This document shows, piece by piece, positions 1 through 56,462 of a stretch of DNA of 56,462 nt. This DNA is from a virus: the IMG/VR virus record IMGVR_UViG_3300012357_000006, positions 1 through 56,462 of that record. The stretch is one strand, 5' to 3'. Position numbers and translations under genes: made by a program. The number at the start of each line of letters is the position of its first letter. Position 1 is the first letter of the stretch. The notes below the pieces were generated by a model. It had not been told where the DNA came from. It did no database searches and saw only the letters and a list, made by a program, of their open reading frames with translations.

Positions 1-2
1 AA

Positions 3-434
3 TATGGAGCCGGAGCGCTGCGCCAGATTGAACATTATGTACGCGAAGGCACCCGTCATGCGCAGACAGGCAAACTTCTTTTTATCGATAAGGAAGGATT
101 CGTCCACGAATATCAAGTCGCTGTCATTAACGGGCTAAACACCAATTTTAGCGAACTTGGCGGAGAACTTGCGGACTGGCCCGGCATAGATGTTGCAATC
201 GGATGGTTCGAACGTGAAGACGGACTTATTCAATTTGGATTGCGAGCCCATAAGGGTGTTGATGCAAGTAAATTAGCTCAAGCAAAAGGTGGAGGCGGTC
301 ATCAAAAAGCAGCCGGATTCCAATTGAGTATTGAGGAAGGTCGAGCACTAATTGATGCAATCCTTGGCCGGACAATTTTTTCAAGCGGGAATTCCGATAG
401 AGTATTTTTTGCGCCGATGAAATTTAGTGCTTGA
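3..434 (+). CDS. DHH-family phosphoesterase, C-terminal DHHA1 part (5' partial)
   Basis: The reading frame is open from the first bases of the window to TGA at 434, so the start lies upstream. The translated end shows the DHHA1 signature GGGGHQKAAGF (about 292-324), preceded by a stretch that matches the usual approach to this motif (NTNFSELGGELAD, then GLRAHKGVDASKLAQ). In DHH/DHHA1 proteins such as NrnA-type nucleases and pyrophosphatases, this domain binds the substrate while the upstream DHH domain holds the metals. The DHH half is outside the window, so the substrate (short oligonucleotide, cyclic dinucleotide or other) cannot be judged. It is followed at once by a promoter, so it looks like the last gene of an upstream unit. 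Confidence 0.75.
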   Translation, partial: YGAGALRQIEHYVREGTRHAQTGKLLFIDKEGFVHEYQVAVINGLNTNFSELGGELADWPGIDVAIGWFEREDGLIQFGLRAHKGVDASKLAQAKGGGGHQKAAGFQLSIEEGRALIDAILGRTIFSSGNSDRVFFAPMKFSA

Positions 435-460
435 CAAACTAGTAGGAACCCTAGTAGGAT
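431..460 (+). promoter_or_regulatory. Sigma70-type promoter, predicted leaderless start of the 467 gene
   Basis: A perfect -35 box TTGACA (431-436) is followed by an 18-base spacer and TAGGAT (455-460). The ATG of the next gene begins 7 bases after the last -10 base, so the expected transcription start falls on or within a base of the start codon. There is no Shine-Dalgarno sequence before the ATG, which fits a leaderless mRNA. The integrase promoter at 13114-13142 has the same -10 box and the same 6-base gap to its ATG. Confidence 0.7.
439..459 (+). repeat. Direct repeat CTAGTAGGA inside the promoter
   Basis: CTAGTAGGA occurs at 439-447 and again at 451-459, a 12-base period, filling the spacer and most of the -10 box. 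This placement suggests an operator, but no regulator can be assigned from the sequence. Confidence 0.55.
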
Positions 461-466
461 CAGCCC

Positions 467-775
467 ATGTCAAAACTCCATATCGAGATCGGAACAAACG
501 GCGCAATCATGACAGTAAGTGAAATGCGCCGAAAAGTTGCTTCGGCCATTCGGGCAATACCCGGCAACACCATCATGACTTTTGCTTTCTGGCTGACTAT
601 ACCAGGCTTTGCCAGCAATAACATCGAAATTTCCGAACACTCTGGGCACATTAGTGCTGCGGAATTACGCAAACTGATCGCTCGTACCGTGGCCCCTCTT
701 TACGGACCCAATTCAGTTCAATTCGGCTTCCATACGGCATACGAAAGGAAACCAAATGGACACGACCGGAATTGA
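467..775 (+). CDS. Hypothetical protein, 102 aa
   Basis: I do not recognise this protein. It is the first gene after the promoter at 431-460 and probably starts a leaderless transcript, since no ribosome-binding site precedes the ATG. The sequence is a plain soluble alpha/beta mix with no signal peptide or membrane segment, and no Cys/His clusters. It overlaps the next gene by 20 bases, so the two are probably translated together. Being first in the unit and separately promoted makes an early function plausible, but nothing in the sequence defines it. Confidence 0.6.
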   Translation: MSKLHIEIGTNGAIMTVSEMRRKVASAIRAIPGNTIMTFAFWLTIPGFASNNIEISEHSGHISAAELRKLIARTVAPLYGPNSVQFGFHTAYERKPNGHDRN

Positions 776-1010
776 GGCGCAATTGATGGCCGAAGCCGAG
801 GAACAGGCGATCCTCAATCTGCATACACTCGGGAACTGGGAGAATTTTTGTGGTGGTGCTATTCGAATTGCGTGCTGCATTACTTGCAAGCGTCACGTTC
901 GGATTGAAGTTTTTCCGAACGGAAATGACGAATTCAAAAATCAAGTGTATCAGACTGAAATTCGCGGCCCCGCTGTCACTATGGAATGTGGCGGCAGAAA
1001 GGTAAACTAA
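756..1010 (+). CDS. Hypothetical protein with a Cys cluster, 84 aa
   Basis: The start at 756 is backed by AAGGAAAC a few bases upstream. The middle carries CGG, then ACCITCKRH, a CC-x2-C-K-x-H pattern that could hold a metal, and ends in ECGG. The family is not recognised. It overlaps the gene before it by 20 bases and shares one base with the next gene (TAATG at 1008-1012), so translation is likely coupled on both sides. Confidence 0.6.
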   Translation: MDTTGIEAQLMAEAEEQAILNLHTLGNWENFCGGAIRIACCITCKRHVRIEVFPNGNDEFKNQVYQTEIRGPAVTMECGGRKVN

Positions 1011-1258
1011 TGGCATCAATTGCTAATCCATTGAGGTATCGCGGCGTTTTCGATTATCCCCACAATCAAAGCGCCAATCTACTCGACTCCACGGCCCCTT
1101 CAACATCTCTTCATGTTGTACGTTTTCTGGGGTGGACGGGCCGAGGCAAGCATACTCGATATACTGGGAAGCCTATGCCGGGAAGTGTTCTCAATCAAAA
1201 AGCAGCCTGGATGGCTGAGTGGCTGCGGAAAGGTCAGTATGCGGGACGAGAGCAATAA
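1010..1258 (+). CDS. Hypothetical protein, 82 aa
   Basis: I place the start at 1010, where the ATG overlaps the previous stop (TAATG) and GAAAGG lies just upstream; an ATG at 986 is in frame but has no ribosome site. The protein is rich in Arg, Gly and Trp, including WTGRGKHTRYTG, and ends in a basic stretch. No known domain is visible. It is part of the coupled chain from 467 to about 2812. Confidence 0.55.
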   Translation: MASIANPLRYRGVFDYPHNQSANLLDSTAPSTSLHVVRFLGWTGRGKHTRYTGKPMPGSVLNQKAAWMAEWLRKGQYAGREQ

Positions 1259-1388
1259 AAAACAAAAGAAACGCCCGTACGAACGTAAGAACGAGCAGAG
1301 CGCCGCGCAGCAACAGGAAGATCGGCACAAGAAAAATACCAAGAGACCAAAACAGACCTTCGTGATTGGACAAGGATGGATACGATAA
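1239..1388 (+). CDS. Small Lys/Arg-rich protein, 49 aa
   Basis: This short gene begins at ATG 1239 after GGAAAGG and overlaps the previous gene by 20 bases. Its stop overlaps the RNA ligase ATG (TAATG at 1386-1390). The first two thirds are almost only charged and Gln residues (Lys, Arg, Asp, Glu, Gln), typical of a disordered nucleic-acid-binding peptide; the end is more ordered (QTFVIGQGW). The exact overlaps at both ends are the main reason to accept it. Function unknown. Confidence 0.5.
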   Translation: MRDESNKKQKKRPYERKNEQSAAQQQEDRHKKNTKRPKQTFVIGQGWIR

Positions 1389-1951
1389 TGGATTTGGAAG
1401 TACCGAAGTTTGAACCCATGCCGAAAATCGGTCGGCTCAGCCGAGACTGTACGGTCACGGAGAAAATTGACGGCACCAACTCCAGTATCTATATTGGCGA
1501 ACAAATCGCAGGCAGAGCCGGAGACGGCCTCTTTCTTACAGGTTCGCGGACCCGTTGGATCACGCCGACTGACGACAATTATGGGTTCTCTCGATGGGCG
1601 CACGAGCACAAAGAAGAACTCCTTCAACTCGGCCCCGGTCATCATTTTGGAGAATGGTGGGGCGCTGGTATCCAACGCCGGTATGGACTGATTGAAAAGA
1701 GATTTAGTCTTTTCAATACCGGCCGATGGAACAATAACAACTATCCGGCATGCTGTCATGTTGTGCCGGTTCTATATGAGGGACTTTTTGATTCCTCAGT
1801 TATAACAATGATACTTAATGAACTGAAAGAAGGCGGTTCTCATGCTGTGCCGGGCTTTGCCAAACCGGAAGGAATTGTAATCTACCATCACAGCACAAAA
1901 CAGTTGTTCAAAAAGACAATCGAAAAAGATGAGAAAGGGAAGGGTGAATAA
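1388..1951 (+). CDS. RNA ligase, T4 Rnl2-like nucleotidyltransferase
   Basis: The 187-residue protein carries the set of motifs of the ATP-dependent RNA ligase family. Motif I is EKIDGTN with Lys26 as the AMP-accepting lysine; motif Ia is around GSRTRWI; motif III is HFGEWWG; a IIIa-like RFSLFN follows; motif IV is EGIVIY and motif V is LFKKTIE. Such enzymes seal 3'-OH/5'-phosphate RNA ends. It is shorter than T4 Rnl2 (334 aa) and seems to be little more than the catalytic domain. I chose ATG 1388, which overlaps the previous stop and has AAGGA at proper distance; ATG 1376 sits on top of that AAGGA. A P-loop kinase-like protein follows after one gene. Confidence 0.85.
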   Translation: MDLEVPKFEPMPKIGRLSRDCTVTEKIDGTNSSIYIGEQIAGRAGDGLFLTGSRTRWITPTDDNYGFSRWAHEHKEELLQLGPGHHFGEWWGAGIQRRYGLIEKRFSLFNTGRWNNNNYPACCHVVPVLYEGLFDSSVITMILNELKEGGSHAVPGFAKPEGIVIYHHSTKQLFKKTIEKDEKGKGE

Positions 1952-2265
1952 TGGCTGAACTAAGCAAGACCGCCCGAGCAAGTATGGGAAAGGTTAAGAA
2001 AGAAATCCATGTTGAAACAACGGAGGAAGCGATCAAGGCAATTCGAGACAATCGCGTCGCCGGACTGTTCATCGGTGACATGAGCCGGGTCGATAAACTC
2101 TTGGCGGCATATGACCAAGAACATGATGCTGTTCTTACCCTTGGGCCAGCATGTGCTGGATTATTGAAGCGTGCAGAGGCTGCTGAGGCTTTGGCGGCTA
2201 TGAGAGTGCCAGAACATCAACACGAACTGGACCGTATGGCCGATGAAGGATGCCCACATGCCTGA
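1951..2265 (+). CDS. Hypothetical protein, 104 aa
   Basis: Starts at a TAATG overlap with the RNA ligase stop and runs into the next gene's start, so it sits in the ligase/kinase operon. The sequence is mostly helical, Ala/Glu-rich, with TTEEAIKAIRDNRVAGLF in the middle and two His near the end. No family is recognised. The position between an RNA ligase and a P-loop kinase-like protein makes a helper role possible, but that is only inferred from context. Confidence 0.6.
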   Translation: MAELSKTARASMGKVKKEIHVETTEEAIKAIRDNRVAGLFIGDMSRVDKLLAAYDQEHDAVLTLGPACAGLLKRAEAAEALAAMRVPEHQHELDRMADEGCPHA

Positions 2266-2812
2266 TCAGCAATTCTTTAATAAACAACTTCGCATCAATT
2301 TCTTTGGCGCTCCCGGCCGTGGCAAATCCAATATGGCTTCATGGATTCACTCGCAATTGCGTTTTGAGCATTTCAATGCGGAGTTAGCGCAAGAATGGGT
2401 GAAAGGATGGACTCTGGAACACCGGCCAATTCAACAGTTCGATCAGATTTACATTTTCGGCAAGCAGCATCATATAGAGTACGAACTTCTGAAAGCAGGT
2501 GTGAAGAACATTGTGACCGATTCTCCAATCTGGCTCAGTGTCTTCTATGCACCGCATGATCTAAAGCGCGGCATCGCTGAACTGATTCGAGAATATGAGC
2601 AAGACTATCCGGCTCTAAACATTCTGCTTTTGAAGGATAAAGACGCGATATATGAACGAGAGGGCCGCTACCAGAATGAGAGTGATGCTCAGGAACTCGA
2701 AAACAAGATGATTCATTTTATGATCGATGTTTTTGGGGATAGTCACAAAGTTTTTCGGTTCAGTCAGAAAGAAGAAATCAGGCAAGCGGTGCTTGCGACC
2801 GCAATCAAATAG
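2258..2812 (+). CDS. P-loop NTPase, small kinase-like (AAA_28 type)
   Basis: The 184-residue protein has a clear Walker A motif, FFGAPGRGKS, near residue 15, followed by a helix, then IYIFGKQHH and VTDSPIWLS, the latter at the place of the DSP/DRS substrate motif in nucleotide kinases. A basic REGRYQ segment lies where a lid would be. Similar phage proteins are usually listed as thymidylate-kinase-like or AAA_28 P-loop proteins. The start at 2258 is preferred because AAGGA lies 11 bases before the ATG; an in-frame ATG at 2243 has none. Substrate is unknown: a nucleotide, or the 5'-OH end of RNA, would both fit the neighbouring RNA ligase. Confidence 0.7.
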   Translation: MPDQQFFNKQLRINFFGAPGRGKSNMASWIHSQLRFEHFNAELAQEWVKGWTLEHRPIQQFDQIYIFGKQHHIEYELLKAGVKNIVTDSPIWLSVFYAPHDLKRGIAELIREYEQDYPALNILLLKDKDAIYEREGRYQNESDAQELENKMIHFMIDVFGDSHKVFRFSQKEEIRQAVLATAIK

Positions 2813-2822
2813 GGAGAACACA

Positions 2823-4031
2823 ATGAGAAAGTACATTCTCGCCGTTCTGTTTACGGCAATCTTGTTCGCGACCCAAGCAGTATGCGTGGCGGCACAAGAT
2901 CAGGGCGAACAAATCCCGGAAGTACCTCAGACAGAAGTAAAAACGAAAGCCCAACCTTTTCTCGGGGAATTCAATGCCGTCGCATGCGACTCGCGTGTAG
3001 AGCGTCCGTATGGGCTTAAATTTAACATCCGTATCGATTCGATCCCTGACCCGGATGCGGGAAAAGATGCCGTGAAACTGGCTCCCGTGTTTCGCATGTT
3101 GGCTATCGAGCCGGTCGATAACCCGCCTGCTCAGATCAAGCCCTTTGATTTTCAAACACTCGGATTTATTGACGATGGACACGAAGTAATTCTTGTCATT
3201 ACGAATCCGAATTTATACATCCAGGTAGAGCCGAGTATACCTGCGGAGCACGCGATGTCAACAACCCTTGAGGGTCTCGTTATGATTTATCTCGACGGGA
3301 CGCGATTTGCCTTGTATGCCATTCGGGCAGGTGATGACCCAAACCCAAAGGTAGACCCATGGCTATATGTCAAGCCGCTTTCATTACTCTGTCCAGTTGT
3401 CGAGAAAGATGATCAGAATGAGGCTCGGCTTCAGCGCGCTTCCTTTGCAGTCGGAGACAATGACGCGACTCCCGAAGAGATCGATGCAGCCGACAAAGAG
3501 CTAGACGACTTTGCAAGGGCGCATGATACGAAAATCGACTGGGCTGTATTCGGTCGTGAAGAAGTAGGAGGACCTTGGTTTGCTCGATTCTATTATTTTG
3601 GCCCCGCTCACAGTACAGAAGTTATTGGCTGGAATAATGAAGGCTATCCAAAGCCGCTGATGGCTGTAAAGGCTCTCGAACACAATTTTCTGACGAATCC
3701 AAAAGGAAAGGATGAAATGTTTCAGGATGAGCCCAAAGTAAAGAACGCGCTATTTACTCCCGAGACCAGTGCGGAATTTGAAGCAGCCATGAATGAATTA
3801 AATTCGTTCGCAGCGGATCATGCTCTGATCGGCGCATATCGTAATGGCTCTAAAGAGGGCACGTATGATGTCGCGCTGTTTCTCACTGACGATAATGGCA
3901 ACGCAGCCGGTGACGGCCCGAAATGGGTTGTTTATGATGCTACGACGATGACAGATGGTGTCAAGCAAATCGAATCTGATTACAAGACATACCCGGACGG
4001 TCACGATATTGGAGAAGGTAACAAGGTCTAA
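2823..4031 (+). CDS. Secreted or periplasmic protein of unknown function, 402 aa
   Basis: The N-terminus is a classical signal peptide: MRKY, a hydrophobic core ILAVLFTAILFATQAV, and a likely cleavage site after CVAAQ (about residue 25). GGGAGAA lies just upstream of the ATG. The mature part is acidic, soluble and without membrane segments or recognised motifs; two segments (DDFARAHDTKIDWAVFGR and NSFAADHALIGAYRN, around residues 230-250 and 325-345) look alike, suggesting an internal duplication. A long secreted protein in a block of small early genes is unusual; it could act at the cell envelope, for instance in exclusion of other phages, but that is a guess. Confidence 0.65.
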   Translation: MRKYILAVLFTAILFATQAVCVAAQDQGEQIPEVPQTEVKTKAQPFLGEFNAVACDSRVERPYGLKFNIRIDSIPDPDAGKDAVKLAPVFRMLAIEPVDNPPAQIKPFDFQTLGFIDDGHEVILVITNPNLYIQVEPSIPAEHAMSTTLEGLVMIYLDGTRFALYAIRAGDDPNPKVDPWLYVKPLSLLCPVVEKDDQNEARLQRASFAVGDNDATPEEIDAADKELDDFARAHDTKIDWAVFGREEVGGPWFARFYYFGPAHSTEVIGWNNEGYPKPLMAVKALEHNFLTNPKGKDEMFQDEPKVKNALFTPETSAEFEAAMNELNSFAADHALIGAYRNGSKEGTYDVALFLTDDNGNAAGDGPKWVVYDATTMTDGVKQIESDYKTYPDGHDIGEGNKV

Positions 4032-4195
4032 TGAAACGGCTCTGCGTATTCTACAAGCATGCGGCATTGTATGTAGGCAAACGTATTGACTGGATTGTCT
4101 GCAAGCAGTGCCGCAAAGCACTTGACAAAGGAATCCTTCCATTGGTACTATTAGTTGAAGGGTGCCCCAAGAAAGGAAACCATCGTGGCAAATAG
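4031..4195 (+). CDS. Small Cys-containing protein, 54 aa
   Basis: ATG 4031 overlaps the stop of the secreted-protein gene (TAATG) and the frame runs to TAG at 4195, overlapping the DNA ligase start by 11 bases. The peptide has Cys at positions 5, 24, 27 and 45, with a CKQC pair in the middle, so it may be a tiny zinc-binding protein. The promoter for the ligase lies inside it. Function unknown. Confidence 0.45.
   Translation: MKRLCVFYKHAALYVGKRIDWIVCKQCRKALDKGILPLVLLVEGCPKKGNHRGK
4122..4151 (+). promoter_or_regulatory. Sigma70-type promoter before the DNA ligase remnant
   Basis: TTGACA at 4122-4127, an 18-base spacer and TACTAT at 4146-4151. The predicted start is near 4158, giving a leader of roughly 27 bases before the GTG at 4185, with GAAAGGA inside it as the ribosome site. 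It lies within the preceding 54-residue gene. Confidence 0.6.
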
Positions 4196-4727
4196 CAACG
4201 TTAAAGTTAAGCCGATGTTGGCCGCAACGGCTGAAGCCGAAGAAGGACAAGCACCGAAAGTTTCGTTTCCCATACTTGTTTCTCCGAAGTTGGACGGCAT
4301 CCGGGCTTTGAGAATGAACGGACAACTGGTGTCCCGCACTCTCAAACCAATTCCGAGTCCGCGAGCCCAAGAGATAACAGCACATTTGCCTGACGGCGTA
4401 GATGGAGAACTGATTGTTGGCAGGCCGAATCATGACCCTTATCGCCGAACTGTTTCTGCTGTCATGACTGAGAATGATAATACATTGGATAGTATGGTGC
4501 CGACCGGAATGCTCGGTGGGTTCCATGTCAAGGATGTCAAGACAGGAGTTGAATTTGATGTCAGTTCTTCTACTATCCCAGTGATCGAACGACCGGCATT
4601 GTGGCGACAACGCAAGAGCCTGGAAGGTCGTATCCTGGTATACAAATACTTTCCGACTGGCAGTAAAGATCGCCCACGCTTTCCAATTTTTAAGGGCTGG
4701 CGTTCGAAAGAGGATATCAGTGCTTAG
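4185..4727 (+). CDS. ATP-dependent DNA ligase, internally deleted (180 aa)
   Basis: The N-terminal part has ligase motif I, SPKLDGIR with Lys35, a motif Ia-like LVSRT, and motif III, VDGELIVG (about 72-79), followed by RTVSAVMTEND. In phage ligases this point leads into about 100 more residues with motifs IIIa, IV and V. Here the sequence jumps straight to the OB-fold: GGFHVKDVKTGVEF, then LEGRILVYKYFP and RFPIFKGWR, the usual C-terminus. No stop or frame break marks the junction (about residues 104-112). T7 ligase has 359 residues; this has 180. It probably cannot complete the ligation cycle and may be a remnant or a DNA-binding decoy. GTG 4185 is preferred over TTG 4155 because of GAAAGGA upstream. 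Confidence 0.8.
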   Translation: MANSNVKVKPMLAATAEAEEGQAPKVSFPILVSPKLDGIRALRMNGQLVSRTLKPIPSPRAQEITAHLPDGVDGELIVGRPNHDPYRRTVSAVMTENDNTLDSMVPTGMLGGFHVKDVKTGVEFDVSSSTIPVIERPALWRQRKSLEGRILVYKYFPTGSKDRPRFPIFKGWRSKEDISA

Positions 4728-4875
4728 AGAAATGTTGATCGGCTTTTGTCAGGGGGCCGGATTCTTTGGGCTCAGCATACTAGCCTGGGCCATCTGGAAG
4801 ATAACGCATAGTCGAATTGCGCACAAACTTGAGAACGAGCACTGGTTTCATTCGGTCGGAGAATTTTTCAAATGA
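4720..4875 (+). CDS. Small single-pass membrane protein, 51 aa
   Basis: GTG 4720, preceded by AGAGGA at good distance, overlaps the ligase end and runs to TGA at 4875, overlapping the next ATG (ATGA). Residues of about 5-24 (MLIGFCQGAGFFGLSILAWA) form one hydrophobic segment, followed by a basic/His-rich tail. The place just ahead of the HNH gene and endolysin makes a lysis accessory role possible; no holin family is recognised. Confidence 0.5.
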   Translation: MLREMLIGFCQGAGFFGLSILAWAIWKITHSRIAHKLENEHWFHSVGEFFK

Positions 4876-5309
4876 GTATTCGATATTCACCGCGACCAGA
4901 ACATAAGATGACTCCTGAATACACGGCGTACATCAATGCGAAGCGTCGCTGTTCCTGCAATCCTGAAGATAAAGACTATCTAGACTACGCGGGGAGAGGA
5001 ATCAAATTTTTATTTAAGAATTTTGATCAATTTTATGCTGAATTAGGAACAAAACCACTTGCAGAAATGTTGCTCGACCGCATCAATAACAATGGCAACT
5101 ACGAACCGGGAAATGTTCGTTGGGCTACACCAAGTAAATCGAACGAAAATAAGAGGCTGACGGATAGTCGCATAGCGCATCTGGCTAATATAAGTTCCTT
5201 GGGCGCAGCCGTAGCCCGAAATAGTGGACAAACTGCAACTATTGCTCATATTCGTTGGCACGTAAATCGCGGAATTATAAAGGATGGGTGTAGATTATGC
5301 CAAAAATGA
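4872..5309 (+). CDS. HNH-type (homing-like) endonuclease or related DNA-binding protein, 145 aa
   Basis: The layout is typical of small phage HNH-like proteins: an N-terminal YTAYINAKRRCSCNPED segment, then YAGRGIKF, then the core LLDRINNNGNYEPGNVRWAT, followed by a short basic stretch. The LDRI-x-N-x-G-x-Y-x-P-x-N-V-R-W-AT signature is shared with free-standing endonucleases found scattered in phages; the C-terminal third looks like an extra helix-turn-helix. It begins at an ATGA overlap and overlaps the endolysin start by 13 bases, so it was fitted neatly between two lysis-region genes. Whether it still cuts DNA cannot be told. Confidence 0.7.
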   Translation: MSIRYSPRPEHKMTPEYTAYINAKRRCSCNPEDKDYLDYAGRGIKFLFKNFDQFYAELGTKPLAEMLLDRINNNGNYEPGNVRWATPSKSNENKRLTDSRIAHLANISSLGAAVARNSGQTATIAHIRWHVNRGIIKDGCRLCQK

Positions 5310-5731
5310 CATATTCGCAGGAAGGGATTGCTTTAACTGAGAATTTTGAAGGGTGCCGATTGCTTGCCTATCGTGATCAGGTTGGACGGCTAACAATTGG
5401 TTTCGGACATACAATCGGTGTAAAGGAGGGTGACAGTTGTACGCCGCAACAGGCCGAGGCTCTACTCACGGCTGACATTGCCTGGGCCGTGGCATTCGTA
5501 AACCATATCGTGAAGGTGATATTGACGCAGGGAGAATTCGATGCCCTGGTTGACTTCACATTCAATCTTGGTAGTGGAAATCTTCAGTCGAGTACGTTAC
5601 TGAAATTAGTTGATGAAGGACAGTTCGAAACAGCCGCCAAAGAATTCGAGAAGTGGGACCTCGCTGGCGGTAAAGTTGTCGCCGGGCTGCTGCGCCGCCG
5701 TCAAGCCGAAGAACAGGAGTTTCAATCATGA
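5297..5731 (+). CDS. Endolysin, GH24 lysozyme (muramidase)
   Basis: The 144-residue protein has the complete GH24 catalytic pattern: Glu18 in ENFEG, Asp27 in YRDQ and Thr33 in TIGFGHT, with the family's exact 8- and 5-residue spacings. Further on, FDALVDFTFNLGSG and GLLRRRQAEEQEF are the usual late motifs. It cuts the glycan bond between MurNAc and GlcNAc. There is no signal or anchor sequence, so release should need a holin; the best holin candidate lies far away at 51721-51918. The length is normal for the lambdoid/T4-like subfamily. Confidence 0.93.
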   Translation: MPKMTYSQEGIALTENFEGCRLLAYRDQVGRLTIGFGHTIGVKEGDSCTPQQAEALLTADIAWAVAFVNHIVKVILTQGEFDALVDFTFNLGSGNLQSSTLLKLVDEGQFETAAKEFEKWDLAGGKVVAGLLRRRQAEEQEFQS

Positions 5732-5964
5732 GACATTTTATAAAAGACAATGATGTCTTGTTTCTAATTGGAATAAAAGACCAGTCATTAACGCCATTTG
5801 ATCCTGCGGGTGAACTTGCAGGTGTTGCTCAAACTTTTCGCGTTATCATTGAAGTAGGGCCTAAACCGATTCTTGTTCTTATTCCTCTCGGCGATCCCAA
5901 AAACATTACGAATAAGATGATGAAAAGTTTTCACGGTACGCCCTGCGGGAGTGTCAATCCATGA
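5728..5964 (+). CDS. Hypothetical protein, 78 aa
   Basis: Starts at an ATGA overlap with the endolysin stop and ends at an ATGA overlap with the NADAR gene, so it is translated as part of the same chain. Residues of about 36-53 (TFRVIIEVGPKPILVLIPLG) are hydrophobic but look more like buried beta strands than a membrane helix. No family is recognised. The endolysin-adjacent position does not by itself point to lysis. Confidence 0.6.
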   Translation: MRHFIKDNDVLFLIGIKDQSLTPFDPAGELAGVAQTFRVIIEVGPKPILVLIPLGDPKNITNKMMKSFHGTPCGSVNP

Positions 5965-6386
5965 TAAATGGATTTTACGGGCAATACGAATTTTTATCAA
6001 ACTTCTATTGCTGGCCGATTGTGTGGAAAGGAATGGTGCTTCCTTCGGCTGAGCATGTCTACCAGTCGGAAAAGACAACGGATGATTCAGAACGAGAAGC
6101 TATTTATTGTTCGATTACTCCGGCTAAAGCAAAGCATTTCGGGAGTCCCAAAAAACTGAAACATCTTAAACCTGATTGGAGCACCATCAAAGAAACAGTC
6201 ATGCTTGAAGTTTTACGAGCGAAATTTTCTGATCCCGAGTTGAAAACTCTACTACTTAAAACCGATAATGAACGATTGATTGAGAAAAACTGGTGGGGTG
6301 ATACATACTGGGGCGTTTACAACGGATATGGAAAAAATCGGCTCGGAGAACTCTTGATGAAGGTCAGAGAGGAGTTTCGATCATGA
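5961..6386 (+). CDS. NADAR (YbiA/RibX-like) family protein
   Basis: The 141 residues match the NADAR fold from end to end: FYGQYEFLSNFY at the start, then MVLPSAEHVYQSEKT with the conserved SxEHxYQ, then a Lys/Asp-rich middle with VMLEVLRAKFSD, and NWWGDTYWGVYNGYGKNRLGELLMKVR at the C-terminus. Family members are N-glycosidases acting on riboflavin intermediates or on ADP-ribosylated substrates; some NADAR enzymes remove ADP-ribose from guanine bases in DNA and are linked to toxin or phage-defence systems. In a phage genome, with no riboflavin genes around, a counter-defence role against ADP-ribosylation is a reasonable inference. Confidence 0.88.
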   Translation: MINGFYGQYEFLSNFYCWPIVWKGMVLPSAEHVYQSEKTTDDSEREAIYCSITPAKAKHFGSPKKLKHLKPDWSTIKETVMLEVLRAKFSDPELKTLLLKTDNERLIEKNWWGDTYWGVYNGYGKNRLGELLMKVREEFRS

Positions 6387-6556
6387 TCGATGAATCAATA
6401 GAACTAACGCGAGTAAAGGCCGAATTGACTGCTCTAAAAGCGGACGCCGAACAATTGGCAAGTCTAGCGAATGCCTACGCCGGGAACCTGGATTTGCTGA
6501 AACAGATGCAGGAACAGGCTCGTCGTGTTCTTGTGGCGACGCGGAGGAAAGAATGA
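6383..6556 (+). CDS. Short coiled-coil protein, 57 aa
   Basis: ATG 6383 overlaps the NADAR stop (ATGA) and the stop overlaps the next ATG (ATGA at 6553). The sequence is a continuous amphipathic helix, with heptad-like Leu/Val/Ala spacing through residues 7-50 and many Glu, Lys and Gln. No catalytic motif. It may be a small oligomerising or adaptor protein. Too short for most gene finders, but the exact overlaps on both sides support it. Confidence 0.6.
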   Translation: MIDESIELTRVKAELTALKADAEQLASLANAYAGNLDLLKQMQEQARRVLVATRRKE

Positions 6557-6993
6557 CTTTGAGTAGGCGAGAGAAGCAAGCTGACTTTGACCGATGGGCG
6601 CATGAGTTGGACTATCGCTGCGAAAATCGCCCGGCTGTATTTCCGTTTCATCAAGAGAGTGGTAGGAATTTAACCGCTACCGAAAGTCGGATCATTCAAG
6701 AAAATCTTGTAAATCTTGATTTGCAATTCCTGGACCTGAAACTGTGCGCGAACCCTGAATGTCGATATCCGCTCGAAGATAACGGTGGATTTTATATTGC
6801 GGAACTTGGTTCTTGCTGCTGGCTCTGCCACGATATGGATTCGGCCTTGCGACAAACTAAACGAGGAACATTCTTCAGCACAATTTTAGAATGGTTTGAT
6901 GCGGCCCACAAACAATGGAAAGCTGATCTAGAGAAAGCAAAAGAAATTAAAAAAGGTGAGGACTCAGGACCCGGAGGCTTCAAAGGCTTTTGA
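6553..6993 (+). CDS. Hypothetical protein with a zinc-ribbon-like centre, 146 aa
   Basis: The middle has CANPEC and then CCWLCHD, two Cys-x2-4-Cys pairs separated by about 20 residues (around 68-95), which is a good zinc-ribbon pattern. The start at 6553 has GGAGGAAAG just upstream. The C-terminal quarter is Lys/Glu-rich and likely helical. The gene ends in a TGATG overlap with the next gene, which also carries a Cys-pair ribbon. The pair may be functionally related, but the family is unknown to me. Confidence 0.6.
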   Translation: MTLSRREKQADFDRWAHELDYRCENRPAVFPFHQESGRNLTATESRIIQENLVNLDLQFLDLKLCANPECRYPLEDNGGFYIAELGSCCWLCHDMDSALRQTKRGTFFSTILEWFDAAHKQWKADLEKAKEIKKGEDSGPGGFKGF

Positions 6994-7619
6994 TGCGAAT
7001 TCTCTGGAATGAAAATGAGAAACAATTCGAAGCACAGTTTAGTCAGGGCGACCAGTGGCAAAGTGATAAGGACCTTGCTGATGCCTCGGGATTTTCTACT
7101 GATGGACCTCCGGCGTGGATATGGCGCACTACGAAGGCTGCCACGCTCACGAAACTTCAGAAGACTTATCCTGCGGGAGTTTCGCCGGGCATTACGATCA
7201 CGAGAACCGCGCTGGATGCCTACAATCATTTACGAGCAATCGAAGAACGCGACGCCGAACTCCGAAAGTTTGCCAAAGAGCAAAAGAAACTCCAAAAGAA
7301 AGAACAAGAGCGCTCAAAGATTGCAGCACAACATGAAGAAGGGGACGAAATCGAGCCCGAGTATGAGCCGACATGCTATCGCGAAATCCCGGTTTACTGG
7401 ACGAGTAAAACAGAAATTACGCGGGCCGGTTTGCCCGGCGACATACTGGCACGATTTGTACGACACGAATCCTTCACCCATCAAGAATTATGGGCGAAAC
7501 CGATAGGCGTATGCACTATATGCGGCGACAATCTCTACTTCCCAGAGGAACCGCCAGTGTGTTTCTGGTGTGACGGTCTCGGTAAAGAAAAATTCTTTGA
7601 AGAACTACTTGACAACTGA
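6993..7619 (+). CDS. Hypothetical protein with coiled coil and C-terminal zinc ribbon, 208 aa
   Basis: ATG 6993 overlaps the previous stop (TGATG). The N-terminal third is a small alpha/beta region with several Trp. Residues of about 83-110 are a highly charged Lys/Glu/Gln coiled coil (ERDAELRKFAKEQKKLQKK). Near the end VCTICGDN and VCFWCDG give a CxxC-x15-CxxC ribbon. No enzyme motif is seen. The promoter of the tmRNA gene overlaps its last codons (TTGACA at 7609), so the two transcription units are directly abutted. Confidence 0.6.
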   Translation: MRILWNENEKQFEAQFSQGDQWQSDKDLADASGFSTDGPPAWIWRTTKAATLTKLQKTYPAGVSPGITITRTALDAYNHLRAIEERDAELRKFAKEQKKLQKKEQERSKIAAQHEEGDEIEPEYEPTCYREIPVYWTSKTEITRAGLPGDILARFVRHESFTHQELWAKPIGVCTICGDNLYFPEEPPVCFWCDGLGKEKFFEELLDN

Positions 7620-7637
7620 AGTGATTTTTGCTATATT
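7609..7637 (+). promoter_or_regulatory. Strong sigma70-type promoter of the tmRNA gene
   Basis: TTGACA (7609-7614), exactly 17 bases, TATATT (7632-7637). This is the best promoter in the window by consensus. It overlaps the end of the upstream gene and starts transcription near 7644, just ahead of the acceptor half of the permuted tmRNA. Confidence 0.75.
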
Positions 7638-7644
7638 CACGAAT

Positions 7645-8005
7645 ACAATGATTTCAAAAAGTCCAGTGGTGGAGGCGTATCAAACCGTGTTACCGGAGTT
7701 TCTGGCTTCTCCAGATTACGCATGTCAATATCCCATGGCTACTCAACTGGACGGGAGTTCGACTCTCCCCAGGTCCACCAATACCTTCTCGCTGAGAAGT
7801 TTTTCTGCGGGCCTGACCCGGCTTCGACAGATGAGATTAGTGGTGGGAGGCTCGTGCCGAGAATGGACACCTCGTATAAAAGTGTACCAAATCATAAAAG
7901 TCAACACCATGTTGGCTAAGGTGATTGGGTTTCTAAAGTCCCTGGTGCCGACGTTCGAGTCCTTCGATACGTTCGCGCCTGCGGCTTTGGCAGCCTAGTC
8001 GCCGG
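7645..8005 (+). ncRNA. ssrA: Circularly permuted (two-piece) tmRNA
   Basis: The order is inverted relative to a normal tmRNA. The acceptor half comes first and ends with a T arm (GGGAG/CTCCC around TTCGACT, 7753-7769) and an encoded CCA at 7778-7780. After a 28-base intervening segment (7781-7808), the coding half begins at 7809 with the tmRNA-specific 5' end (GGGCCTG, then GGCTTCGAC). GGGCCTG (7809-7815) pairs with CAGGTCC (7770-7776) over 7 bp with one G-U. TAGTGGTGGGA in the coding half pairs with TCCCATGGCTA in the acceptor half, forming helix P2 with one mismatch. GTGCCGAG...CCTCGTA matches the PK1 region. AAAAGTC precedes the resume codon, and the tag frame (7903-7998) ends AALAA then TAG. 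The 5' boundary is estimated from the promoter. No smpB is in the window. Confidence 0.9.
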
Positions 8006-8032
8006 GTGGGGCTGTCCAAAAGATGGCCCCAC
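8006..8032 (+). terminator. Hairpin at the end of the tmRNA gene
   Basis: GTGGGGCT (8006-8013) pairs with GGCCCCAC (8025-8032), an 8 bp stem with one G-U pair and an 11-base loop. It is followed by a weak T/A-rich run rather than a proper T tract, so it may be a modest terminator or a 3' end stabiliser/processing signal for the coding piece. Confidence 0.5.
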
Positions 8033-8051
8033 TTACTAATTAGGAGGTAAT

Positions 8052-8198
8052 ATGGCAGCGAAAAAGAAAGCAAAGAAGAAATCCACGGTGAAAACTCGCG
8101 AGGCGAAAAAGAAAGTTCTGGCAATATCTGCGCCTCCCTACGAGCCGGAACCGTTTGAAGGATTTGATGAAGATTTTGACGACGGCGGAGAAGCATGA
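8052..8198 (+). CDS. Small bipolar protein, basic head and acidic tail, 48 aa
   Basis: A strong ribosome site TAGGAGG lies 8 bases before ATG 8052, and the stop overlaps the next ATG (ATGA at 8195). The first half is nearly all Lys/Ala (AAKKKAKKK), the last third is Asp/Glu/Gly-rich (GFDEDFDDGGE). Such polar peptides often bind nucleic acid at one end and protein at the other. Function unknown. Confidence 0.6.
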   Translation: MAAKKKAKKKSTVKTREAKKKVLAISAPPYEPEPFEGFDEDFDDGGEA

Positions 8199-8620
8199 GC
8201 GTTCCCGGAGATACTCTCGTCAACCCGCAGTTAGCACAAGCATGGGATGATCTTCATACCATGGAGAAGGATCGTGATCGTTGGCGTCGAGCACTAAATG
8301 ACTGTACTCCTGGTGGGAGCGAATTTGCCAGAGACCCCAATTACTGTGTTGAGTGGGTCAAAAAGGCTCGACACAATCTTTGGGAATCGAATAAAAAGTT
8401 TGTTCTAGAAAATCGAAGGCTCCGCGAAATTCTTGCGGACTCCATCAAAGCATTTCGGCTTATCCGTGATGGTGCTGAAGGAACAGAAATTAGAACTTTG
8501 GCGCGTGATCTTGTCAATCAATTGGAGGAACTCAATGTCGGAAAAGGAAACTCTGCCCAAGCAACAGAGCCCAAACCCCGAGAAGCATCTTTTAATATCG
8601 CTCGGAAAGAGTCTGATTAG
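8195..8620 (+). CDS. Hypothetical helical protein, 141 aa
   Basis: Coupled to the gene before (ATGA) and overlapping the next start by 86 bases. The sequence is largely helical and charged, with two likely coiled-coil stretches: DLHTMEKDRDRWRRAL (about 19-35) and LENRRLREILADSIKAFRL (about 70-90). No Cys pairs, signal or enzyme motif. It resembles many phage helical hypothetical proteins of no known role. Confidence 0.55.
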   Translation: MSVPGDTLVNPQLAQAWDDLHTMEKDRDRWRRALNDCTPGGSEFARDPNYCVEWVKKARHNLWESNKKFVLENRRLREILADSIKAFRLIRDGAEGTEIRTLARDLVNQLEELNVGKGNSAQATEPKPREASFNIARKESD

Positions 8621-8717
8621 AATTGTCGGATATGGTGCTTTGGCATACATTGCTCCCATAGCTGCTGGCATTCTGATCACTGCCGAAGTCCTCGGCATCA
8701 TGGAGGAGTTAGTTTAA
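8535..8717 (+). CDS. Small membrane protein, 60 aa
   Basis: The ATG at 8535 has GGAGGAACT just upstream. An N-terminal polar region (Lys/Gln/Pro) is followed by a hydrophobic stretch of about 25 residues, IVGYGALAYIAPIAAGILIT, and a short acidic end, so it is a single-pass or hairpin inner-membrane protein. It overlaps the end of the 8195 gene in another frame. The stop overlaps the next ATG (TAATG). Function unknown; a membrane-directed early protein is possible. Confidence 0.55.
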   Translation: MSEKETLPKQQSPNPEKHLLISLGKSLIRIVGYGALAYIAPIAAGILITAEVLGIMEELV

Positions 8718-8902
8718 TGCCATCTAAATCCAGATCAAAATTTTGGGTAGGGCAAGTAATTTGTCTGCCAAAGGGTCCGTTGCAGCCACGTAATCGCTAC
8801 GGAAAAATACAGAGAATTGATGACACGGCCATCCAGACAACTGATGGTTATTGGTACAAACCACAAGTACGACCCCTTACCAAACATGAGATGAACAAAT
8901 GA
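8717..8902 (+). CDS. Small basic beta-barrel-like protein, 61 aa
   Basis: Begins at a TAATG overlap and ends at an ATGA overlap with the receiver-like gene. The pattern FWVGQVICLPKGPLQPRNRYGKIQRI, with alternating hydrophobic residues and Gly turns, looks like a small SH3-type barrel, as in KOW-like or Mu-Gam-tail-like RNA/DNA binders. Similar barrels occur at 14897 and 15136. No specific family recognised. Confidence 0.5.
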   Translation: MPSKSRSKFWVGQVICLPKGPLQPRNRYGKIQRIDDTAIQTTDGYWYKPQVRPLTKHEMNK

Positions 8903-9303
8903 CGAAACCAGTTATTCAAATTCGAAAGGGCGGTCGCGTCTATATCGTCGAGGATAATGAAGAGCGCATCAAATGGTTTCTCGAAAAAATGCCGCATGAG
9001 ATTGTCTACCATCAGGCAGACCCTGATCTAGCGGTTGACCATTTACGAGTGATGGTTCCAGAGATGTTTGATGCTATTTTCCTGGACTTCGATCTCGGGC
9101 CGGGAAATGTGAAAAATTCGACTATCAATTCGATACCAGTTGTCGATTTCCTGAATGGCCGACTGACGACGCGACGGTCCCAACGGGTTATTGTAATCCA
9201 CTCTTGCAATGAGCCGGGAGCATTTTGGATGAACACAATACTACCCGGCGCGACTCGACTGCCATTCGGCGAATTCGACATTCAGGAGATGAGCAATGAA
9301 TGA
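8899..9303 (+). CDS. Receiver-like protein, cyclic-phosphate-processing receiver (cPPR) type
   Basis: The 134-residue protein has a response-regulator-like fold: VYIVEDNEERIKWF at the start with the acidic pair Glu18/Asp19, then IFLDFDLG with Asp63 at the end of strand 3, then VIVIHSCNEPGAFWM. The last motif (HS-x-N-x2-G-x3-M) and the LDxDLG form are typical of the cPPR branch, predicted by comparative genomics to act on 2',3'-cyclic phosphate ends of RNA rather than in two-component signalling. There is no output domain and no histidine kinase nearby. With the RNA ligase at 1388 it suggests RNA-end repair, but this activity is a prediction for the family. Confidence 0.65.
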   Translation: MTKPVIQIRKGGRVYIVEDNEERIKWFLEKMPHEIVYHQADPDLAVDHLRVMVPEMFDAIFLDFDLGPGNVKNSTINSIPVVDFLNGRLTTRRSQRVIVIHSCNEPGAFWMNTILPGATRLPFGEFDIQEMSNE

Positions 9304-9442
9304 ACATATGAACGAAAAAATTTCACGACGAAATGAAATTTGCAGTGATCTCAGTTGGCCTTACGTTAAGGACGTAAATCCGATAGAGTCCATATCATTT
9401 AAGGACTGGTTTCAACCCATTTGGGACGAATTTCAAAGTTAG
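9296..9442 (+). CDS. Small hypothetical protein, 48 aa
   Basis: ATG 9296 has AGGAG 8 bases upstream and overlaps the end of the receiver gene by 8 bases; the frame ends at TAG 9442. The protein is polar and Trp-containing (LSWPYVKDV, FKDWFQPIWDEF). Nothing else can be said from sequence. A strong ribosome site for the next gene overlaps its end. Confidence 0.5.
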   Translation: MNEHMNEKISRRNEICSDLSWPYVKDVNPIESISFKDWFQPIWDEFQS

Positions 9443-9451
9443 GAGAAAACA

Positions 9452-9682
9452 ATGGAGAATCTCGAACAGTTGTTAAATCTAGTGAGTCAGCTTCAAGATA
9501 ATTCCGATACATTCCATCGTATTCGAACTGTCTATCCCAATGCCCGCAAGGAATTTGATGCGTTGAAAGCAGCAGGTGTCGAAGTGAAAATCGAGCAGGT
9601 CGAGCACGTCACCGTCGTCAAATCGAAATCAAAACGCGGCGGATATCGGCCCCGAACGAAGAAATCATCTCAATCCGAATAG
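9452..9682 (+). CDS. Small protein with helical N-terminus and basic tail, 76 aa
   Basis: AGGAGAA precedes the ATG by 7 bases. The first 45 residues form a likely coiled coil (LEQLLNLVSQLQ..., FDALKAAGVEV); a short beta stretch VEHVTVVK follows; the C-terminus is very basic (KSKSKRGGYRPRTKKS), a common nucleic-acid-binding tail. It is followed after 8 bases by another protein starting MRKKK. No family recognised. Confidence 0.6.
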   Translation: MENLEQLLNLVSQLQDNSDTFHRIRTVYPNARKEFDALKAAGVEVKIEQVEHVTVVKSKSKRGGYRPRTKKSSQSE

Positions 9683-9690
9683 GAGAAATC

Positions 9691-10275
9691 ATGCGTAAAA
9701 AGAAAGTTGAAACAGCAGTAGCATCACAAGGAGTAGAACTTCCTGAAAAGCACGGTGGGAAGACAGAAGAGACCCCAACTCCGACAGCAACGGTAACCTT
9801 TACCCCGGTATCTGACGGCGTGATCGACCTGGACCCTACAACGGGACAATTTCCGCACGTTCATGGAGCCGGTGCAGGAGCCGCCAGCGGGAACGGCGGC
9901 GTAGTAACGGGAAAAACTGAATATCACGTTGAGAATCATGTCGGCGAAACTGTCGTGCTTCGACCCGGCCAGCATGCAGTATCCCTTGCATCTCAAAAAG
10001 TCGGCTCCTATGTTGCCGAACAAGCACAGAAGGGAGCTACAATTACTGTAACACCGAAGAGAAAATATACGAAGCACATTCGCGTCGGTACAAAGCAAAC
10101 AGTCACACCTACTTTCGTTGACCGTGCTGCAATCCGTGCGGCGCGTATTCAGATTTTTGTTGGCTATGTTGACGGAAAAATTAATTTTACCGAAGCGGCG
10201 CATAAGGATGATCAATTCCGTAATCTCGATGCTGTTGCGAAAGAAATCGAGGAAGGCACGACGGGTGGAAAATAG
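9691..10275 (+). CDS. Hypothetical protein, 194 aa
   Basis: AGGAGAAATC precedes the ATG. The N-terminal half is low-complexity, Thr/Pro/Gly/Ala-rich (TEETPTPTATVTFTP, then GAGAGAASGNGG), typical of an unstructured linker; the middle carries a beta-like segment (TVVLRPGQHAV); the C-terminal third is basic then acidic-helical. No domain recognised. An IS1595-type DDE domain starts 20 bases after its stop, so the region downstream has been rearranged; this gene itself looks complete. Confidence 0.55.
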   Translation: MRKKKVETAVASQGVELPEKHGGKTEETPTPTATVTFTPVSDGVIDLDPTTGQFPHVHGAGAGAASGNGGVVTGKTEYHVENHVGETVVLRPGQHAVSLASQKVGSYVAEQAQKGATITVTPKRKYTKHIRVGTKQTVTPTFVDRAAIRAARIQIFVGYVDGKINFTEAAHKDDQFRNLDAVAKEIEEGTTGGK

Positions 10276-10295
10276 GGGAACTATCCACTTGACTC

Positions 10296-10877
10296 GTGGA
10301 TGAGACTTATTTGAGCGGAAGAGAGGATAGTCGGCATATGTGGGACCGAATCCATAAGCCGAGAGAACGGTCAGAGAAAGCAGCCGTCATCGGGTTGCGG
10401 GAACGTGGCGGGAATGTCGTGGCTCAAGTGATCCAAAGCACGGGCGGTCGGGAGTTGCGAGCAGCGATTCACAAGAACGTGGCGGCAGGTTCTCGAATCA
10501 TGACCGACGATTTTGGAAGTTACGTTGCTTTGAAACGAGAGGGGTTTGAGCACGAATCCGTGAAGCACATCACTGGAGAATATGTTCGTGGCGATGTCCA
10601 CACAAATTCAATTGAGAGTGTTTGGGCAGTGATGAAGAGGGGATTGCATGGGGTCTATCATCATGCCAGCAAGAAGCATCTCGGACGCTATGTGAATGAA
10701 TTTACATTTCGGCTCAATGCGGGCCGAGTGCAGCGGCATACTTTCGAGAGATTGGATAGTTTCGTGGATGTTGTTGTAGGAAAGAGAATTACATATGAGC
10801 AACTTACAAAGGAGACTATTGGAAAATGGGGTCATTCAATATCACCTATCACTCCACTACACTTGGAAAGTCGATAA
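10296..10877 (+). CDS. IS1595-family (ISXO2-like) transposase, DDE domain only
   Basis: The frame opens right after a TGA (10290-10292) with GTG 10296 and the motif VDETYLSG, which in full-length ISXO2-type transposases sits well over 100 residues into the protein. The catalytic residues are present: Asp2 in VDETY, Asp71 in MTDDFGSY, Glu107 in HTNSIESVW; so are GEYVRGDVHTN and HLGRYVNEFTFRLN. The zinc-ribbon and helix-turn-helix N-terminus is absent, there is no good ribosome site (GGGGAA is about 17 bases away), and the last 52 bases overlap the next gene. I see no terminal inverted repeats or target duplication. It is either an insertion remnant or a catalytic domain kept by the phage. Confidence 0.8.
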   Translation: MDETYLSGREDSRHMWDRIHKPRERSEKAAVIGLRERGGNVVAQVIQSTGGRELRAAIHKNVAAGSRIMTDDFGSYVALKREGFEHESVKHITGEYVRGDVHTNSIESVWAVMKRGLHGVYHHASKKHLGRYVNEFTFRLNAGRVQRHTFERLDSFVDVVVGKRITYEQLTKETIGKWGHSISPITPLHLESR

Positions 10878-11395
10878 CTCGGCCCTTTGAAGGTGCCGAT
10901 GAAAAAGATGCTCAAATCAAATTCCTCGCCGCATGGCCAGGCATACGTACAGAGCAAATTCAAACCGTCGAAAGAGCCGCTCCTCAGCAGAAGCCATTGC
11001 AAATTGTTTGGAGAGATAAGCGAACAGGCGAAGAATTTATTGCCCGTCAAGATTATATTGAAAAATTACCAACTGTTCTTCGACAAGGGAAAGCGTCCGT
11101 AATGCTAGTTAAGGATGTCTTACTAGCGATGGGGTTTAAGGATAGCGAAGCGAATCGTCGGCAACTTCGCTTTGCCAAGGCATATTTGGTTGCCGAAAAA
11201 GACATTCCAATTTGTTCCGTCCGATCACTAGACGGAGGGTACTTCCTAGCAACCGACGCCAGTGACTTGTTCGGGGATGCAGATGCTTATCGTGCTCAGG
11301 CGGAAGGTATGATTCGTGCCGCAGAAGAATTAGAGGCTCTTGCTCATCGGATATTTTCAAAAGAGGTAGCATATGAGACCACTCTACAAAATTAA
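10826..11395 (+). CDS. Winged-helix-like DNA-binding protein, 189 aa
   Basis: AAGGAG lies 10 bases before the ATG. The N-terminal 50 residues are a small beta-rich segment (FNITYHSTTLGKSITRPF). Residues of about 90-145 have the pattern of a phage winged helix: VKDVLLAMGFKDSEANRRQL, then IPICSVRSLDGGYFLAT, the PICS...GGYFLAT wing being quite typical. A helical C-terminus follows. It overlaps the ABC/GNAT gene by 23 bases, so the two are probably made together, and it may direct that protein to DNA or regulate the unit. Its exact target is unknown. Confidence 0.6.
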   Translation: MGSFNITYHSTTLGKSITRPFEGADEKDAQIKFLAAWPGIRTEQIQTVERAAPQQKPLQIVWRDKRTGEEFIARQDYIEKLPTVLRQGKASVMLVKDVLLAMGFKDSEANRRQLRFAKAYLVAEKDIPICSVRSLDGGYFLATDASDLFGDADAYRAQAEGMIRAAEELEALAHRIFSKEVAYETTLQN

Positions 11396-12593
11396 GGTAA
11401 AGACTGATACGTTTACCGATGAAGTTGCCAAAGCATTAGATTATGCTTTCATAGGAGAGTCCGTCTTTGAAGGTTGGGAAAAGCCAGAAGTGCCGTCGGA
11501 CTTCAAAATAGGCTTGATTCTAGGCCCGAGCGGAAGCGGAAAAACTTTGCTTCTGAGACAATTCGGAACGGAAGCCCAACCAGAATGGAGCGACACAAAA
11601 GCGATTGTCTCCCATTTTTCGACTCCGGCTGAAGCCATAGATCGCTTAATGGCGGTGGGGCTTAACTCCGTCCCCTCATGGTGCAAACCGTTTCATGTTT
11701 TATCTAACGGCGAGCAGTTTCGGGCAAACCTTGCTCGTAAACTGGAGAATGGAGCGGTCATAGACGAATATACATCGGTGATTGATAGGAACGTAGCAAA
11801 GGCTGCGTCGGTTGCCGTACGTCGTTATGTCGATAATCAGAATTTTCATGGGTTGGTTTTCGCTTCCTGCCACTATGATATTTTAGAATGGTTGCGTCCC
11901 GACTGGTATTTTGATACGGTGACAGGAATTTTGCACGATGGGAGGTCACTTCGGCGGCCAAAAATCAAACTCCGACTCTATCCGTGCCAACGTAGTATCT
12001 GGCCCATGTTTGCGAGTCATCACTATTTGACTCCCGATCTGAATCAGTCGTGCCATTCCTATTTGGCAACTGCTCAGTTTGGGGAACAGGCGGAAACAAT
12101 AGTCGGTTTCGTTTCTAGTATAGCACAACCGATAGGTGGACGGAATTGTGCGGATTGCGGACACGGGCATGTAGATAAGGACTGTGGGAAAACGCCGGTC
12201 AGTAAAGGGTGTAAATGTAAGAACTTCAAATTCCAAAGGGGGTCGGACGAACGCAAGGCATATCGAGAACACCGCACTGTAGTATTACCTGACTTTCAGG
12301 GGTTAGGAATCGGACCAAGAATTTCGGACACTATCGCCCAATTCTATCTTGACCAGGGAAAAAGATATTTTTCAAAAACAGCACATGTTCGCTTCGGGGG
12401 TTACAGAGACAAGAAAAACTCGGGGTGGATACCCACCTGCAAATATCGTAAAGAGCGACTGGATATAAGTGATAAGACAAAGAGAGACAAAGCCGCTAAA
12501 GAAGAGGGTCATAAAGCACTCTTTAGTGATTATCATGGGGATAGTAAAAGAATTTGTTACAGTCACGAATTTGTGGGCAAGGAGGCCGCATGA
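11373..12593 (+). CDS. ABC-type ATPase fused to a GNAT acetyltransferase-like domain
   Basis: Residues 45-170 are an ABC ATPase: Walker A GPSGSGKT (51-58), signature LSNGEQ (110-115), Walker B GAVIDE (127-132) and an H-loop His167 in ASCHYD. No transporter partner exists. From about 195 a GNAT-like fold begins, with IVGFVSS in the central strand region and VVLPDFQGLGIGPRISD (303-319), the acetyl-CoA-binding QGLGIG loop. Between them (259-282) lies a Cys/His-rich insert with CADCGHGH and CKC, a likely zinc site. RYFSKTAHVRFGG follows. This architecture recurs in phages; Mom of phage Mu is a distant GNAT relative that modifies adenine, so base modification is one hypothesis. Confidence 0.8.
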   Translation: MRPLYKIKVKTDTFTDEVAKALDYAFIGESVFEGWEKPEVPSDFKIGLILGPSGSGKTLLLRQFGTEAQPEWSDTKAIVSHFSTPAEAIDRLMAVGLNSVPSWCKPFHVLSNGEQFRANLARKLENGAVIDEYTSVIDRNVAKAASVAVRRYVDNQNFHGLVFASCHYDILEWLRPDWYFDTVTGILHDGRSLRRPKIKLRLYPCQRSIWPMFASHHYLTPDLNQSCHSYLATAQFGEQAETIVGFVSSIAQPIGGRNCADCGHGHVDKDCGKTPVSKGCKCKNFKFQRGSDERKAYREHRTVVLPDFQGLGIGPRISDTIAQFYLDQGKRYFSKTAHVRFGGYRDKKNSGWIPTCKYRKERLDISDKTKRDKAAKEEGHKALFSDYHGDSKRICYSHEFVGKEAA

Positions 12594-13024
12594 GTAAGGA
12601 TGCGGAACAAGTTGTAGCGGCGGCAAAAAAGGATTTGCAAGTAGCATGGGATGATTGTCAGAAGTCTGAAAAACGGTGTCTAGACTTCGGTCGAAAATGC
12701 TACGACTGGCAAGAAAAACTTCGAGAAGTTCACGTTCCGATAACTAAAATTTGGGGCGACCTGAATATCCCGAGGCAGAATGCCTATCGCTGGATTCAGG
12801 CTCATCTTGAAGCGGAGGGGCTAAAGCCTGCCCGCCCGGTCCGGGCAAAAACTAACGCCGATATAATTGGTGCCCTTACCACTCGTCTAGAAAGCATAAG
12901 AACTGCTATCGAGAGGGTAGAAGAAGATTGGTCCGGTTGGGTTAAGATGTGTCCTAAAGAAATGAAAGTTTTGAGAGAAACTATCAAAGAAGTCGGAGAA
13001 TATCTTTCGGAATTTGAAGAATAA
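12590..13024 (+). CDS. Helical protein with a predicted helix-turn-helix, 144 aa
   Basis: ATG 12590 overlaps the ABC/GNAT stop (ATGA) and has AAGGAGG upstream. An N-terminal coiled coil (about 1-45) precedes VPITKIWGDLNIPRQNAYRWIQAHLE (about 50-75), which reads as a helix-turn-helix. A second helical region ends the protein (LESIRTAIERVEEDW, KVLRETIKEVGEYL). It is the last gene before the integrase, and an 8 bp inverted repeat lies in the promoter between them, so it may regulate integration. That link is inferred from position. Confidence 0.6.
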   Translation: MSKDAEQVVAAAKKDLQVAWDDCQKSEKRCLDFGRKCYDWQEKLREVHVPITKIWGDLNIPRQNAYRWIQAHLEAEGLKPARPVRAKTNADIIGALTTRLESIRTAIERVEEDWSGWVKMCPKEMKVLRETIKEVGEYLSEFEE

Positions 13025-13100
13025 AGTTATTCAATTCAACGGTATATGATAGGCATTGAGGTTGAAAGGGCCGAAATCGAGGGACTCAAGTGGATAATTC

Positions 13101-13136
13101 CCGAAAATAGGACTTGACAGGACATTTCATTTTCGG
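13101..13136 (+). repeat. Inverted repeat around the integrase -35 box
   Basis: CCGAAAAT (13101-13108) and its exact reverse complement ATTTTCGG (13129-13136) flank the TTGACA box; the right arm ends immediately before the -10 box. Placement is that of an operator, or of an integrase/excisionase arm site. Confidence 0.6.
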
Positions 13137-13142
13137 TAGGAT
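13114..13142 (+). promoter_or_regulatory. Integrase promoter, predicted leaderless
   Basis: TTGACA (13114-13119), 17 bases, TAGGAT (13137-13142). The integrase ATG starts 7 bases after the last -10 base, so the transcript should begin at or next to the start codon; no Shine-Dalgarno sequence is present. Geometry matches the promoter at 431-460. The 124 bases between the upstream gene and the integrase hold nothing else that I can identify. Confidence 0.7.
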
Positions 13143-13148
13143 TGGGGC

Positions 13149-14045
13149 ATGACAACATTCGCTGATCAATCGATAGAGTACATGCGCGGGCTCAGAATGA
13201 ACCGCAAACCTCGGCGTTCCGGCACCCTGGACGCCTATCAGTCCTATCTGGACGCTCATTTGCTACCCCAAATGGGCTCCAGGGCGTTGTTAGACCTTGA
13301 TAATGCCGCTGCCAAAGTGTTTTTTAGTCCGATCAGCGACAAACTGGCCGCCAGCACGGTCAAGGGTATCTTCAACGTTTTTAAGGGGGTTATAGCCTCC
13401 GCCGTAGACCAAAATGGCAATCAAATCTACCCTCGGACCTGGAATAAGTCGTTCCTGGACCTTCCCAAACTGTCTCCGGCCGATCAAAACACCCCTGTGA
13501 TAGCCGATAAAACGCTACAGGAGGCGTTTCTAGAGGGGTCTCCCGATGATAGGCTACTCTGGGGCTTGCTAGCGGGCTCCGGGCTCCGCATCGGTGAGGC
13601 TTTAGCGGTACATACTCTTCCAAACGGCCCCGGTAACTACTGGAACCCGTCCAATCGGACGATCACGGTTGATGTTCAACGGCATGAAGCGGGCGACCTG
13701 GGGCCTGTAAAGACGGCAGCCGGGCGCAGGATCGTCGATTTGTGCCCGTCATTGAATGAATTTCTGCTCAAAGTGATTCCAGCAAACGGTTTTCTGATTA
13801 CCAGTCGGGAGGGGGCGGCGCGTAAACGTCTCGACAGGCTCATCCCGAGCACCGGCTTCCATGCTTTCCGGCGTTTTAGACTGACTCAGGTTGCGGTGAA
13901 GAGCACTCCGACTGAACTGGATTACTTTTGGGCAGGCCATGCGGCAAAAGACGTGCATCAGCGCTATGTGAAATGGATTTCAAGAACCGACGAGCGACGT
14001 GAATGGTCTGAGCGCGTCGGACTCGGGTTCGAATTGCCACAATGA
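13149..14045 (+). CDS. int: Tyrosine recombinase, phage integrase
   Basis: The 298-residue protein has a SAM-like N-terminal core-binding region (about 1-110, TLDAYQSYLDAHLLPQMGS) and a catalytic domain with Arg in GSGLRIGEAL (about 142), Lys in GPVKTAAGRR, His-x-x-Arg in GFHAFRRFRL, His in FWAGHAAKDV and Tyr in HQRYVKW. It cuts and joins attP and attB, so the phage is probably temperate. By eye the gene is richer in G+C than its neighbours, hinting at separate origin. I could not locate a convincing attP; the host site is unknown. It starts with its own promoter and probably no leader. Confidence 0.92.
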   Translation: MTTFADQSIEYMRGLRMNRKPRRSGTLDAYQSYLDAHLLPQMGSRALLDLDNAAAKVFFSPISDKLAASTVKGIFNVFKGVIASAVDQNGNQIYPRTWNKSFLDLPKLSPADQNTPVIADKTLQEAFLEGSPDDRLLWGLLAGSGLRIGEALAVHTLPNGPGNYWNPSNRTITVDVQRHEAGDLGPVKTAAGRRIVDLCPSLNEFLLKVIPANGFLITSREGAARKRLDRLIPSTGFHAFRRFRLTQVAVKSTPTELDYFWAGHAAKDVHQRYVKWISRTDERREWSERVGLGFELPQ

Positions 14046-14122
14046 GAACTCTTATCGGAATTGGTGTGTTCGCGCTATTGATTTTGTTGCTTGCCATAAG
14101 CAAGCCTCTTAAGAAAGATTGA
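14042..14122 (+). CDS. Membrane micropeptide, 26 aa
   Basis: ATG 14042 overlaps the integrase stop (ATGA). The peptide is a single hydrophobic helix (GIGVFALLILLLAI) with a basic end KPLKKD. It is tiny, so confidence is low, but similar one-helix peptides occur at 4720 and 17366. Confidence 0.4.
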   Translation: MRTLIGIGVFALLILLLAISKPLKKD

Positions 14123-14141
14123 AGAATCGCGGAGGATACTA

Positions 14142-14552
14142 ATGCTTGCAATTCAAATGAGGGCGACACCTCTTGGGAAAATTCGTTGGCGACAGTGGTA
14201 TATTGGCGAACCTACCCCAACGGATATTGGGCGTGTTGTAACATTTCAGGCAGACGGCGATGAATTGAATCTGTTCCTCGATGCGATGGCAGCTTCGAAT
14301 GGATTCGTAGTCAAGAAGCCGGAGCCACTGAAGAAAAAGCAGTACCGCATTATGTATGAACCGAATTTTGAAAACGATTTCGGACCTCCGACATCGACTG
14401 GAATTGTTCGCAGGACTCGGCCTAGTGCTGCCCGATGGATTGCTGCGAATCCAGCACGAGGCGGAAGGTGGAGTATCAAAGAAGAAGTTTTTGATGGACA
14501 ATCGGAGCCAACTGTAGTATACGGTGAATTAGCACGACCTGAAAATGACTGA
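14142..14552 (+). CDS. Hypothetical protein, 136 aa
   Basis: GCGGAGGA lies 7 bases before the ATG. The protein has a beta-rich first half (RWRQWYIGEPTPTDIGRVVTF) and a basic middle (RRTRPSAARWIAANPARGG). No membrane segment or metal site. Not recognised. It opens the run of small genes after the integrase, with a 24-base gap to the next gene. Confidence 0.55.
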   Translation: MLAIQMRATPLGKIRWRQWYIGEPTPTDIGRVVTFQADGDELNLFLDAMAASNGFVVKKPEPLKKKQYRIMYEPNFENDFGPPTSTGIVRRTRPSAARWIAANPARGGRWSIKEEVFDGQSEPTVVYGELARPEND

Positions 14553-14570
14553 TCATAAAGGAGACTGAAA

Positions 14571-14904
14571 ATGAAGTTAAATACCCGACGTAGATGGTGA
14601 TGTACTTAGGTTTTTGAAAACTCGTAACACGGATGGCGAGCGATATGCTACCCGTAATGGAACCAGGGCGTCTCTTTTGAAGTATCTGGAAACCGACCAT
14701 ATCACCTATGACCTCAATCTCAATTACGTTTCGGATTTGAGCCTCGCATATCAAATCCCCGTTTACATGGAAAACGGCAGGTTAAATCTAGGCTGCCATA
14801 CGTTCAGCCGCGCCAATAGTAAGAAGATCATTCGTTGGCTCGGTATCACTCCGACGCGGTTCGTCATGGCTCGCAAAATCGGCCGGAAGGTGCGTAATGC
14901 TTAA
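14571..14904 (+). pseudogene. Hypothetical gene interrupted by a +1 shift near its start
   Basis: ATG 14571 has a good upstream AAGGAGA but stops after 9 codons. The downstream frame (open from about 14583 to 14904) lacks an ATG or GTG; its only early start is TTG 14614 without a ribosome site. Dropping one A from the AAA run at 14579-14581 joins the two into a 110-residue protein beginning MKLIPDVDGDVLRFLKTRN, whose end overlaps the next gene normally. The protein is basic near the end (IIRWLGITPTRF, KIGRKVR). This is a real frameshift or a one-base sequence error; function unknown. Confidence 0.5.
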
Positions 14905-15133
14905 AATCGGAACTCAGGTCAGAGTTATAAAAAACGGTACTGGCGATTCAACAGAAGTTGCTGGTCGGATTGGGAAAGTTATATCTATCGATGAAAATGG
15001 TGCTGCCCTAATTTTCTTTCCTCGGTGGAAAGAAGGTCATGGTGGAGAAATCGACGGTACCGGCCACTGGTACGTTGACTCGGAAAATTTGCGTGTTGTC
15101 ACTAGAAAGCCCAAGAAAAACCGAAAGGCATAG
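14897..15133 (+). CDS. Small SH3/KOW-like barrel protein, 78 aa
   Basis: GGAAGG precedes ATG 14897, which overlaps the previous gene. The run IGTQVRVIKNGTG...VAGRIGKVISIDENGAALIFF is the standard KOW/SH3 pattern with a Gly-rich turn; the C-terminus is basic (TRKPKKNRK). Such barrels bind RNA, DNA or protein. Together with 15136 it forms a pair of barrel-like genes. Confidence 0.6.
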   Translation: MLKIGTQVRVIKNGTGDSTEVAGRIGKVISIDENGAALIFFPRWKEGHGGEIDGTGHWYVDSENLRVVTRKPKKNRKA

Positions 15134-15135
15134 CA

Positions 15136-15312
15136 ATGACTCCGGCCAAAGCAAAAGAACTGCAACGCGGAGACTCTGTTCTGGTCAAGGGCACCGTTCG
15201 CAGTGTGCATCCATCCGGCAAATGGATTGATGTACAGTTTGTGGACTACGCCCTTGATCTTCAATCCTCTGTTGTCGAAAGGAATGATAATGCTAAGTCC
15301 AACACAACGTAA
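15136..15312 (+). CDS. Small barrel-like protein, 58 aa
   Basis: Starts 3 bases after the preceding stop; AAGGCA upstream is a weak ribosome site. LQRGDSVLVKGTVRSVHPSGKWIDVQF looks like a compact SH3-type barrel. The end overlaps the next gene by 23 bases. Function unknown. Confidence 0.5.
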   Translation: MTPAKAKELQRGDSVLVKGTVRSVHPSGKWIDVQFVDYALDLQSSVVERNDNAKSNTT

Positions 15313-15535
15313 ACGTCTTGATGCTATCGATATTGAATGGATTGAAGCTGCTATGTCTCGAATGGAATTCACATTCAATGATAGTGTCTGGGGCATTGCT
15401 GAATGGAATCGGTTGTGGGAACGAGGAATCGAACTTCAAAAAGAGCGTGAGAAACTCTTAAGGGAGGTAATCAATGTTCCAGTGGCTCAAGACAGTGCTA
15501 AAGTTCAAGCCAGCATGCACCTGCGTACTGAGTAA
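15290..15535 (+). CDS. Hypothetical helical protein, 81 aa
   Basis: I place the start at ATG 15290, where GAAAGGA is 6 bases upstream; ATG 15284 sits directly on that site. The protein is helical and charged (RLDAIDIEWIEAAMSRMEF, ERGIELQKEREKLLREV). It overlaps the next gene by 62 bases in another frame. No family recognised. Confidence 0.5.
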   Translation: MLSPTQRKRLDAIDIEWIEAAMSRMEFTFNDSVWGIAEWNRLWERGIELQKEREKLLREVINVPVAQDSAKVQASMHLRTE

Positions 15536-15933
15536 CCTTGTAGGCATCCATAACGTTCTCCTTAGCCGTGAGTCAAGCTGCCCGACGCACGGTGATGCAG
15601 CCTTGATGAATTCCGGTCATTGTCCAGACTGCAAAGGTACCACCTTCCAGTTCGGACCCGAGGGCGGTGTCGGTCGAGTAGTGACGTGTGAAGGCTGCGG
15701 TTCAATGTTTCTTGTCGAAGTCCTTGGTGATATCGATGATGATCCGGTGAAAATTGTCTATTGGGACCGCATAGAACGTCCGCGAATGCGATCATACCAG
15801 CAAAGACTTTTTTGATTTTGTTAACGAGGGCGATCAACTGGATTGTAGTTATGAAGAGTGTTCACCGCACAAACCGTCGGCTGAACGAGTGACTGACGGA
15901 GAGGTGACGAAACACGGAGGGAAACTTCAATGA
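15474..15933 (+). CDS. Zinc-ribbon protein; C-terminal extension reached by skipping one base at TTT TGA
   Basis: GGGAGG precedes ATG 15474. The plain frame gives 113 residues with CPDCKG and CEGCGS (CxxC-x25-CxxC zinc ribbon), after a membrane-like or Cys-rich N-terminus (ACTCVLSN), and stops at TGA 15813-15815. The stop lies in CTT TTT TGA. Moving +1 there continues with DFVNEGDQLD and 29 more residues to TGA 15931-15933, which overlaps the next gene's ATG (ATGA). That exact overlap argues that the extension is coding, giving 152 residues. The site resembles the prfB +1 recoding logic, but no Shine-Dalgarno stimulator is seen, so a one-base error in the T6 run is equally possible. Confidence 0.55.
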
Positions 15934-16100
15934 AGGTTAAACTTACATTCGAACCGACGAACGAACAAGAACTGGCTGCCTTAAAACTTCTAGGCATTAC
16001 CGGACTCAGCGCCGATCTTCATTCTAATGGAGAGCTAGAACGACAGCATAGAATTCTCGGCGCGCTCATCGATATTCTGAAGCTGGTCATCGTACCGTGA
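15930..16100 (+). CDS. Small hypothetical protein, 56 aa
   Basis: GGAGGGAAACTTCA precedes ATG 15930. The peptide begins MKVKLTFEPTNEQELAAL and ends in a hydrophobic helix-like tail (LGALIDILKLVIV). Its end overlaps GTG 16097 (GTGA). It may be a small dimeric helical protein. Not recognised. Confidence 0.55.
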   Translation: MKVKLTFEPTNEQELAALKLLGITGLSADLHSNGELERQHRILGALIDILKLVIVP

Positions 16101-16507
16101 AAAGTTACCGAATCCTACTTTGGAGCACAGACAAAGAAGGCATTTCGCGGAGACTATTATTCGAGGACAACATGAAACATACATGGTACTCATGTCCTCC
16201 GGGTCATCATGATAACGGAGATTACGCCCGCAGTTGCCTATTCTGTGACGGTAATCTCGGCTATTGTACAGTCTGTCATGGATTTGAAGGAACTCTACCG
16301 ACTGATTGTCCCGGAGTCATAATGACTCAGCAGCAAGAGGACGATATTTATGCAGGAAAACTCGACTACCGGTTCATAAATGGCATCGGTACCGGATGGT
16401 GCTTGCCAGATGGAACCGGTCACAGCATGGGAGATACCGATGTCATCATACAACGTATTAAGTGCGAACGGACTTCTCAAGGAAACGCTCCAGTATTTGA
16501 AGCGTGA
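16097..16507 (+). CDS. Multi-Cys zinc-binding hypothetical protein, up to 136 aa
   Basis: The longest form starts at GTG 16097, overlapping the previous stop; an internal ATG at 16171 after GAGGACAAC gives a 111-residue form that starts right before the conserved part. That part has YSCPPGHHD, SCLFCDG, YCTVCHGFEG and TDCPG, i.e. several CxxC/CxxH pairs suitable for two zinc sites. The second half (QQQEDDIYAGKLDYRF) is a short helix and loop. I have the impression that this family recurs in other phages, but its role is unknown. Confidence 0.6.
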   Translation: MKSYRILLWSTDKEGISRRLLFEDNMKHTWYSCPPGHHDNGDYARSCLFCDGNLGYCTVCHGFEGTLPTDCPGVIMTQQQEDDIYAGKLDYRFINGIGTGWCLPDGTGHSMGDTDVIIQRIKCERTSQGNAPVFEA

Positions 16508-16790
16508 AGACGGTACCGTTCCGGGCATCGGCGCTAGTCGTCGGTCTGGAGAACTCGAAGGGCCGGAGCAGAGACGCTTTTTACTAGCCGAAAATATCGA
16601 GAAATTTTTAAGCGCGCCAGACCCGATCACAGAAATGCTGAATGACATAAAGCACGCACTCAAGACCGCCGGAGATTTTGGAGGTTTTGATGAAGACACT
16701 CGTGAAGAAGACGCGGGACCGTTTTACCCTGAGCAAATCGCCATTAACATTCTGAAACAAATTGCTAAGAGGCACGGAGTCGAACTATGA
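16440..16790 (+). CDS. Hypothetical protein, 116 aa
   Basis: ATG 16440 has GGGAGA 6 bases upstream; an in-frame ATG at 16380 has no site. It overlaps the previous gene by 68 bases. The sequence is mixed: LLKETLQYLKRED, then an acidic stretch GGFDEDTREEDAGPFYPEQIAINILKQIAKRHG. No domain recognised. The stop overlaps the next ATG (ATGA). Confidence 0.5.
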   Translation: MSSYNVLSANGLLKETLQYLKREDGTVPGIGASRRSGELEGPEQRRFLLAENIEKFLSAPDPITEMLNDIKHALKTAGDFGGFDEDTREEDAGPFYPEQIAINILKQIAKRHGVEL

Positions 16791-16981
16791 TTGACTGTCG
16801 CACTTCAGGTGAGGAATGCCGTTGCAGATGCCATAGCGGCCTTCTCAATCACTTAATGCCCTGTTGCAATCGCTGTCCGTACTGCCGAACGAATATCCGA
16901 ACGTTCTTTTATGACGAACACAAAAAGGAGTGTAAACAACGCTATGAAAATCTTCTCGAAGATGAAGGACGGCGGGCCTGA
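16787..16981 (+). CDS. Cys-rich small protein, 64 aa
   Basis: Begins at an ATGA overlap. It has nine Cys in 64 residues: CRTSGEECRCRCH, then CCNRCPYC, then ECK. This is enough for two zinc sites or one cluster. The tail is helical and basic/acidic (KQRYENLLEDEGRRA). One of at least six Cys-rich small proteins in this module. Confidence 0.5.
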   Translation: MIDCRTSGEECRCRCHSGLLNHLMPCCNRCPYCRTNIRTFFYDEHKKECKQRYENLLEDEGRRA

Positions 16982-17369
16982 GTCACGAGTCTGGGGCTAC
17001 TGGTTGATTGAATGGAAAAAATTGTTCTCGATTGTCCTGCTTCATTTCAAGGACGGCTCACGGGAAGCATACCATTCGCATGCATTCAATAGCATCTCCT
17101 GGGTGCTACGCGGAAAACTGACCGAAAACCGTCTCATCAATCCATATAGATTAGATGACATAACCATAAAGACTGTTTACCGACCCAGTTTCAAGCCTAT
17201 TTTCACAGAGCGTGAGAACTATCACAAAGTAGAGAGCGCCGGAAACACATGGGTCCTTTCTTTTCGAGGCCCCTGGGCCAATTACTGGCAGGAAATTTTC
17301 CCTGGTGGTGGTTGGGTTACCCTGACTCATCATAGGGAAATACTCGAAGGCGGTCCTACCCGGCCATGA
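16944..17369 (+). CDS. Cupin-like protein, 141 aa
   Basis: The start at ATG 16944 (AAGGAG 13 bases upstream) gives a protein starting MKIFSKMKDGG; it overlaps the previous gene by 38 bases. The centre has FKDGSREAYHSHAFNSISWVLRGKLTENR, the His-x-His...Gly-x-L-x-E pattern of a cupin first motif, and YHKVESAGNTWVLSFRGPW as the second. In cupins, His residues hold a metal. Phage members of this type have no proven substrate; it may be a dioxygenase-like or sugar-binding protein. Confidence 0.65.
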   Translation: MKIFSKMKDGGPESRVWGYWLIEWKKLFSIVLLHFKDGSREAYHSHAFNSISWVLRGKLTENRLINPYRLDDITIKTVYRPSFKPIFTERENYHKVESAGNTWVLSFRGPWANYWQEIFPGGGWVTLTHHREILEGGPTRP

Positions 17370-17479
17370 ACCATTTCGATTTACAATCATTCTTAATGGG
17401 TATCGTACTCGGCGCAGCCGTTATCGCACTGATCACGGTCTACTTCAGCACGGTACCACCTGGGCCGCCAGAAATTTGA
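17366..17479 (+). CDS. Membrane micropeptide, 37 aa
   Basis: ATG 17366 overlaps the cupin stop (ATGA). Residues 8-28 (SFLMGIVLGAAVIALITVYF) are one clear transmembrane helix; the tail is Pro-rich. Function unknown. Confidence 0.5.
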   Translation: MNHFDLQSFLMGIVLGAAVIALITVYFSTVPPGPPEI

Positions 17480-17500
17480 ATCATTTCGAAGGAGGAAATA

Positions 17501-17680
17501 ATGGAAGGATACGGAGATCGTTTAGCCCGAGGCGCAAGCAGTGCAGCATTTGGCATGAGCAATGGAAAGATCACTCAAGAAAAATGGGATGCAGCATTCG
17601 AGGGGTTTGATCCTGAGAAATTCAAACGGGAAGGATTCACGGTTGAAGAGAATGTATCAGACAAGAAGGCGAAGAAGTAA
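17501..17680 (+). CDS. Small hypothetical protein, 59 aa, last rightward gene
   Basis: A strong GGAGG lies 6 bases before ATG 17501. The protein is soluble, with FGMSNGKITQEKWDAAFEGF in the middle and a Lys-rich end (DKKAKK). It closes the rightward module; 8 bases after its stop the stop of the leftward giant gene begins. No terminator hairpin lies between. Confidence 0.6.
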   Translation: MEGYGDRLARGASSAAFGMSNGKITQEKWDAAFEGFDPEKFKREGFTVEENVSDKKAKK

Positions 17681-17688
17681 AATTCTAC

Positions 17689-20600
17689 TTACTTTCCGGC
17701 GTCTCGGCCTTTGACGGCTCGCCCAAGATAAGATTTAAGAGTTGGGTTAGATGCTTCTTTTTTCGATCCTTCGAGGAGTCTGGACTTTCCTTGCTCGGTG
17801 ATTTTGCGGAGGTCTGCAAAAACTTCGTCTGGAGTGCCTCCAAACTTGGCAATGACTTCTCGGGCGAGGCGATTGACTTTGGGGTCATTGAGGATGATAT
17901 TGGCATAAGTTTCTCCTTCTTTCAGCGTATTCCCTGATTTGATCTTAGCAAGAATCTGCTTATCTGTCAAGGACAGATCGGGGCTCAGTAATCGTCCTAC
18001 AACCCAATTCGCGGCTTGTCCCTCTTCCAGAGTCATATCCTCAGCTTGGGATGCTTTACGTAGCCATTCTTTCATGGCGAAGTATGACTTAGCCGTCGGC
18101 TGCAATTCCTCGCCATAGGCCATGGTTCGGCCGGTATGACGATCCAAAACTCCGGCCCACGGATCACCGCCCATAGTCAAACCCATGTTAGCAATCTTTG
18201 CGGCGCGTAAATCTTCAGGATGATAAAATGATTGACCGCCGACATAGCGCTCAAGCATCATTTTGTCAACCGGCATCATTGATTGTGCTTTCTCTGGCGA
18301 GAGCAAAGAACCAAATAAAGACATTCCTTCATCTGATTCTCTCAAAGCCTGCTGAGCCTTTTCCGCAATATCTGAAATCGCGCCCGGCGCATTAGGCTTT
18401 CCGGCCTCAATCCAATCGGTATAAATTTTCAAGCCCAAGCGCAGCGCCAAATCATTCCCCTTATTTGAACTAACTGCTGTTAGAAATTGTCCGAGATCAT
18501 GTGCAGCTTCAGGGTCTGAATTGGTGAGAAGACTCATTGCATCACGAGAATTTTGCCACCATGATTTCGCAACTTGTCCAGCCCGAATCATAGAACGCAT
18601 CTCAGGCTGCGTCGGATACGCCGTTTGCATTTCCTTAAACCCCCGGCCGGACAAATCTTCTAATCTCTGCTCCAAAGGATAACGGCCGAATGTGGTCCTC
18701 TGATTTTGGCCGCCTGTATCAATAACCTGGCCTTTTTCAATGTCATAAATTGCCTTCTGGTCTAATTTGCGACCAACCCACTCCGCGCCCTCACGAGACT
18801 GAGTTGATGCGCCGATATTCAATTCCCAACCCTTCTCGGGGTCCTGATACCATCCAATACGCAATTCAGGATGCTTATCAAAAACATCCTTATGCTGCTC
18901 ATAATAACCTTGCAGGTCTACCGCAGTTGGCTGGTGATCGATCCTCTGCCGCTCTTCAGGAAGCACTTCAGCGCCGAATCCTTTTGCGTCCTCACTACCA
19001 GTTTTCGGATCAATAGCTCCGCCATCTGGTCGTGAGGCCAGAAGGTCCGCAGTATCACCCCAATGAGATTGGCCTGGAGCAGTCAAGTCTTTTGTCGTTA
19101 TTTCTTTTTGGGCGGGAATGCCTTGTCCAGACCCTGCCGCAGCTTCGCCTTTTCCTCCGGCGACATCTGCTGCACGTCCTGGGATGTTTTCTCCATTAGT
19201 TGTTTGGTTGTTAGGCTCCGCTCCAGCTTCCGTTGGTTCAACATTCATTCTCCTTTGCGCTTCCGCGTGCATATTCCTAATCCGATTGGGACTAAAATGA
19301 TACTGCCTCGAAAGATTTGATTCTCGGAAGGGCGCGTTTTCTTTGATTATATCTGCAACCGCTGGCTGAGTCAAGTATTTTTTATTTTCGTCGATTGCTT
19401 GATGAAGAATCTCAACGGCTCGATCCATAGGTTCGCCTGCATCGAGCAAAATATGCAAAGCCTCGTACCCATCACTGCCTTTGCGACCTAGTTGAAAATT
19501 ATGGTTTTCTTCACGAGAATATCCCAGAATTTCATCTTGGGCAATCCCTCCCATAAAAGTACGAACTAAACTAGGGGCTTTATCTGGCCTAACTCGGTCA
19601 CCGTACATTAAACTTGGTCCGTCCCAAATGATTGCTGCCCGCGTCGAAAACCTTGCATTGGGGTGAGTATGGCGAATCATACCGTTTTGAATAATTCCTT
19701 CTTTCTCCCCAATCATCGCATGCCCAAGTTCGTGATGAATTGTGTCCTGCTCGGAACGCAGCGACTTACTCATAGCCAATGGTTTGCCGGTAGGAATAGA
19801 ATACTCAGTGGAAGGAGCCACATTTTCAGGAAAAGGTTTAACGTATACTGTTGATGCGTTAGGAAACTTTTTCCAGGCCGTATTTATTGCTGCCTTTGAA
19901 GAAAAATCTGGTATCGTTTCTATATGAGTTCCAGTTGAATCCGTAATTTGCGCCGTATAAGGTTCTTTCAATGGAGACTGCCGTTCTTCCATCAAAAGAT
20001 TTTTACTTTCATCGTTAGATTCTGGGTGTGCCCTGATTTCCCGCAGCATCGGCTCAACATCCGAAGGACGTACAAATTCTTTTGTTGCCGTTTTCACTAG
20101 AGACGGATTATCAGCAGTCTCTAATACAAGATTCGCGTTCCGGCCCAATTGTCCAACCGACTGCCGCATAGCCGTAATTTGCTCATCAGTAACACCAGTC
20201 TTCGGCACCGAGATATGAAGAGTCTCACCTTCCCGTCCCGTTCCAAATCGAGTTCGAATTGCGCCCGTCTGGTTTATAAAATCTATTCGAGGATCAAGAA
20301 CAGATGGGTCCCATTCATTTGCCATTGCTTTACGAATAGGGCCAGCGTGTTGTTCTCCAGGGCGCACATAACTAAAGCGGCCGTCTGGCGTGATGAATGC
20401 AGCCTGTTTTGTGATACGCGAAGGATCGTCTACCAAAGAATTAGTTTGCCGAACGAATTCTTGTAAATCAGGATGATAAGATTCAGTTCCACGTAAGGGT
20501 TTGTTTTGTTCGGGAGTAGGGGCGGGAGCAGTATTCTTCGCCGCTGCTGCCGCATACTGGGCACGACTTATCTCAAGATGCGCGATCACATTTTTGGGCG

Positions 20601-22134
20601 TAACCTGATCCATTGGTAACATCAAACTTGAACCGCTCTTCGGATCATGAAAGATCGCATAGTCTGGAATATCTTCCTCGGGAGCGCCCTTTTGAAGACC
20701 ACCAGGAATACCGCCGCCTGCCTCAATGGCTTTGACCGTATTTGCAGAGAGTCCTTTAGTGTTTCGAGGAGGAACATGCATAGCCTCTCCTGAAGGAGTA
20801 GCAGCTATAATCGGTCCTTTCAAATCTTCAGGACGAAAATGAAATTCTTCGGGGAGAAGTGCCGCTTTCTGTGGAGGAAAATCTCCATACTTATAAGTAT
20901 ATGCAGCCTGTCCTCGGGTCTCCGTCGCTAACGCTGGCCGAGCCTCGGGACTGAACATCTGTCGATGCAAGTTCCAAGCAGTCTCTTCACCAGCCGGACT
21001 AAAATCAGTTTTTTCGGCTGAGTGCCCGAAGATATCATGAACTGCGCGGAATTTCGTGTTGTATGTCAAACCGGTCTTCGGATCGATCTCGGATAATGGA
21101 TGATCAGCCGGAGGCTCTCCGCCAGTCCACACAGTCAAGTGCTTGTTATTCAGAACGTCATTGTGCAGTTCTTCGTGCGCCGGAATTTTCTCATTCAAGC
21201 CATACGGATTTGTCGTGGATGTATCAACCTTGATGCCCAATTTATCCGTAGCAAAATCCCACTGCTTATCCACATCGGACTTCAACGCATCATACGACGA
21301 TTTAACAGTCGGATCATTCGGCGCATGGGTTGCAGCTTTATAAGCATCAGCTATCTGAGAAGATCGCGGGTCCTCCGCCACATGAGTCGGATTGATTGGT
21401 GAACGACCTTGCTCTTGATTAAATGCATTTGCCGCTTTCGAAAGAAATGTTTTGCCTTCAGCCGAAGCCTCGGCCCCATAAACATTCGGAGCAACAGGTT
21501 GCACATCTATTGTTCGTGGAACTTTTGTTTCTGGAGATATCGGAGTTTGCGGCTTTTTTCCTAGAGCCTCCGCAGCCTCGCCCATTGCCTCACCGCCGCC
21601 CAATTCACCAGGTTGAACCAAACCAACAAGAAACTGGCTACGCTTTGTTGGATCAGTGATTGTAGAAGAAATTTCTTGAATGAGTTCTCGACCTATCTGA
21701 GTTTGCTTAAGTGGCCCCGGTCCAAACAATTCCTGAAGACGACGCATGGCGTTAGAATCAGCCAGGTGTTGAAATCCAGAATCGAGAGCCTCCCCGACGC
21801 GATGCCACGGAACCCATCCAGTTTGTTGATCGGGTGCCTTCATTGGGGTTGCAATGTGATACCCGGAATCTCGGGCTGCCTGCACTTTATGCAACGGAAC
21901 CTCGCCGGAATGGGAGCCATTTGGCGTAAGCATTGCCAATGTTCCATCTGGGGATACCAGATTTTTCCAGCCGGGGGGCGTAGGTTCATTTTGTTTGACT
22001 GCAAGTTTATCCCATCCGCTAAAGTCTTGCAGCGCAGTATCAGGTTGCAAGCCCGGAGGTAACGGCACGGGAGACGTTTGATCAGGCCGTGTCGTGACTT
22101 GCTGATCAGTTGTAGGAGTTAGATCGTTTGCCAT
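17689..22134 (-). CDS. Giant internal virion protein with HExxH metallopeptidase-like motif, 1481 aa
   Basis: This is the last gene of the leftward virion module. Domains visible: residues 1-150 polar/Pro-rich; about 310-430 a region with FRAVHDIFGH (362-371) and ATETRGQAAY that I associate with other large phage virion proteins; about 550-690 another conserved block (FSYVRPGEQHAG, GAIRTRFGTG, TLHISVPKTG); about 795-815 HHELGHAMIGEKEG (HELGH at 801-805), a zinc-peptidase-type active site; a Pro/Gly-rich linker; and a long helical C-terminus. Large proteins like this are ejected ahead of the DNA in podoviruses and may carry wall- or protein-cutting domains. The peptidase activity is inferred from the motif only. 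Confidence 0.8.
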   Translation of the reverse strand: MANDLTPTTDQQVTTRPDQTSPVPLPPGLQPDTALQDFSGWDKLAVKQNEPTPPGWKNLVSPDGTLAMLTPNGSHSGEVPLHKVQAARDSGYHIATPMKAPDQQTGWVPWHRVGEALDSGFQHLADSNAMRRLQELFGPGPLKQTQIGRELIQEISSTITDPTKRSQFLVGLVQPGELGGGEAMGEAAEALGKKPQTPISPETKVPRTIDVQPVAPNVYGAEASAEGKTFLSKAANAFNQEQGRSPINPTHVAEDPRSSQIADAYKAATHAPNDPTVKSSYDALKSDVDKQWDFATDKLGIKVDTSTTNPYGLNEKIPAHEELHNDVLNNKHLTVWTGGEPPADHPLSEIDPKTGLTYNTKFRAVHDIFGHSAEKTDFSPAGEETAWNLHRQMFSPEARPALATETRGQAAYTYKYGDFPPQKAALLPEEFHFRPEDLKGPIIAATPSGEAMHVPPRNTKGLSANTVKAIEAGGGIPGGLQKGAPEEDIPDYAIFHDPKSGSSLMLPMDQVTPKNVIAHLEISRAQYAAAAAKNTAPAPTPEQNKPLRGTESYHPDLQEFVRQTNSLVDDPSRITKQAAFITPDGRFSYVRPGEQHAGPIRKAMANEWDPSVLDPRIDFINQTGAIRTRFGTGREGETLHISVPKTGVTDEQITAMRQSVGQLGRNANLVLETADNPSLVKTATKEFVRPSDVEPMLREIRAHPESNDESKNLLMEERQSPLKEPYTAQITDSTGTHIETIPDFSSKAAINTAWKKFPNASTVYVKPFPENVAPSTEYSIPTGKPLAMSKSLRSEQDTIHHELGHAMIGEKEGIIQNGMIRHTHPNARFSTRAAIIWDGPSLMYGDRVRPDKAPSLVRTFMGGIAQDEILGYSREENHNFQLGRKGSDGYEALHILLDAGEPMDRAVEILHQAIDENKKYLTQPAVADIIKENAPFRESNLSRQYHFSPNRIRNMHAEAQRRMNVEPTEAGAEPNNQTTNGENIPGRAADVAGGKGEAAAGSGQGIPAQKEITTKDLTAPGQSHWGDTADLLASRPDGGAIDPKTGSEDAKGFGAEVLPEERQRIDHQPTAVDLQGYYEQHKDVFDKHPELRIGWYQDPEKGWELNIGASTQSREGAEWVGRKLDQKAIYDIEKGQVIDTGGQNQRTTFGRYPLEQRLEDLSGRGFKEMQTAYPTQPEMRSMIRAGQVAKSWWQNSRDAMSLLTNSDPEAAHDLGQFLTAVSSNKGNDLALRLGLKIYTDWIEAGKPNAPGAISDIAEKAQQALRESDEGMSLFGSLLSPEKAQSMMPVDKMMLERYVGGQSFYHPEDLRAAKIANMGLTMGGDPWAGVLDRHTGRTMAYGEELQPTAKSYFAMKEWLRKASQAEDMTLEEGQAANWVVGRLLSPDLSLTDKQILAKIKSGNTLKEGETYANIILNDPKVNRLAREVIAKFGGTPDEVFADLRKITEQGKSRLLEGSKKEASNPTLKSYLGRAVKGRDAGK

Positions 22135-22139
22135 TTTGG

Positions 22140-23432
22140 TTACTTCGAAAGCAGGACTTTAGTACCCTCAATCACTGGACCGGCTGCTAGTATTCCCGCA
22201 CCGACCCATTCAGCAATTCTTCGCGCTCTTATAGCAGATTGTCCAAGTCTCTGAGCCTCATAAAGTTTCCCGAGCAATGCATTCGCATTCTGCTCGCCCA
22301 AAGCCTGCTCCAGTCGAGAACCGCCGTACTTGTCAGCATACTGAAGTTTCTGAAGAGCCTTGACTGTGGGATCAACGTTGATAATTTCTTCTTGGCCGAG
22401 TCGAGCATTTCCTGAAATGTTGTTTGGGTTCTTGAAAATTTTCTCGACTTCTCGAAGCGCTTGAGCCTTTCCATATGTTGCATCCGCTTGATCAAGAGTT
22501 GCCGGGTCCACTCCAGCCTTAATAGCATCTTGCTTAGCCGTATCAATCTTATCGAGAAGGCCCTGTCGTGATGCTTCAAGACGTGCTTCCAAGACTCGAT
22601 CTTCCTCAGTGTCTGTCAGATTTCGAATCTGATATTCGGTATTACCCAATTTCTCGCGCAATGCCTTAATATCAGTTCCGGCCGCAGCATCAATCTTTGA
22701 ATAAAGACTCTTAGCTTGAGCCTCAGTTGTGTCAATCGGTTGCTCCAAAATTCTCGGAAGACTCATCGGTTGAGCAGTCGGAGACTCAGAAGCCACACTA
22801 GCAGCCTCACGTAAAGCCGATTGCGCTTTAGGCTGCGCTACCTTCGCACCTTTTACAATTTTGGAGACTACACCCGGCGCTTCAGCCGCTGGAGTCGTTG
22901 CTGCCCGTGCCGCACTCGCCACTGTACTCACGGCTGAAGCACCTTCTAATGCACTAGAGAGACCCGGAAGCGGTGGAGGAACTGGAGAGGCCAAAGGATG
23001 TTCTAGATCGTTCGGAACTTCAGCACCCGGAACAAATACTTTCTTGAGATAGTCTCCAACTGTTGCCAGAATCGGATGAACTTGGCGACCTTCTTGAGTG
23101 TAGTTTTCAATTTCTCGAATTTTAGTCCGCAGCGGCATACCAGGATCACGCTTCAATTGTTCGGCCATAGATAATTGGGGGCCTACAGAATTAGGCGGGA
23201 GATATCCTGGACGGCCTTCACGAAATCGTTCAGCCAAAGTCTTATGAGCTACACCTCCAACGCTCGAAAACGGGTCCGGCGTATCACTCAATTCCTGCAT
23301 GCTCACAGGTATCAGAGCAGAGCCCGATTGCGCAGTATTGGCCGGAGGAGCCGAAAGTTTGGATTCCGGGGCTTGCGGAGTATCACTCAGTTCAGACATA
23401 TCTACCGAAATAGGAGTTTGCTGTTGTGGCAT
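22140..23432 (-). CDS. Internal virion protein, 430 aa
   Basis: The ATG at 23432 directly follows the previous stop; a longer in-frame start at 23555 would cover that gene's end and has no site. The N-terminus has two similar short repeats, SMSELSDTP-like and SMQELSDTPDP (about 10-50), a feature seen in internal virion proteins, perhaps as a cleavage or packaging tag. The middle is Pro/Ala-rich; the last 180 residues are a long coiled coil (IDAAAGTDIKALREKLG, ARLEASRQGLLDKID) that ends in a short hydrophobic helix (GAGILAAGPVIEGTKVLL). It lies between two other large ejected-type proteins. Confidence 0.65.
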   Translation of the reverse strand: MPQQQTPISVDMSELSDTPQAPESKLSAPPANTAQSGSALIPVSMQELSDTPDPFSSVGGVAHKTLAERFREGRPGYLPPNSVGPQLSMAEQLKRDPGMPLRTKIREIENYTQEGRQVHPILATVGDYLKKVFVPGAEVPNDLEHPLASPVPPPLPGLSSALEGASAVSTVASAARAATTPAAEAPGVVSKIVKGAKVAQPKAQSALREAASVASESPTAQPMSLPRILEQPIDTTEAQAKSLYSKIDAAAGTDIKALREKLGNTEYQIRNLTDTEEDRVLEARLEASRQGLLDKIDTAKQDAIKAGVDPATLDQADATYGKAQALREVEKIFKNPNNISGNARLGQEEIINVDPTVKALQKLQYADKYGGSRLEQALGEQNANALLGKLYEAQRLGQSAIRARRIAEWVGAGILAAGPVIEGTKVLLSK

Positions 23433-23433
23433 T

Positions 23434-25332
23434 TTATTGCGCCTGATCGGGAACCCATTGCGGTCGCCCGTCCTTATCAAAACCGATAATATGGCCTTTA
23501 ACTCCGTTTCTATATTTAGGTGTAGCCATCGCACTCTGCTTGAACTCAGCCACACTCATACGACCACCATTTGTAGCATAGGGGGTCATAACTTCCCTGA
23601 TGGCATTTTCAGCGCCAGTGAATTGAGCATCATTCATATTGATATTCAACATGGTGTCCATCTTTTTCATGATTTCTTGATTAAATCGACCGCCGACATG
23701 GGCTCCGGTCGAGGCCGATGAGCCGAAGCCGATGAGATCGAGGGCCTCTTGACTATCACTACCGAGACCAACTGCCGCCATATGCTTTGCAGTCAAGCCC
23801 GTGATAGGTCCGTTCGGAACTTTGCCTTGCGCACGGAGTTTATCTATAGTATCAAGAATATGCAGTGTGCTCTTTGCAAAGTCAGCACGATTACTTTCCT
23901 GCTGAGTCGGCTTCATTGTCGAAACCATCTTAGTCGGAATCGGCTGACCGGTTTTCTGATCAACCAACATTTCAGGCGCAGCATTAGTCAAATTGAGGGT
24001 CTCACCATCGGGGGCCTTACCTTCATCAAACAAAGTTCTCTGGCGCTTATCGGCATTTGCATATTTCTTGTCGATCAAATCCTGTTGGGCCTTTTGGATA
24101 TTCAAGAGACCGGCTGGCGTATTCGGATCAAACTTCGCCGCTTCTTCAGCAGTAGTCTTCAATCCGGCCGCCGCTGCTTCCGCAGGAGCCAATGAAGTAA
24201 CCGTTTCACCTTTCTTCTGCGTAGCAAGATTGCGGGCGTTCTCCACGGCAAAATCGAAATTGACTGCTTGACCGTGCAATATCTTAGAAATGGTCGGATT
24301 CGAATCAGGCAATTTATCGTACGCTTCCGCCTGTTGATGCAGCGAAGCCGATGTACCTTGATTCATAGAAGTAATCTGTGCGGGCTCACGTGAGCCAGTT
24401 GTAACAATTTCTTTACCACCGAAGGGCGCATAGAGACGCTTATAAGCATCCTGCACCATCTGTGCCTGACCTTCTTGTTGTTGCACCAACATGCCGATGG
24501 CATTAGGCTTCTCGCCCACTTTAACAGCGCCGCCAGCAGTCTGCCACATTTGATCAGTCAAGATTTTTCCATCAACTCTAAATGATTCAACAACAAGATC
24601 GTGAAATCCAGTTGGATTCTGCTGCAACTCTTGAGCACTCGGGGGATTGTAATAATCGATGACATGCTTGTCAGGCTGATCGCCGTGACCAAATGGAGAA
24701 CTCACGGTCTGAACTTGTGGAAGTGTTTGACCATCCGAAGATGCCGCAGCCATAGTCTGATGAGCACCGACCGCTTGAGCATTCATGTCTTGCGAGGTTG
24801 CTCCAGCAATAGTTCCGTCAGGTTTAAGATTGAACAATTTATTTAGAGCAGCAATGTTTTGGTATTGCATCTGGAGGCTCAACTTCGCCTCCTGAGTTTG
24901 CAAATCCATAAGTTGCGCTTCTTTCATTGCGCGAACATGATCATCCGCTGCTTTGACACTAGCAAACTTCATCCCTTGCGCAGCAGCTACGCCCATGCCG
25001 AGTCCGGCCCCAAAGCCGCCACGACCTGGAGCCTTCGCGGAAGCCCCTTGCAATCCCCATAAAGCACCCTGTAGTATACTCATCCATGGACGAGCAGGGT
25101 TTACCGGTGGGATAGGTGGAGCCATTGGCGCAGGACCGCCCATCGTGAGGCCAGCCATTGCCGGAACGCCAGTATTAGCGGGCTCCGGTGCATTGACTTG
25201 ACTCGCTGGATTTGATGCTATCTCGGCTCCACGGCGTTGTAGAACAACATCAGAATCCGTAACTTCTGGGCCGGTAAGCGGCGTAGTATCCATACCACTT
25301 AGAACCGGGACCGAAGAATCATTGAATGCCAT
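23434..25332 (-). CDS. Internal virion or tail-associated protein, 632 aa
   Basis: ATG 25332 follows the previous stop, with AAGGGAAA as ribosome site; the longer start at 25413 lies inside the previous gene. An N-terminal Pro/Ala/Gly-rich part has GFGAGLGMGVAAAQGMKFAS, a glycine-rich hydrophobic stretch that may insert in membranes. A helical stretch follows (VKAADDHVRAMKEAQLMDLQ). The C-terminal end has LGSDSQEALDLIGFGSS and MNINMNDAQFTGAENAI, and ends GFDKDGRPQWVPD. The position and composition fit the set of proteins released from the head during infection. No catalytic motif seen. Confidence 0.65.
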   Translation of the reverse strand: MAFNDSSVPVLSGMDTTPLTGPEVTDSDVVLQRRGAEIASNPASQVNAPEPANTGVPAMAGLTMGGPAPMAPPIPPVNPARPWMSILQGALWGLQGASAKAPGRGGFGAGLGMGVAAAQGMKFASVKAADDHVRAMKEAQLMDLQTQEAKLSLQMQYQNIAALNKLFNLKPDGTIAGATSQDMNAQAVGAHQTMAAASSDGQTLPQVQTVSSPFGHGDQPDKHVIDYYNPPSAQELQQNPTGFHDLVVESFRVDGKILTDQMWQTAGGAVKVGEKPNAIGMLVQQQEGQAQMVQDAYKRLYAPFGGKEIVTTGSREPAQITSMNQGTSASLHQQAEAYDKLPDSNPTISKILHGQAVNFDFAVENARNLATQKKGETVTSLAPAEAAAAGLKTTAEEAAKFDPNTPAGLLNIQKAQQDLIDKKYANADKRQRTLFDEGKAPDGETLNLTNAAPEMLVDQKTGQPIPTKMVSTMKPTQQESNRADFAKSTLHILDTIDKLRAQGKVPNGPITGLTAKHMAAVGLGSDSQEALDLIGFGSSASTGAHVGGRFNQEIMKKMDTMLNINMNDAQFTGAENAIREVMTPYATNGGRMSVAEFKQSAMATPKYRNGVKGHIIGFDKDGRPQWVPDQAQ

Positions 25333-25333
25333 A

Positions 25334-26053
25334 TTATTTTCCCTTTTTGCCGCCGATACCCTGACCAAAACCGCCAAGGAAAGCATCAGCCGCTCCGCCC
25401 ACAAGCCCACCAATAATTTGCGCCGCGCCAGGACCTTGCGCGGCCGTCACAGCCTCTGAAGCATTTGTAACGGCGTTAGTACCAGATGTCGCGCCTGCCG
25501 CATATCCGAGTGGATTAGCCACAGCTTGCTGACCAGTGAGAGCATTGATAGAGTTCCAGTAGTTTTGCTGTCTGAGTTGCTCATTCGCCATAGTGATTGC
25601 ATTTTGGCTCGATGCTTCTTGCTCCGCTCCGGCTGCGGCAATAGTAGCCTCACCCGAAGCCACAGCGCCAGATAGGCCAGCTAACTTTGACCCACCTGAT
25701 CGAGCCGAAACACTATTTGCAAAGGCTTGCTCAGCATTTTTAGTTTGCTGCGCATTTACATCGGAAGCCTCAGTCCGTGCCGCTGCCAGGAAGTCGGGAC
25801 GATAACCTATTCCACCTGTTTCGACAGCCGACTTCATTTTACCGGTCAGGAAATCAAAAATTTGGCTCTGTTTGCCGTATTGCGTATGGAAAAGGCCCGT
25901 CAATTGCTTGGCGAACTCAGCTTGAGACGCTTCAGCAGCCTTAGCAGTATCATCACCCTTAAAGGACATAATCGGGCCGCAGTATTCGTACGATGGACGC
26001 GACATCCACGTCATAGAACACATATCAAGAACTGGGTTGATCGTTACACGCAT
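25334..26053 (-). CDS. T7 gp14-like small internal virion protein, 239 aa
   Basis: The start at 26053 overlaps the previous gene by 29 bases and has AGAGGCGG upstream. After a short polar start with four Met, the protein is Ala/Gln/Ser-rich and helical (AKAAEASQAEFAKQL, MANEQLRQQNYWNSINAL), and ends in a Gly-rich hydrophobic hairpin (IIGGLVGGAADAFLGGFGQG). This composition is like T7 gp14 and related proteins that form the outer-membrane part of the ejection channel. No sequence identity claim is made. Confidence 0.55.
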   Translation of the reverse strand: MRVTINPVLDMCSMTWMSRPSYEYCGPIMSFKGDDTAKAAEASQAEFAKQLTGLFHTQYGKQSQIFDFLTGKMKSAVETGGIGYRPDFLAAARTEASDVNAQQTKNAEQAFANSVSARSGGSKLAGLSGAVASGEATIAAAGAEQEASSQNAITMANEQLRQQNYWNSINALTGQQAVANPLGYAAGATSGTNAVTNASEAVTAAQGPGAAQIIGGLVGGAADAFLGGFGQGIGGKKGK

Positions 26054-26513
26054 TTTCCGCCTCTAAAAGTTTCGTCCAGTCGATATTCGCTCTCTTTTTC
26101 ATCAGCCACTCTTGCTTAGCCGGATCGTAGAGAGTCTTAATCCAACCGTGCCGTTCACATATATCCGCGAACCGCTCACTGTTTGTCTGAAAAAATGTTT
26201 CTGCCATCCCAGAATCTTGCATCACTTGCTGAATTTTCTTATCAATGCTATTAAGCGCGAGCACCAGTTGTGAATCGGTGAGATTCGGATTCCGCGCTAA
26301 TGATTCGAGCATAAAGACTGAATGCAACGGAACCATAACAATAGTTTCATCATTCTGTTGAACCTGCACCACACACGTTCGCGGATAACCCAAAACGCGC
26401 TTATCAAAATTGGTGCTTGCCCGTTGAATCTGCATCCATTCAATGAACAATTTCGCGTCCGCTTCTGATACAGCGTAAAGCGGCATTAACTCTGCACGAA
26501 TTTCTGATCCCAT
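26025..26513 (-). CDS. Hypothetical virion-module protein, 162 aa
   Basis: AGAGGAAG precedes ATG 26513. Sequence is mixed alpha/beta: YAVSEADAKLFIEWMQIQRA, then CVVQVQQNDETIVMVPLHSVFMLE, then a helical end. No domain recognised. It lies between the appendage genes and the internal proteins, so it may be a tail or assembly factor. Confidence 0.6.
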   Translation of the reverse strand: MGSEIRAELMPLYAVSEADAKLFIEWMQIQRASTNFDKRVLGYPRTCVVQVQQNDETIVMVPLHSVFMLESLARNPNLTDSQLVLALNSIDKKIQQVMQDSGMAETFFQTNSERFADICERHGWIKTLYDPAKQEWLMKKRANIDWTKLLEAENACNDQPSS

Positions 26514-26523
26514 ACTTCCTCTC

Positions 26524-27267
26524 TTAAAATAATCGCTCTAACGTTATGTAACTGGCGTACAACCGACCTGTAAATAATGGCGACGTTGCAGCAGCAGAAG
26601 CTCTACGATTCCGAATCGGAGGAGGGGTGCGCGGCACGACCCCAAATACCGGCCCGGCAAGTTGCCATGCGGCAGAGGTTCCCGAAGTCATAGTAAACGT
26701 TTGAGACTGGAATCCGTTGTTAAAAATTTGATGCGACGCACCAGCAATTTGCTGTCCGTTTACGCTACTGCCGCCATCCAGAGTCAATCCGCCACTAGCA
26801 GAATAAGTTGATAGATTGTTGACCATGTCGATCAAACAAACTACCGACTGCTGATAATGCGGATTTACTGTTACGGTCTGAGTTGTGCTCGAACTCCCAG
26901 AATTTCCAATGATTCCTTGATCATATACGAGTGTACCGCCACTGAACTGCCATACACCTATAGTAGTGTAAATATCTAGAGCCTGACTTGTTGGGACAAG
27001 GTTTCCGGTTACTTGAAGATTTGAGTTCCCGACACAGTTATTGCAAAGAAACCATTGGTTTCCTTCACCCAAGTTTCCGTTCGGCCAAAGCAATTTCGTC
27101 AGGTTTTGATAAGTATTTCCCGCATTATCTGAAATGCTAGTTATTCCCCAACGCAACCCAACAACTAACGAATTCCCAGAAGTGACATTTTGGGCGGAGG
27201 ATATGACCGTGGTAAATGGCCCGTTTTGTGCCCCGCCACCAGAAAAGTTGACGAAAGAAATAGCCAT
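26524..27267 (-). CDS. Appendage protein with an Ig-like beta module, 247 aa
   Basis: The first 190 residues repeat the theme of the neighbouring large appendage gene: NSLVVGLRWGITSISDNAGNTYQN, then TIGVWQFSGGTLV, then NNNPHYQQSVVCLIDMV-like strands, i.e. a beta-sandwich with a SISDNAGNTY signature. The C-terminus is basic and different. It is probably a receptor-binding or decoration protein of the tail. It is separated by only 3 bases from the gene before it. Confidence 0.6.
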   Translation of the reverse strand: MAISFVNFSGGGAQNGPFTTVISSAQNVTSGNSLVVGLRWGITSISDNAGNTYQNLTKLLWPNGNLGEGNQWFLCNNCVGNSNLQVTGNLVPTSQALDIYTTIGVWQFSGGTLVYDQGIIGNSGSSSTTQTVTVNPHYQQSVVCLIDMVNNLSTYSASGGLTLDGGSSVNGQQIAGASHQIFNNGFQSQTFTMTSGTSAAWQLAGPVFGVVPRTPPPIRNRRASAAATSPLFTGRLYASYITLERLF

Positions 27268-27270
27268 TGG

Positions 27271-27741
27271 TTACACGCTTTGATATGTCAATCCGAGATA
27301 TTGTTTCGAGAAGTTACCTTCGGTCGCATCAAGAGCGCCGCCGTTCGTGTTCTTAACAGCAGGCCCCCATTGCTTCGGTATACTGCCGCCAAAAGCAGCC
27401 GCCACAGACATAAGTTTAGACGTATAAGCGGTCGTCGCCGCTGGCGTATTTATCGAACCCAGAAACACAAGATTCGGAGTTGCAGTCGGTGTAAATGCCG
27501 CATCTAATCCTGTTGCCCCATCCGAATATGTCGTGCCATCAATAGACCCGTAGAGCCAGATATCGACGGTGCCCGCTGCGGTTGCACCTGTCTTCACTAC
27601 GAATTGAACAAAGGAATCAAGCAGCAAGGTGGTAGTGTTTTCAACAAACGCACCTTGACGCCATGACCCCGAACCAAGGCTTGCGAGTGTAATCGTTATG
27701 CCGGTAGCGGCGACCGAAATCTGCTCTTTCAAAGTTGCCAT
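27271..27741 (-). CDS. Virion structural protein, 156 aa
   Basis: AGGAGAAGAAA precedes ATG 27741. Thr/Ala/Gly-rich beta protein: GITITLASLGSGSWRQGAFVEN, then VKTGATAAGTVDIWLYGSIDG, typical of phage surface beta-sandwich proteins. No specific family. Its place between two appendage genes suggests an appendage subunit. Confidence 0.6.
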   Translation of the reverse strand: MATLKEQISVAATGITITLASLGSGSWRQGAFVENTTTLLLDSFVQFVVKTGATAAGTVDIWLYGSIDGTTYSDGATGLDAAFTPTATPNLVFLGSINTPAATTAYTSKLMSVAAAFGGSIPKQWGPAVKNTNGGALDATEGNFSKQYLGLTYQSV

Positions 27742-27755
27742 TTTCTTCTCCTAAA

Positions 27756-30167
27756 TTATGATTCGAAAAGCACTAAAGGGGAAACGTAGATTGTATCTAT
27801 TACCGGACCAAGCGTCGCAGGGAGAGCACCGGATGCAATTACATTGGTCGAAAAGCCAGCATGAATCCGATTAGCATTGAAAACTGATAGGAAGTGCTCA
27901 CCACTCACAGCCGCTACACCTTGACACCGAACCAGGTTGCTCGTGTTCCCAGTCACAAACCAATAAGTGGTACCCGCTATAAGATTATCGATACCTACCC
28001 CATGCTGCGGCGTTACCGTCTGCTTTCCCATAATCGACGTATCAAAGCGACATTCGGTAATGAGGGTGTTTCCATTAGACGAATAGATTCCAACGAAACC
28101 TGTACTTGAAGGAATAGTCGTCGTCACTTCGATTGTTGCCTTCCCGAGCAGCATATCGAATGGCGCGGTGAACACCGCGCAAAATAATCCGTTATCGCCC
28201 GCGCCCATTTGAAGGGGATATACCAGTTCTGTTATCGGCACAGGAAAAGGAAGCAAAAGTTGTTGCTGCGGGTCCTGTGATGGCGTACCCGATCCCGGCG
28301 CAAATGCCGCCGAGGAGGAACAATACGGCTGACTGTTCGAGACGGAAGTCCAGGTTGCGTTGTAGATACGAGGTAATCCAAAGTTGATGGCACTGTGCGC
28401 AAATGCTTTCGTTCCGCTCACATCAACCAGAAAATCACTATCAATACTATTTAGCGATTGGGCAGAAAAAATCGTGTTAACTATGAACTCCCCAATTTTG
28501 GGGGTAAATACCTTCCCGGAGGGATATAAAGTCCCATTGCCGGTAGCGCTGGATGTACCTGAAAAAACATCAGCAACCTGATTCTTCAAGCCTGAAACCT
28601 CATAAATCTCAACCGAAGAAACTTGAGTACCATCCGTTGTAGTAAACGTTAAGATCGTGATGCCGGGCTTAGCTTGTGCGAAACAGATAGTTGAGCCTGC
28701 GTTCGTCACCGCATCGGTGTGCGCTGTAACACTTTTCCCATCACCGGCTGGTTTCCAAACACTACCACCACCGACTCCGTTATCAATGATTTTCAAGATA
28801 TCTGCTTGATAGGAGGACAGTAGAATTGCTGCAATCAGTAGATTACCCGAAGTAGGCGTAAAACCCAGAGTGACCGGCACTCCACTATTGGGCGTAAAAG
28901 GCCCACCCTTATTAACTATGGACCAAGAGGTCCCGCCTGTTCGCAACTCAACAGAGAGCAAACCTTCAAGAGCGCTGGACGTAATCGTTGCGGTACCAGT
29001 AACCGATGCCGGTGATGCCGACATATTATCCATTATTAGGATACCGGGGACTGTTGAACTTGCCCCAGGCACATGCCACCGAGCCGTGCCGGATGTTACC
29101 GTATAGTCAGAGGTACCTTGCGCGCCGCCTGCAAACACGACAAAATTGTTGTTATCGACCGTCGTTTGGCTGAGGCTAAGCGATGCTAAGGTGTTAATCT
29201 CGACATTATTCGCGCCGAAGCACGTCACACCAGTATATTCTTGAAAGGCAGCATGACTTGTTGAAGCTGCACTTAATGTAATTGTGATGGTTGTTATGCC
29301 GCCTTTAGACGCCTGCAAACATCCCCACATATCTATAACGTCTGATGCTGTGTTAAATGCATACGGCGCTAACGGGGCGTAGATATTTCCAAGTGTGTCG
29401 GTCACGTTGGTGATATGCCCGCCGCCCCCACCACCCGCCACACAGGAGATGATGACCGTTGCATCCGCTACGATATGCGCCGAACCTATAGTTCTAGTGG
29501 TGCTGGACGTGGTGTCCGAACTGCTCGTTCCCCCTAGTGATACCGCGATACCTTCAGAACGATATTCAATTCCTATTCCAATCCACGTTCCTGAAGATGA
29601 GATACTTCCCGTAACGCCGACAGCCGCAGGCGTGGGTGATGAGTTGTACATCACGCCAAATCCAGGAGTCGCTCCTCCAGAAGCCCCTTGTTCTTGAAGA
29701 TCAAGCGTCGTGCTTCCGGTAGCACTCCAAGTCTGAGTTCCTATGACTCCAAATCCGCACTCGATAACGTTATTGTTGTTAGTCGTGGACTGAATGTTAT
29801 ACGTGGGGGTTGTGCTCGTTCCTTGCTGAGAGCCATTACCCCCAAAAGCCACGACACCTGACCACTCCGTGACGGCTATCGAACTTTGGCAAGATGACGC
29901 AAAAGTGACCGTGATCGTAAGATTAGTTCCTGCCTTTGAACTACGCGGACCTGTTGTGTATAGCGCGACGTTCAAGCCCCCGGTTAGCGCGCCTTGAACA
30001 TTGTAAAAAGTGTTGGTCCCGTCAGAAATGATCGATACGGCAGCGGTACTGAATATCCACACTACAAGCGCATGATTTGCACCCGGACTAAAGGTAACCG
30101 TATTGGACGTGCTCGCTACGTTGGTAGGAGAACTAGTCCACCCATTGACTTTGATCGGAAGAGCCAT
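27756..30167 (-). CDS. Large appendage or tail-fibre protein with tandem beta modules, 803 aa
   Basis: AAGGAAATT precedes ATG 30167. The protein is Thr/Ser/Gly-rich and has at least three related beta-sandwich modules of about 200 residues. Each has a strand SIISDGTNTFYN, HITNVTDTLGNIYAP or a similar form, and an EWSGV, EYTGV or EVSGL strand. A distinct C-terminal domain of about 180 residues (CAVFTAPFDMLLGKATIEV, TTYWFVTGN) may be the tip. No intramolecular chaperone or lyase site seen. Likely receptor binding. Confidence 0.65.
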   Translation of the reverse strand: MALPIKVNGWTSSPTNVASTSNTVTFSPGANHALVVWIFSTAAVSIISDGTNTFYNVQGALTGGLNVALYTTGPRSSKAGTNLTITVTFASSCQSSIAVTEWSGVVAFGGNGSQQGTSTTPTYNIQSTTNNNNVIECGFGVIGTQTWSATGSTTLDLQEQGASGGATPGFGVMYNSSPTPAAVGVTGSISSSGTWIGIGIEYRSEGIAVSLGGTSSSDTTSSTTRTIGSAHIVADATVIISCVAGGGGGGHITNVTDTLGNIYAPLAPYAFNTASDVIDMWGCLQASKGGITTITITLSAASTSHAAFQEYTGVTCFGANNVEINTLASLSLSQTTVDNNNFVVFAGGAQGTSDYTVTSGTARWHVPGASSTVPGILIMDNMSASPASVTGTATITSSALEGLLSVELRTGGTSWSIVNKGGPFTPNSGVPVTLGFTPTSGNLLIAAILLSSYQADILKIIDNGVGGGSVWKPAGDGKSVTAHTDAVTNAGSTICFAQAKPGITILTFTTTDGTQVSSVEIYEVSGLKNQVADVFSGTSSATGNGTLYPSGKVFTPKIGEFIVNTIFSAQSLNSIDSDFLVDVSGTKAFAHSAINFGLPRIYNATWTSVSNSQPYCSSSAAFAPGSGTPSQDPQQQLLLPFPVPITELVYPLQMGAGDNGLFCAVFTAPFDMLLGKATIEVTTTIPSSTGFVGIYSSNGNTLITECRFDTSIMGKQTVTPQHGVGIDNLIAGTTYWFVTGNTSNLVRCQGVAAVSGEHFLSVFNANRIHAGFSTNVIASGALPATLGPVIDTIYVSPLVLFES

Positions 30168-30176
30168 TTAATTTCC

Positions 30177-31538
30177 TTAGAGTTTCTCAAGTCTAACATG
30201 AAGACTATACTGCATCGACGTTGCTCCGACGCTGGTGTAATCCATCTGATAGTTGACGTTCGTGCTGGCCTTGGCGTTTATGACAAATACGCCAGAAATT
30301 TGCACTCCGGTGGTGTTACCGTTTGCATTTCCAGTCGGGTTGGCTAGTGTGGTCACTACTACGGAGTCATCAGCATCGGTATACCCAATCTGAAAACCAG
30401 CAGAGCCTCCCAAGATTGATGATGTCGTGGCGATTCTGGTGACTTTTGCACACCAAAGAACGCGATATAACCCTGCACCGTTGGCAGGCACGGCATAGAG
30501 AAGTGTAGACGTGACCGCCGCGCCCAATGCAAGACTATCAATACCGATGATTGAAACCGGGCCGGTAGAAAATTTAGCATAAGTAAGTGGATCAGTGCCA
30601 ACCGTATTGACTGTTGAAGTTAGTAACCAACTCGTGAGTGCATTCACGGAACCGTTAACCACCGGAATCGCCCCGGTGTTGTTGATATCCGATGGCATGT
30701 CATAATCTAGAGCACGAGTCAAAACTGGAGGTAGCAACACCGTCTGAAGTTGTGTAACATAATAGACGCCATTAAATGCTCCAGATGGTGATTGTGTGTC
30801 ATTCTTGACCAGTAACCGTTGCCCTAAACCAGTAAACGTAAAACCATCAACCGTTACGGCGGTATTCACGGAGCCCATGAGAGTCGCGCCGATACCTGAA
30901 ACGCCGTTATTGTATGTAAAGCCAGAGGTGTCACTTGCTTGAGTTGTAGCCGCCTGTACCGCAACAGCAGGATTCACCCCGGCAACCGCGTTATTGATAG
31001 CGGTTGTAACAAAGGCATCAGTAGCAATCTTAGTGGTATTATCACCAGCGGCTTGTGTTGGCGCTACAGGAGAACCCAATAACGAAGGAGATGTTGCCAG
31101 AACAACAGCACCAGAACCAGTTACTCCATTACTCAAATCTGCCGCTGCCAATGCTGCGTCAACAAAATTAGTTCCATTTCCTCGAAGAACATGTCCCGAA
31201 ATCGCTCCGCTATTTTGCTGAAAGCCGGTGAGTGCGTTCATACTCCCACCAGCTACAGAAACATTACCGCCAAGGTGCTGAAAGTCGCCGTTCAAAGTTA
31301 TCTTGAATCGCGTGACGCCATTCTTATCGATAAGAACGAAGCTATTATCAGACCCTAGATTACCGTAGGCCCACAAAGGCACACCACCAGCCAAGAACTC
31401 ATGGACTGAGTTAAACCCGACTGCGGCATCTATATTGATCTGCGCATGAGAAGCAGCACTCCTAATCAGGACCAGAGGTAACGCCGTACCGTCTACTTCT
31501 AAGGTCTTCGTCCGAAGATCATCTTCAACGCGACTCAT
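30177..31538 (-). CDS. Tail fibre-like protein, 453 aa
   Basis: AAGGAAGAGC precedes ATG 31538. The middle has PTQAAGDNTTKIATDAFVTTAI (split across about 160-185), a motif typical of phage tail fibres, and ATSPSLLGSPVAPT just before it. The N-terminal 100 residues should attach it to the tail; the C-terminal 150 residues are a beta-rich domain (YRVLWCAKVTRIATTSS, VNYQMDYTSVG), a jelly-roll-like tip also seen at the end of many fibres. Trimer assembly and receptor binding are expected. Confidence 0.75.
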   Translation of the reverse strand: MSRVEDDLRTKTLEVDGTALPLVLIRSAASHAQINIDAAVGFNSVHEFLAGGVPLWAYGNLGSDNSFVLIDKNGVTRFKITLNGDFQHLGGNVSVAGGSMNALTGFQQNSGAISGHVLRGNGTNFVDAALAAADLSNGVTGSGAVVLATSPSLLGSPVAPTQAAGDNTTKIATDAFVTTAINNAVAGVNPAVAVQAATTQASDTSGFTYNNGVSGIGATLMGSVNTAVTVDGFTFTGLGQRLLVKNDTQSPSGAFNGVYYVTQLQTVLLPPVLTRALDYDMPSDINNTGAIPVVNGSVNALTSWLLTSTVNTVGTDPLTYAKFSTGPVSIIGIDSLALGAAVTSTLLYAVPANGAGLYRVLWCAKVTRIATTSSILGGSAGFQIGYTDADDSVVVTTLANPTGNANGNTTGVQISGVFVINAKASTNVNYQMDYTSVGATSMQYSLHVRLEKL

Positions 31539-31547
31539 GCTCTTCCT

Positions 31548-33659
31548 TTATACCAGCGTCATTGACCAAGTGATGTCGTGAATGCCATCGGAAACAATCA
31601 CTATGTCATGCTCGCCCAGATTCAAAGCAGAAGTATCCATAGATGCCGGTGAATCAGTTCGTGCAGCCGTTCCATCGTTATATCCAAAACTGACTGCCAG
31701 GGTTCCCGCGCTCGGATTGGCCTGTAAAAAGAAATTAGCACTCAGTCGATATACACCAGCGGGTGGACTCTGTCCATTTATAAGAAGAGTCCCACTGAGC
31801 TTGTGCGTTGCCTGCGTCAAAACAACAACCGTCAATGCAAGCGGAGGTAACGCCGATGACGGAATATCCCCGGCAACGATAGGCCCAAATACCGGTTGCG
31901 CGGGGGCACCGCTGCTCGGGCCTCTCCAAAAGGTATTTGCAGATTGCGTTGCTAATCCAATTGTTATCTGGCCCGATCCATTTGGAACTGTAACCGTGAA
32001 AATGTTTGGCACCACAATTGAATTCATGCCATGGTAAGTTTTATAGTTCCCAGTCGCATCGGCAAAAATAACAACACCCTGATTCTGACCCAACGTTAAA
32101 TTTCCGGCCACACCGTCAATTGTCCGAGTGTTGTTCGAAATTGTGAGTACGCCCGTTCCTATATTTTCAACAAAAATCATCCATCCTGTTTCTGTAGAGC
32201 CCGAAGGCGGTGCTGAAACTGGATTCGGCAATGTCAATGTGACCGCAGAACTGGAATTGAATGAAAGCAATCGGCCGGAATCAGTAGAAATAGCCAAATA
32301 ATTTGCTGAAAGAATATCAACAGACCCCACACCAGGGCCGATTAAAGCCCAAGATGTAGGATCACTAAACGCATCCGTGGCCGTCTCGCGCAAGCATACA
32401 AACATTGAGCCACGAAATTCAACTACATCATAAGGTTCCCAACTCTGTATAATAGCCACTGGAAATTCAAAAGCTATGCCTACATCAGACGGCGTAGACC
32501 ATGTGCCAAAGCAAGCCATATCAACGGTGCCAGAATTCGATGACTGACAATAACCTACTGAGGCACCACACCCGAAGTGACTATCTCCATAGGGCACCCA
32601 TGTATTCCCAACCGTATCTGTAATTGAAACCAGGGATGCCACTGCATTATTGTCTCCCGTGATGCCGACAAAAACCAGAAGGCTACCTGATTTAACTGGG
32701 TTTGGAAATATGAGATGATCGGTCGTATTGCTATTGTTAGTTCCAGGGAAACTTGCTGACACCATCTGAAAATAAGGCAGCCACGTGACTGTTCCATTAT
32801 CAGCAGCCGGGCCATAGTTCGCGTGCGTAAAAGCAAAACTGAATGAACTCGCAGTCACGGCGGTGATTTGGGCCTGGGTACCGTTCAAAAAATTAGCGCC
32901 CGCCAATCCATTGACTATGATTTGAGTCCCAACTATAAATGCATTCACACATTGGCAAGTCACAACATTGCTAATGATCTGTACGGACGTTATACTTCCA
33001 GTCAGTGTTGGGAAACCGCCCTTGAAAAATAACAAGTTCGATCCCCATGGAAATCCTGTATTCGTCAGGGTGGTTGCTAAGGGTGCGGCAGTCGGCAATG
33101 CTTTAATAGCAACCGCTACCGCTCCTCCGCTGGTATATAATTTTACCCATGAAGAATCTAGGTCTGTCTCACGTTGACTCAGGGCAAGAAATGCAAGATC
33201 ATTCGGAGCAGAAGGAGTCAAGGAACCAATTACAGGACTACTACCGGCTGTACTGAAATTCAGTTTATGCCCATCAAAAAGTAAAACATTGGAACTAAAA
33301 ACTAGATTTTCTCCCAAAATTGTCCAATTCAAAGGATTTTGATCTGGGCGCAACCCTACACTACCTTGAATAGCCACATACGTGCTAAGATTTTGAACCA
33401 CAACATCGTTCACACTGTAAGCAATGAACGATTGCCATGTTCCTCGAAACAACAAGAACAAATCCGTGTCCGCAGGAGTGGAGGCTACTGACAACGTATT
33501 TTTAATAATCTGAATGCTACTAACTTCTTTAGGACCCGGAATAATCGTAAATGGCAAAAGTGGCCGCGTAGGACGAAATGTCACCGGCGTATATTGCGTC
33601 GGGCGTCCTTCTTGAAACTGCAAATCCTGAAGGTCTTTATTTACAATGTTGACAGCCAT
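31548..33659 (-). CDS. Tail appendage protein with carbohydrate-binding-like modules, 703 aa
   Basis: ATG 33659 overlaps the previous stop (TGATG). Early on there are chitinase-type binding module patterns: WQSFIAYSVNDVVVQNLSTYVAI followed by NPLNWTILG, and again SWEPYDVVEFRGSMFVCL followed by PTSWALIG. Between them sits a copy of the beta module SITDTVGNTWVPYG shared with the two appendage genes downstream. A GAPAQPVFGPIVAGDIP linker and a jelly-roll-like tip (about 590-703) end the protein. Probably part of the host-binding apparatus. Confidence 0.7.
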   Translation of the reverse strand: MAVNIVNKDLQDLQFQEGRPTQYTPVTFRPTRPLLPFTIIPGPKEVSSIQIIKNTLSVASTPADTDLFLLFRGTWQSFIAYSVNDVVVQNLSTYVAIQGSVGLRPDQNPLNWTILGENLVFSSNVLLFDGHKLNFSTAGSSPVIGSLTPSAPNDLAFLALSQRETDLDSSWVKLYTSGGAVAVAIKALPTAAPLATTLTNTGFPWGSNLLFFKGGFPTLTGSITSVQIISNVVTCQCVNAFIVGTQIIVNGLAGANFLNGTQAQITAVTASSFSFAFTHANYGPAADNGTVTWLPYFQMVSASFPGTNNSNTTDHLIFPNPVKSGSLLVFVGITGDNNAVASLVSITDTVGNTWVPYGDSHFGCGASVGYCQSSNSGTVDMACFGTWSTPSDVGIAFEFPVAIIQSWEPYDVVEFRGSMFVCLRETATDAFSDPTSWALIGPGVGSVDILSANYLAISTDSGRLLSFNSSSAVTLTLPNPVSAPPSGSTETGWMIFVENIGTGVLTISNNTRTIDGVAGNLTLGQNQGVVIFADATGNYKTYHGMNSIVVPNIFTVTVPNGSGQITIGLATQSANTFWRGPSSGAPAQPVFGPIVAGDIPSSALPPLALTVVVLTQATHKLSGTLLINGQSPPAGVYRLSANFFLQANPSAGTLAVSFGYNDGTAARTDSPASMDTSALNLGEHDIVIVSDGIHDITWSMTLV

Positions 33660-36600
33660 CAGGCGAGCCCCAAGCCCATGAGTTCATTAGCAACTGTATC
33701 ATTTCCAAAATCGACCTTAATTTGCATATGCACCACATGCTGCGGCAGCGGAACCGAAGCCGACTTAAAATCATGGCGCTTCATATAAATCGTGTTCTGA
33801 AAGCCGACTAATTGAGGCGGATCAACCACCGGATTCGGCAATACCGTAAATGTCGCTGGAAACACGCCCGTATCCGTGATCTCATTGAGCATAACCGAAA
33901 TTGTCGGATACGTTCCAATAACTCTACCCTGAAAAAGAACTGAAGTGATATTTGCTACTTGACGGGGTGGTGCAAGAACCAACGATCCAATCGTAGAAAA
34001 GGCATGGTATGCAGTGCTGTCGTCCGTGTACAAGGTCAAGTCGCGTTTAAGAATAAATCCCGAACCCGTAGGTCGCCCGAGCAGTAAATTCCATGTGCCA
34101 TTCGATGTTTCAATGGAACCGATAGCATTCACGCCGTTGACTGGAGTATATGTTGGGTCCCACCCATTCGAATTCTGGCTATATCGCCATAGATTCGTTG
34201 AACCATTGCTAACAAATAAGCCTTCGTCCGCACCTGAGCGATGAATTGCGATGTAGACGTTGGCCGGAGTCATTGCGGCAAAATCCACTGCATTCAAATA
34301 TCCAATATCGGCGAGTCCGTTTGCAGAAAAATGCCAAATCTGACCCTTCGTAGTAAAGAAAAAAACATTGTCGCCATCTTGGGCAACCGCATTCATCGTA
34401 GGCACGCCAAAGTTTGCTTGCCACAAAATCGGAACCGTGAACGATGCCGACGTTGTTCCCGTCGTCACGTACGCATCATCGTTCACTGAAATGATAAGCC
34501 CGGCTGTTGTACTCGTCATAGCCGTGACATTTCCGGGCAACGCAAAATTATTACCCGGAGGCCAACTTTCTTGACCCACCCCCGGCGATGTATCTGGGCC
34601 GCCAGAGAAATAAACAATGTTTCCATTTGCAGCCCATAAACGACCCGCATGCCATACTAGAATGCTTGATCCAGTCGGGATAGGATTATTAGCGTTCGCA
34701 ATAGGAGCCAAGATTTGGGTGTTAAGAATGGAATCAAGTTGAAAGTCTGTATATGTCGCCGTTCCAGCAATTCCATTGATTACATCTGGATTCGGAATCT
34801 CTGTCAGCTCGAACATATTGCTGGAGCCGCCGCCATCCTTACTGCGCCAGATCACAATAGTATCGATTTGCGGGTCTGTAGAACCCGGTATCGTCAAAAT
34901 GTTCTGCGCTCCAGCATTCGAAGTAACAATAAGCGTCACAGGAGAGGCTGTGGACACTCCACCGGACTTACTGCCTGTTGGAGCAGGAAGAGCCCCAAAT
35001 GTCGAACCAGGAGGAATAGGTAGCGTTGGGGGTGTTCCCGTTGCTACCGAATAGAAATCTGTCGTTGATCGCGCTTTGTACGAATAAGCATAGGCATAAC
35101 CTTTTGCCCACGAAATCGAGTTTGCTAGTTGCGGGCCATTACTTATCCACGTGATCGTATTGTCGGTTGTAGTAGCATTCTTCGCATTATTCCATGATGG
35201 CGGTCCAGGTGTTTGGGAAAGTCCAGTATTATAGACGAATTGAACAATCGAGGGAGTCCCTTCAATAATTTGTGCCCCACCGAGACCTGTAACCTGAACT
35301 GGCGCAGCAAATCCCGCCGCAGGCAAATAATGAATTGTGTTTGATAACCAGCCGGTGTCACGGCCAATACAAACCCACACTACAGACCCATCTATAGTTT
35401 GTTGACCGTATGTGCTCGCCCATGATGCAGGAGGATTAAGCCCAGTTGTACCTTTTCCGCCAAGAACAACTGCACCGTTAACAAGAGAGCCAATACATAC
35501 TTGAAGGTTACCCGCGCCTCCTGCTCCGCCAAGACTATCTTTTATGCAAGAAAAACTATGACCGTAAGATGATGTCCATGGGGAATAGCTATGCGCATTT
35601 AGACGAACGGCTGAGCCTAAGTTAATCCATTGCAACTCTTTGTCGATTGTCGTCTGAGAGACTCCCTGCGAAAAAGCAGCAGATGAAAAACTAGCATCTG
35701 ATGTTCCCGGTGTAGTACAACGCATCAAATAAACTGGAGTCTGCGCAGTTGCTGGAGGAGTTGAAGGCTGATAAACTCGATCATTCGTACTATATAAATG
35801 ACTCGGAGTCCAGGTCTTAACATTCGGGAACGCGCCATTGATTGCAGAAGCAGTCCACGTGCAAAAATTATCAATATATTGACTGCCTAGTGCCCCACTA
35901 AAAGGTGGCCGCGAAGGACCCGTTGGTAAATTTACGCCTGCCCCAAGATTAAAGGTTTGAAAATAAGCAACACCGTGCGGCGTATCCCAAATAGAGCCAG
36001 GGTAGGTAAATGTAAACAGATCAGCAAAGTATTTATAATACCCTTGCCGCCAGTCGCCCAGTAAACCCTCATTTTGCCATACCACACCACCAGTTTCTGT
36101 TGTTGACTGACCCGGAGTATTATTCCATACTGGCTGGCCCGACGAAGACGTACCGAATTGAGTCCCATTGCTTATTGCTATCAATTGCTGCGCATTGTTA
36201 TGGCTATCGACCATGATTCCCATCGTAGAGAACCATGTACTCGCCTGCCATTGCGTCCCGGCAGAACCACTTTGCACTGTGGTAACAGTCGGTGCTGTGG
36301 TAGGAGCCGCGATACTCAAATTCCAGACGTTGGCGCCATCAAACTTATTCGCCGAAACACCATCGACCCAGTACATCCAGGTCAAATCGCTAACGAAACT
36401 CGACTGCTTAGCTCCCAGCAATTTCGTGAAGACCGAAGTTTTTGAACTTGGACTGAATGTGTACACATTAGTCTGTGTGTCCACCATCGGAATGATATTT
36501 CCGCTAGTCTGTTGGAAACTAGCAAATGTAAGCGGCCATTCACCAGAATTGAATGCTATAGAAGATGCTTTACTGTGGCCGTATCGCCGCTTCAAAGTAT

Positions 36601-36776
36601 ACTGCGGCGAAATCATCATATTCAGGCCGTCAATCAACGCATCTCGCCTGGAGATCAGAGTAATCCCCATCGCAGATACCGGGGTGAACAAAGGCGAACG
36701 ATTCTTATATAATCCTGTCCAGAAATTTGTCTATATAGAGCCCTCCTTCTTGGAGGTTATGCTTAATGTCAGCCAT
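33659..36776 (-). CDS. Large tail protein (distal tube-like) with propeller and binding modules; apparent +1 shift at codon 18
   Basis: The long frame is open only up to a TAG at 36737-36735, without a usable ATG; an in-frame TTG is at 36691. Yet upstream of that TTG the frame reads FWTGLYKNRSPLFTP, which is typical N-terminal sequence for this type of tail protein. ATG 36776, with GGGGAGG upstream, opens another frame (MADIKHNLQEGGLYIDKF) that joins it exactly if one base is skipped at TTT C (36725-36722), giving 1038 residues. The first 600 residues contain at least four W-containing modules (VWNNTPGQ...GGVVWQNEG type); the rest is beta-propeller-like. It resembles tube/nozzle proteins at the podovirus tail end. 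Confidence 0.65.
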
Positions 36777-36786
36777 ATATGGTGAT

Positions 36787-37422
36787 TCACCTCCCCGCGC
36801 TTCCAAAACGATTTGCAGCGCAACGGACTTTTCCGCTCTCACTCATTTTTATGAGACCAGCGGCGGCGTTATTACCTTGTGTCCAGTGTTTTTCCTCACC
36901 GGATTCGAGTCTCTTTTTACGTGCTATCCATGCGTTCTTCAAACTGATTTTATGTTGTTCAGAAAGTGGAATTCCTTTCGCTCTTTTTCCTTTTCCGACC
37001 AGACCTATGTGGGCCAATGACATTACTGCAATATGTTCAGGAGTAAAGCCGTTTTTATGACTTTCCTTCATCGCACTCATGACCTTAATGCGAAATTCTG
37101 AATCTTCCCATCTTGTCTTAGCCGCAATCGATCTCTTCAATCGAACTTCGACAGGCACATTACTAGAACCTTGCCCACCATCGGTTCGATTTCGAAGGCA
37201 ACCGGTGCTTAAATCGAGTCGGCCCCAATTGTTAATCAATTCTCTTTCGGTATCAAAGGCTTCTTGCTCGGAAGATCGAGGCAAAATAACAATCCGTGTA
37301 CTATCCTTCGGACGGCGAACCGCATGCGCCTTACTTCGAAAGGCACGCAGCCCGTGACCTTTCCCTACGTAATAGGGAGTGCCGTCTTCCCGAAGCCACA
37401 GATAAGTATAGAAGTCAGCCAA
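36787..37422 (-). CDS. GIY-YIG homing endonuclease, 211 aa
   Basis: Start is TTG 37422 with AAGGTGA upstream. The N-terminus has TYLWLREDGTPYYVGKG, the GIY-YIG core with Tyr and the second YVGKG, followed by Arg and Glu (AFDTERELINNWGRLDL, Glu as metal ligand). The C-terminal half has repeated DNA-binding helices of the NUMOD type (RLKRSIAAKTRWEDSEFR, SEQHKISLKNAWIARKKR). It is free-standing, 8 bases after one gene and 10 bases before the tail gene start. Such enzymes nick alleles lacking them and spread into nearby genes. Confidence 0.85.
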   Translation of the reverse strand: MADFYTYLWLREDGTPYYVGKGHGLRAFRSKAHAVRRPKDSTRIVILPRSSEQEAFDTERELINNWGRLDLSTGCLRNRTDGGQGSSNVPVEVRLKRSIAAKTRWEDSEFRIKVMSAMKESHKNGFTPEHIAVMSLAHIGLVGKGKRAKGIPLSEQHKISLKNAWIARKKRLESGEEKHWTQGNNAAAGLIKMSESGKVRCAANRFGSAGR

Positions 37423-37430
37423 GGATCACC

Positions 37431-37733
37431 TTAGATAATGCTGCGAAGATCATCGCCAAAATAACGCGGGCTCGGCCGCTTATTGGGACGGGGGTAATCA
37501 GGACCATTATTCCAGTCGTGACCCTCGTGGGGCTCCGTGGAGTTCTCCCAACCTTCTAGTTGACCAATATCTTCAGTGCGCGCAGTCTGAACCGCGCCGG
37601 TCTCGCGATCAACAGTCGGAATAGGCGGAGGAGTTGGATAAGAATCTTGAACATCCGTCACATCAACGGATGCTTGGGGACCTTTTTGTCCGCCGAAGTC
37701 TACATTACCGTCATCTGTAATTCTTTCGATCAT
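37431..37733 (-). CDS. Hypothetical protein, Asp/Pro-rich, 100 aa
   Basis: Start chosen at ATG 37733, 7 bases after AAGGAGA; ATG 37739 touches that site. The protein is acidic and Pro-rich, without order-promoting segments (VTDVQDSYPTPPPIPTVDR, NNGPDYPRPNKRPSPRY), so it is likely disordered. Position in the virion module suggests an assembly or packaging helper. Confidence 0.55.
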   Translation of the reverse strand: MIERITDDGNVDFGGQKGPQASVDVTDVQDSYPTPPPIPTVDRETGAVQTARTEDIGQLEGWENSTEPHEGHDWNNGPDYPRPNKRPSPRYFGDDLRSII

Positions 37734-37744
37734 TAACATTCTCC

Positions 37745-38053
37745 TTAGCGGTTTGCCGGAGGCAGAAACGAATCTTTGCGCAAGCCGAATGGCTGCCCTT
37801 CTGACGAGCCTTCATCGTTACATCCGGGTGCTAGAAACGCATCTTCACGGAGACCGATTACTGCATCTTTCTTAGCCGTGGTAATAAGATCAGCACCGGC
37901 GCGCAATTCTTCAGCATGACTCCGACCATATTGAGTCTCAGAATCATGCGAACTAGCCTGAATAGTTGCCGTACCGATTGCCGGAGTTTTCAGAACAGTT
38001 AAATGTTCGACCGCTTCGCTTGGCCCTCGCGAACCTAGTTTATCAAAGTTCAT
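37745..38053 (-). CDS. Hypothetical protein, 102 aa
   Basis: ATG 38053 overlaps the previous gene. The C-terminal half has two similar segments: VIGLREDAFLAPG and FGLRKDSFLPPAN, i.e. a duplicated GLRxDxFLxP motif. That is distinctive, but I do not recognise it. The rest is polar. Possibly a small virion protein that binds two partners or two sites of one partner. Confidence 0.55.
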   Translation of the reverse strand: MNFDKLGSRGPSEAVEHLTVLKTPAIGTATIQASSHDSETQYGRSHAEELRAGADLITTAKKDAVIGLREDAFLAPGCNDEGSSEGQPFGLRKDSFLPPANR

Positions 38054-38351
38054 GTTCCCCTCTCGTGGACGCCCGGCCTCTCAGCCAGCCGTTCAATTCG
38101 ATTTGATTCGTCACAACCTTTTCCAAAAGTTCATTTGTTCTTGATGTATTCTCTTGGATGGTATGAAGATGATTCCCCGCCTGTTCTTTCGCGGTTGTCT
38201 CAATGATGCTGAGTTTATCCTTAACTTCTTGCCATTCCGCTCGAATAGCATGCCCAATATATTTTACAAACCATCCGAAACCGCCGACAACAACGACTTC
38301 TATTCCATGTGGTATTTGATTAGTTAAACTGGGGATCATAGATTCCTTCAT
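38043..38351 (-). CDS. Membrane-anchored coiled-coil protein, 102 aa
   Basis: I choose ATG 38351, which overlaps the stop of the zinc-ribbon gene (ATGA); a longer start at 38378 is in frame. One hydrophobic segment (GIEVVVVGGFGWFVKYIGHAI, about 15-35) is followed by a coiled coil (VKDKLSIIETTAKEQ, NELLEKVVTNQIELNG). The layout, membrane helix plus outward coiled coil, resembles small holin- or spanin-like phage proteins, but no family is certain. Confidence 0.5.
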   Translation of the reverse strand: MKESMIPSLTNQIPHGIEVVVVGGFGWFVKYIGHAIRAEWQEVKDKLSIIETTAKEQAGNHLHTIQENTSRTNELLEKVVTNQIELNGWLRGRASTRGEHEL

Positions 38352-38473
38352 TTCCACACCCAGTTGCAAGAGGGACATCTAACAATGCTGTCGTGGTTTC
38401 TTGGTTTATATAAAATTTTCTTACAGCAGGGACAAGTCCATTTCCAATTAACTGATTTCGTTTCCTTCTTCAT
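38348..38473 (-). CDS. Tiny zinc-ribbon protein, 41 aa
   Basis: This short frame starts inside the histidine-phosphatase gene (ATG 38473) and ends in an ATGA overlap with the next gene. It encodes WTCPCCKK and, 17 residues later, RCPSCNW: a complete CxxC-x15-CxxC ribbon. Its upstream ribosome site is poor, so it may rely on coupling from the preceding gene. It fills a stretch otherwise without a gene. Confidence 0.55.
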   Translation of the reverse strand: MKKETKSVNWKWTCPCCKKILYKPRNHDSIVRCPSCNWVWK

Positions 38474-39173
38474 CGGGGCTCGCAATCAATACAGCCGACC
38501 ATTTCTTTCCGTCAGGATAAAGCATTATGAGCCCGGATTCCTTGACATCCAAGGAGTCCCGATCTCCATTGATTAGTTCTCCTAACCGGCGAAGGCAGGA
38601 ACCGGAAAACATATCTAAGATCGGACCTTTGAGTTTTCCCGATTTGATTCTTCCCATTTGTTCGTGAATGAACGCATCAAAGCGCTCAGTAAATTCGTTG
38701 TAACTTTCGCCATCAGGTGAATGAATTTCTGGATGAGAAATCAAATACTTAACAAACGTTTTGCGATCCGAAGTTTTCTTATCGCCGCTGATCGTTCCGA
38801 TATTCCATGTCTTCATATCGTTGTCAATAACAACCTCTGGATCAGAGGGCAAACCTGACTTAACAATGTGAGCCGTGGTTGTGGTTCGAATAAAATCCGG
38901 TGAAATGATTTGTGTAAACGGAATAGCCTGCAAATAATCTGATAGAGTTGCAACAACGCCCTGCTCTCCCTCGTCTGACAAATCGAGGTCAACCCACCCA
39001 TCACAACGTTTTGCCACATCGAGCGAAGTTTGCCCGTGACGCATTCCGTAGATTACTTTTGAGCTATCCAGATCACCCAGAGCATCACTCATAGCCGCCA
39101 TGCCTTCTGACGTACTACTTGCTGAAAGGCTCTCCGGTTTGGAGTCTTGTTTCACATCAAGTTTGTCGAGCAT
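38448..39173 (-). CDS. Histidine-phosphatase-like protein (phosphoglycerate-mutase fold), 241 aa
   Basis: IYGMRHGQTSLD carries the Arg45-His46-Gly47 phosphohistidine motif, followed by the usual DLDLSDEGEQGV and IISPDFIRTTTTA segments and DGESYNEFTERF. The second catalytic histidine, normally in a VsHGG-type motif, is not evident: the equivalent place reads ILDMFSGSCLRRL. So catalysis may be lost or changed. The first 35 residues are a polar extension absent from ordinary family members. It lies between connector and small virion genes, so it may be a virion component. Confidence 0.7.
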   Translation of the reverse strand: MLDKLDVKQDSKPESLSASSTSEGMAAMSDALGDLDSSKVIYGMRHGQTSLDVAKRCDGWVDLDLSDEGEQGVVATLSDYLQAIPFTQIISPDFIRTTTTAHIVKSGLPSDPEVVIDNDMKTWNIGTISGDKKTSDRKTFVKYLISHPEIHSPDGESYNEFTERFDAFIHEQMGRIKSGKLKGPILDMFSGSCLRRLGELINGDRDSLDVKESGLIMLYPDGKKWSAVLIASPDEEGNEIS

Positions 39174-39179
39174 TATTTT

Positions 39180-40223
39180 TTACCAGTTCCAAAAGCCGTA
39201 ATAGAGGCCGTCGTCAAGCAATGGACTCTCAGGCTGCAATGTTACATCTGTCTGTTCATTATCATCGTAGCCGGACGCTTTACTGATCTCGACCTGAAGT
39301 TTTTTGTATTCGGCGTCCGCACGAGGGCTATTCAAATATCGATACATCCGATAAACAACCGCCTGGCGATAAAGTGGAGCAAAATGATCCGGGAATGGTG
39401 CCCATGTGGAAGTCAGGTCAGTTGCGACCGGGGCTGCCATTTGATATGTCAATTTCGCACCCCATGATATAGTTCCGGGGCAGCGATAAAAACGGACAAC
39501 CAAAGTACCATCGCCGTTGTCGTGCTGCACCGAGATTAGATTGGGATTCTCGACTATACGGTCGAGAGGAAGTTGCCGCTTAGCATAGAGGAGCCGATTG
39601 TAATACGGAGCACTCGTATCAACCATCATGTAGGCGTAAGATTCTTGCAGCCAGCCATAATCAAAAATGCCGGGAGCGCCGAGGATGTCTCCGTTGTTTT
39701 GTCCCGTGACAGCAATAAACGAAAAGGAAGTTGAGGTGACAGCAGTGATCACAAAGCCATTTGACCAAGTGGTATTCACATTATTAGTCGTGAGCACAGC
39801 ATTGTACTTAGTAGGGTCCGCAGGGTTTGCCAATTTAGATACAACCCCATTCAAAAAGACAGTATCGCCTATAGCAAATTGGTGGGGCTCAATTGTATTG
39901 ACCGTCACAACTCCGGCAGTAACTGTTATTCCTGAATTTGAGGCTAACGCAATAGCCCAACCCTGATTAGAACTTCCGAGGGTGAACGCACTGGAACCGC
40001 CCCAAATGTAATCCTGCTTGAATGGCGCAGTAACGAGGAAGGCAGCAAGGTCTTTACGATTGACTTTCCAGTTATTTTCAGAGGTGAGAAGATCGGCACG
40101 AGCATCATTGCAGATACTTAAACCGGGTTCAAAATTGAATCCGCCTACACCACTCAAAGGGAGTAAATCAATCTGAGTGCTGCAAAAATTGATAATCGAC
40201 TGATAAGTGTTGGTGAAGGACAC
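39180..40223 (-). CDS. Head-tail connector or tail-tube-like protein, 347 aa
   Basis: I prefer GTG 40223, with GGGAGAA 5 bases upstream, over TTG 40235. The N-terminal part (INFCSTQIDLLPL, then WKVNRKDLAAFLVTAPF) and the C-terminal LYRQAVVYRMYRYLNSPRADAEYKKLQVEISKA look like an adaptor/gatekeeper protein of a podovirus neck. Residues of about 90-170 are an inserted beta domain with GVVTVNTIEPHQFAIGDTVFLNGV, a type also found inside the 703-residue appendage protein. Exact family unsure. Confidence 0.55.
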   Translation of the reverse strand: MSFTNTYQSIINFCSTQIDLLPLSGVGGFNFEPGLSICNDARADLLTSENNWKVNRKDLAAFLVTAPFKQDYIWGGSSAFTLGSSNQGWAIALASNSGITVTAGVVTVNTIEPHQFAIGDTVFLNGVVSKLANPADPTKYNAVLTTNNVNTTWSNGFVITAVTSTSFSFIAVTGQNNGDILGAPGIFDYGWLQESYAYMMVDTSAPYYNRLLYAKRQLPLDRIVENPNLISVQHDNGDGTLVVRFYRCPGTISWGAKLTYQMAAPVATDLTSTWAPFPDHFAPLYRQAVVYRMYRYLNSPRADAEYKKLQVEISKASGYDDNEQTDVTLQPESPLLDDGLYYGFWNW

Positions 40224-40235
40224 AAGTTCTCCCAA

Positions 40236-40496
40236 AAAGATTGGAGGGGATACCTGCGCTTACACGCCATTAGGATTTCCCCCATTCGGATCACTCCGAA
40301 AAGTGAACTCCATAGCATCCCCAATAAAATGTATTCGCTTCTAGGAACCTTTCGAACGGAACGCCTTCCTAGAAACGGGTGACCAGCCTATGATAGCCGA
40401 CACCAAATGATGCCAGCAACAGTCATGAACTTCCCGCCAGCTTTACCCGGCCGAGCATCAGCGTCTCGCCAGCAGGAATCCGTGTTAAGATCAAAT
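40236..40496 (-). other. Intergenic region, 261 bases, with long hairpin
   Basis: This is the largest non-coding gap in the leftward module. It contains an exact 9 bp inverted repeat, TTCTAGGAA (40339-40347) and TTCCTAGAA (40366-40374), with an 18-base loop. No T tract follows on either strand and no clear promoter is seen. Short frames in it are discussed separately. Confidence 0.6.
40260..40313 (-). CDS. Possible 17-residue peptide
   Basis: ATG 40313 follows GGGGATGCT and encodes MEFTFRSDPNGGNPNGV before TAA. The clean ribosome-site-like lead and polar, non-random sequence make it a candidate, but such a short frame can be chance. Listed so the gap is not lost. Confidence 0.25.
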   Translation of the reverse strand: MEFTFRSDPNGGNPNGV

Positions 40497-40943
40497 CTAC
40501 TGGAATAATTCTTGCGATGGCAATTGCTGGAACAAGCGGTTGAACATCGCGGTATCATAAATATCGTCTCCGTCGTAGTTCACCGGAGCGGGCTCAGGCC
40601 GAATGATGCACTGATTTTTTTGGCAGAGGATATATCCAAATCGATCATGCCTTGTCGGCTGAACGTACACGCAATGAGTGCTTCCGTTCGGATGAGTGTG
40701 GTTACACGTACGCTTCGTCATCCTATCAGCATCGCGTTTAGCCTTCATTCCTGCGGCGTTATCTTTGCGCTCCTGATTCTTCGCCAGAATCTCAGCGGCC
40801 TGCTTATCCAACGTCTGTTGCTCAAGCACCGTAGGCTTTTTCATCTCAGCGATGAGGCTAGCAGTTTGCTCAGTGAACATTTTTTGCTGAGACGCCAAAA
40901 TTTCTTTCAATTCAGATAGTGATACAGACTTTTCTTCAGCCAT
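40497..40943 (-). CDS. Hypothetical virion-module protein with Cys/His cluster, 148 aa
   Basis: AAGGAGAAAGG precedes ATG 40943. The first 70 residues are a coiled coil (LSELKEILASQQKMFTEQ). The second half has RTCNHTHPNGSTHC and then YILCQKNQC, a set of Cys/His residues that could bind zinc. It ends in a helical, Gln/Leu-rich tail. Not recognised; possibly a tail assembly or neck protein. Confidence 0.6.
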   Translation of the reverse strand: MAEEKSVSLSELKEILASQQKMFTEQTASLIAEMKKPTVLEQQTLDKQAAEILAKNQERKDNAAGMKAKRDADRMTKRTCNHTHPNGSTHCVYVQPTRHDRFGYILCQKNQCIIRPEPAPVNYDGDDIYDTAMFNRLFQQLPSQELFQ

Positions 40944-40957
40944 GACCTTTCTCCTTG

Positions 40958-41509
40958 TTATTTCGAATACTGATTTAATTGCTCAAACCAACGACCGCTA
41001 CGCTGATCGCCAGCCGGGTCGCCAAACTCTTGTATTGCGCCGCGATAAGTTATCGCCCGCGCTTTAATTAGTGCAATCAACACCGAACGCCATCCTCGAA
41101 TTTCCCGCTTAACGAGATTAGAAGTATCCAACTCAACATGTGAGTATTGTGGAATGTATCCTTTCTCCATACCAGTGACATATTCAAAATCCCACCGCCA
41201 ACTCATCGGAGCACGCCAATCAAATTGCTCCATGTCATACTCGTCATACCGTTTCGGGCGGTAGATTGCTACTTGGCCGTCTGAACCATCTTGAATCTTG
41301 AGTGATGGATTCAGTTTCAAAAGCCGCCGAATAATCTCAGTGTAATAAAGCCGAGGACCAGAACTCCGATCCGGGTCTTCCAGTTCTGCCTGCCCCCAAA
41401 TCTTCTTCCGGGCTTCCATATTAAGAAGCTGCTCGCGCTCGCGGATGACTGCTTCCTCTGGACTGAGATGCCGATCCCCTAATTGACTTCGATTCGGTTC
41501 TATAAGCAT
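40958..41509 (-). CDS. Hypothetical virion-module protein, 183 aa
   Basis: ATG 41509 overlaps the previous gene by 10 bases with AGGGAG upstream. The sequence has LGDRHLSPEEAVIREREQ at the start, LYYTEIIRRLLKLNPSLKIQ in the middle, and several Trp and Tyr residues (DWRAPMSWRWDFEY). It looks like a folded alpha/beta protein. No family recognised; neck or packaging roles are possible from position. Confidence 0.6.
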   Translation of the reverse strand: MLIEPNRSQLGDRHLSPEEAVIREREQLLNMEARKKIWGQAELEDPDRSSGPRLYYTEIIRRLLKLNPSLKIQDGSDGQVAIYRPKRYDEYDMEQFDWRAPMSWRWDFEYVTGMEKGYIPQYSHVELDTSNLVKREIRGWRSVLIALIKARAITYRGAIQEFGDPAGDQRSGRWFEQLNQYSK

Positions 41510-41793
41510 AATGACTCCCTCGTCCCATCTTCCTTAACTTCATCTAACCTCACCACTTCACCAATGATCAGAACAGCCATATCGGATTGCTCAGCGTAAT
41601 CCTTGGCAACTTGTAGGATATCACCAGTGACTTGAAGAATCTCAGAACGCTCCGCAAATTGATGCGCCAACTGCATGTCATAAATACTGGAAACCAAGAC
41701 GCAATAGAGCGGCGTGAACTGTAACATTGCCTTGACATCACCAAGATCACTTTGCGGGTCTATGCTACGATTCAGAATGTAGACAGCTTTCAT
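41500..41793 (-). CDS. Hypothetical protein, 97 aa
   Basis: Starts at a TAATG overlap with the preceding gene. Sequence: VYILNRSIDP, then LYCVLVSSIYDMQLAHQF, then DMAVLIIGEVVRLDE, i.e. a small alpha/beta fold. No motif. Overlaps the next gene by 10 bases. Confidence 0.55.
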   Translation of the reverse strand: MKAVYILNRSIDPQSDLGDVKAMLQFTPLYCVLVSSIYDMQLAHQFAERSEILQVTGDILQVAKDYAEQSDMAVLIIGEVVRLDEVKEDGTRESLCL

Positions 41794-42131
41794 TACATCT
41801 CAATATAAAAGGCATTGATTTTATAACCGCTGGCATTCACTGATGCCTGAATCGTCCAATTCTGAGCCGGAGCAGCCTGAAACAGTATTTGATCCTTCGG
41901 AAAGAAAAATATAAACGGCACCCCTGGAGCAGCAGCCGCAGTGAAGGCGGGATAATCGATCAACAATCGAGTTGTACCGCCAGTAGAATCCCGAACAGTC
42001 AAGGTGCCTAGAACAGCATTAAGAGTCGTAATTATCAACCCAGTCAGGGCGTTATTCACACCTGCCGTGCCAGCCGTGATGATAGTCGTTTCGGTTGTCG
42101 CCGTCGCAATGGTTGTAACTTGAACCGCCAT
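41793..42131 (-). CDS. Small virion protein, beta-sandwich type, 112 aa
   Basis: GAGGAGTT precedes ATG 42131. The Thr/Ala-rich sequence (VQVTTIATATTETTI, then LTVRDSTGGTTRLLIDY, then FFFPKDQILFQAAPAQNWTIQAS) matches the pattern of small phage head or tail surface proteins. Function is not defined. A similar composition recurs in the 132- and 218-residue proteins near 54.5 kb. Confidence 0.55.
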   Translation of the reverse strand: MAVQVTTIATATTETTIITAGTAGVNNALTGLIITTLNAVLGTLTVRDSTGGTTRLLIDYPAFTAAAAPGVPFIFFFPKDQILFQAAPAQNWTIQASVNASGYKINAFYIEM

Positions 42132-42154
42132 GGGAACTCCTCAATAAATTTTCT

Positions 42155-42499
42155 TTAATCTAGACTTTCAACCACGACAAATAAACTGTATGTTCCGTAA
42201 GTCACAACTGTTTGAAATGAAAGAGTCCGCCCGGCGGAAACTTTTATAAGAACTGTTGCCCCAGGCTCGTCAGGTTTATTGAGAGCGAAACCATATGATT
42301 TCCCGCCTGTTTCATCTGTCCAATTTATGAGGCATTCGACATCACATGTTTCCAAATCGCCGGTCAAAATAAATGAGGCACGATAATGACTATCAGCCGT
42401 AGGAGTGACAATCATCGTAGCCGGAATTGGGGAACTTTGATTTACAAAATTTTGTCTATAAATAACGGGTAAAACATCAACATCGACATGCGGGTTCAT
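42155..42499 (-). CDS. Hypothetical virion protein, 114 aa
   Basis: ATG 42499 has CGGAGAG upstream; the longer start at 42532 lies inside a terminator-like hairpin. Beta-rich: VDVLPVIYRQNFVNQ, then SHYRASFILTGDLETCDVECLINW, then TLSFQTVVTYGTYSLFVVVE. Resembles a small Ig-like head or tail accessory protein. No certain family. Confidence 0.55.
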   Translation of the reverse strand: MNPHVDVDVLPVIYRQNFVNQSSPIPATMIVTPTADSHYRASFILTGDLETCDVECLINWTDETGGKSYGFALNKPDEPGATVLIKVSAGRTLSFQTVVTYGTYSLFVVVESLD

Positions 42500-42511
42500 A
42501 AACTCTCCGAG

Positions 42512-42540
42512 AAAATTTGGGGCTCTTTTCAAGAGAGCCC
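42512..42540 (-). terminator. Rho-independent-type terminator
   Basis: On the minus strand GGGCTCT (42540-42534) pairs with AGAGCCC (42526-42520), 7 bp with a 7-base loop, followed by CAAATTTTC. It lies after the 197-residue gene and before the 114-residue gene, so it may reduce expression downstream of capsid and decoration genes. Confidence 0.6.
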
Positions 42541-42567
42541 TCCGAGAACTTGTTATAGGTTTCTGTT

Positions 42568-43161
42568 TTAGAGCGGATCGATGTCAAAGCCCTCAAGAGT
42601 GACAACATTTCCAGCATTCGTCGCCGAAAAAATCGCGTCAACTCCGAAGGACATACCATTAGCAGCAAACTGAGCCGCCGTTAAAGAGAACGGTGTAACT
42701 AGAGTTTGAGCGATGGATGTGTTCGTTGAACCTTGAAGGAATCCCCAGAAAATACCGGCGATCTTCAACCCAAGAGTACTCCACATCAATTCGGCTTCAA
42801 GCATCCACCCGCCAGATACCGAATTAACGGCAACAGCACCGGTAGAGATACTCGTAGCAGTATTTGAGCCATCAGTAGCACTAATCTGAGTTGCGCTAGT
42901 CAGAATCCTTATCGTCAAATTGGTTGTGGTGCCACCTGTAAACTGGCCCCAAGCCTTTAGATCGAAAGGTTTATTCTGATACACTTTTGGCAACGCAGGA
43001 GAGTCACTATCAACGGGAACAACTGCACCCGTCAAATTAACTACAATCGCGCTACCACCTGCATCAGTGAACATCGTTGCCGCAACAGGGTTGGTCAACG
43101 ATGCGGGAATGACACCGCGTTCGGGACGAGCCGCATCGGCAAGAGAAATTGGTGAACTCAT
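42568..43161 (-). CDS. Capsid decoration-like virion protein, 197 aa
   Basis: GGAGAAC precedes ATG 43161. It directly follows the major capsid gene. The sequence is beta-rich, Thr/Ser/Ala/Gly-rich: VNLTGAVVPVDSD, FDLKAWGQFTGGTTTNLTIRIL, FSLTAAQFAANGMSFGVDA. No signal or catalytic motif. Position and composition suggest a head decoration or stabilising protein, which is an inference. Confidence 0.6.
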   Translation of the reverse strand: MSSPISLADAARPERGVIPASLTNPVAATMFTDAGGSAIVVNLTGAVVPVDSDSPALPKVYQNKPFDLKAWGQFTGGTTTNLTIRILTSATQISATDGSNTATSISTGAVAVNSVSGGWMLEAELMWSTLGLKIAGIFWGFLQGSTNTSIAQTLVTPFSLTAAQFAANGMSFGVDAIFSATNAGNVVTLEGFDIDPL

Positions 43162-43189
43162 TTTTTGTTCTCCTTTTGTCTGTAGACTT

Positions 43190-43211
43190 GGGGACCCAAT
43201 TAAGAGTCCCC
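43190..43211 (-). terminator. GC hairpin between capsid and decoration genes
   Basis: Minus-strand GGGGAC (43211-43206) pairs exactly with GTCCCC (43195-43190) over a 10-base loop. No T tract follows, so it may be an RNA-stability or processing hairpin rather than a terminator, as is common after capsid genes. Confidence 0.45.
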
Positions 43212-43221
43212 TGTCCCAAAC

Positions 43222-44079
43222 TTATCCGATTGTAGACTCGGCCGTGATGCGCCGGAACTTGTCGCTGGAAGCATGTGTCGGAGCAACGGCCAACCCAAAG
43301 AAGAAGTTGTATACCGAAGCCGCCTTGATCAAGGCTGCCGGATCAAGAGAATTCGAACCTTCTTGGAAGTTCACCGTCTTCACGGTAAAATTCTTCTGGT
43401 TCAGATTCGTCTTGCCGAGTGACGAGGCGATGAGCGCCTGGTGACCCACAACGTAAGAGTGATACGCTGTATGTGAGGAACTCTGCCAAGAAGCAGCAGT
43501 CGTGACAGCGTTCGATTCATACCACTCAACGCCGCCGACGTTTCCGATGTAAGCGCCCTTAATGCCAACAAGAGCCGGATTCGCAGAAGCCAATTTCTCG
43601 CTGTACTTCATCAAGTCAGCCATGCCGCTTGCGCTAGCATCGTTAACGAGATCGTATGCACCGAGAGAATGGATGACGCCAAAGAACAAGCCGTTAGCCT
43701 TGGGCTTCACGTCAAACGAACGGAGTTGCCAAACCGCCTTACGGGCGATGGCCGCGTTCATGTAGTTGCCGTCGTTCACGTCGATTCTGTCTAGAGTGGT
43801 TGCGGCCGCTGCCGTATCAACCGCCGTCCAAATGACGGTATCAACAGACAGAGCGCCACGATACGCCAGCAGTGAGGAACCTTCAGCAACCGTGTTGGAA
43901 ATGGCCGTGAGAACAACCTTGTTCGTATAGCTGACGTAATCAGCATAGTTCGTCAGGTTGATAGTCGCCGTGTTCTGAGTCAAAGACTGACCAGCAGCAG
44001 GCGTGCCTTCAGTAACGCCGGTCGTATTGGCCGACATCTTGGTGTAGTCAAAGATTTGCATAGCTACACCAGACATATC
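43222..44079 (-). CDS. Major capsid protein, exon 2 (N4-gp56-like)
   Basis: After splicing, this 285-residue part follows exon 1 in frame, for a 331-residue protein. It begins DMSGVAMQIFDYTKMSANTT and continues with SLTQNTATINLTNYADYVSYTNKV (split), LAYRGALSVDTVIW, WQLRSFDVKPKANGLFFGVIHSLGAYDLV and the HTAYHSYVVG segment near the C-terminus, all usual for this capsid family. Alone, the frame has only a TTG at 44082, which I take to be intron sequence (its last base is the intron's terminal G). The capsid shell protein is the most abundant product of the phage. Confidence 0.85.
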   Translation of the reverse strand, partial: DMSGVAMQIFDYTKMSANTTGVTEGTPAAGQSLTQNTATINLTNYADYVSYTNKVVLTAISNTVAEGSSLLAYRGALSVDTVIWTAVDTAAAATTLDRIDVNDGNYMNAAIARKAVWQLRSFDVKPKANGLFFGVIHSLGAYDLVNDASASGMADLMKYSEKLASANPALVGIKGAYIGNVGGVEWYESNAVTTAASWQSSSHTAYHSYVVGHQALIASSLGKTNLNQKNFTVKTVNFQEGSNSLDPAALIKAASVYNFFFGLAVAPTHASSDKFRRITAESTIG

Positions 44080-44792
44080 CAATTTGTTACTAGCTATATT
44101 TAAATAGCCGGAAGAACCGCTTCGGATTCTTCTCTCATGCTTTCACATGAGTTCAGACTATCGCATCCCGTTTCCGGGTTCTCTCGCTTAGTCGTTGTAG
44201 GTCCAAATGAATTAAGATAATAGGATGCCTCAAGCAACGTTGTGACGTTATCCCGAGCATAACCTAACATCTTATTGCAAGGCTGACAGATCAACCCTCG
44301 AACGCATTTACCGCAAGAGGAGTGATTAGGACAGCAGCGATGGTCGTGATCAACCGCAAGACGCCCCTTTACAGAAGACTTCTTACAGATGGCACAAACA
44401 TAATTTTGTTTCCCCAATTGTTCTTTATACCACTCGATAGTTTTACCATAAGCACGTAATCGGCTCGCTAATCGAATATCAGAGAAACGCCCTTCGTCTC
44501 GAACCTGCTGTTCCCAGGTCTTTCGCTGTTCGGCTATATACTGACGATATTTATCATCGGTCGCATATCGCTCGCGTTTACAGCGGTTGACTTCTGTGTA
44601 ATCTTTTGACGAATTAATGCTTGAAATACAGTTCTTACACACTCTACGACCCGAATAGAAATCTTCGGAAGGCAGAGATTTACTACAGTGCTTGCAGATT
44701 TTCATTTGGTTCCTAAGGGTTGCCGTGGCGATCATAAGCCGCTTTAGGTTTTCCCAAAATCAGAGAGAATTTTACATGTCCAATTAAAGTCT
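44080..44792 (-). mobile_element. Group I intron in the major capsid gene (713 bases)
   Basis: On the minus strand the exon end CATGCCT pairs with GGACATG just inside the intron (P1, one mismatch, U-G at the cut), setting the 5' site after ATGCCT. The 3' site follows the G of AAATTG, the only in-frame choice. P7 is GACTA (44193-44189) with TAGTC (44160-44156); P8 is a CCCG-GAAA-CGGG hairpin; a P9-like CTCATG/CATGAG stem follows. TGGGAAAACCTAAAG and GGCAACCCTTAGG near the 5' end fit the P and Q elements. It holds the endonuclease gene 44100-44705. Confidence 0.85.
44100..44705 (-). CDS. Intron-encoded endonuclease VII-like homing endonuclease, 201 aa
   Basis: ATG 44705 has AAGGAA close upstream and is preferred to the longer 44735 start. 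N-terminal zinc ribbon: ICKHCSKSLP and RVCKNCISS. The catalytic part has NYVCAICKKSSVKGRLAVDHDHRCC (split; the DHDH pair is the His-Me-finger core), then VRGLICQPCNKMLGYARDN, all typical of the recombination endonuclease VII family. The last 30 residues are read from the intron's P7-P9 core, so protein and ribozyme share sequence. It should make the DNA cut that spreads the intron. Confidence 0.88.
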   Translation of the reverse strand: MKICKHCSKSLPSEDFYSGRRVCKNCISSINSSKDYTEVNRCKRERYATDDKYRQYIAEQRKTWEQQVRDEGRFSDIRLASRLRAYGKTIEWYKEQLGKQNYVCAICKKSSVKGRLAVDHDHRCCPNHSSCGKCVRGLICQPCNKMLGYARDNVTTLLEASYYLNSFGPTTTKRENPETGCDSLNSCESMREESEAVLPAI

Positions 44793-44930
44793 AGGCATGA
44801 TCTTCAAATCGCAAGCTGCATAGCCAAACAAGTTGGCATACAGCGTATCAAGCGCCACACGGTCATAGTAGACCGTCGGGTAAGCCGCAAGTCCGCTAGA
44901 AATAACGGAGGCGGCGGTAGGTAGTGCCAT
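44793..44930 (-). CDS. Major capsid protein, exon 1
   Basis: ATG 44930 has AAGGTGA upstream. The exon encodes 46 residues: MALPTAASVISSGLAAYP, then TVYYDRVALDTLYANLFGY, ending DLKIMP. This is the usual N-terminus of N4-gp56-like capsid proteins (LAAYPTVYYDxxALxxL). Unspliced, translation would stop two codons into the intron (after RL). Joined to exon 2 it reads KIMP-DMSGVAMQIF, matching the expected continuous protein. Confidence 0.85.
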
Positions 44931-44963
44931 AGTAATTCACCTTCATGAAGTGAGATAAGCGAT

Positions 44964-46100
44964 TTATGCTCGATTGGCTTCTCGCAATTGCTTCTCAGCC
45001 AATGCTTTGAGTTGCTCAAGCGGCATAGTATACGCTTCGTCCTCAGTCGGCTCGGTCTTGATGACCGGTGCAGGGCTTCCCTTAGAGGAAACAGTGCTCG
45101 CCTTCTTTGGGCTTCGTACCTGCGGAACTTCTGTCACCACTTCCGTCACAGGCGTCTCAATCCGAGCAGCCTTGACTTCCGTTTTGACTTCCGTTTTCGT
45201 GGGCGCGCTCGCTCCATCAGTCTTCAGTGTGAGTAATCCACTCCCACTAAGGTCCTCAAAAGCCTTCTCCAGATTTTCCTGGGTAAACTCGTTGTAATTG
45301 TGTGACTGAACCCAATCCCTAATCTTATTTCCATTCTCTTCAGACGTGATGTACTCGGGATGGGCCGATACGAATTCTCTTTGGATTCCCAGACTTTTTT
45401 CCTGGGAGGTGCGAGCCTCTTCAGCAGCACGTTGCGCGGCCTGCCATGTTTTGAACTCCCCGATATCCATACCGGTTAGTTCCTTGAACATGGATTTGAA
45501 TGCCTCAGAGGGTTTCTTATCAAACTGCTGTTTGAAAACGTACTCCATGTCTTCACTGATCGCGGGCTCTGCGGGAGGCGTGGGCTCTTTCGGATGTTTC
45601 TTTTGAATTGTCCGAAGTTCTCGTGTGGCATTCTCTTGAGCCACAACCAACTTATCATTCAATTCTTTGATGGCATCAAGTTCAGTCTCACCACGTCCTT
45701 CAAAGACTTGAACGCCAGTGCCGTCGCCAAGATCAATCTCCCGGCGAAAAATATATTCGTCCGGCTCATCTTCAGGCGGCACGGGAGGCTCAACCTTCTT
45801 AAACCGGCCCTGCACGTCTCGCTCCTGCTCGGTCTTCTCAGCGGCTTCCTTCTCGGCGGCCTCTTTCTCAGCAACTTTAGCAGCCTCCACTTCAGCAGCC
45901 TCACGAGTTGCTTTTTCCTCGGAAGTTTCTGTTGCTACAGCCGCTGCTTTCTCAGCAGCAATCGCATCGGCGGCTTCTTGTTCAGCAACTGCTTTTGCAG
46001 CCTCAATCTCAATTTCTTCTGCCTCTTCTACGGCGAGTTGACGCAACTCTTCCAGAGACATTCCTTCTAATTCAGCGTCAGATTTCTTCGGGGTTGCCAT
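44964..46100 (-). CDS. Scaffolding protein, 378 aa
   Basis: GGAGAAC precedes ATG 46100. It lies just upstream of the capsid gene. The N-terminal 100 residues are an Ala/Glu/Lys coiled coil (EEIEIEAAKAVAEQEAADAI, EAAKVAEKEAAEKEAAEK); the middle has YIFRREIDLGDGTGVQVFEG and FKSMFKELTGMDIGEFKTW; the C-terminus is Thr/Glu/Pro-rich and ends in a small helix (PLEQLKALAEKQLREA). This composition and position are standard for scaffolds that guide prohead assembly and then leave. Confidence 0.75.
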   Translation of the reverse strand: MATPKKSDAELEGMSLEELRQLAVEEAEEIEIEAAKAVAEQEAADAIAAEKAAAVATETSEEKATREAAEVEAAKVAEKEAAEKEAAEKTEQERDVQGRFKKVEPPVPPEDEPDEYIFRREIDLGDGTGVQVFEGRGETELDAIKELNDKLVVAQENATRELRTIQKKHPKEPTPPAEPAISEDMEYVFKQQFDKKPSEAFKSMFKELTGMDIGEFKTWQAAQRAAEEARTSQEKSLGIQREFVSAHPEYITSEENGNKIRDWVQSHNYNEFTQENLEKAFEDLSGSGLLTLKTDGASAPTKTEVKTEVKAARIETPVTEVVTEVPQVRSPKKASTVSSKGSPAPVIKTEPTEDEAYTMPLEQLKALAEKQLREANRA

Positions 46101-46132
46101 TTACGTTCTCCTTTGTGTTGCCAAATTCATTA

Positions 46133-46495
46133 TTATTCCGAAATTCCTGATGGAAAATCTGATCCTAGTTCTGAAAACCAGTCGGGTTCAGACTCAGTAC
46201 CGAAATCTAAAGTAGTCTCAATCACCCCAAATAGTTGTCCAAAAACCTTTCTCGCAACGCGAGTCTCAATACGAAACCGTTCACTCTCAGTTTCATCCTC
46301 AACATTCAGAGAATGCTGTAATGAAGTTTGAACGATGTTATCCGCAATTTTCTTTATATAGGACCACCCTTGGGTCCTCGATGTTTCAACCAATGCAACT
46401 TTAACTGCCAACAATCGATCGCGGTCTGCCTTCAGTCGCGCTTGTTCCACTGCAATAACGATCTGCTCCGGTGTCAAAATTTTTTGCTCGGACAT
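46133..46495 (-). CDS. Hypothetical protein, 120 aa
   Basis: AGGAGAAG precedes ATG 46495. Helical N-terminal half (LTPEQIVIAVEQARLKADRDRLLAV), acidic end (LDFGTESEPDWFSEL). No domain recognised. It sits between portal and scaffold, so it may serve head assembly. Confidence 0.55.
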   Translation of the reverse strand: MSEQKILTPEQIVIAVEQARLKADRDRLLAVKVALVETSRTQGWSYIKKIADNIVQTSLQHSLNVEDETESERFRIETRVARKVFGQLFGVIETTLDFGTESEPDWFSELGSDFPSGISE

Positions 46496-46507
46496 GCTCT
46501 TCTCCTG

Positions 46508-46681
46508 TTACTTCGGACTTTCATCTTTCGGAACTGGAACTGGAATAGAAAGATTAACTCTTCGATTCGATTTAGGATCAGCGCCTCGGTCGCCCCAGTC
46601 TATTCGAGGATTCTCAATTTTCCGAATCCAAGATTCGCTAAAGAACGGGTCCCATTCAGGACGATACGTGTCATAACTCAA
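46508..46681 (-). CDS. Small protein with TTG start, 57 aa
   Basis: AAGGAGGG lies 6 bases before TTG 46681. The frame reads SYDTYRPEWDPFFSESWIRK and ends in a Pro/Val-rich, Lys/Asp tail. The strong ribosome site and the coding use of an otherwise empty 200-base gap support it; an ATG 7 bases later is in another frame and stops early. Function unknown. Confidence 0.5.
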   Translation of the reverse strand: MSYDTYRPEWDPFFSESWIRKIENPRIDWGDRGADPKSNRRVNLSIPVPVPKDESPK

Positions 46682-46693
46682 TTGAACCCTCCT

Positions 46694-48781
46694 TTATTGC
46701 TGTGGTGCCTGTCCTTCAGTCATTTGAGAAAGTGCATCCTGTGCCATATTCAAATGGGATTCGGCCGCTTTCTTTACAAGCGCTACGCCCGCCTGAACCG
46801 TACCCTTCTCATTTATATTCTCTAAATCATTCTGATGCTTGAGACTCTCCGTAACCTGATCTTGCTGACCTTTTGCGTAAGCGGTGTTTTGTTCCTGCAT
46901 ACGCTTCAGGTCGTCCTCGGTCATCTTTCGGAAGTAGTGATCAACGTCGAATCCTTGAGCATCAAGCATATCCGCCGCCCAGTTCGCATAATCGAACTTC
47001 ATGGCTTGAACTTGCAATGATGATTGAACGGCCGGGGCGCTCAATAACTGAATAATCAGTGGAGCCAATTGAGCCGAAGCAGCCCGAGCAGTCAAATCAG
47101 CGCCAGCCAAAACATCTATACCAATCTGGGCATTATAGATATCAACGATATCACCGCCCCACTCTTTACCTTCTTCTTCAGTAAGAATGCGATTGATGTC
47201 TTCTGGTTGGAGATGCTCCATGCATAACAGCATGAACTTTTCCAGAGTAGGGAGATAGATCATATTGATAAAAATTTCAAGGAAGTATTGCAAGCGCTGA
47301 ATAACATCACCCGTCAAAGCCTGCACACCAGAACCTGTGCGCAATGCTTGAGTCGGGAGATTTACTCCGCCCTCCGCGCCAATGCGCTTCGATGCCCGTG
47401 CTTCCGAATTTGCCATTGCAGCGACAGCGGCACCGCTAACATCTGGCGTCACCAAAGGCTTCAATTCTGAAGTCTCAGTGATAACACGCCCAGGAGCTAG
47501 TGGAATGTTCTGCGTTCCTGGTCCCACACCTTTTAAGGCTTGGAAAACTGGATTAAGAACTAGAGCTAACGAATCAATCCAACTATTCGCTACACCAGCC
47601 TGAAATCTTTGCTCACCGGCCAGTAATCGAGCAACGCCGAAACCCCATGCACTGCCTAGCACGTCGATAAATGCGCACGTGCGTCCAGGAATTTCACCGT
47701 ACTCATTCTCACCATTCCGAATGACTAATTTCCGCTGCAAAATACCGATAACGTGATTTTCTGACCAGTATTCGATGTACTCCAAAGGCTTCATCAGCGG
47801 ATCAGCCGAAGAACCTTCAGAATCTAACTGTGCTTGAAATTCACGCCATACAGCGCGCTTTTGACTCGCAAATGTGTCTTCAGTCTGTTCCCGATCAGTC
47901 GCAAGAACCTTACGCAACGTCTCACGATCAGGAATACGGCTAATTCTCTTTCCGGTTTTTTTACCTTCGGAATCTATTTCGGGTTTACCGTAAGTATCAG
48001 TATCTTCGCGCCAATCATCCAGAGTGTTAGCAGTGATCATCACCTGCTTGGCAATCCATCGTGCGCCATCGGCAACATTTTGCCGTTTGCACTGGGGATC
48101 AAAAGAGAAACTCTTCAAATCAATGTTCTCGAACTTAGGCAAGTTCAACAGAATGTCTTTCCAGATACCTTTTACCCGGCCAGCCTGGTTCTTCGAGTAA
48201 ACTCGCTCACGAACATTCTTTTGCTCCCAACCCCACCAACCAACACAAAAGCCATAACTGAGGCATTGCTTAAGTGTCAACCGCATCTCTTCTTTGAGCC
48301 CGGCCTGCTTAATAGCCCAAGCCAGAACCGACGCTTTTGCACGAGCCGCCTCTGGTGTTGTCTTCCCCACAGGCGTAATTACAAACGGTCGGCGCTTACC
48401 AGTTCCAAACAAACTCATGTAGAACACAGGCATCAGCTTCTCAATGCCTTCCATAACAGCATAGATCGGAAGGTTCGCCCGAGGCTTGCCATCAGCCCAT
48501 ACACGGGGCTTCTGGAGCCCAAAAATCAAATCATTTGAGGTATCAACTAACGCTGGCAGTAAAGCCTTTGACTGAAGGAATGCAATTCCCGCCGAGACAT
48601 CAGTAAGAACTAGCCCCATCGCCGTCTCATCGGTAAATTCCTCACCGTGGAACGCCGTATTTTCCTCTAAGACGGGGGACACTGCGGACAGCGCAGCACC
48701 TTGATTAACTGCTTCAGGAAGGTTGGCAAACCCACCGCCGCTACCTATTCCAGCAGTGTTGTCGATTGTACCGCCGGACAT
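46694..48781 (-). CDS. Portal protein, 695 aa
   Basis: The size, place between terminase and scaffold, and sequence fit a podovirus portal: an N-terminal region with LLPALVDTSNDLIFGLQKPRVW, then FVITPVGKTTPEAARAKASVL and LKQCLSYGFCVGWWGWEQ, a central stem-like part with LGSAWGFGVARLLAGEQRFQAGVAN, and a helical C-terminus ending in Gln/Glu-rich coiled coil. Twelve copies should form the DNA channel at one capsid vertex. The first bases overlap the end of the HNH gene. Confidence 0.85.
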   Translation of the reverse strand: MSGGTIDNTAGIGSGGGFANLPEAVNQGAALSAVSPVLEENTAFHGEEFTDETAMGLVLTDVSAGIAFLQSKALLPALVDTSNDLIFGLQKPRVWADGKPRANLPIYAVMEGIEKLMPVFYMSLFGTGKRRPFVITPVGKTTPEAARAKASVLAWAIKQAGLKEEMRLTLKQCLSYGFCVGWWGWEQKNVRERVYSKNQAGRVKGIWKDILLNLPKFENIDLKSFSFDPQCKRQNVADGARWIAKQVMITANTLDDWREDTDTYGKPEIDSEGKKTGKRISRIPDRETLRKVLATDREQTEDTFASQKRAVWREFQAQLDSEGSSADPLMKPLEYIEYWSENHVIGILQRKLVIRNGENEYGEIPGRTCAFIDVLGSAWGFGVARLLAGEQRFQAGVANSWIDSLALVLNPVFQALKGVGPGTQNIPLAPGRVITETSELKPLVTPDVSGAAVAAMANSEARASKRIGAEGGVNLPTQALRTGSGVQALTGDVIQRLQYFLEIFINMIYLPTLEKFMLLCMEHLQPEDINRILTEEEGKEWGGDIVDIYNAQIGIDVLAGADLTARAASAQLAPLIIQLLSAPAVQSSLQVQAMKFDYANWAADMLDAQGFDVDHYFRKMTEDDLKRMQEQNTAYAKGQQDQVTESLKHQNDLENINEKGTVQAGVALVKKAAESHLNMAQDALSQMTEGQAPQQ

Positions 48782-49050
48782 AGATGACTCCTCAAATTTT
48801 CAACTATACGTTCCAATTCTTCTAGAGTGGCGTCACTCTTAATTCGGTTAGCTCGCAAAGAAATAACTTGGACGTTCCCTTTCACATAACCTTTCTGAGG
48901 TATAATCCTATCCAATGATGGGCTATGATCACGATTTCCATCATGTGTAAGTTTTATATGGAGAATCGGGCATGATTCATTGTAAATCCGTCGATTTTCT
49001 TTATTTCTATCCCGCCAGTCCTTCGACTTCTGCTTATCCCTATAAGCCAT
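48745..49050 (-). CDS. HNH-like endonuclease, 101 aa
   Basis: CAGGAGAAC precedes ATG 49050. The core reads HSPSLDRIIPQKGYVKGNVQVISLRANRIKSDAT (33 residues, here named by its ends), a well-known phage HNH-like signature with Asp and Asn at the metal site. The first 30 residues are basic. It overlaps the portal start by 37 bases and follows the terminase by 16 bases. Terminase and portal are both intact, so this is a free-standing insertion. Confidence 0.75.
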   Translation of the reverse strand: MAYRDKQKSKDWRDRNKENRRIYNESCPILHIKLTHDGNRDHSPSLDRIIPQKGYVKGNVQVISLRANRIKSDATLEELERIVENLRSHLCPAVQSTTLLE

Positions 49051-49066
49051 CTGTTCTCCTGTATAA

Positions 49067-50737
49067 TCAGTCAGGAATTATATTTATTGTCCCTTGAACT
49101 ACTGACCAAGGTGAAGCAAACGCATCAAATCCGTCGCTCGGGTCTGCTTGAATCTTTTGGCGCTCAAGAATTTGATCACTTAGTGTCTGCTGTCGAGCCA
49201 TTTCGAGTATCGGGTTGATACTAGGTCGAATCGGTTCAGTGCTCATCTGACCGACCATATGGGTAGCGAACAAGGCTATTGTGTCAGCATAATCATCGTG
49301 CTTGTGCTTACCACCCGGAAACATCTCAAACTGTTGAACGACTTTCTCCCACTGCAAGATACCATCGAAGAACCGAAGTTTTTTGTATTGCATCAGTCCT
49401 TGAAGACTGGCGATACGAGTATACTTCGCATCCTTCTTCTGATCGATCTTCAAGAAGTCCAAAGGGAGAAAAACTTTCTTGTCACGAGCAACAAGACGCA
49501 AGTAATCCATAAAATAAATACAAGAACTCGACTTCTCAAGGTAAATCGTGGTTGGTCGGTATTCGAGCGCCGCAAGGATCACCTGCTCCGCAAACATTGG
49601 GGGAAGCCATCTACCACCCCGAACGTCCACTACATATTGAGTCATCTTCAAATCGTGCTTGCCTATTACAATGCACGAGTCGTCGGACTCTTCAGAATCT
49701 GTGCTGGCGAGATCAATAAAGAAAACAGCCGGGCTTAAATTCCCGACTACTAATTCTGGAAGGGCTCTTGCCCGATTCACACTCTGGCCTGTCTGATCAA
49801 ACCACTTGACTACACATGAAGTCAACAGAGCCTTAGTGAACCGCTGGCCGCCCTTCTGAATCGGTTGATTCAAATACTGAGATGCGAACATCTCAGGATC
49901 GCTATCACGCATGAACTCAAGTTGTTCTCGCGTGAAGCCGATCAGTTTCTTTTTATCTCTCGATTCCTGCTGTGGGAACAGCGGTATCGTGTGCTTCTCA
50001 TCAACCCAACAAATTCGAAAACTTATTCTCCACTCGCCTTTCAGATTGTTACGCATTACATTCTCATATGTATCCCCGAATGCGTAGCGAGTTCCAGTCA
50101 TCACCGCATAGAATGGCGGGTCCAACAAAGGCAAACAGGCAAAGAAATCTTGTTGGACTCGTGCCAACTTTGTTACTGACCTATAATTCTGGTCATTGAC
50201 AAGATCATCAAAGAAACCGATATCATAGTGAGTACCGGTCTTTATCGAATGCGGTGAAGCTACCGTTACCGTCGCTTGCGCCAGCCCCATATTCAGCCGG
50301 GCTGGTACCGTAAAGGACATTGCGTTGCCGAGTTCACCGTCAGTACAAAACTCAGGAAAGAAATCCTCAAGATGAGAATTTGGATTTTTGCCGACAAAGT
50401 GCGCTCGAATCTCATTCATCCAAGCCTTAGTGATCTGGATACTACCCCGCATAATCAGAATGCGAATGTCGGGAAAATTCAAAATCGCCTGAATGATGTC
50501 TACAATCACAGCCGTCGTTTTGTAATGACCGCGAGGCCACAGGATCAAAATCTTGGCGATGTCTGACTGCTTCGCCCACTGCTTATGATCATCATAGGAG
50601 AAAAATTGCTTCCACAACTCAGCATGTACCGCAGGAACGAAATCGTAACCAAGGACTTCGGATAGATACTGCTTGTCGGTCTTACATCGCTGCCGACCTT
50701 CCTCAATTCTTAACTGCGCTTCCGTTTTTAATGCCAT
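49067..50737 (-). CDS. terL: Terminase large subunit, 556 aa
   Basis: ATG 50737 is preferred to TTG 50743. ATPase part: a Walker A variant LWPRGHYKTT (about 66-75), MRGSIQITKAW as the following motif, and Walker B DIGFFDDL (about 172-179). TGTRYAFGD is the coupling motif region. Nuclease part: VFFIDLASTD with the first Asp, YLEKSSSCIYFMD with Glu, and KHKHDDYADTIALFA with the last Asp pair. The enzyme cuts and pumps DNA into the head. No certain small subunit is seen; the 125-residue protein at 52318 is the best candidate. Confidence 0.9.
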   Translation of the reverse strand: MALKTEAQLRIEEGRQRCKTDKQYLSEVLGYDFVPAVHAELWKQFFSYDDHKQWAKQSDIAKILILWPRGHYKTTAVIVDIIQAILNFPDIRILIMRGSIQITKAWMNEIRAHFVGKNPNSHLEDFFPEFCTDGELGNAMSFTVPARLNMGLAQATVTVASPHSIKTGTHYDIGFFDDLVNDQNYRSVTKLARVQQDFFACLPLLDPPFYAVMTGTRYAFGDTYENVMRNNLKGEWRISFRICWVDEKHTIPLFPQQESRDKKKLIGFTREQLEFMRDSDPEMFASQYLNQPIQKGGQRFTKALLTSCVVKWFDQTGQSVNRARALPELVVGNLSPAVFFIDLASTDSEESDDSCIVIGKHDLKMTQYVVDVRGGRWLPPMFAEQVILAALEYRPTTIYLEKSSSCIYFMDYLRLVARDKKVFLPLDFLKIDQKKDAKYTRIASLQGLMQYKKLRFFDGILQWEKVVQQFEMFPGGKHKHDDYADTIALFATHMVGQMSTEPIRPSINPILEMARQQTLSDQILERQKIQADPSDGFDAFASPWSVVQGTINIIPD

Positions 50738-50768
50738 AGTCAACCGATGATCAGAAACAAAATCAAAA

Positions 50769-51647
50769 TTATGATAATAGCCCAGGAATAAAGGGACTTC
50801 TCTCGTGCTCCCGGTCTTTTGGGGCTACGCGAAATCTAATCTGTGGCAAGTGCGCTTGTACCCATACCTGCGGAAAACTATGAAGATCGGCCAACATTGA
50901 CAGCACCGCGGATGTAGGCTCAGCGATCATTAAATCGCCGTCACCACTCGTGCCGACCATCACACCAATCAGTTCATGCGTCTTTGAATCGAAGAGCGGG
51001 CTGCCACTAGACCCGTGCCCTATCGTGATATCCACCGGCATCGTCCGAGCCCATTGTGGATAATTCTGAAGACTTCGAGAAAAGTGGGGGAACACCGACG
51101 CTACAAACTTGCCGTGAAACTCAAGTTTGCCCATATCTAATGGGAAAGAAACATTCTCAACAGGATCACCCGCAGACAAGGAATGTTCGTCTTCGAGAAC
51201 TTCGGGTATGATTGGTTGAGATGCCCAACCAAGGTTAATAACTTCTAGCAGGGCTATATCGTCGATGCTGGAAATTTCTGCAAGTTCCGTCTGATAATAT
51301 GGACCTTTAAGATTTCCTTGAAACGACACAACTTCATTCAAAATGAAATGAGGGTTGGGACCGTCTTCATTTTCCGCGTCATCATCCCAGACACAATGCC
51401 GTGCCGTCAGGAACAATCCATTACCAGCATCGTCATAACCAATGAGAGAACCACTACAAATCTCAGCGTACGTACCGTCGCCGTTAGCCGGGTTCGGATT
51501 CGGTATAGAGATCGCACCGACAGCGGCACGCTCAACTTCATACGGATCAAAGCCCTTAAACGGACCAGATTGTTTGTGCTTAGCCGTCATTGGAACCGGC
51601 AGCACCAATAAAAGAGAAAGGAGGGATACTATTAGGAACTTCCTCAT
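50769..51647 (-). CDS. Secreted trypsin-like serine protease, 292 aa
   Basis: Signal peptide: MRKFLIVSLLSLLLVLPVPMTAKHK. The catalytic triad of the chymotrypsin fold is visible: His84 in LTARHC, Asp130 in SIDDIALLEV and Ser214 in GHGSSGSPLF, where GSSGSP stands for GDSGGP. The rest has the expected beta-rich pattern (SGSLIGYDDAG, ELIGVMVGTSGDGD). It is placed between the holin-like gene and the terminase, under its own start after a terminator. A phage-coded exported protease may act in lysis, on host surface proteins, or in prophage state; no direct evidence. Confidence 0.85.
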   Translation of the reverse strand: MRKFLIVSLLSLLLVLPVPMTAKHKQSGPFKGFDPYEVERAAVGAISIPNPNPANGDGTYAEICSGSLIGYDDAGNGLFLTARHCVWDDDAENEDGPNPHFILNEVVSFQGNLKGPYYQTELAEISSIDDIALLEVINLGWASQPIIPEVLEDEHSLSAGDPVENVSFPLDMGKLEFHGKFVASVFPHFSRSLQNYPQWARTMPVDITIGHGSSGSPLFDSKTHELIGVMVGTSGDGDLMIAEPTSAVLSMLADLHSFPQVWVQAHLPQIRFRVAPKDREHERSPFIPGLLS

Positions 51648-51689
51648 TGGAATCTCGATGCGCGGCTCAGTTACAGAGCATTACCGTGC

Positions 51690-51708
51690 AAAACCGCCCC
51701 TTGCGGGT
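51690..51708 (-). terminator. Rho-independent-type terminator after the holin-like gene
   Basis: On the minus strand CCGC and GCGG pair over a 5-base loop and are followed at once by TTTTG. The stem is short (4-5 bp) but G+C only. It separates the holin-like gene from the protease gene, 11 bases past the holin stop. Confidence 0.5.
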
Positions 51709-51720
51709 CCTCTGTTCGGC

Positions 51721-51918
51721 TTACTGTTGTGAATCATTCGAACGATATTTATCTTCTTTTAAGCTGTGAGCAAAAATCCAGCCTTGCATTACAGTAACAA
51801 AAGCAACGTAATTTGGATCGAGGTGATGAAACCACGCCATTACAGTTGCTGAGATTGTAAAGAAGAGAGCAAAGGCCGTATGCCGACCCTGCAATTTATC
51901 GAGAATGGTTTTGAACAT
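51721..51918 (-). CDS. Holin-like small membrane protein, 65 aa
   Basis: Two hydrophobic segments: HTAFALFFTISATVMAWF (about 13-30) and YVAFVTVMQGWIFAHSL (about 37-53), joined by a short polar turn with Asp-Pro-Asn, and a charged C-terminus. This is the pattern of a class II holin, which would let the GH24 endolysin, which has no signal sequence, reach the wall. It lies far from the endolysin gene (5297), in the late, leftward module. Confidence 0.65.
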   Translation of the reverse strand: MFKTILDKLQGRHTAFALFFTISATVMAWFHHLDPNYVAFVTVMQGWIFAHSLKEDKYRSNDSQQ

Positions 51919-52009
51919 AATTTTATTGCTCCGGTTTTAACGGACGCGGACCCTGAGTTGCACAGGAATTCCGGTCAAGAGCGTTGCTTAATTAAATTTA
52001 TGCAGACGG

Positions 52010-52066
52010 CAAAACTTGAACCGAGAAACCCTTTAATACATCAAAACTTGAAGATGAACCCTTTTA
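52010..52066. repeat. Two-copy direct repeat, about 25 bases, period 32
   Basis: CAAAACTTGAA, a 5-6 base variable part and ACCCTTTA occur at 52010-52035 and again at 52042-52066 (plus-strand reading). The 163-base gap between the basic 79-residue gene and the holin-like gene (51919-52081) holds nothing else that I can identify. May be a protein-binding or transcription-control site. Confidence 0.55.
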
Positions 52067-52081
52067 GTGCTTCAAATAAAA

Positions 52082-52321
52082 TTAATGTTTAGCCATAGCG
52101 GCAAAACCTTTTGCCGATGCGGCCATTCGACGAATCGCGGGAGTCTTAGAATGCGATGCGGCAGCCAGCTTCTCTTTAGGAATCTTAGTTCCTTCAGAGA
52201 CGCCGAGAGCCTTATGCAGTTTTCCCTTATGGACCTTGAATGAGCCCTTCGAGCCCAGACTAACTACCTTGACCTTCTTGGCAGACTTTGATTTCCCGGT
52301 AAGACCGTCGTTATTCATCAT
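52082..52321 (-). CDS. Lys/Ala-rich basic protein, 79 aa
   Basis: The start overlaps the preceding stop (ATGA at 52321-52318). Very basic, with many Lys, Ser, Ala and Gly (GKSKSAKKVKVVSLGSKGSF, AVSHSKTPAIRRMAASAKG-like end). Such proteins may condense or bind DNA in the head or help packaging. It shows no fold motif. The 175-residue protein at 53593 has similar composition. Confidence 0.55.
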   Translation of the reverse strand: MMNNDGLTGKSKSAKKVKVVSLGSKGSFKVHKGKLHKALGVSEGTKIPKEKLAAASHSKTPAIRRMAASAKGFAAMAKH

Positions 52322-52695
52322 GATCTCATTTCCTTATCAGCAGCGAGAGCCTCGCGCTTTGCCTTAGCCTCATCGCGTAGAATGTCCTTAAAACGAATTC
52401 CATTCTCAGATCGGTCATGCCGTTTCTTAAGCAAACCCCTAAGTTGTAGAAGCAGATGATTCAGGGCCATGAAGTCTTTGCTCGACAAAGCGCGACGGCG
52501 AAGACGTTGCGATACTAATCTAATTTGCTCACGCAAAAGCATTGGGTCTTGGGACAAATCCGAATCGTCGATTAGCGGACGCCCGCGCTTATGAGTTAGA
52601 TGCCAATTATTCTGATTAGCTGGAGCAGGAACAATCTCGGGATTTGCCTCTATTGGGGCAATCGTAACCTCAGTTGCTTCTGACTGCGGGTCCAT
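52318..52695 (-). CDS. Hypothetical protein, possible small terminase-like, 125 aa
   Basis: ATG 52695 overlaps the previous stop (TGATG). The centre has HKRGRPLIDDSDLSQDPMLLREQI, an AT-hook-like RGRP, and then RLRRRALSSKDFMALNHLLLQLRGLLKK, a helical basic region. Location upstream of the large terminase and DNA-binding look make a small-subunit role possible, but a proper helix-turn-helix is not certain. Confidence 0.5.
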   Translation of the reverse strand: MDPQSEATEVTIAPIEANPEIVPAPANQNNWHLTHKRGRPLIDDSDLSQDPMLLREQIRLVSQRLRRRALSSKDFMALNHLLLQLRGLLKKRHDRSENGIRFKDILRDEAKAKREALAADKEMRS

Positions 52696-52937
52696 CAGAG
52701 TTTCGCCCTGATATGATTGATCACAGCTTGAACATCCTCGGAGATAGCCTTACCATCAACTTTCGCTGATGCCTCAATCTTATCGATCTCAGACTCAAAT
52801 TCCTTAACACGAGTGATGATCCAGATGTTCAGACGCTCAACTTCATTCGAGAGAAATTCATTATTGATCGAGAGAACCCCGATCTTGTGGTACAGATTGT
52901 CTACTGTCAATGCCTGTGCGGGTGCTGGATTGCTCAT
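52695..52937 (-). CDS. Hypothetical helical protein, 80 aa
   Basis: ATG 52937 has AAGGAG upstream and is chosen over the earlier in-frame 52970. The protein is a long helix with coiled-coil spacing (LYHKIGVLSINNEFLSNEVERLN, VKEFESEIDKIEASA). It overlaps the end of the 107-residue gene. No family recognised. Confidence 0.5.
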   Translation of the reverse strand: MSNPAPAQALTVDNLYHKIGVLSINNEFLSNEVERLNIWIITRVKEFESEIDKIEASAKVDGKAISEDVQAVINHIRAKL

Positions 52938-53184
52938 TGCTATTCTCCTTTTCTGCTGATGTTTCTTCAACGCCGAGCATACTCAACAATTTCTTGCTAG
53001 CTGCTTCGGCAACTGCTTTCTTAACTTCCGGGTTATGTTTCAAATCTTTGATGGCCTGATGCCGAATGTTCTTTTCAAGTTCATCGGCCAAAGTGCTAAG
53101 AAGAATCTTGTCAATCCAAAACGTCACAGTTGCTGACACCATAACTTTTTCGGGATTGGTTGCATCCTGAAATACTTGAACCAT
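52861..53184 (-). CDS. Hypothetical protein, 107 aa
   Basis: GAGGTAGC precedes ATG 53184. N-terminal beta segment with VSATVTFWIDKILLSTL, then a helical part rich in Lys and Ala (AIKDLKHNPEVKKAVAEAAS), then a polar Ser/Glu/Gln tail. No domain recognised. The tail region overlaps the start of the next gene. Confidence 0.5.
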   Translation of the reverse strand: MVQVFQDATNPEKVMVSATVTFWIDKILLSTLADELEKNIRHQAIKDLKHNPEVKKAVAEAASKKLLSMLGVEETSAEKENSNEQSSTRTGIDSRQSVPQDRGSLDQ

Positions 53185-53196
53185 GCTACCTCCTCA

Positions 53197-53583
53197 CTAC
53201 TCTTCGTTCAAAAGATCAATCACATATGGATTCTCCGGGTTAGACTTCGGCCCGAAAATCTTCAAGTCCATCTCCTTGATATTCGTCTCCCATCGAAGAC
53301 CTGCGAAAAGATATTTCTTAACCGAGTTATCCACGATAACTTCAAAACCAGCATTCTCGGCGTCGTGCTCACTCAGTCCGTCGAGCAGATCAGCCAGGCC
53401 GAAAGTATTGACTGTGGCATGATAGCGGCCATCATTGAACTTCATGACATTCTGATTGATCAGATAGGTGATACCTTGCCGAATCGCTGCCGCATTGATA
53501 ATGCCTTTGCCGACTGACAGCGGTGTCCCGCCTTCAGGCTCACGCCGGAGGCCGTGACGAATTACAACCATAGAGGATGCCAT
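53197..53583 (-). CDS. Hypothetical protein, 128 aa
   Basis: AAGGAGC precedes ATG 53583. Alpha/beta sequence: VVIRHGLRREPEGGTPLSVG, then IRQGITYLINQNVMKFNDGRYHATV, then AGFEVIVDNSVKKYLFAGL. RHG occurs near the start, but nothing else fits a histidine phosphatase, so it is probably coincidence. Function unknown. Confidence 0.55.
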   Translation of the reverse strand: MASSMVVIRHGLRREPEGGTPLSVGKGIINAAAIRQGITYLINQNVMKFNDGRYHATVNTFGLADLLDGLSEHDAENAGFEVIVDNSVKKYLFAGLRWETNIKEMDLKIFGPKSNPENPYVIDLLNEE

Positions 53584-53592
53584 GACTGCTCC

Positions 53593-54120
53593 TTACTTAT
53601 TCGGATTTTCAGGAACCTTTGCTCCGGCTGCTCGCGCTTTGCTCAGGCCGATTGCGACCTTCATCTTGCGGGCCTCTTCACCGGTCTTACCTGTTGCCTT
53701 GACTGTTTTTGGAGTCTTAGAGAATACTTCAGACATCGCGCTGTGAACTTTGGACTGATCGCCTGCGCTTAACTTCTTGCCCTTTTTGACGTGAGTAACT
53801 TTCGTCTTCTTACCACCAGGGGCTGTCTTTGGGGATTTACCAGTCAACACAGTAGGAACCGGAAGAACGACTTCATTCTTATGCATCTTGTAGAGCCCAG
53901 TCTTCGGAACGATTCCGCCTTTCTTCATGTTTCCTTCAACCACAAGTTGGTTGCGCTTATTGAAGTCGCCCTGCTTGAGATCGGCAGTCTTATCCTTGCC
54001 CTTAGCCTCAAGGTCACCTTGAGCGGAGACGTAGGCTTTCTTCTCAGCAGAGTCAGGAATGTGCGCGGCCGTCACGCCTCGCGATTTAGCGACATCGGCT
54101 TTTTCTTGTTCAGTTGCCAT
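53593..54120 (-). CDS. Lys-rich hypothetical protein, 175 aa
   Basis: The start at 54120 has AAGGACTAAATAT upstream. Very Lys-rich, polar, with KKGGIVPKTGLYKMHKNEVVLPV in the middle, a Pro/Gly/Lys stretch, and a helical end (SKVHSAMSEVFSKTP). The middle segment (GGIVPKTGLYxxHxNEVVLP) resembles the piece found near the C-terminus of tape-measure and other tail proteins. Function unknown; probably a virion or assembly protein. Confidence 0.55.
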   Translation of the reverse strand: MATEQEKADVAKSRGVTAAHIPDSAEKKAYVSAQGDLEAKGKDKTADLKQGDFNKRNQLVVEGNMKKGGIVPKTGLYKMHKNEVVLPVPTVLTGKSPKTAPGGKKTKVTHVKKGKKLSAGDQSKVHSAMSEVFSKTPKTVKATGKTGEEARKMKVAIGLSKARAAGAKVPENPNK

Positions 54121-54132
54121 GATATTTAGTCC

Positions 54133-54531
54133 TTATCCTGCTAAAAGATAATCAACAGATGTATTTGCTGCACTCGCAACTACTGATAATGCTAAGATGC
54201 CGCCGCCAGGGCTGAAAAAGAAGAGCACACCACCTGACTGCAATACCATAACTGTCGTCGAAACTGCCCCCACTGGAGTCCAGGTAAATGTTATTGAATT
54301 CAACAGACTCAAATTTCTGGCATACAACAATTGCGTCGGGTTCGCTGGAAGCGATACCACCACAGATGCCATGCCGAGTATGGCCTGCCCAAATGTCGAT
54401 GCCGACATAGAGGCAGTCAGAACTGGAATAATTTTAGACAGGGGCGCTTGAATGCCGCTCGAATCATTTAATACAACATCGCCATTAAAACTAACTGACA
54501 TAGCGCCAGTTGAATTTATTGCGAGGGACAT
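54133..54531 (-). CDS. Small virion beta protein, 132 aa
   Basis: AAGGAGTTGC precedes ATG 54531. Ser/Val/Ala-rich with alternating strands: INSTGAMSVSFNGDVVLND, then ASVVVSLPANPTQLLYARN, then FTWTPVGAVSTTVMVLQSGG. Looks like a small head or appendage protein related in style to the proteins at 41793 and 54566. No firm family. Confidence 0.55.
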   Translation of the reverse strand: MSLAINSTGAMSVSFNGDVVLNDSSGIQAPLSKIIPVLTASMSASTFGQAILGMASVVVSLPANPTQLLYARNLSLLNSITFTWTPVGAVSTTVMVLQSGGVLFFFSPGGGILALSVVASAANTSVDYLLAG

Positions 54532-54565
54532 CGCAACTCCTTCTGGCTATCAATCGCCATTTATA

Positions 54566-55222
54566 TTAGACCGGAAGTTCGGCCCAAGAAAATGAAGAAG
54601 CCAAAGTCACGTCCGCAAGAGTACCGCCCGTAAGAACATAGACACCGACGAATGCTCCTGGAGGAACAACAATTTCTCCGGCAATCTCATCCTTGAAAGA
54701 AGTTATGGTCGGGGTGCCCACAGCAGTCGCATTAGCTGATTGACCGAAGGCACCAAGATAACGAAGGGCCACGGCAGTATTAGTAAATGTGGACGAAACT
54801 AAAGGTTTAGCAGCCGCTACTACACCATTGCCAACAAGACCGGATTGAGCAGCCAGTGGGGTAGTTAATGTTTGTGTTGCTCCTGTCGCCGCCCCGCCTA
54901 GCAAAACTGATGCTTGCTGTGTAGCGTTTACCTCTGCTTCAAGCGTGACACAAGCACTTAATAGAACGAGGTTCTTACCGGAGTTATTTGGATTAAACAA
55001 AACCAGAGTTGTTCCACCTGTGGTCAACGCAATAGCGACAGTTCCCGCAGTCTGCGCAGCCGTAAATACTGAACCAGCAAAGTTAAGGTATGCATACCGA
55101 GGAACAAGGTCGCTCTTCACTAGCTCATTATGCCAGCCGGTACTCACTGCCGCAGGTTGACCGGCCTTCTGCGAAATCGTTTGGATCAAACCTTGAGCTT
55201 GCCCAGTAATCTGTGTAGGCAT
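54566..55222 (-). CDS. Virion structural protein, 218 aa
   Basis: AAGGAGTAGTC precedes ATG 55222. After a polar start (ITGQAQGLIQTISQKAGQP), the sequence is beta-rich and Ala/Thr/Gly-rich: AGTVAIALTTGGTTLVLFNP, then LVLLSACVTLEAEV, and a C-terminal EIVVPPGAFVGVYVLTGG. The last pattern (PPGAFVGVYVL) is frequent at the end of phage surface beta-sandwich proteins. It follows the partial appendage gene. Confidence 0.6.
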   Translation of the reverse strand: MPTQITGQAQGLIQTISQKAGQPAAVSTGWHNELVKSDLVPRYAYLNFAGSVFTAAQTAGTVAIALTTGGTTLVLFNPNNSGKNLVLLSACVTLEAEVNATQQASVLLGGAATGATQTLTTPLAAQSGLVGNGVVAAAKPLVSSTFTNTAVALRYLGAFGQSANATAVGTPTITSFKDEIAGEIVVPPGAFVGVYVLTGGTLADVTLASSFSWAELPV

Positions 55223-55231
55223 GACTACTCC

Positions 55232-56462
55232 TTAAAATTCACTTCCAGCGAGTTCTTGACGACTCATCGGGTCTCCGGCCATAAGCCGTCCCAAATTCAT
55301 GTTAACTGCGTCGAGCGCCAAAAGCATTTGAACCAAAATATCTTTCATCGGACTCGATTCGGTTGTAGGCTCGGGAATCCCGCCAGCTAGACCTTGAACA
55401 GTCTGCACAGCAGGAAACGAAACTGCAACTGGATTATTTGGTGATAACGCAACCACTAATGCCGCGTCAGTTGCAATTGCCGCCGTTGAAGGCGGTTTAA
55501 CCGCTGCCGGACCATTCGAGCCGTCCGTAATAGCATGAAATAAATCCCCTGTTCCAGCAACTACTTGAAGGCGACGCCAAACAGAATTTGTTGCATCCCA
55601 ACCAAGAGTGTTTACGCCGAACATTGCAGTCGTTGGATTAGCTATATTGTCCGCTAAGGCTGCTGCTGCTGGCACAGCCGTATCATGAACCGAAAGGATA
55701 TTCACATCCATCGCGGTTCGGGCAAATATAGGTTGCGCTGCTGTTGGTGCGGAATTTCCGACTACAGGATTTATAAGCAAACGTTGATTCGTATCCATCT
55801 GTATAGCACGAATCTTCAAATTGGAAACATCCCAAGCCATTGATAATGTGCCTGTGGGAGTCACACCTGAAGCAGTATTATCCGCAAACTGAACACTTGT
55901 ATTCGAAACTGTTACCACATCAGCCGATGTAAGCGCTCGAATCGAGCGAGCATCGTAGAGAGTTCCGTCAGTTGCAAGTTCAACTTGTAAATTAAAATTC
56001 GTTGCTGTCTGTTTTAGTTGCTGCGCTTGAGAGCCGTAGACAACACCTACCAGCCTAGCCGCCCGATCAGATACATCGATAGCTGCCGCAATAGAAACCG
56101 GTTGCGTTCCTTGAAAAAATGTTCCTGTGACGGCAACAGTACCCGGATCAACTTTCAGTGTGCCGGTAGCAGCATCTACCTGAACGCGCTGCCACTTTGA
56201 ATTCGTTGCATCCCAACCGCCGAGGAGAGCAAAGGAATCTTCCGCGTCAATCGGGTTCGTGTATGAATCAGTCGGAGTTTTCGCTCCAGCCACAATGACT
56301 GTAGACGCAATAGAAACCGGCTGTGTCGCCTGAAAAAACGTTCCGGTGACTGCTATCGAAGCATTCGATATGTCAACTAGAAGATTCTGAGTAGCATCAA
56401 CCTTAAGAGCACGAATTTTTGAATTGGCACTGTCCCAACCCATGCTGAGAACGCCCGTGGGG
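55232..56462 (-). CDS. Repeat-containing virion appendage protein, 5' partial (over 409 aa)
   Basis: The frame continues to the right window edge (before the ATG at 56443 it reads PTGVLS), so the true start is outside. It contains four to five copies of a short unit: MGWDSANSKIRALKVD, GGWDATNSKWQRVQVD, MAWDVSNLKIRAIQMD and LGWDATNSVWRRLQVV, interleaved with VTGTFFQ-TQPVSIA segments. Such WDxxNxxxR units occur in phage baseplate or surface proteins. A helical C-terminus (MLLALDAVNMNLGRLM) ends the protein. Confidence 0.65.
   Translation of the reverse strand, partial: PTGVLSMGWDSANSKIRALKVDATQNLLVDISNASIAVTGTFFQATQPVSIASTVIVAGAKTPTDSYTNPIDAEDSFALLGGWDATNSKWQRVQVDAATGTLKVDPGTVAVTGTFFQGTQPVSIAAAIDVSDRAARLVGVVYGSQAQQLKQTATNFNLQVELATDGTLYDARSIRALTSADVVTVSNTSVQFADNTASGVTPTGTLSMAWDVSNLKIRAIQMDTNQRLLINPVVGNSAPTAAQPIFARTAMDVNILSVHDTAVPAAAALADNIANPTTAMFGVNTLGWDATNSVWRRLQVVAGTGDLFHAITDGSNGPAAVKPPSTAAIATDAALVVALSPNNPVAVSFPAVQTVQGLAGGIPEPTTESSPMKDILVQMLLALDAVNMNLGRLMAGDPMSRQELAGSEF

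Follow-up and report, generated by a model that had tools for sequence, protein, structure and literature searches.

A circularly permuted tmRNA gene in a tailed-phage genome, with a 32-residue tag encoded inside an exceptionally long predicted RNA hairpin

The analyses presented here demonstrate that a tailed-phage genome carries a complete, circularly permuted gene for tmRNA, the RNA that frees stuck ribosomes and marks the unfinished protein for destruction, and that what is unusual in this gene is a 32-residue tag lying inside an exceptionally long predicted RNA hairpin. The window analysed is the whole stretch of 56,462 nucleotides, positions 1-56,462 of the IMG/VR virus record IMGVR_UViG_3300012357_000006, and the parts of the gene described below all lie on its + strand. 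Since the acceptor stem, the G3-U70 pair, the CCA end, the T loop, P2 and PK1 are intact, the tag ends in ALAA and the promoter is strong, we consider it probable that the gene yields a functional two-piece tmRNA, which would tag proteins by way of host factors and be of benefit during infection. Phage-borne permuted tmRNA is in itself already known: it has been described in Melnitz, 53 two-piece tmRNAs have been counted across 18,146 phage genomes, 50 of the 53 being aquatic (PMC9004378), and phages contribute 79 sequences, whatever their form, to the tmRNA database (PMC11915505). Further attention is warranted only for the long structured tag.

ARAGORN called a permuted tmRNA (tmRNA*) with the tag VNTMLAKVIGFLKSLVPTFESFDTFAPAALAA, the sole tRNA or tmRNA gene that it reports in the window, and the Rfam family RF04321 (tmRNA_permuted) matches positions 7720-7998 (+) at 77.7 bits against a cut-off of 47 (E 3e-13 for the whole window), in an alignment spanning the full model, positions 1-213. 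No other Rfam family exceeds its cut-off in the window. The nearest Rfam subtype, beta_tmRNA (RF01850), stays below its gathering score (59.2 bits against 84) and aligns over model positions 57-183 only; no riboswitch family of Rfam matches in the window, and a GP20-b RNA match overlapping the tmRNA was dismissed (E 0.15, below cut-off). An earlier note had proposed a circularly permuted tmRNA that is encoded by the phage and has a promoter of its own, and this is upheld by ARAGORN, by RF04321 and by a promoter match at 11 of 12 consensus positions. That the match arose by chance, or that the region is a protein gene, has next to no probability and is refuted by the covariance-model match: a 142-codon open frame (7570-7998) does cross the region and shares its frame with the tag, but it begins within the upstream gene and spans both tmRNA halves, and against it stand the E value and every tmRNA landmark in its place.

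Both halves are intact, the acceptor half being encoded 5' of the coding half with a 28-nt removable segment between them. The acceptor half (7720-7780; RF04321 alignment from model position 1) comprises the P2 5' strand, the T arm (7753-7769, loop UUCGACU), the 3' acceptor strand (7770-7776), A73 and the encoded CCA (7778-7780), and its mature 5' end may lie upstream of 7720. The intervening segment to be removed (7781-7808) contains a hairpin at 7785-7799 followed by U5 (fold -5.5 kcal/mol); in the short-tag relatives at loci L163, L200 and L239, the intervening segments appear self-complementary by eye in the alignment. The tRNA-like 5' part of the coding half (7809-7857; RF04321 and beta_tmRNA alignments) includes the second acceptor strand (7809-7815), GGCUUCGAC at 7820-7828 and the P2 3' strand, which reaches 7857. 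The halves are bounded and paired as had been described earlier, with the CCA ending at 7780 and the coding half starting at 7809: G7809-G7815 and C7770-C7776 form a 7-bp acceptor stem, in which G7811-U7774 (read from the sequence) is the G3-U70 pair that alanyl-tRNA synthetase recognizes and that confers alanine identity, and P2 joins 7720-7724 to 7853-7857, continuing through 7731-7736 in the MFE fold. PK1 (7858-7888) was read directly from the sequence, its first stem also appearing in the RF04321 alignment; it consists of the stem CGAG/CUCG (7858-7861 with 7871-7874) and the pseudoknot strand GGACAC (7865-7870), which pairs with GUGU-A-CC (7882-7888), and it is separated from the resume codon GUC at 7900 by 11 nt.

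A sigma-70-type promoter (TTGACA-17-TATATT, 7609-7637), predicted from its consensus match only, and a 3' hairpin (8004-8034, 13 bp by fold) frame the gene, as the earlier note had it. Both elements stand, but the hairpin lacks a U-run and was not called as a terminator, so that it is not an ordinary one. A 48-aa ORF with an AGGAGG site, for which no Pfam match was found, follows directly 3' of the tmRNA (8052-8198, +) and, judging by the sequence, is probably co-transcribed with it.

The tag reading frame (7900-7998; ARAGORN and RF04321) has 32 codons followed by UAG. Its first codon is GUC, in a position where 207 of the 219 permuted tmRNA genes compared have GCN, and it ends in ALAA-stop, the terminal TTGGCAGCCTA matching the ALAA-stop end of short-tag relatives (tags ending in AA were seen in 202 of the 219). 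A tree built from the conserved core, with a short core and long branches, places the gene nearest to L200 and L163, viral genes with 10-residue tags; because it shares its TTGGCAGCCTA end with these two, the long tag might be an expansion of an ordinary one.

Most of this frame is predicted to fold on itself. An 8-bp hairpin (7899-7917) lies across the resume codon, and a 35-bp, P5-like helix (7920-8003) takes up the tag frame, stop codon included. The earlier note mentioned neither the long tag nor this helix, nor the phage cases already in print. The fold of 7888-8045 has a z of -7.3 against dinucleotide shuffles, and the energy of the tag region (-54.1) compares with a mean of -30.5 for 1000 synonymous recodings (z -5.0), none of which was as stable. 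Among the 219 permuted tmRNAs compared, the helix is the longest, the runner-up having 28 bp, and no tag region has a lower energy per base; elsewhere, the P5 helix that runs across the stop codon has a median length of 9 bp among viral genes and of 13 bp among bacterial ones. That the helix is kept beyond what the tag residues require, and that 8 of its 35 pairs are G-U, suggests upkeep at the level of RNA, and the G-U pairs would be easier to reconcile with a maintained RNA helix than with a DNA palindrome of recent origin. Long-tag contigs of IMG/VR (e.g. L123, L047 and L142) are alike in that their tags run to 23-33 residues and mostly end in AA, but unlike in that their frames are mostly no more structured than synonymous recodings and their longest helix has 28 bp; for 30 other long-tag genes compared with such recodings, a few z values came near -2 and none reached -2.5. 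Since these genes mostly lack excess structure, the long helix is peculiar to this virus and marks one end of a continuum, and its exact form was seen in one virus only (in two near-identical assemblies).

Judged by its parts, the RNA is a tmRNA of ordinary type that would rely on the processing enzymes, AlaRS, SmpB and protease of the host. We suggest that transcription would start from the promoter at 7609-7637, that host RNase P and 3'-trimming enzymes would cut the precursor around 7780 and 7809, and that pairing in the acceptor stem and in P2 would hold the two RNA pieces together. Through G3-U70 the RNA would be charged with alanine by host AlaRS, and host SmpB would deliver it to ribosomes stalled on broken mRNA, where the 32-residue tag ending in ALAA, a type of signal read by ClpXP-type proteases, would be added and the ribosome released. 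The likeliest benefit would be that ribosomes are kept free while mRNA and tRNA are being broken by nucleases of the host or of the phage. As an extended P5, the long helix would probably shield the message part from single-strand nucleases, with the ribosome still able to melt it. It could also hinder translation of the tag, and it is formally conceivable, albeit unlikely, that the RNA acts against the host system: it would bind host SmpB and AlaRS and enter stalled ribosomes, where its helix-locked message would be poorly translated and host trans-translation blocked or slowed. Such an RNA would resemble the tRNA-like-only tmRNA of mycobacteriophage DS6A, a kind that inhibits tmRNA in E. coli (PMC4131195, PMC11915505). 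This reading agrees with predicted helices that enclose the resume and stop codons and most of the frame between them, with a tag region that is the most stable of the 219, and with a phage that carries no smpB; on the other hand, an interfering RNA would not need the 32-codon open frame and the ALAA-stop end of its relatives that are kept here, other tmRNAs too have P5 helices that run through the stop codon, and ribosomes do unwind long helices. The DS6A RNA is likewise encoded by a phage and may disturb trans-translation in the host (PMC4131195), but it has no message part, and the complete 32-codon tag frame rules out a tRNA-like-only tmRNA of that type here.

The genome in which the tmRNA gene resides is that of a tailed phage. 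The window encodes terminase, a head-tail adaptor and endolysin, and the same tmRNA gene occurs in a second, longer record (IMGVR_UViG_3300012359_000028; 82,432 bases), which shares 99.97% identity with the window across 53,982 bases and also encodes a UvrD helicase, a dUTPase and a primase. The second assembly shows that the gene is not an accident of assembly; it represents the same virus again and does not count as an independent relative. There is no tRNA gene in the window and one tRNA-Thr in the longer record, and host assignment through the terminase returned only distant relatives in the phage collection (<25% identity). A search for smpB in the phage records found none, and SmpB was co-carried on 0 of 48 tmRNA contigs. 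Replacement or diversion of host ribosome rescue by a phage tmRNA, as the earlier note had it, is plausible; without smpB, this phage cannot replace the whole rescue system but can only supply the RNA, and would depend on the SmpB, AlaRS and RNases of its host.

Three further genes on the tmRNA's strand form a possible RNA-repair group: an RNA ligase (1376-1951, +; phrog_548 E 1e-28, PF09414 45.7 bits), a NADAR-domain protein (5961-6386, +; PF08719 80.8 bits) and a cREC-like cyclic-phosphate receiver domain (8899-9303, +; PF20274 25.4 bits, below the cut-off of 27), the translation of which contains the acidic motifs VEDN and IFLDFD. Such domains have been tied to the repair of RNA cut in phage defence (PMC9503650, PMC7824862). 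The idea that the gene serves when mRNAs or tRNAs are being cut draws suggestive support from these same-strand neighbours, but not from enrichment of the RNA ligase (PF09414), which was found on 9 of 48 tmRNA contigs vs 3 of 21 random contigs; cREC exceeded its cut-off on 4 of the 48.

The phage genome also contains an IS1595-family transposase-like protein (PF12762, window 10296-10877) and, at 11373-12593, a phrog_11143 protein with weak likeness to ABC ATPases, the relatives of which occur in Aeromonas, Vibrio, Tenacibaculum and other phages. At 13149-14045 it encodes an integrase-like protein (phrog_1, E 7e-15; no Pfam match), given which the phage may be temperate. This protein, and the frequent use of ssrA as a site of integration (PMC4383910, PMC11915505), would accord with passive cargo, i.e. 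a host ssrA acquired by imprecise excision or left after integration into ssrA and without function for the phage. We regard this as distinctly improbable, considering that the tag and helix are unlike every bacterial copy seen, that the nearest tree neighbours, L200 and L163, lie in viral contigs, and that such genes are frequent in viral contigs. An ssrA integration remnant, that is, a partial copy beside an integrase, was likewise rejected, the gene being complete with its own promoter and the integrase-like ORF 5 kb away.

Several known systems come close to this gene. Melnitz and other marine phages also carry a complete permuted ssrA, with the other parts supplied by the host, and action early in infection has been proposed for the Melnitz-type two-piece tmRNA (PMC9004378), but in Melnitz the gene is of the alphaproteobacterial type and a glutamine riboswitch is present, whereas the present window has no Rfam riboswitch match. 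The permuted tmRNAs of Betaproteobacteria such as Cupriavidus (RF01850 type) have the same order of parts, and the core is about 85% identical to the Cupriavidus copies, but the bacterial tag has 10 residues (ANDEKFALAA) rather than 32, and the 3' region after the tag differs from that of the phage gene. The phages Bhz51 (where the gene is annotated as ssrA), DLP_6, Rb1 and QDWS595, which are phages of Stenotrophomonas, Xanthomonas and Alcaligenes, likewise bear permuted tmRNA, but with tags of 10-14 residues and without the long tag helix.

Two pattern scans of IMG/VR for the permuted arrangement gave 108 and at least 120 stretches, in most of which ARAGORN found permuted tmRNA; a DNA similarity search of the gene against the phage collection gave no match, and a strict pattern for bacterial relatives found none. 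Viral tags form two main groups, of 10-15 and 23-33 residues, and bacterial control tags mostly have 10-14 (a few have 17-19, and a single uncertain call has 24). When one search pattern was applied to both sets, long tags were found in 15 of 71 viral vs 1 of 25 bacterial genes (p 0.06), and in all data in 35 of 163 vs 1 of 51 (p 0.0004), the bacterial set in the latter comparison being biased because it includes top-scoring matches; counted as distinct tags, 30 of 106 viral ones are long (about 23-33 residues), vs at most one doubtful bacterial case. The apparent short/long split of viral tags offers a lead. Tentatively, and with considerable doubt, we propose that phages have a separate class of long-tag permuted tmRNA (about 23-33 residues), in the present member of which the tag frame has turned into a single long duplex, protecting the message part or slowing it. 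Were this so, the gene would not be one borrowed from a host but a tmRNA suited to infections in which nucleases abound, or else a means of slowing trans-translation in the host; for phage tmRNA without SmpB, roles have so far only been proposed (PMC9004378, PMC12656738). The combination of a 32-residue tag and a 35-bp helix gives a clear experimental handle on the role of the helix, separable from that of the tag sequence.

Some long viral tags recur with related peptides, ADTFDFSAMSFTGNTV and VKVSMGRGFRFGS (viral loci e.g. L123, L142, L047 and L117). Several bacterial genomes have an extra permuted tmRNA beside a standard one-piece gene (L249/L268 with L273 in Dyella, L255/L269 with L272 in Pseudogulbenkiania, L246/L271 with L274 in Herbaspirillum), and these extra copies are probably on mobile elements. 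In Cupriavidus pinatubonensis HN-2, the permuted tmRNA pattern is matched on each of the two chromosomes and at two places on plasmid p2 (L239, L252, L257 and L262).

Follow-up and report, generated by a model that had tools for sequence, protein, structure and literature searches.

The major capsid gene of the phage described here is almost certainly interrupted by a mobile group I intron, which would splice itself out of the capsid mRNA and spread into intronless alleles by means of the endonuclease it encodes. The window, by which we mean the whole stretch of DNA analysed, is a virus record of 56,462 bases; its capsid region lies on the minus strand, as do all features of the capsid gene and intron given below. 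The window also encodes a terminase large subunit (49067-50743) and contains matches to a head-tail adaptor family (46694-48781) and a tail fibre (31548-33659). A permuted tmRNA is found on its plus strand at 7720-7998 (RF04321, 77.7 bits), and ARAGORN reports a tmRNA at 7688-8089 whose long tag ends in APAALAA.

Exon 1 of the capsid gene (44793..44930; 138 nt, 46 codons, MALPT...DLKIMP) is the open reading frame 44930-44784 through codon 46. Exon 2 (43222..44079) is taken from 44079 within the open reading frame 43222-44082, with 855 coding nt or 285 codons at 44079-43225 and a stop at 43224-43222, and matches the major head protein family phrog_1357 at 2.5e-11. Between them lies the 713-nt intron (44080..44792), preceded by a U at the 5' splice site and ending in G. 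A preliminary description had proposed this intron position, these exon lengths and an in-frame join, and all of them check: joined, the exons encode a 331-aa protein without interruption. Read through into the intron, the exon 1 frame stops after 48 codons, two of them intron codons, and capsid production would therefore depend on splicing. An intein was considered and rejected, as the insert is not open in phase with exon 1 and stops after those two codons.

A search of IMG/VR with exon 2 returned six loci (L001-L006). Two of these, L001 and L002, match the window without a difference, also across the intron; as identical copies, possibly of the same phage population, they carry no independent evidence. 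The other four have an exon 2 that is 93-94% identical to that of the window and no intron. Each has a single 331-aa capsid open reading frame reading DLKIMPDMSGVAMQIF over the junction KIMP|DMSG (the bar marks the junction), in which the 46 codons of exon 1 are present in frame. The homologues thus cross the junction exactly where the preliminary description had placed it, and the insert is precisely absent from them with the exons in frame. Their junction DNA is CATGCC[T/C]|GA[T/C]ATG, and the window reads CATGCCT|AGACTT...CAAATTG|GATATG at its splice sites; a shift by one base either way spoils the match to the intronless alleles, and the intron limits are therefore exactly 44792 and 44080. 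Purifying selection acts on both exons: dN/dS against the four intronless loci is 0.02-0.04 in exon 1 and 0.05-0.06 in exon 2.

The insert has a group I core with a P3/P7 pseudoknot in which P3, P6, P7 and P8 pair fully and P4 is weak. In P1 (44775..44799), exon bases CAUGCCU (44799-44793) pair with the guide GGACAUG (44781-44775) at six of seven positions, the exception being a C-A mismatch; the 5' splice-site pair is U44793.G44781 and the terminal intron base is G44080. The P3 strands UUCUCUC (44763..44769) and GAGAGAA (44179..44185) form 7/7 pairs, all of which covary across relatives. Within the P4-P5 region (44717..44755), P4 pairs GGG (44755-44753) with CCC (44719-44717); at 3 bp it is less certain in the window and is based on homology to the P4 of the L047/L054 type. 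The P6 5' strand UAGG (44715-44712) and the P6a strand CCAAAUGAA, which holds an ATG, together occupy 44701..44715, and the P6a/P6 3' strand UUCAUUUGGACCUA (44198..44211) is kept in L012, a more distant locus described below. The pairs are complete in both helices (UAGG/CCUA, 4/4; CCAAAUGAA/UUCAUUUGG, 9/9) and are also predicted by free folding. P7 pairs GACUA (44189..44193) with UAGUC (44156..44160) at 5/5 positions, and the P8 hairpin CCCG-GAAA-CGGG (44167..44178) has 4/4 pairs that covary in relatives. Downstream follow the hairpins P9 (44134..44151) and P9.1 (44111..44132), the latter different in L012 yet still fitting the model, and then P9.2 (GCUAU/AUAGC) with the 3' terminal motif AGUAACAAAUUG and terminal G (44080..44108). 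An unconstrained fold of the window recovers P3, P6, P8, P9 and P9.1. P1 with its U.G pair, P7, P8 with a GAAA loop and P9, all named in the preliminary description, are present. Given the C-A mismatch in P1 and just three clear pairs in P4, splicing efficiency is uncertain. Subgroup IA, the usual one in phages, is defined by P7.1/P7.2 between P3 and P8. P7.1/P7.2 were not found in the window, where the 3' strand of P3 (44179) adjoins P8 (44178), nor in any of 49 relatives, and the intron appears to be one that lacks these IA-typical elements.

Covariation was assessed on an alignment of 49 diverse ORF-less cores of family relatives, with the window left out. RNAalifold recovers P3, P4, P5, P6 and P8 unaided from this alignment, and with P7 added to the structure 98.0% of cells are paired, a fraction that drops to 40-53% for slid structures. 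Of 30 pairs, 22 change on both sides (reached in 0/500 shuffles), and there are 264 double-change cells compared with 72 expected from shuffles. The P3-P8 pairing is thus strongly supported by covariation in relatives. L012 carries this intron too, at the insertion site seen in the window, in a capsid gene whose exon 2 is 68% identical, and its P7 and P8 are altered in compensating ways; P7 reads GACUG/CAGUC in L012 and seven relatives, a compensatory change relative to GACUA/UAGUC in the window. In the same locus (L012:1-295) the endonuclease frame is shifted by one base and the RNA core is retained.

A covariance model of the intron 3' half (R1), trained on the 49 relatives without the window, gives the window a score of 99 bits (E 1.3e-22), with a match that starts at 44203 and ends exactly on the 3' splice site, 44080. 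What P7-P8 contributes to this score is in part built in, because the training contigs were gathered by a pattern from the window, L012 and L023 cores. P9, P9.1, P9.2 and the 3' end motif GUAACARAnUG, which is common to the family, were not used in selecting contigs. The next-best match anywhere in the window scores 12.6 bits, and L012 scores 87 bits. A search with Rfam Intron_gpI (RF00028), which the preliminary description had offered as a check, did not bear the intron out: the best score in the window was 12.7 bits (searched at the gathering threshold and with E values up to 10) against a gathering cutoff of 50, so the group I identification does not rest on Rfam. None of the family loci searched reaches the RF00028 gathering score, and the model also misses the published introns of phages Tuc2009 and LittleE, while the T4 nrdD intron scores 105 bits. 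The RF00028 miss is a matter of database coverage and not a defining feature of group I introns, and the model has been stated to be incomplete (PMC11878797). No match to an Rfam group II intron turned up.

The intron carries a homing endonuclease gene of the endonuclease VII-like HNH type (44100..44705), placed in loop P6 and ending at a TAA (44102-44100) in the P9.2 loop. The protein is 201 aa long from ATG 44705 or 211 aa from ATG 44735, matches PF02945 over residues 94-175 (5.3e-18) and phrog_2633 (4e-23), and keeps the invariant residues DHDH and two zinc CxxC motifs. A Shine-Dalgarno-like AGGA (44711..44714) overlaps the 5' strand of P6 at a 5-nt spacing from ATG 44705, which is probably the true start. 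Both AGGA and ATG lie inside the P6 stem, and splicing and endonuclease translation should therefore exclude each other. Masking of the ribosome-binding site, and loss of splicing once ribosomes enter the core, have been reported for T4 td (PMC2988022).

At its other end the gene runs into the ribozyme core. The preliminary description had the last 30 codons doubling as P7-P9; the overlap exists, but comprises 31 codons (44103..44195) from P7, which begins at codon 181 of 211, to P9.2. Among the best 60 phage matches listed, the alignment ends mostly at residues 174-187 and never past 194 of 211, and 10 of 11 IMG/VR relatives end at most nine residues from a conserved YL motif. The codons directly after this motif in the window (NSF) are the 3' strand of P6a, and the 31 codons from P7 onward have no counterpart in the endonuclease relatives. 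The end of the nuclease domain coincides with the start of P6/P7, the place at which free-standing relatives stop. AlphaFold pLDDT, from a 12-sequence alignment, lies at ~84-90 over a large part of the helical and nuclease core and falls to about 45-53, mostly <55, over the tail. As relatives stop there and tail pLDDT is low, we read the tail as translated ribozyme core outside the nuclease fold. An endonuclease gene overlapping an intron core has been described before (PMC3984707, figure 2b).

Taken as a mechanism, the intron would be transcribed within the capsid mRNA and fold into P3-P9.2. P1 would set U at 44793 into the active site for attack by guanosine, and exon 1 would then be joined to exon 2 at G44080 to give the 331-aa capsid protein; unspliced mRNA would yield just a truncated 48-aa peptide. 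The intron-encoded HNH protein would cleave the KIMP|DMSG site of capsid alleles that lack the intron, and repair would copy the intron in. The folded ribozyme would hide the endonuclease start and a translating ribosome would melt the core; each RNA molecule would either splice or make endonuclease. Few phage proteins are usually produced in greater amounts than the capsid, and an intron in its gene has to splice well.

Three other explanations were weighed against such a mobile, splicing intron. We regard it as extremely improbable that the insert stays unspliced and the capsid consists of two separate polypeptides, with exon 2 started at TTG 44082 or ATG 44076. In-frame TTG and ATG codons do lie near the start of exon 2, and in MW202674 two coat-protein CDSs are annotated with such an intron between them, but no Shine-Dalgarno-like sequence precedes either codon in the window, the joined gene matches intronless genes in length and frame, and the insert shows covarying group I structure. 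A second suggestion is that the intron is degenerate and splices poorly, in a defective phage lineage or a record of a rare variant. The P1 mismatch, the short P4 and the broken endonuclease frame of L012 could be taken as signs of decay; against them stand the intact P3, P7 and P8 core, the compensatory changes between the window and L012, the unchanged intron in L001 and L002 and the low capsid dN/dS, and we consider decay improbable.

Less easily dismissed, though still unlikely, is an endonuclease that is dead or irrelevant, with the intron persisting by vertical descent alone. It would fit the L012 frameshift and a family in which most members are ORF-less (118/151 with a P3-P7 distance of at most 110 nt). 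The window itself, however, has its HNH and zinc-ligand residues intact and a frame open across 201-211 codons.

The window intron belongs to a larger family. A motif search over P7-P8 found it in at least 120 IMG/VR contigs and in 12 contigs of bacterial or archaeal assemblies, figures that are a lower bound from a single pattern. There are 151 copies in all. P1 and an in-frame exon join were assigned for 18 of 89 ORF-less introns, with lengths of about 200-310 nt, by a crude script demanding 50 open codons on either side. The copies in bacterial or archaeal bins (L145-L156; Parachlamydia, Methanomicrobiales, Paenibacillus, Clostridium and others) are probably in prophage or phage contigs. 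Five contigs (L034, L041, L062, L068, L081) carry two or three family introns, apparently inside one capsid gene in L041 and L081. L024 (L023:2895-3321) consists of two tandem ORF-less introns, the first near the 3' end of another capsid gene and the second directly after its stop codon.

Where members carry medium inserts in loop L6, 13 of 15 have an ATG open reading frame of at least 50 codons that enters the core, compared with 0.15 predicted from shuffled inserts. Most of these frames start no more than a few bases downstream of ACAAGGGGCAAG or a close variant, and the conserved P4'/P6 strand appears to serve as their Shine-Dalgarno-like sequence. Most stop at a UGA directly after P7, giving a common tail QPERL...DAIV. 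Small open reading frames of 55-83 aa are seen in the P6 loops of 11 loci (L032, L038, L045, L057, L061, L068, L074, L091, L102, L117, L146); those of L045, L068 and L102 look like short CPxC proteins. Searches with the small L6 proteins of relatives gave nothing significant in Pfam, PHROGs or, for a single one, phage genomes. By eye, the proteins encoded in larger inserts resemble LAGLIDADG or HNH endonucleases. One conserved ribozyme element giving a start signal and a tail to many unrelated open reading frames may be new.

Most non-redundant family members interrupt major head genes, unlike IA-type controls. In a non-redundant set of 60 downstream exons, phrog_1357 is matched by 21 and phrog_283 by 13. 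Both families are major head proteins, and their matches showed no overlap in seven members checked; further exons match other head, tape-measure, portal, terminase and ribonucleotide reductase families. An apparent 57% identity of L111 to the window exon was rejected, the C-terminus being unrelated and the alignment short and due to chance. The control consists of 35 downstream frames of IA-type introns from the same collection, found with another pattern. Their families include DNA polymerase, ribonucleotide reductase, terminase, dUTPase and tail fibre, and of the 25 shown one is a major head protein. The contrast is strong, although the two sets were chosen in slightly different ways and do not match exactly: each control frame was the longest one open within 1.5 kb. 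The comparison argues that the capsid bias is not solely an effect of contig choice in IMG/VR. Phage group I introns are usually said to prefer nucleotide-metabolism genes (PMC12350094).

The window intron is ordinary in kind: introns in capsid genes, and endonuclease genes that overlap the core, have been described before. Mycobacteriophage LittleE (PMC3706429) likewise has a group I intron with an endonuclease gene in its major capsid gene, a U before the 5' splice site and a terminal G, and its splicing was demonstrated by RT-PCR and protein sequencing (PMC3706429). Unlike in the window, its endonuclease frame is on the opposite strand without a sense-strand overlap of the core, and R1 did not detect the LittleE intron. 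Lactococcal phage Tuc2009 (orf37/38/39) also has a group I intron with an HNH endonuclease frame in its major head gene, and R1 finds no match at that intron. The T4 introns in td, nrdB and nrdD with I-TevI/II/III (PMC2988022) resemble the window in having an intron open reading frame whose ribosome-binding site lies in RNA structure, and in that ribosome entry into the core harms splicing, as we propose here. They differ in residing in metabolic genes and encoding other endonuclease families, and T4 nrdD scores only 15 bits with R1. In crAss-like phages, several group I introns have been described in one MCP gene (PMC7886860). Two annotated phage genomes contain introns of or near the family. 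Podoviridae sp. ctn9Y15 (MW202674.1 16569-18084; R1 137.7 bits) has a same-family intron in a P22-type coat gene, which is annotated as two CDSs around the unmarked intron. Roseobacter phage CRP-118 (OR420741.1 35055-35456; R1 32.2 bits) has a related one between what are annotated as two ribonucleotide reductase genes. Unlike that of the window, both introns are short and without endonuclease, and no intron is among the annotated features shown.

The window thus adds another clear case of a capsid intron, with intronless alleles at hand as controls. It also brings into view a family of phage group I introns, present in at least 120 contigs in one scan and undetected by RF00028, that hits capsid genes much more than nucleotide-metabolism genes. 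Where such introns split a capsid gene, the annotation shows fragments, MW202674 being an example, and capsid-based phage surveys may miss or misread these genes. More tentatively, as a possibility somewhat short of probable, the family could be an undescribed, capsid-specialised group I clade, largely invisible to Rfam, whose catalytic core also serves as an expression cassette for genes in loop P6: the P4'/P6 strand (ACAAGGGGCAAG; UUAGGA in the window) would act as Shine-Dalgarno sequence, and P6'-P7-P3'-P8 would supply C-terminal codons and a stop. If so, capsid splicing and intron-gene translation would form a built-in either/or switch, and many members would carry unknown small proteins in place of endonucleases.
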